From: Candidatus Fermentibacterales bacterium | Lineage (GTDB): Bacteria > Fermentibacterota > Fermentibacteria > Fermentibacterales > JAFGKQ01 | Reading direction: 5' to 3' | Length of the DNA stretch: 7,271 nucleotides | Assembly: GCA_016928495.1 (NCBI GenBank) | Contig: JAFGKQ010000295.1 | Span: forward strand, 1-7,271 | Shown here: positions 1 through 7,271 of the stretch, one piece after another | Numbering within the stretch: position 1 is the first letter of the stretch | How the letters are laid out: every line of letters begins with the position of its first letter | Made by a program: the position numbers and the translations under genes | The notes under the pieces: generated by a model | Told to the model about the DNA's origin: nothing | The model's input: the letters and a program-made list of their open reading frames with translations, nothing else | Databases searched by the model: none

Positions 1-427
1 GAGCGACAGCCGCCTGTCCGGGATCGAGGCTCACGAAGTTGCCGTAGTAGAAGGAGTGCAGGATGTCGTCATCGCGGACGTAGAGGTCGGGTCTCAGCCC
101 CTGTTCGGGTAGCTGGTCCACGAAGCAGAAGATGCATCTGTGCTTGCAGGTGCCCGGGGCCTGCCCGGACAGCACGAGGCCCCATTCCGCGCCTGGCTGG
201 CGGCTCAGGCGCAGATGCCGGACGATCCCCCCCCTTCGCTCCACCAGCAGGTCGATCCTGACCCGCCCGGAAGCGGCAACCGCGAAGCAGAGCCAGTCTT
301 CGACCCGCTCGCCGCAGCAAGCCATCAGCCTGTCACCCGGTCGGACTCCGGCTCGAGAGGCCGGAGAGCCCCGGGTGACCTTCAGAACGCGCGGGTGTGA
401 GGGGTGTGAAGCCCTGGGAGCGGCCAC
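1..427 (-). CDS. Radical SAM DUF512-family Fe-S protein with N-terminal PDZ-like domain (3' end outside window)
   Basis: The 5' part of a minus-strand gene (about 142 codons visible) that continues past the left edge. The first ~60 residues look PDZ-like: VTRGSPASRAGVRPGDRL near the start, then a strand-rich stretch. Around residues 102-109 comes a radical SAM-type cysteine cluster, CKHRCIFC, followed by FVDQLPEQGLRPDLYVRDDD and then SFYYGNFVSL. This matches the DUF512/COG1625 family, whose members pair a PDZ-like domain with a CxxxCxxC 4Fe-4S centre. Their reaction is not established as far as I know, so none is assigned. I chose GTG at 427 because it lies 8 bases after the upstream TPR stop, has GGAG (442-439) 11 bases ahead and leaves the PDZ-like part whole. 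CTG at 385 would sit closer to the usual family start and is possible. An internal ATG (M-A-C-C) would break the PDZ-like domain. It is probably cotranscribed with the TPR gene. The family call is strong; the start is less certain. Confidence 0.9.
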   Translation of the reverse strand, partial: MAAPRASHPSHPRVLKVTRGSPASRAGVRPGDRLMACCGERVEDWLCFAVAASGRVRIDLLVERRGGIVRHLRLSRQPGAEWGLVLSGQAPGTCKHRCIFCFVDQLPEQGLRPDLYVRDDDILHSFYYGNFVSLDPGQAAVA

Positions 428-435
428 CGGAGTCG

Positions 436-2307
436 CTACTCCAGACGCTCCTTGATCTCGGAGAGAACCGGGTCGAGATGCTTCGCGGCCTTCATCTCCT
501 GCGAGGCCTGGTGCGTTCTTCCGGTCGCCGCGTAGACCTTGGCCAGGTGAACGTGGAAGCCGACCAGGGCCTCGTGGTCCTTGCCGGCCAGGCTCATGCC
601 CTTCTGGAACTCCTCTTCGGCATCATCGTAGCGGTTGAGCTGGAAGAAGCAGCGGCCGAGCATCTCCCTCGCGCTCACCCGCAGGCTGGGGCACGAGAGC
701 ACCTGCTCGAACTCCGAGATCGCCTCCCTGAGGAGACCCATCTCCATGTAGGCTATGCCGAGATCGTAGTGGGTGGCGTAGTCCTCCGGCTTGACCGCCG
801 TGGCTATGCCCTCCCTGAACTCCCTGATCATGCCGGCAAGCGAACGGGCGGCATCCCTGTCGAACATCCGGTCGATGTCGGCCAGTATCGAAGCTATGTC
901 AGCGTACTCCTCGTCCTCCTCGAACGAGGGTCTGATGCCCTCCAGCAGGGTCCTGGCCATCTCGAAGCGAGGATCCGCCTCCACCGAGGCCTCGAGAGCG
1001 GCTATTGCCTCGGGCCTGCTCTCGTTGAGGAGGAAGGCGACCGCCAGTCGGTAGAGAGCCCTGGCCTGCCCCTCGGGGCCGTGGGCATGCCTGATCCTGA
1101 CCAGCTCCCTCGCCGCGGAAAGGGACTCCGGGCAGATGTCCAGGACTCCCTCGAGCAGCTCGAACACCATTCCGTCCCTGTTGCTCTGCCGGTAGACGTC
1201 GGCAGCCTTGAGGTAGGCCTCGACGGCTCCGTAGAAGTCGCCGATATCGATGAGGATGTTGCCGAGCTCGACGAATCCGAGGGCGTCGGTGGGGTTCCGG
1301 TCGAGCCTCCTGCGGAGGTCGGCGACCTGTCTCGAGAGAGCCTCCCGCACCTGACGGACCGAGACCAGCCCCATCTCCACGAGGACGTCGCCCAGCCTGG
1401 GACGGTCCTCCCGGTTGGCCTGCACCTCCAGTGCCCTCAGGACGTCGCTGGCCATGAGGAGGCCGTCCGCCACGAAGTACTCGCCCAGCCTCCTCCTCTT
1501 CGGGAGCTCCTCCTCGGCCTCCTCCTGGAGCTCCTCCTCGTCGAGGGCCAGCTCGTCGGTCTCCTCTTCGAAGGGCTCCGGCTCCTCCAGCAGATCCTCT
1601 TCCGCGATCTCCTCGAGCTGCTCCAGGTCGCTCTCCTCCGGTGCCGCAGCCGCGGACTCGAGCATGTCCGAGGAGTCGAAGTGAACGCTCTCGATAAGCC
1701 TCTCCTCCTCGGGAGACAGCTCGTCCGGCTCCAGCTCGGCCCGAAGCTCGTCGAGCATCCTCACGAGCTTCTGATGGTCCTTGTAGCCTCTCTCGGCAGC
1801 CATCGATACGCAGAGGTCCAGCATGCTCTCGTTCTTCTGCACGTAGGCGGCCCTGGCGAGGTGAGGCACCCAGGCGGGATTGTCGGGATCGAGGTCGATG
1901 AGAGCCCTGAGGGCAGCAAGGGTCTCGGAGGCCCTGATGTCCGGCTTGCTCTTGAGGAACCTGACGTACTCCTTGCGAGCATTGCCGTTCTTGGCCTGCT
2001 CCACGAAGCACCGCCCCATGAGGTAGTGTGCGTGGTCGAACTCCGGGTCGACCCTTATGGCTTTCCTCGCTACGGTAAGAGCCACCGCGTGCAGGCCGTC
2101 CTGCAGGTAGAGCTCCGCAGCGGTCACGAACTTGCCCAGCGCCTCCTCCTTGCGGTCCATCTTGAGCAGGACGTCGCCGATGCTGTTGTGCACGGACGCC
2201 TCCTCAGGATCGCTCTTGAGGAGTTGCTCGAAGGCACGGAGAGCGCTGTCCAGCCGCCCTTTCTGCAGAAGCTCGTGCGCCTTCTTCTTCAGGGAGACGT
2301 CGGTCAT
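436..2307 (-). CDS. TPR-repeat protein with central acidic linker and MshEN/T2SSE_N-like domain
   Basis: A 623-residue soluble protein with no signal peptide or membrane segment. Residues ~1-190 are helical TPR repeats (for example SALRAFEQLLKSDPEEASVH at 21-40 and AVALTVARKAIRVDPEF at 74-90). Residues ~191-268 are a very Glu-rich, low-complexity linker. Residues 273-296 and 304-327 are two 24-residue copies of the pattern RLG...GL...AL..Q, the signature of the MshEN (GSPII_E N-terminal) domain that in some type II secretion/pilus ATPases binds c-di-GMP. Residues ~335-460 and ~508-615 are further TPRs, the last (THYDLGIAYMEMGLLREAIS) resembling TPR tails in deltaproteobacterial-type proteins. 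No ATPase Walker motifs are visible, so it is not a PilB/GspE enzyme. A scaffold or adaptor role, perhaps nucleotide-responsive, is inference. The ATG directly follows the hutI TAG (TAGATG) with no good Shine-Dalgarno, which suggests translational coupling. The gene contains no TTA, CTA or TCA codon. Confidence 0.88.
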   Translation of the reverse strand: MTDVSLKKKAHELLQKGRLDSALRAFEQLLKSDPEEASVHNSIGDVLLKMDRKEEALGKFVTAAELYLQDGLHAVALTVARKAIRVDPEFDHAHYLMGRCFVEQAKNGNARKEYVRFLKSKPDIRASETLAALRALIDLDPDNPAWVPHLARAAYVQKNESMLDLCVSMAAERGYKDHQKLVRMLDELRAELEPDELSPEEERLIESVHFDSSDMLESAAAAPEESDLEQLEEIAEEDLLEEPEPFEEETDELALDEEELQEEAEEELPKRRRLGEYFVADGLLMASDVLRALEVQANREDRPRLGDVLVEMGLVSVRQVREALSRQVADLRRRLDRNPTDALGFVELGNILIDIGDFYGAVEAYLKAADVYRQSNRDGMVFELLEGVLDICPESLSAARELVRIRHAHGPEGQARALYRLAVAFLLNESRPEAIAALEASVEADPRFEMARTLLEGIRPSFEEDEEYADIASILADIDRMFDRDAARSLAGMIREFREGIATAVKPEDYATHYDLGIAYMEMGLLREAISEFEQVLSCPSLRVSAREMLGRCFFQLNRYDDAEEEFQKGMSLAGKDHEALVGFHVHLAKVYAATGRTHQASQEMKAAKHLDPVLSEIKERLE

Positions 2308-3618
2308 CTATGCGCCTGTCTTCGGGTCTCCGGAGGCCCTCCCGGACGCTCGCGGAACCGCCTGTTGTGCGCTCGTATATACAGCCTCAACATCCGGTAC
2401 TGCAAGATGGTAAGCTATGCTCCTGTAGTCGTCCAGATTCCAAATTACGAAGTCGGCATCCTTGCCCGGCTCCAGCGAGCCCTTCGTGTCCGCAACGCCA
2501 AGGGCCGCAGCGCCATTGACCGTAGCTGCCACGAGGGCTTCCTCGATTGTCATTCCGACCTGGCAGACGGCCAGGCTGACCATGAAAGGCATGGACTCGC
2601 AGAAGCAGCTCCCGGGGTTGAAGTCCGTGGCGAGAGCGACGGCTGCTCCAGCATCGAGCAGCTCCCTGGCCGGAGGGTAGGGCTTGCCGAGGAAGAAGGC
2701 GGTGCCGGGCAGCAGAGTGGCAACCGTCGCGGAAGAGGCCAGGGCCCGGATACCGGCATTCGAGACGCAGAGAAGATGATCCGCGCTCAGGGCGCCCAGC
2801 TCCGCAGCAAGCGCCGCGCCTCCGGAGTCGTGGAACTCGTCGGCGTGCATCCTCAGCTCGAAGCCCATCGCGGAGGCCCGCTCCAGGAACCACCTGCTCT
2901 GCTCGGGCGAGAAGACCCCCTTCTCGCAGAAGATGTCCACGAACCTCGCGAGGCCCCTCTCCTTCACCACGGGAAGAACGGTGTCGACGAGATAGGCCAG
3001 GTAGTCCGCCGCGGCGTCGGGTCTTCCCCTGTACTCCTCCGGCACCTCGTGGGCGCCCATGAAGGTGGCGAGAATGGTCTGGGAGCTGGACCTGGACACG
3101 CTCGCGATCGCTTCGAGAGACCTCAGCTCCGAATCAAGGTCAAGCCCGTAACCACTCTTTGCTTCGAGAGTTGTCGTACCGAAGCGCAGCATGTTGGATG
3201 CGTGCAGCAGCATCGTCGACTCTAGCTGGTCCGAGGTGGCCAGTCTCGTTCTCCGGACGCTGTTGAGAATGCCCCCGCCCGCTCCGGCTATCTCCTCATA
3301 GTCGGCGCCGGCCGCCCTCATGGCGAACTCCTCCTGTCTCGTCCCATGGAAGACGGGATGCGTGTGAGAGTCCACCCAGCCGGGCGTGACGACGCGGCCC
3401 CCGGCATCCTGCTCGGCGGCCGATGGGAGCAGCCCTACTTCCCTCGCGGCGCTGTCCGTAGGTCCGGTCCATACGATGCGCCCGGCCCTTGCAGCCATTG
3501 CTCCGTCCGGCAGGATGCTGAGGGACGAGGGCGAGATCGGGCCCCTGCGAGGGCCGGGGGGTCCCTTCAGCGTAACGAGCTGTCCGGCGTGATAAACCAG
3601 GAAGTCGGCCTCGATCAT
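2308..3618 (-). CDS. hutI: Imidazolonepropionase
   Basis: A cytosolic amidohydrolase that opens the ring of 4-imidazolone-5-propionate to N-formimino-L-glutamate, the third step of histidine breakdown. The 436 residues are slightly longer than the usual ~400-420. The N-terminal strands (ADFLVYHAGQLVTL, residues 4-17, and AARAGRIVWTGP, 42-53) start the composite beta domain. The metal site is complete: HxH at H85/H87 in WVDSHTHPVF, H258 in MHADEF, and D332 in ATDFNPG. Substrate residues expected for HutI are also present: R94, Y107, Y157 (in LEAKSGYGLD), H190 (GAHEVPEEY), E261 and H281 (SADH). The ATG at 3618 gives the standard N terminus although its Shine-Dalgarno is weak. The gene follows rpmA by 60 bases and runs straight into the TPR gene. 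No hutH, hutU or hutG is in the window, so the rest of the pathway must lie elsewhere. Related amidohydrolases are less likely because all HutI-specific residues are kept. Confidence 0.97.
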   Translation of the reverse strand: MIEADFLVYHAGQLVTLKGPPGPRRGPISPSSLSILPDGAMAARAGRIVWTGPTDSAAREVGLLPSAAEQDAGGRVVTPGWVDSHTHPVFHGTRQEEFAMRAAGADYEEIAGAGGGILNSVRRTRLATSDQLESTMLLHASNMLRFGTTTLEAKSGYGLDLDSELRSLEAIASVSRSSSQTILATFMGAHEVPEEYRGRPDAAADYLAYLVDTVLPVVKERGLARFVDIFCEKGVFSPEQSRWFLERASAMGFELRMHADEFHDSGGAALAAELGALSADHLLCVSNAGIRALASSATVATLLPGTAFFLGKPYPPARELLDAGAAVALATDFNPGSCFCESMPFMVSLAVCQVGMTIEEALVAATVNGAAALGVADTKGSLEPGKDADFVIWNLDDYRSIAYHLAVPDVEAVYTSAQQAVPRASGRASGDPKTGA

Positions 3619-3678
3619 GAGCGTAGGGTCGTGTTCCGGCTGGTCATGAGTGGCTGGAGGCAGAAGGTCCCGTTGGCA

Positions 3679-3936
3679 CTACTCCCCGACGGGTTCCACG
3701 CTCGCGTATTTCCGGCTTCCCCTGTCGTAGAACGAGACCCGCCCGTCAATCCTCGCGAAGAGCGTGTCATCGCGGCCCCTGCCGACGTTGGGACCCGGGT
3801 GGACGACAGTGCCCCTCTGCCTGATAATGATCGAGCCTGCCTGGACGATCCTGCCCGCGGAGGCCTTGACGCCGAGCCTTCTGCCCGCGCTGTCGCGTCC
3901 GTTCCTGGAGCTGCTGGAGGACTTCTTGTGAGCCAT
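3679..3936 (-). CDS. rpmA: 50S ribosomal protein L27 (bL27)
   Basis: An 85-residue basic protein of the large ribosomal subunit whose N-terminal arm reaches toward the peptidyl-transferase centre. It shows [48 protein letters not shown] and RKYASVEP, in the family order and at the normal length. Differences from common L27: the usual Gly/Ala-rich stretch after MAHKK is five serines (residues 6-10), the usual KRFGG is KASAG (24-28), and GRDHTLFA is GRDDTLFA. The ATG at 3936 is set by the invariant MAHKK; it has purine-rich AAAGGGAAGG upstream (3958-3949), with a 12-base gap that is longer than ideal. There is no Firmicutes-type cleavable extension. Its usual partner rplU (L21) is not next to it: the neighbours are a secreted peptidase and hutI. 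A small hairpin region lies in the 58-base gap in front of it. Confidence 0.97.
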
Positions 3937-3961
3937 CTGGGGATTCTGCCTTCCCTTTGTG

Positions 3962-3980
3962 CTTCGGCCCCCGAAGGGGA
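3962..3980 (-). promoter_or_regulatory. Short hairpin region ahead of rpmA
   Basis: In the 58 bases between the peptidase stop and the rpmA ATG, the minus-strand transcript can form one of two overlapping hairpins. One is CCCC-UUCG-GGGG (3979-3968), a 4-pair stem closed by the very stable UUCG tetraloop. The other is CUUCGG-GGG-CCGAAG (3976-3962), a 6-pair stem with a 3-base loop. They share bases, so only one can form at a time. No U-run follows, so it is not a classic intrinsic terminator. It could be a processing or stability element separating the peptidase message from rpmA, or chance in GC-rich DNA. The pairing is seen; a function is not. Confidence 0.4.
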
Positions 3981-3994
3981 AAACCCTGCTGCCG

Positions 3995-5662
3995 TCAGTG
4001 CACCAGGACGAGCGAGGTAGTCGCGCAACCGCCGGCAGTTTCCAGACGGGCGTAGTAGACGCCGTCCGGGACGCCTGCCCGGCCCGCTTGCCCCCTGTCC
4101 CAGGCATACTCGCCGATCCCGGCCTGAACCCCGGCAGTGAGCACCAGTCTGCCGAGAGCGTCATATATACGAATATCGGCGGGCGCTCCGCCAGTGTCGT
4201 ACCGCAGCCGGCATACGGAGGTGGCCGGGTTCGCCGCCACGGCGATCGCCGGATTCGGTCCACAGGCTCCGGCACCTGAGATGCCGGTGCCGAAGACGAA
4301 GCTCACCTCGACGTCCTCGCCCTCCCCTACTGCGACGCCGTAGACGGTCTTCGGGGCGTAGCCCTCCACGGAAGCGGTAACGTCGTAGGTGCCGGGAATC
4401 ACGCACCTGTGGTAGTCGCCCTCGAGCACGTCGGTCCGGCAGAACCTGAGGGGCTCGGAGTCACCCGGGTCGTCTCCGGAGAAGCCTATGGAGATCAGGG
4501 CGTCCAGAGGGTCTCCGCCGACGGTGGTGACGGTTCCCCAGAGCCCGTGGGTCGAGGAGGTGAAGAAGTCGAGGATCGCCATGTAGTGAGCAGCGTTGAC
4601 CGCCGGCCAGTCGGAGACATGCTTGTCCTGGTGCACCTCTATGGTGTGGTCGATGGTGCCGCATTCGCCGTAGCTCCAGTCGTTGACGTCGCCGTTGACC
4701 ACGTACCAGGCCCAGCCCTCCGTGACCCAGAAGCCCGGCACCGTGCACAGGCTGGCGTAGTCCGCCGCCATGTCGACGATCTCGAGCGTGTCGGGGACAG
4801 GGTCGGAGGAGTAGTTCCAGACGTAGTTGAAGCAGGCCTCGCCGCCGTGCAGCGACAGACCGGTGGAGAACGGGTTCTCGAAGTTCTCGATGTCCGGCCA
4901 GGAGAGCATCGTCAGATCCCTGACGGCCCGGGTCTCGGGCTCTGAGAAGGGGTAGGGGCCCGAATAGGAGCTCGACTCCCACATGTAGCTCAGGTTCCTG
5001 TTTAGGTCCACCAGGTTGGCGTTGTAGCGCTCATCAGCGTAGTAGCCGTCGGGGTTGACGACGGGGACGACCCAGGTCTCGGCAGCATCCACGAGGTGGG
5101 TGCACATGGGGCTTGTCCCGTAGTTGTCGGTCAGGCTCTTCAGGAAGTAGATGGTGACCGTGGTCGAAGCAGGCTCGTCACCGTGTATCGCACCGGTTAT
5201 CCTGAGCTCTGGCTCCACCTCCTCCACCCCGGGATGGTCCGAGACCACCACTGCCCGGATCGGTCTGCCCTCCACACTGGTCCCGAGCACGACACCGTGG
5301 CAGATATCGGGATGAGCCGTCAGGACGGAGTCCATCGAGTCGTATACGTCCGTAAGGGTCGGATAGGGCACCAGCGGCTCGAGCCTGACCTCGGGCAGGG
5401 GAAGATAGCCGAGGTGGAACAGGAGCTCCTCCTGGTCCGGGCTCGCGTAGAACCTCGCCCTCGAGCCGCGCCAGGACTCGAGATCGAGTCCCATGCCACG
5501 GAGCCTGCGCACCTCCTCCAGTGTCACGGGAGCGACCCGCACGGACCTGCCGTGAGGGCCGGCGAGGGACCCCGAGAACATGATCATGAGCGGAACGATG
5601 ACGATCAGGCTCGCACGGGCCGCTCGCCGGGAAGCGCTGCGATCAGCATCTCTGGGCGACAT
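3995..5662 (-). CDS. Secreted M14-family zinc carboxypeptidase with C-terminal FlgD-Ig/T9SS-like module
   Basis: A zinc peptidase of the M14 (carboxypeptidase A/T-like) family, expected outside the cytoplasm. Numbering is from the start at 5662 (555 residues). Residues ~1-35 form a signal peptide: a basic RRAARAS stretch, then [13 protein letters not shown]. The zinc site is H160/E163 ([10 protein letters not shown]) and H272 (LSLHGGE); NPDGY (203-207) and DLNRN (220-224) carry the substrate-binding Asn/Arg; the catalytic Glu is E342 in HTIEVH. Residues ~370-460 look like a carboxypeptidase regulatory-like beta domain ([15 protein letters not shown]). The last ~75 residues ([11 protein letters not shown] ... 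DGVYYARL ... TSLVLVH) are a FlgD-Ig/type IX secretion-like C-terminal module. An in-frame ATG at 5713 would add 17 residues, but it lacks a usable Shine-Dalgarno and would bury the signal peptide; the ATG at 5662 has GGAG 5 bases ahead. It is the first gene of the leftward operon. Exact substrate unknown. Confidence 0.93.
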
Positions 5663-5667
5663 TCCTG

Positions 5668-5671
5668 CTCC
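5668..5671 (-). promoter_or_regulatory. Ribosome binding site deciding the peptidase start
   Basis: On the minus strand GGAG lies 5 bases before the ATG at 5662. The upstream in-frame ATG at 5713 has only CAGG directly abutting it. This favours 5662, which also gives a normal signal peptide. Confidence 0.7.
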
Positions 5672-5746
5672 GTTCCAGCGCCTTGTCTGCGTCAGCTTCC
5701 GGGACAGGCGCATCCTGAAAGCCCGTTCAGCATCTGCCGTGGTGTC

Positions 5747-5775
5747 ATTATGGAGTGTAGCGGCAATCGGGTCAA
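5747..5775 (-). promoter_or_regulatory. Sigma70-like promoter for the leftward peptidase-rpmA-hutI-TPR-DUF512 operon
   Basis: On the minus strand a -35 box TTGACC (5775-5770) and a -10 box CATAAT (5752-5747) are separated by exactly 17 bases. Each box is one mismatch from consensus. The predicted transcription start is near 5740, leaving a leader of about 78 bases to the ATG at 5662. No operator palindrome is obvious next to it. The match is good for such GC-rich DNA, where AT-rich boxes are rare by chance. Confidence 0.72.
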
Positions 5776-5793
5776 CGAATTGCGGCAGAGCGG

Positions 5794-5822
5794 TTGCGGA
5801 GTGTCAGCCCCGGGCGTAGTAT
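5794..5822 (+). promoter_or_regulatory. Sigma70-like promoter for tRNA-Pro
   Basis: On the plus strand TTGCGG (5794-5799) and TAGTAT (5817-5822) are 17 bases apart, immediately before the tRNA. The predicted start, near 5829, leaves only a few leader bases before the mature 5' end at 5833. The -35 box is weaker than that of the divergent operon promoter, whose own -35 box lies 18 bases away. Confidence 0.55.
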
Positions 5823-5832
5823 TCTGCTTCGG

Positions 5833-5909
5833 CGGGGCGTAGCGCAGCCCGGTAGCGCACCTGCTTTGGGAGCAGGGGGTCGCCGGTTCGAATCCGGCCG
5901 CCCCGACCA
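5833..5909 (+). tRNA. tRNA-Pro (anticodon UGG)
   Basis: A 77-base full cloverleaf. The acceptor stem CGGGGCG (5833-5839) pairs with CGCCCCG (5899-5905), then discriminator A and an encoded CCA (5907-5909). The D stem is GCGC/GCGC (5842-5845 with 5855-5858). The anticodon stem CCTGC/GCAGG (5860-5864 with 5872-5876) encloses loop TTTGGGA with anticodon TGG at 5867-5869. The T arm is GCCGG/CCGGC (5882-5886 with 5894-5898) with loop TTCGAAT. The C1-G72 pair is typical of bacterial tRNA-Pro. It reads CCA and, by wobble, other Pro codons. It faces away from the peptidase gene and converges with the RCK gene, whose stop lies 25 bases beyond the CCA. Confidence 0.98.
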
Positions 5910-5934
5910 ACACACGGGGGTGAAGCCTGCGGCG

Positions 5935-6690
5935 CTACCTGCCCCTTCTTCTCCACCAGCGTCTTCGCTGCTCGACCGGGCCCTCGGCGAGCGCCTTCTC
6001 CATCGCCTGCGCGTCGGCTGTGGTCGCGAAGGCGATGAGCTGATCTCCCGCATCCACCCTCAGCCTGGCCCTCGGGCTGTAGATCATCCTGCCGCTGGCC
6101 TTCCTGAGGGCGGCTATGACGACACCTGTCCGCCTGCCGAGCTGCAACTCGCCTATGCTGGAGCCCTCGGCCGGGCTGGAATCCGGAACCGCGATGCGGC
6201 GGTACCTTATCCCCTCCTCTTCGGTGGAGTACAGGAGGATGTCCAGGAACCTCACCACGTCGGGCCGAACGAGCTGGCTCGACAGCCTGAGGCCCTCGAC
6301 CTCGCTCTGCGTCACGATCCTGTCGGCCCCTACCAGGCGGAGCTTCCTCGTGGTTTCCGGGTCTACGCAGCGTGAGACTACCCTGATCGTGGGGCTCAGT
6401 CGCTTGGCGGAGAGGACGAGGAATACGTTGTCCCTGTCCTGGGGAAGGGTGGCGAAGAGCCCCCGCGCCGCGGCGACCCCGGAGGAGCTGAGCACATCGT
6501 CCTCCAGGCAGTCGCCCTGCATGGTCGGCAGCGACTCGTTCTCATCGAGCTTCTCGAGCCGTTCGGCAGAGCAGTCCAGCACGGCGGTCCTGAAGCCCCT
6601 TCTGGCCAGCATGAGAGCGATCGTGGAGCCGGTGCGGCCCGCGCCACAGACTATGTAGGAGACCTGCGGGGAATCCTGGGGATCGCTCAT
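5935..6690 (-). CDS. RCK (TrkA-N/TrkA-C) nucleotide-binding protein, probable potassium channel or transport regulator
   Basis: A 251-residue soluble protein. Residues ~10-130 are a Rossmann RCK-N domain: YIVCGAGRTGSTIA (12-25) has the GxGxxG loop, D39 at the end of the second strand would contact the adenosine ribose of NAD(H), and GD at 59-60 is typical. Residues ~140-150 (LVRPDVVRFLD) are the linker seen in potassium-channel RCK proteins. Residues ~160-235 are a TrkA-C/RCK-C domain (IAVPDSSPAEGSSIGEL, then AGDQLIAFAT). The tail RRRWWRRRGR is strongly basic. The start at 6690 overlaps the upstream stop as ATGA and has GGAGG 7 bases ahead; an ATG 13 codons earlier lies inside the neighbouring gene and is less likely. 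No membrane segment is present, so it must act with a membrane subunit, gating by ligand binding. It is a paralogue of the gene before it. Confidence 0.9.
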   Translation of the reverse strand: MSDPQDSPQVSYIVCGAGRTGSTIALMLARRGFRTAVLDCSAERLEKLDENESLPTMQGDCLEDDVLSSSGVAAARGLFATLPQDRDNVFLVLSAKRLSPTIRVVSRCVDPETTRKLRLVGADRIVTQSEVEGLRLSSQLVRPDVVRFLDILLYSTEEEGIRYRRIAVPDSSPAEGSSIGELQLGRRTGVVIAALRKASGRMIYSPRARLRVDAGDQLIAFATTADAQAMEKALAEGPVEQRRRWWRRRGR

Positions 6691-7271
6691 CCCTCGTCCT
6701 CCGATGGGCGCTTCCTGCTCCTCTTCCACCAGTGCCCCGCCCTGCCCGAAGCCACGATCCTGGCAACCTTCAGGATCCTGCGCGGGCTGGCCAGTCCCAG
6801 CAGAACGTCTCCTCCGCGGAGTATCCTGTCCCCCGGAGGGTTGAAGACCGTTTCTCCGTCGGCGGTTACGATGGCGAACACGGCCACGCCCGCCCTGCTG
6901 GATATTCGCAGCTCACCCAGGCTCTTGCCCACGGCGCCGCACCCGTCCGTCACGCGGCACTCCTCGACCCTGTAGCCCCCTCCCGTGTCCTCGAGCATCT
7001 CCTGCAGGAACCCGGTGGTCTCTCCGGACATCATCTCCGCGACCATCCTCCGTCCCGCCGTCGAGGACGGAGTGACGGAATCGGCAGCGCCCACGAAGGC
7101 CAGCTTGTCCTGGCTTCCCGCATCCACAGCCCTGCTGACTATCCTGAGACGGCTGTTCGCCAGGGCTGCCGTCAGGGTGAGGTAGAGGTTGGAGCTGGCA
7201 TCGGGCAGAACCGAAACCAACCCCCTGGCCTTCCGCACCCCCGCATCTATCAGCACCCTCTCGTCGAGGCA
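6687..7271 (-). CDS. RCK (TrkA-N/TrkA-C) protein, C-terminal part; 5' end outside window
   Basis: 194 codons are visible, open to the right edge. The visible part starts within the RCK-N domain (CLDERVLIDAGVRKARGL, matching CLEDDVLSSSGVAAARGL of the next gene), continues through SRLRIVSRAVD and FVGAADSVTPS, and then has a TrkA-C domain (VGKSLGELRISSRAGVAVFAI ... RILRGGDVLLGLASP). It ends in a basic tail with HWWKRSRKRP. The GxGxxG loop and any membrane domain would lie outside. In potassium channels of this kind a two-helix pore often precedes the RCK domain, so this gene could encode the channel itself; that cannot be seen here. A GTG at 7256 is internal to the domain and not a real start. 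The stop overlaps the next gene's start by 4 bases, implying coupled translation and a matched partner. Confidence 0.87.
   Translation of the reverse strand, partial: CLDERVLIDAGVRKARGLVSVLPDASSNLYLTLTAALANSRLRIVSRAVDAGSQDKLAFVGAADSVTPSSTAGRRMVAEMMSGETTGFLQEMLEDTGGGYRVEECRVTDGCGAVGKSLGELRISSRAGVAVFAIVTADGETVFNPPGDRILRGGDVLLGLASPRRILKVARIVASGRAGHWWKRSRKRPSEDEG
6698..6702 (-). promoter_or_regulatory. Strong ribosome binding site for the downstream RCK gene
   Basis: GGAGG on the minus strand lies 7 bases before the ATG at 6690, inside the last codons of the upstream RCK gene. It fixes that start over the longer alternative at 6729 and fits coupled translation of the two paralogues. Confidence 0.8.

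Follow-up and report, generated by a model that had tools for sequence, protein, structure and literature searches.

MshEN domains are known mostly as N-terminal regulators of secretion and pilus ATPases, and the locus described here raises the question of whether a TPR protein that carries two tandem MshEN-type motifs could act as a c-di-GMP receptor and, if so, what it would control. The window, by which we mean the whole analysed stretch of 7,271 nucleotides, encodes this protein on its reverse strand. A sequence-only reading had placed the motif pair at positions 1315-1500; the pair was found there, but its exact span is 1327-1491, so that the earlier interval overshot by about 10 nt on either side. 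The two 24-residue copies at residues 273-296 and 304-327 of the TPR protein proved exact to the residue in the translation, and both carry the RLG start, G-L at positions 10-11 and the ALxxQ end, with a separation of 7 residues. Their position between two TPR arrays, after an acidic linker, was likewise confirmed by Pfam, structural model and composition. The features of the gene are as follows.

436..2307, minus strand: TPR protein with an internal MshEN_N domain, 623 aa (translation, Pfam, orthologues)
1732..2307, minus strand: N-terminal TPR array, residues 1-192 (Pfam TPR matches; paired helices, pLDDT about 90)
1504..1683, minus strand: acidic linker, predicted to be disordered, residues 209-268 (pLDDT <50; D/E-rich; very variable among orthologues)
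1420..1491, minus strand: MshEN motif I, residues 273-296, RLGEYFVADGLLMASDVLRALEVQ (translation, NF053729, motif scan)
1399..1419, minus strand: spacer, residues 297-303, ANREDRP (7-residue length fixed among orthologues, sequence free)
1327..1398, minus strand: MshEN motif II, residues 304-327, RLGDVLVEMGLVSVRQVREALSRQ (translation, NF053729, motif scan)
1297..1359, minus strand: helix alpha4 of the bundle, residues 317-337 (DSSP on models; 4 residues separate its end from where the helices of the C-terminal TPR array start)
442..1284, minus strand: C-terminal TPR array, residues 342-622 (Pfam, model; conservation above that of the N-terminal array)

Several TPR models scored above their cut-offs in Pfam and were the only mutually coherent matches at that level, and the orthologues are likewise TPR proteins. 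In residues 193-268, which include the disordered linker, D and E make up 47% and K or R occurs once. The T2SSE ATPase domain PF00437 was not found in the protein by the Pfam scan. The protein is probably cytoplasmic, since no part of it is strongly hydrophobic (the Kyte-Doolittle mean over 19 residues peaks at 1.07). As a full-length query against the genome contigs it retrieved distant TPR matches only, and a fold search with the complete model was uninformative, yielding generic TPR proteins at low TM-scores. The pTM of the full-length model was 0.37, and the arrangement of its domains is therefore not confidently predicted.

The MshEN motif has the consensus RLGxx(LVI)(LVI)xxG(LVI)(LVI)xxxxLxxxLxxQ, in two tandem 24-residue copies. 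Both motifs of the TPR protein fit it, apart from Val at position 17 in each and a Phe in motif I at position 6. In shuffled versions of the protein, the published relaxed motif occurred 0.0007 times per copy, from which a rate of about 7e-9 was estimated for a close tandem pair; such a pair is therefore not a product of chance, and these rates together with the HMM result ruled out a chance origin. NF053729, the curated NCBIfam model of the MshE-related c-di-GMP motif, scored 42.9 bits on residues 273-327, above its cut-off of 38 (E 3e-11), and also matched all 29 orthologous segments scanned. When the 65-residue segment was compared with PDB sequences by phmmer, Thermus thermophilus PilF was found at 1e-9, with residues 303-358 (GSPII-C) as the best stretch, and MshE at 2e-5.

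Structure prediction, one of the checks proposed earlier, gave a fold that matches c-di-GMP-bound MshE and PilF. The AlphaFold model of residues 262-345, for which 29 orthologues were used, had a mean pLDDT of 85.8 (92-97 over the motifs) and formed a four-helix bundle (helices 274-280, 286-298, 305-311 and 317-337). The best fold match of this bundle was c-di-GMP-bound MshE (5htl; Z 9.8, rmsd 1.8 Å over 59 residues), followed by c-di-GMP-bound PilF GSPII-B (Z 9.0-9.1) and PilB N-terminal domains (Z 7.1-7.3); the ten top entries were all MshE, PilF or PilB, and unrelated rows appeared from Z 4.8 down. In Foldseek the probability was 1.00 with a weak E-value of 0.03, as is to be expected of so short a bundle. 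Both copies are helical repeats within a TPR protein, and one could ask whether they are simply misread TPR repeats, that is, two extra TPR-like helical hairpins. This is extremely improbable: the isolated segment had no Pfam TPR match of any kind and NF053729 scored above its cut-off. The reading was rejected on the fold search, which returned MshE, PilF and PilB and not TPR proteins. The fold by itself would not suffice for the assignment, but the NF053729 match, the sequence similarity to PilF and MshE, the fold and a conservation focused on the consensus positions concur, and it is near certain that the segment is an MshEN_N domain.

One result seems at first to contradict this assignment. 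The sequence-only reading had proposed a search against the Pfam T2SSE_N/MshEN family and had named a missing match as grounds for refutation, and PF05157 was indeed not found in the TPR protein by the Pfam scan, so that formally the refuting outcome was obtained. It was, however, the wrong test. In the PilB-type ATPase of the host genome (contig C193), NF053729 matches nt 1864-2022, corresponding to residues 3-55, while PF05157 matches residues 58-142. PF05157, though named MshEN, thus models the second half of the domain, MshEN_C, and misses the TPR protein because this half, which follows the motifs, is what it describes; in the TPR protein, TPR helices follow the motifs directly, and the beta-containing MshEN_C is not present. 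The TPR protein carries MshEN_N, the ligand-binding half, alone. MshEN_N makes nearly all ligand contacts, and isolated VcMshEN 1-62, MshEN_N without MshEN_C, binds c-di-GMP at 0.35 µM, tighter than the complete domain (PMC5013675). Receptors with MshEN_N only would escape scans that rely on Pfam PF05157 alone.

Of 42 genomes analysed for the phylum, which belong to one order with three families, 39 contain an orthologue of the TPR-MshEN protein; one of the three genomes with no match is 94% complete. The motif pair is the best conserved region of the protein, with a mean column entropy of 0.53 and 0.57 bits in the two motifs, as against 2.62 in the spacer, 2.22 in the acidic linker, and 1.31 and 0.83 in the N-terminal and C-terminal TPR parts. 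Within the motifs, the consensus positions are conserved above the others (permutation p 0.006): no orthologue departs from Gly3, Leu21 or Gln24 in either motif, and only R or K occurs at position 1. A known strong c-di-GMP binder also has lysine at position 1 (PMC11731258). Other contact positions vary. At position 17, where the consensus Leu stacks on guanine, motif I has Val throughout and motif II either Val or Leu, the host protein having Val in both; of 29 relatives, 25 have Ile for Leu at position 2 in motif I, and motif II has another residue in place of Gly10 in 22 of 30 cases. These substitutions may lower the affinity.

The same substitutions, found in many relatives, would also suit a domain that has kept the MshEN_N fold and lost c-di-GMP binding, and XpsE proves that the fold can outlive binding; XpsE, however, lost eight key residues through radical changes (PMC5013675), and nothing comparable is seen in the TPR-MshEN proteins. 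Their motif contact positions are kept or conservatively changed, with Gly3, Leu21 and Gln24 invariant and R or K at position 1 while the spacer drifts freely, which argues against a dead domain and makes loss of binding unlikely. The host genome contains 14 GGDEF, 3 HD-GYP and 1 PilZ matches, so c-di-GMP is very probably made by the host. From the motifs and the predicted fold, we infer that the TPR protein likely binds c-di-GMP.

Comparison with known systems places the domain close to that of the assembly ATPases. Vibrio cholerae MshE (5htl) shares the two 24-residue motifs, the four-helix bundle and key residues, but its spacer has 5 residues instead of 7, and the TPR protein differs further in having Val at position 17 of both motifs, in lacking MshEN_C and an ATPase and in holding the domain between TPR arrays. 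In T. thermophilus PilF, the fold resembles GSPII-B, and the top sequence match is GSPII-C, which shows a 7-residue spacer in the alignment and Val17 in its second motif and has in addition a third motif; PilF, in contrast, is the assembly ATPase itself, with MshEN_C-type subdomains. Full-length PilF has two c-di-GMP sites, the weaker of which, at about 0.3-0.5 µM (324 nM), was assigned to GSPII-C (PMC11731258). The C-terminal T2SSE ATPase domain of GspE/PilB ATPases is absent from the TPR protein. Escherichia coli NfrB, a c-di-GMP-activated glycosyltransferase with a weak match to the segment, likewise bears an MshEN-type module on a protein that is not an ATPase, but it is a membrane enzyme with no TPR fusion. 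SgmX of Myxococcus xanthus, a TPR stimulator of type IV pilus formation, is similar as a multi-TPR protein; it is not known to carry an MshEN module, and NF052243 (SgmX) scored 57 bits on the TPR part against a cut-off of 1800, which leaves the TPR protein outside that family. SgmX acts with the GTPase MglA (PMC7519303).

What such a receptor would control was approached through its genomic neighbourhood, in which the following genes of the window were assigned.

2..427, minus strand: 5' part of a PDZ/radical SAM DUF512-type gene, cut at the contig end (remainder on host contig C222)
2308..3618, minus strand: amidohydrolase gene (Amidohydro_1; synteny), directly upstream of the TPR-MshEN gene and presumably imidazolonepropionase-like
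3679-3930, minus strand: ribosomal protein L27 gene, between the M14 peptidase and amidohydrolase genes

The one-strand order M14 peptidase, L27, amidohydrolase and TPR-MshEN was found in all 19 relatives with long enough contigs, and the PDZ/radical SAM DUF512 gene comes next in 14 of these 19. The placement of the L27 gene is conserved across the phylum; in the window it stands apart from its usual L21 partner. A tRNA-Pro (TGG) gene at 5833-5909 (+) lies on the strand opposite to all assigned protein genes of the window. Beyond the radical SAM gene, relatives carry a histidine-kinase-like gene and then phosphomannomutase, MoxR and DUF58 genes.

The earlier reading had noted the absence of an ATPase. 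Neither the protein nor the window contains one, but the continuation of the host operon on another contig includes a gene for a PilT-family ATPase. The remainder of the radical SAM gene ends contig C222 (L133:5314-6156, minus strand); aligned with the protein of a relative, the window part covers residues 4-129 and the C222 part residues 135-402. Because one gene is split between them and synteny agrees, the two contigs, whose ends do not overlap, are probably neighbours. On the same strand of C222, genes for a PilT/PilU-family ATPase, a REC-like protein, a kinase-like protein and a phosphomannomutase adjoin the remainder. A PilT-family gene directly follows TPR-MshEN in two further genomes, G002 and G005, and a pilT-like gene belongs to the operon in these two and the host only, three genomes from three families. 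In other genomes the PilT-family genes are located elsewhere, and TPR-MshEN is mostly followed by the radical SAM or kinase-like gene only. A fast-evolving receiver-like protein of 550 aa (L133:2547-4202, minus strand; L060:9699-11348) was also seen only in the three genomes with pilT in the operon. The histidine-kinase-like proteins downstream (L133:1733-2644, minus strand; L060:11352-12164; L063:9995-10792) are conserved; by eye, their H-box apparently has no phospho-accepting His (RIGAEIRAPL, RIGISLRKPL), and they are possibly pseudokinases.

Considering all the above, we propose, as a reading somewhat better than even, that the TPR protein is a cytoplasmic c-di-GMP effector scaffold gated by MshEN_N, with type IV pilus control as the most plausible output. 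The MshEN_N four-helix bundle (residues 273-337) would take up one c-di-GMP, with one guanine per motif, and the two TPR arrays would hold partner proteins, with the acidic linker serving as a long flexible tether for the N-terminal array. The C-terminal array is fused to alpha4, the place of the MshEN_C subdomain in MshE and PilF; the ligand would close the bundle and reorient this array, switching partner binding. In PilF GSPII-B, the ligand unwinds alpha1 by one turn and changes the orientation of the subdomain that follows (PMC11731258), and such a reorientation would be a natural mechanism here since the C-terminal array takes the position of that subdomain.

A pilus output is favoured because the host operon also contains a PilT/PilU-family ATPase gene; it rests on three genomes, and type IV pili are perhaps what the scaffold acts on. 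The core gene order (M14 peptidase, L27, amidohydrolase, radical SAM, kinase-like, phosphomannomutase, MoxR) is kept across the phylum, with pilT joining the operon in three genomes only, which would fit a c-di-GMP scaffold whose output is tied to this operon instead, for example envelope or polysaccharide metabolism. We regard such an output as possible but rather unlikely, given that the core neighbours have mixed functions and could be transcribed together in relation to growth without sharing a pathway, whereas a pilT-like neighbour in members of three families is specific. A more daring form of the pilus-control reading, which we consider doubtful, is that MshEN_N, free of any ATPase, hinges two TPR arrays phylum-wide and binds the PilT-family ATPase in trans, gating pilus retraction.

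MshEN fusions to REC, HD-GYP, CheA, kinases and others have already been published (PMC5013675). A TPR-MshEN fusion was not found in the literature searched, which covered PMC5013675 except its supplementary architecture table, nor in 149 genomes of another phylum (E 1e-9), a sample that does not exclude it elsewhere. MshEN_N segments in those 149 genomes belong to ATPases, DUF4388 proteins and chains of MshEN repeats. Two of these proteins, L100 and L102, combine DUF4388 (PATAN-type) with an MshEN_N-like motif pair, L100 having also a weak T2SSG-like match, and L101 and L103 are chains of several MshEN repeats in an open frame with no visible ATPase. If the proposed reading is true, this phylum-core protein, with MshEN_N set between TPR arrays, would bring scaffolding under c-di-GMP control and offer a case in which to test whether c-di-GMP acts on pilus retraction via an adaptor, not via the extension ATPase.
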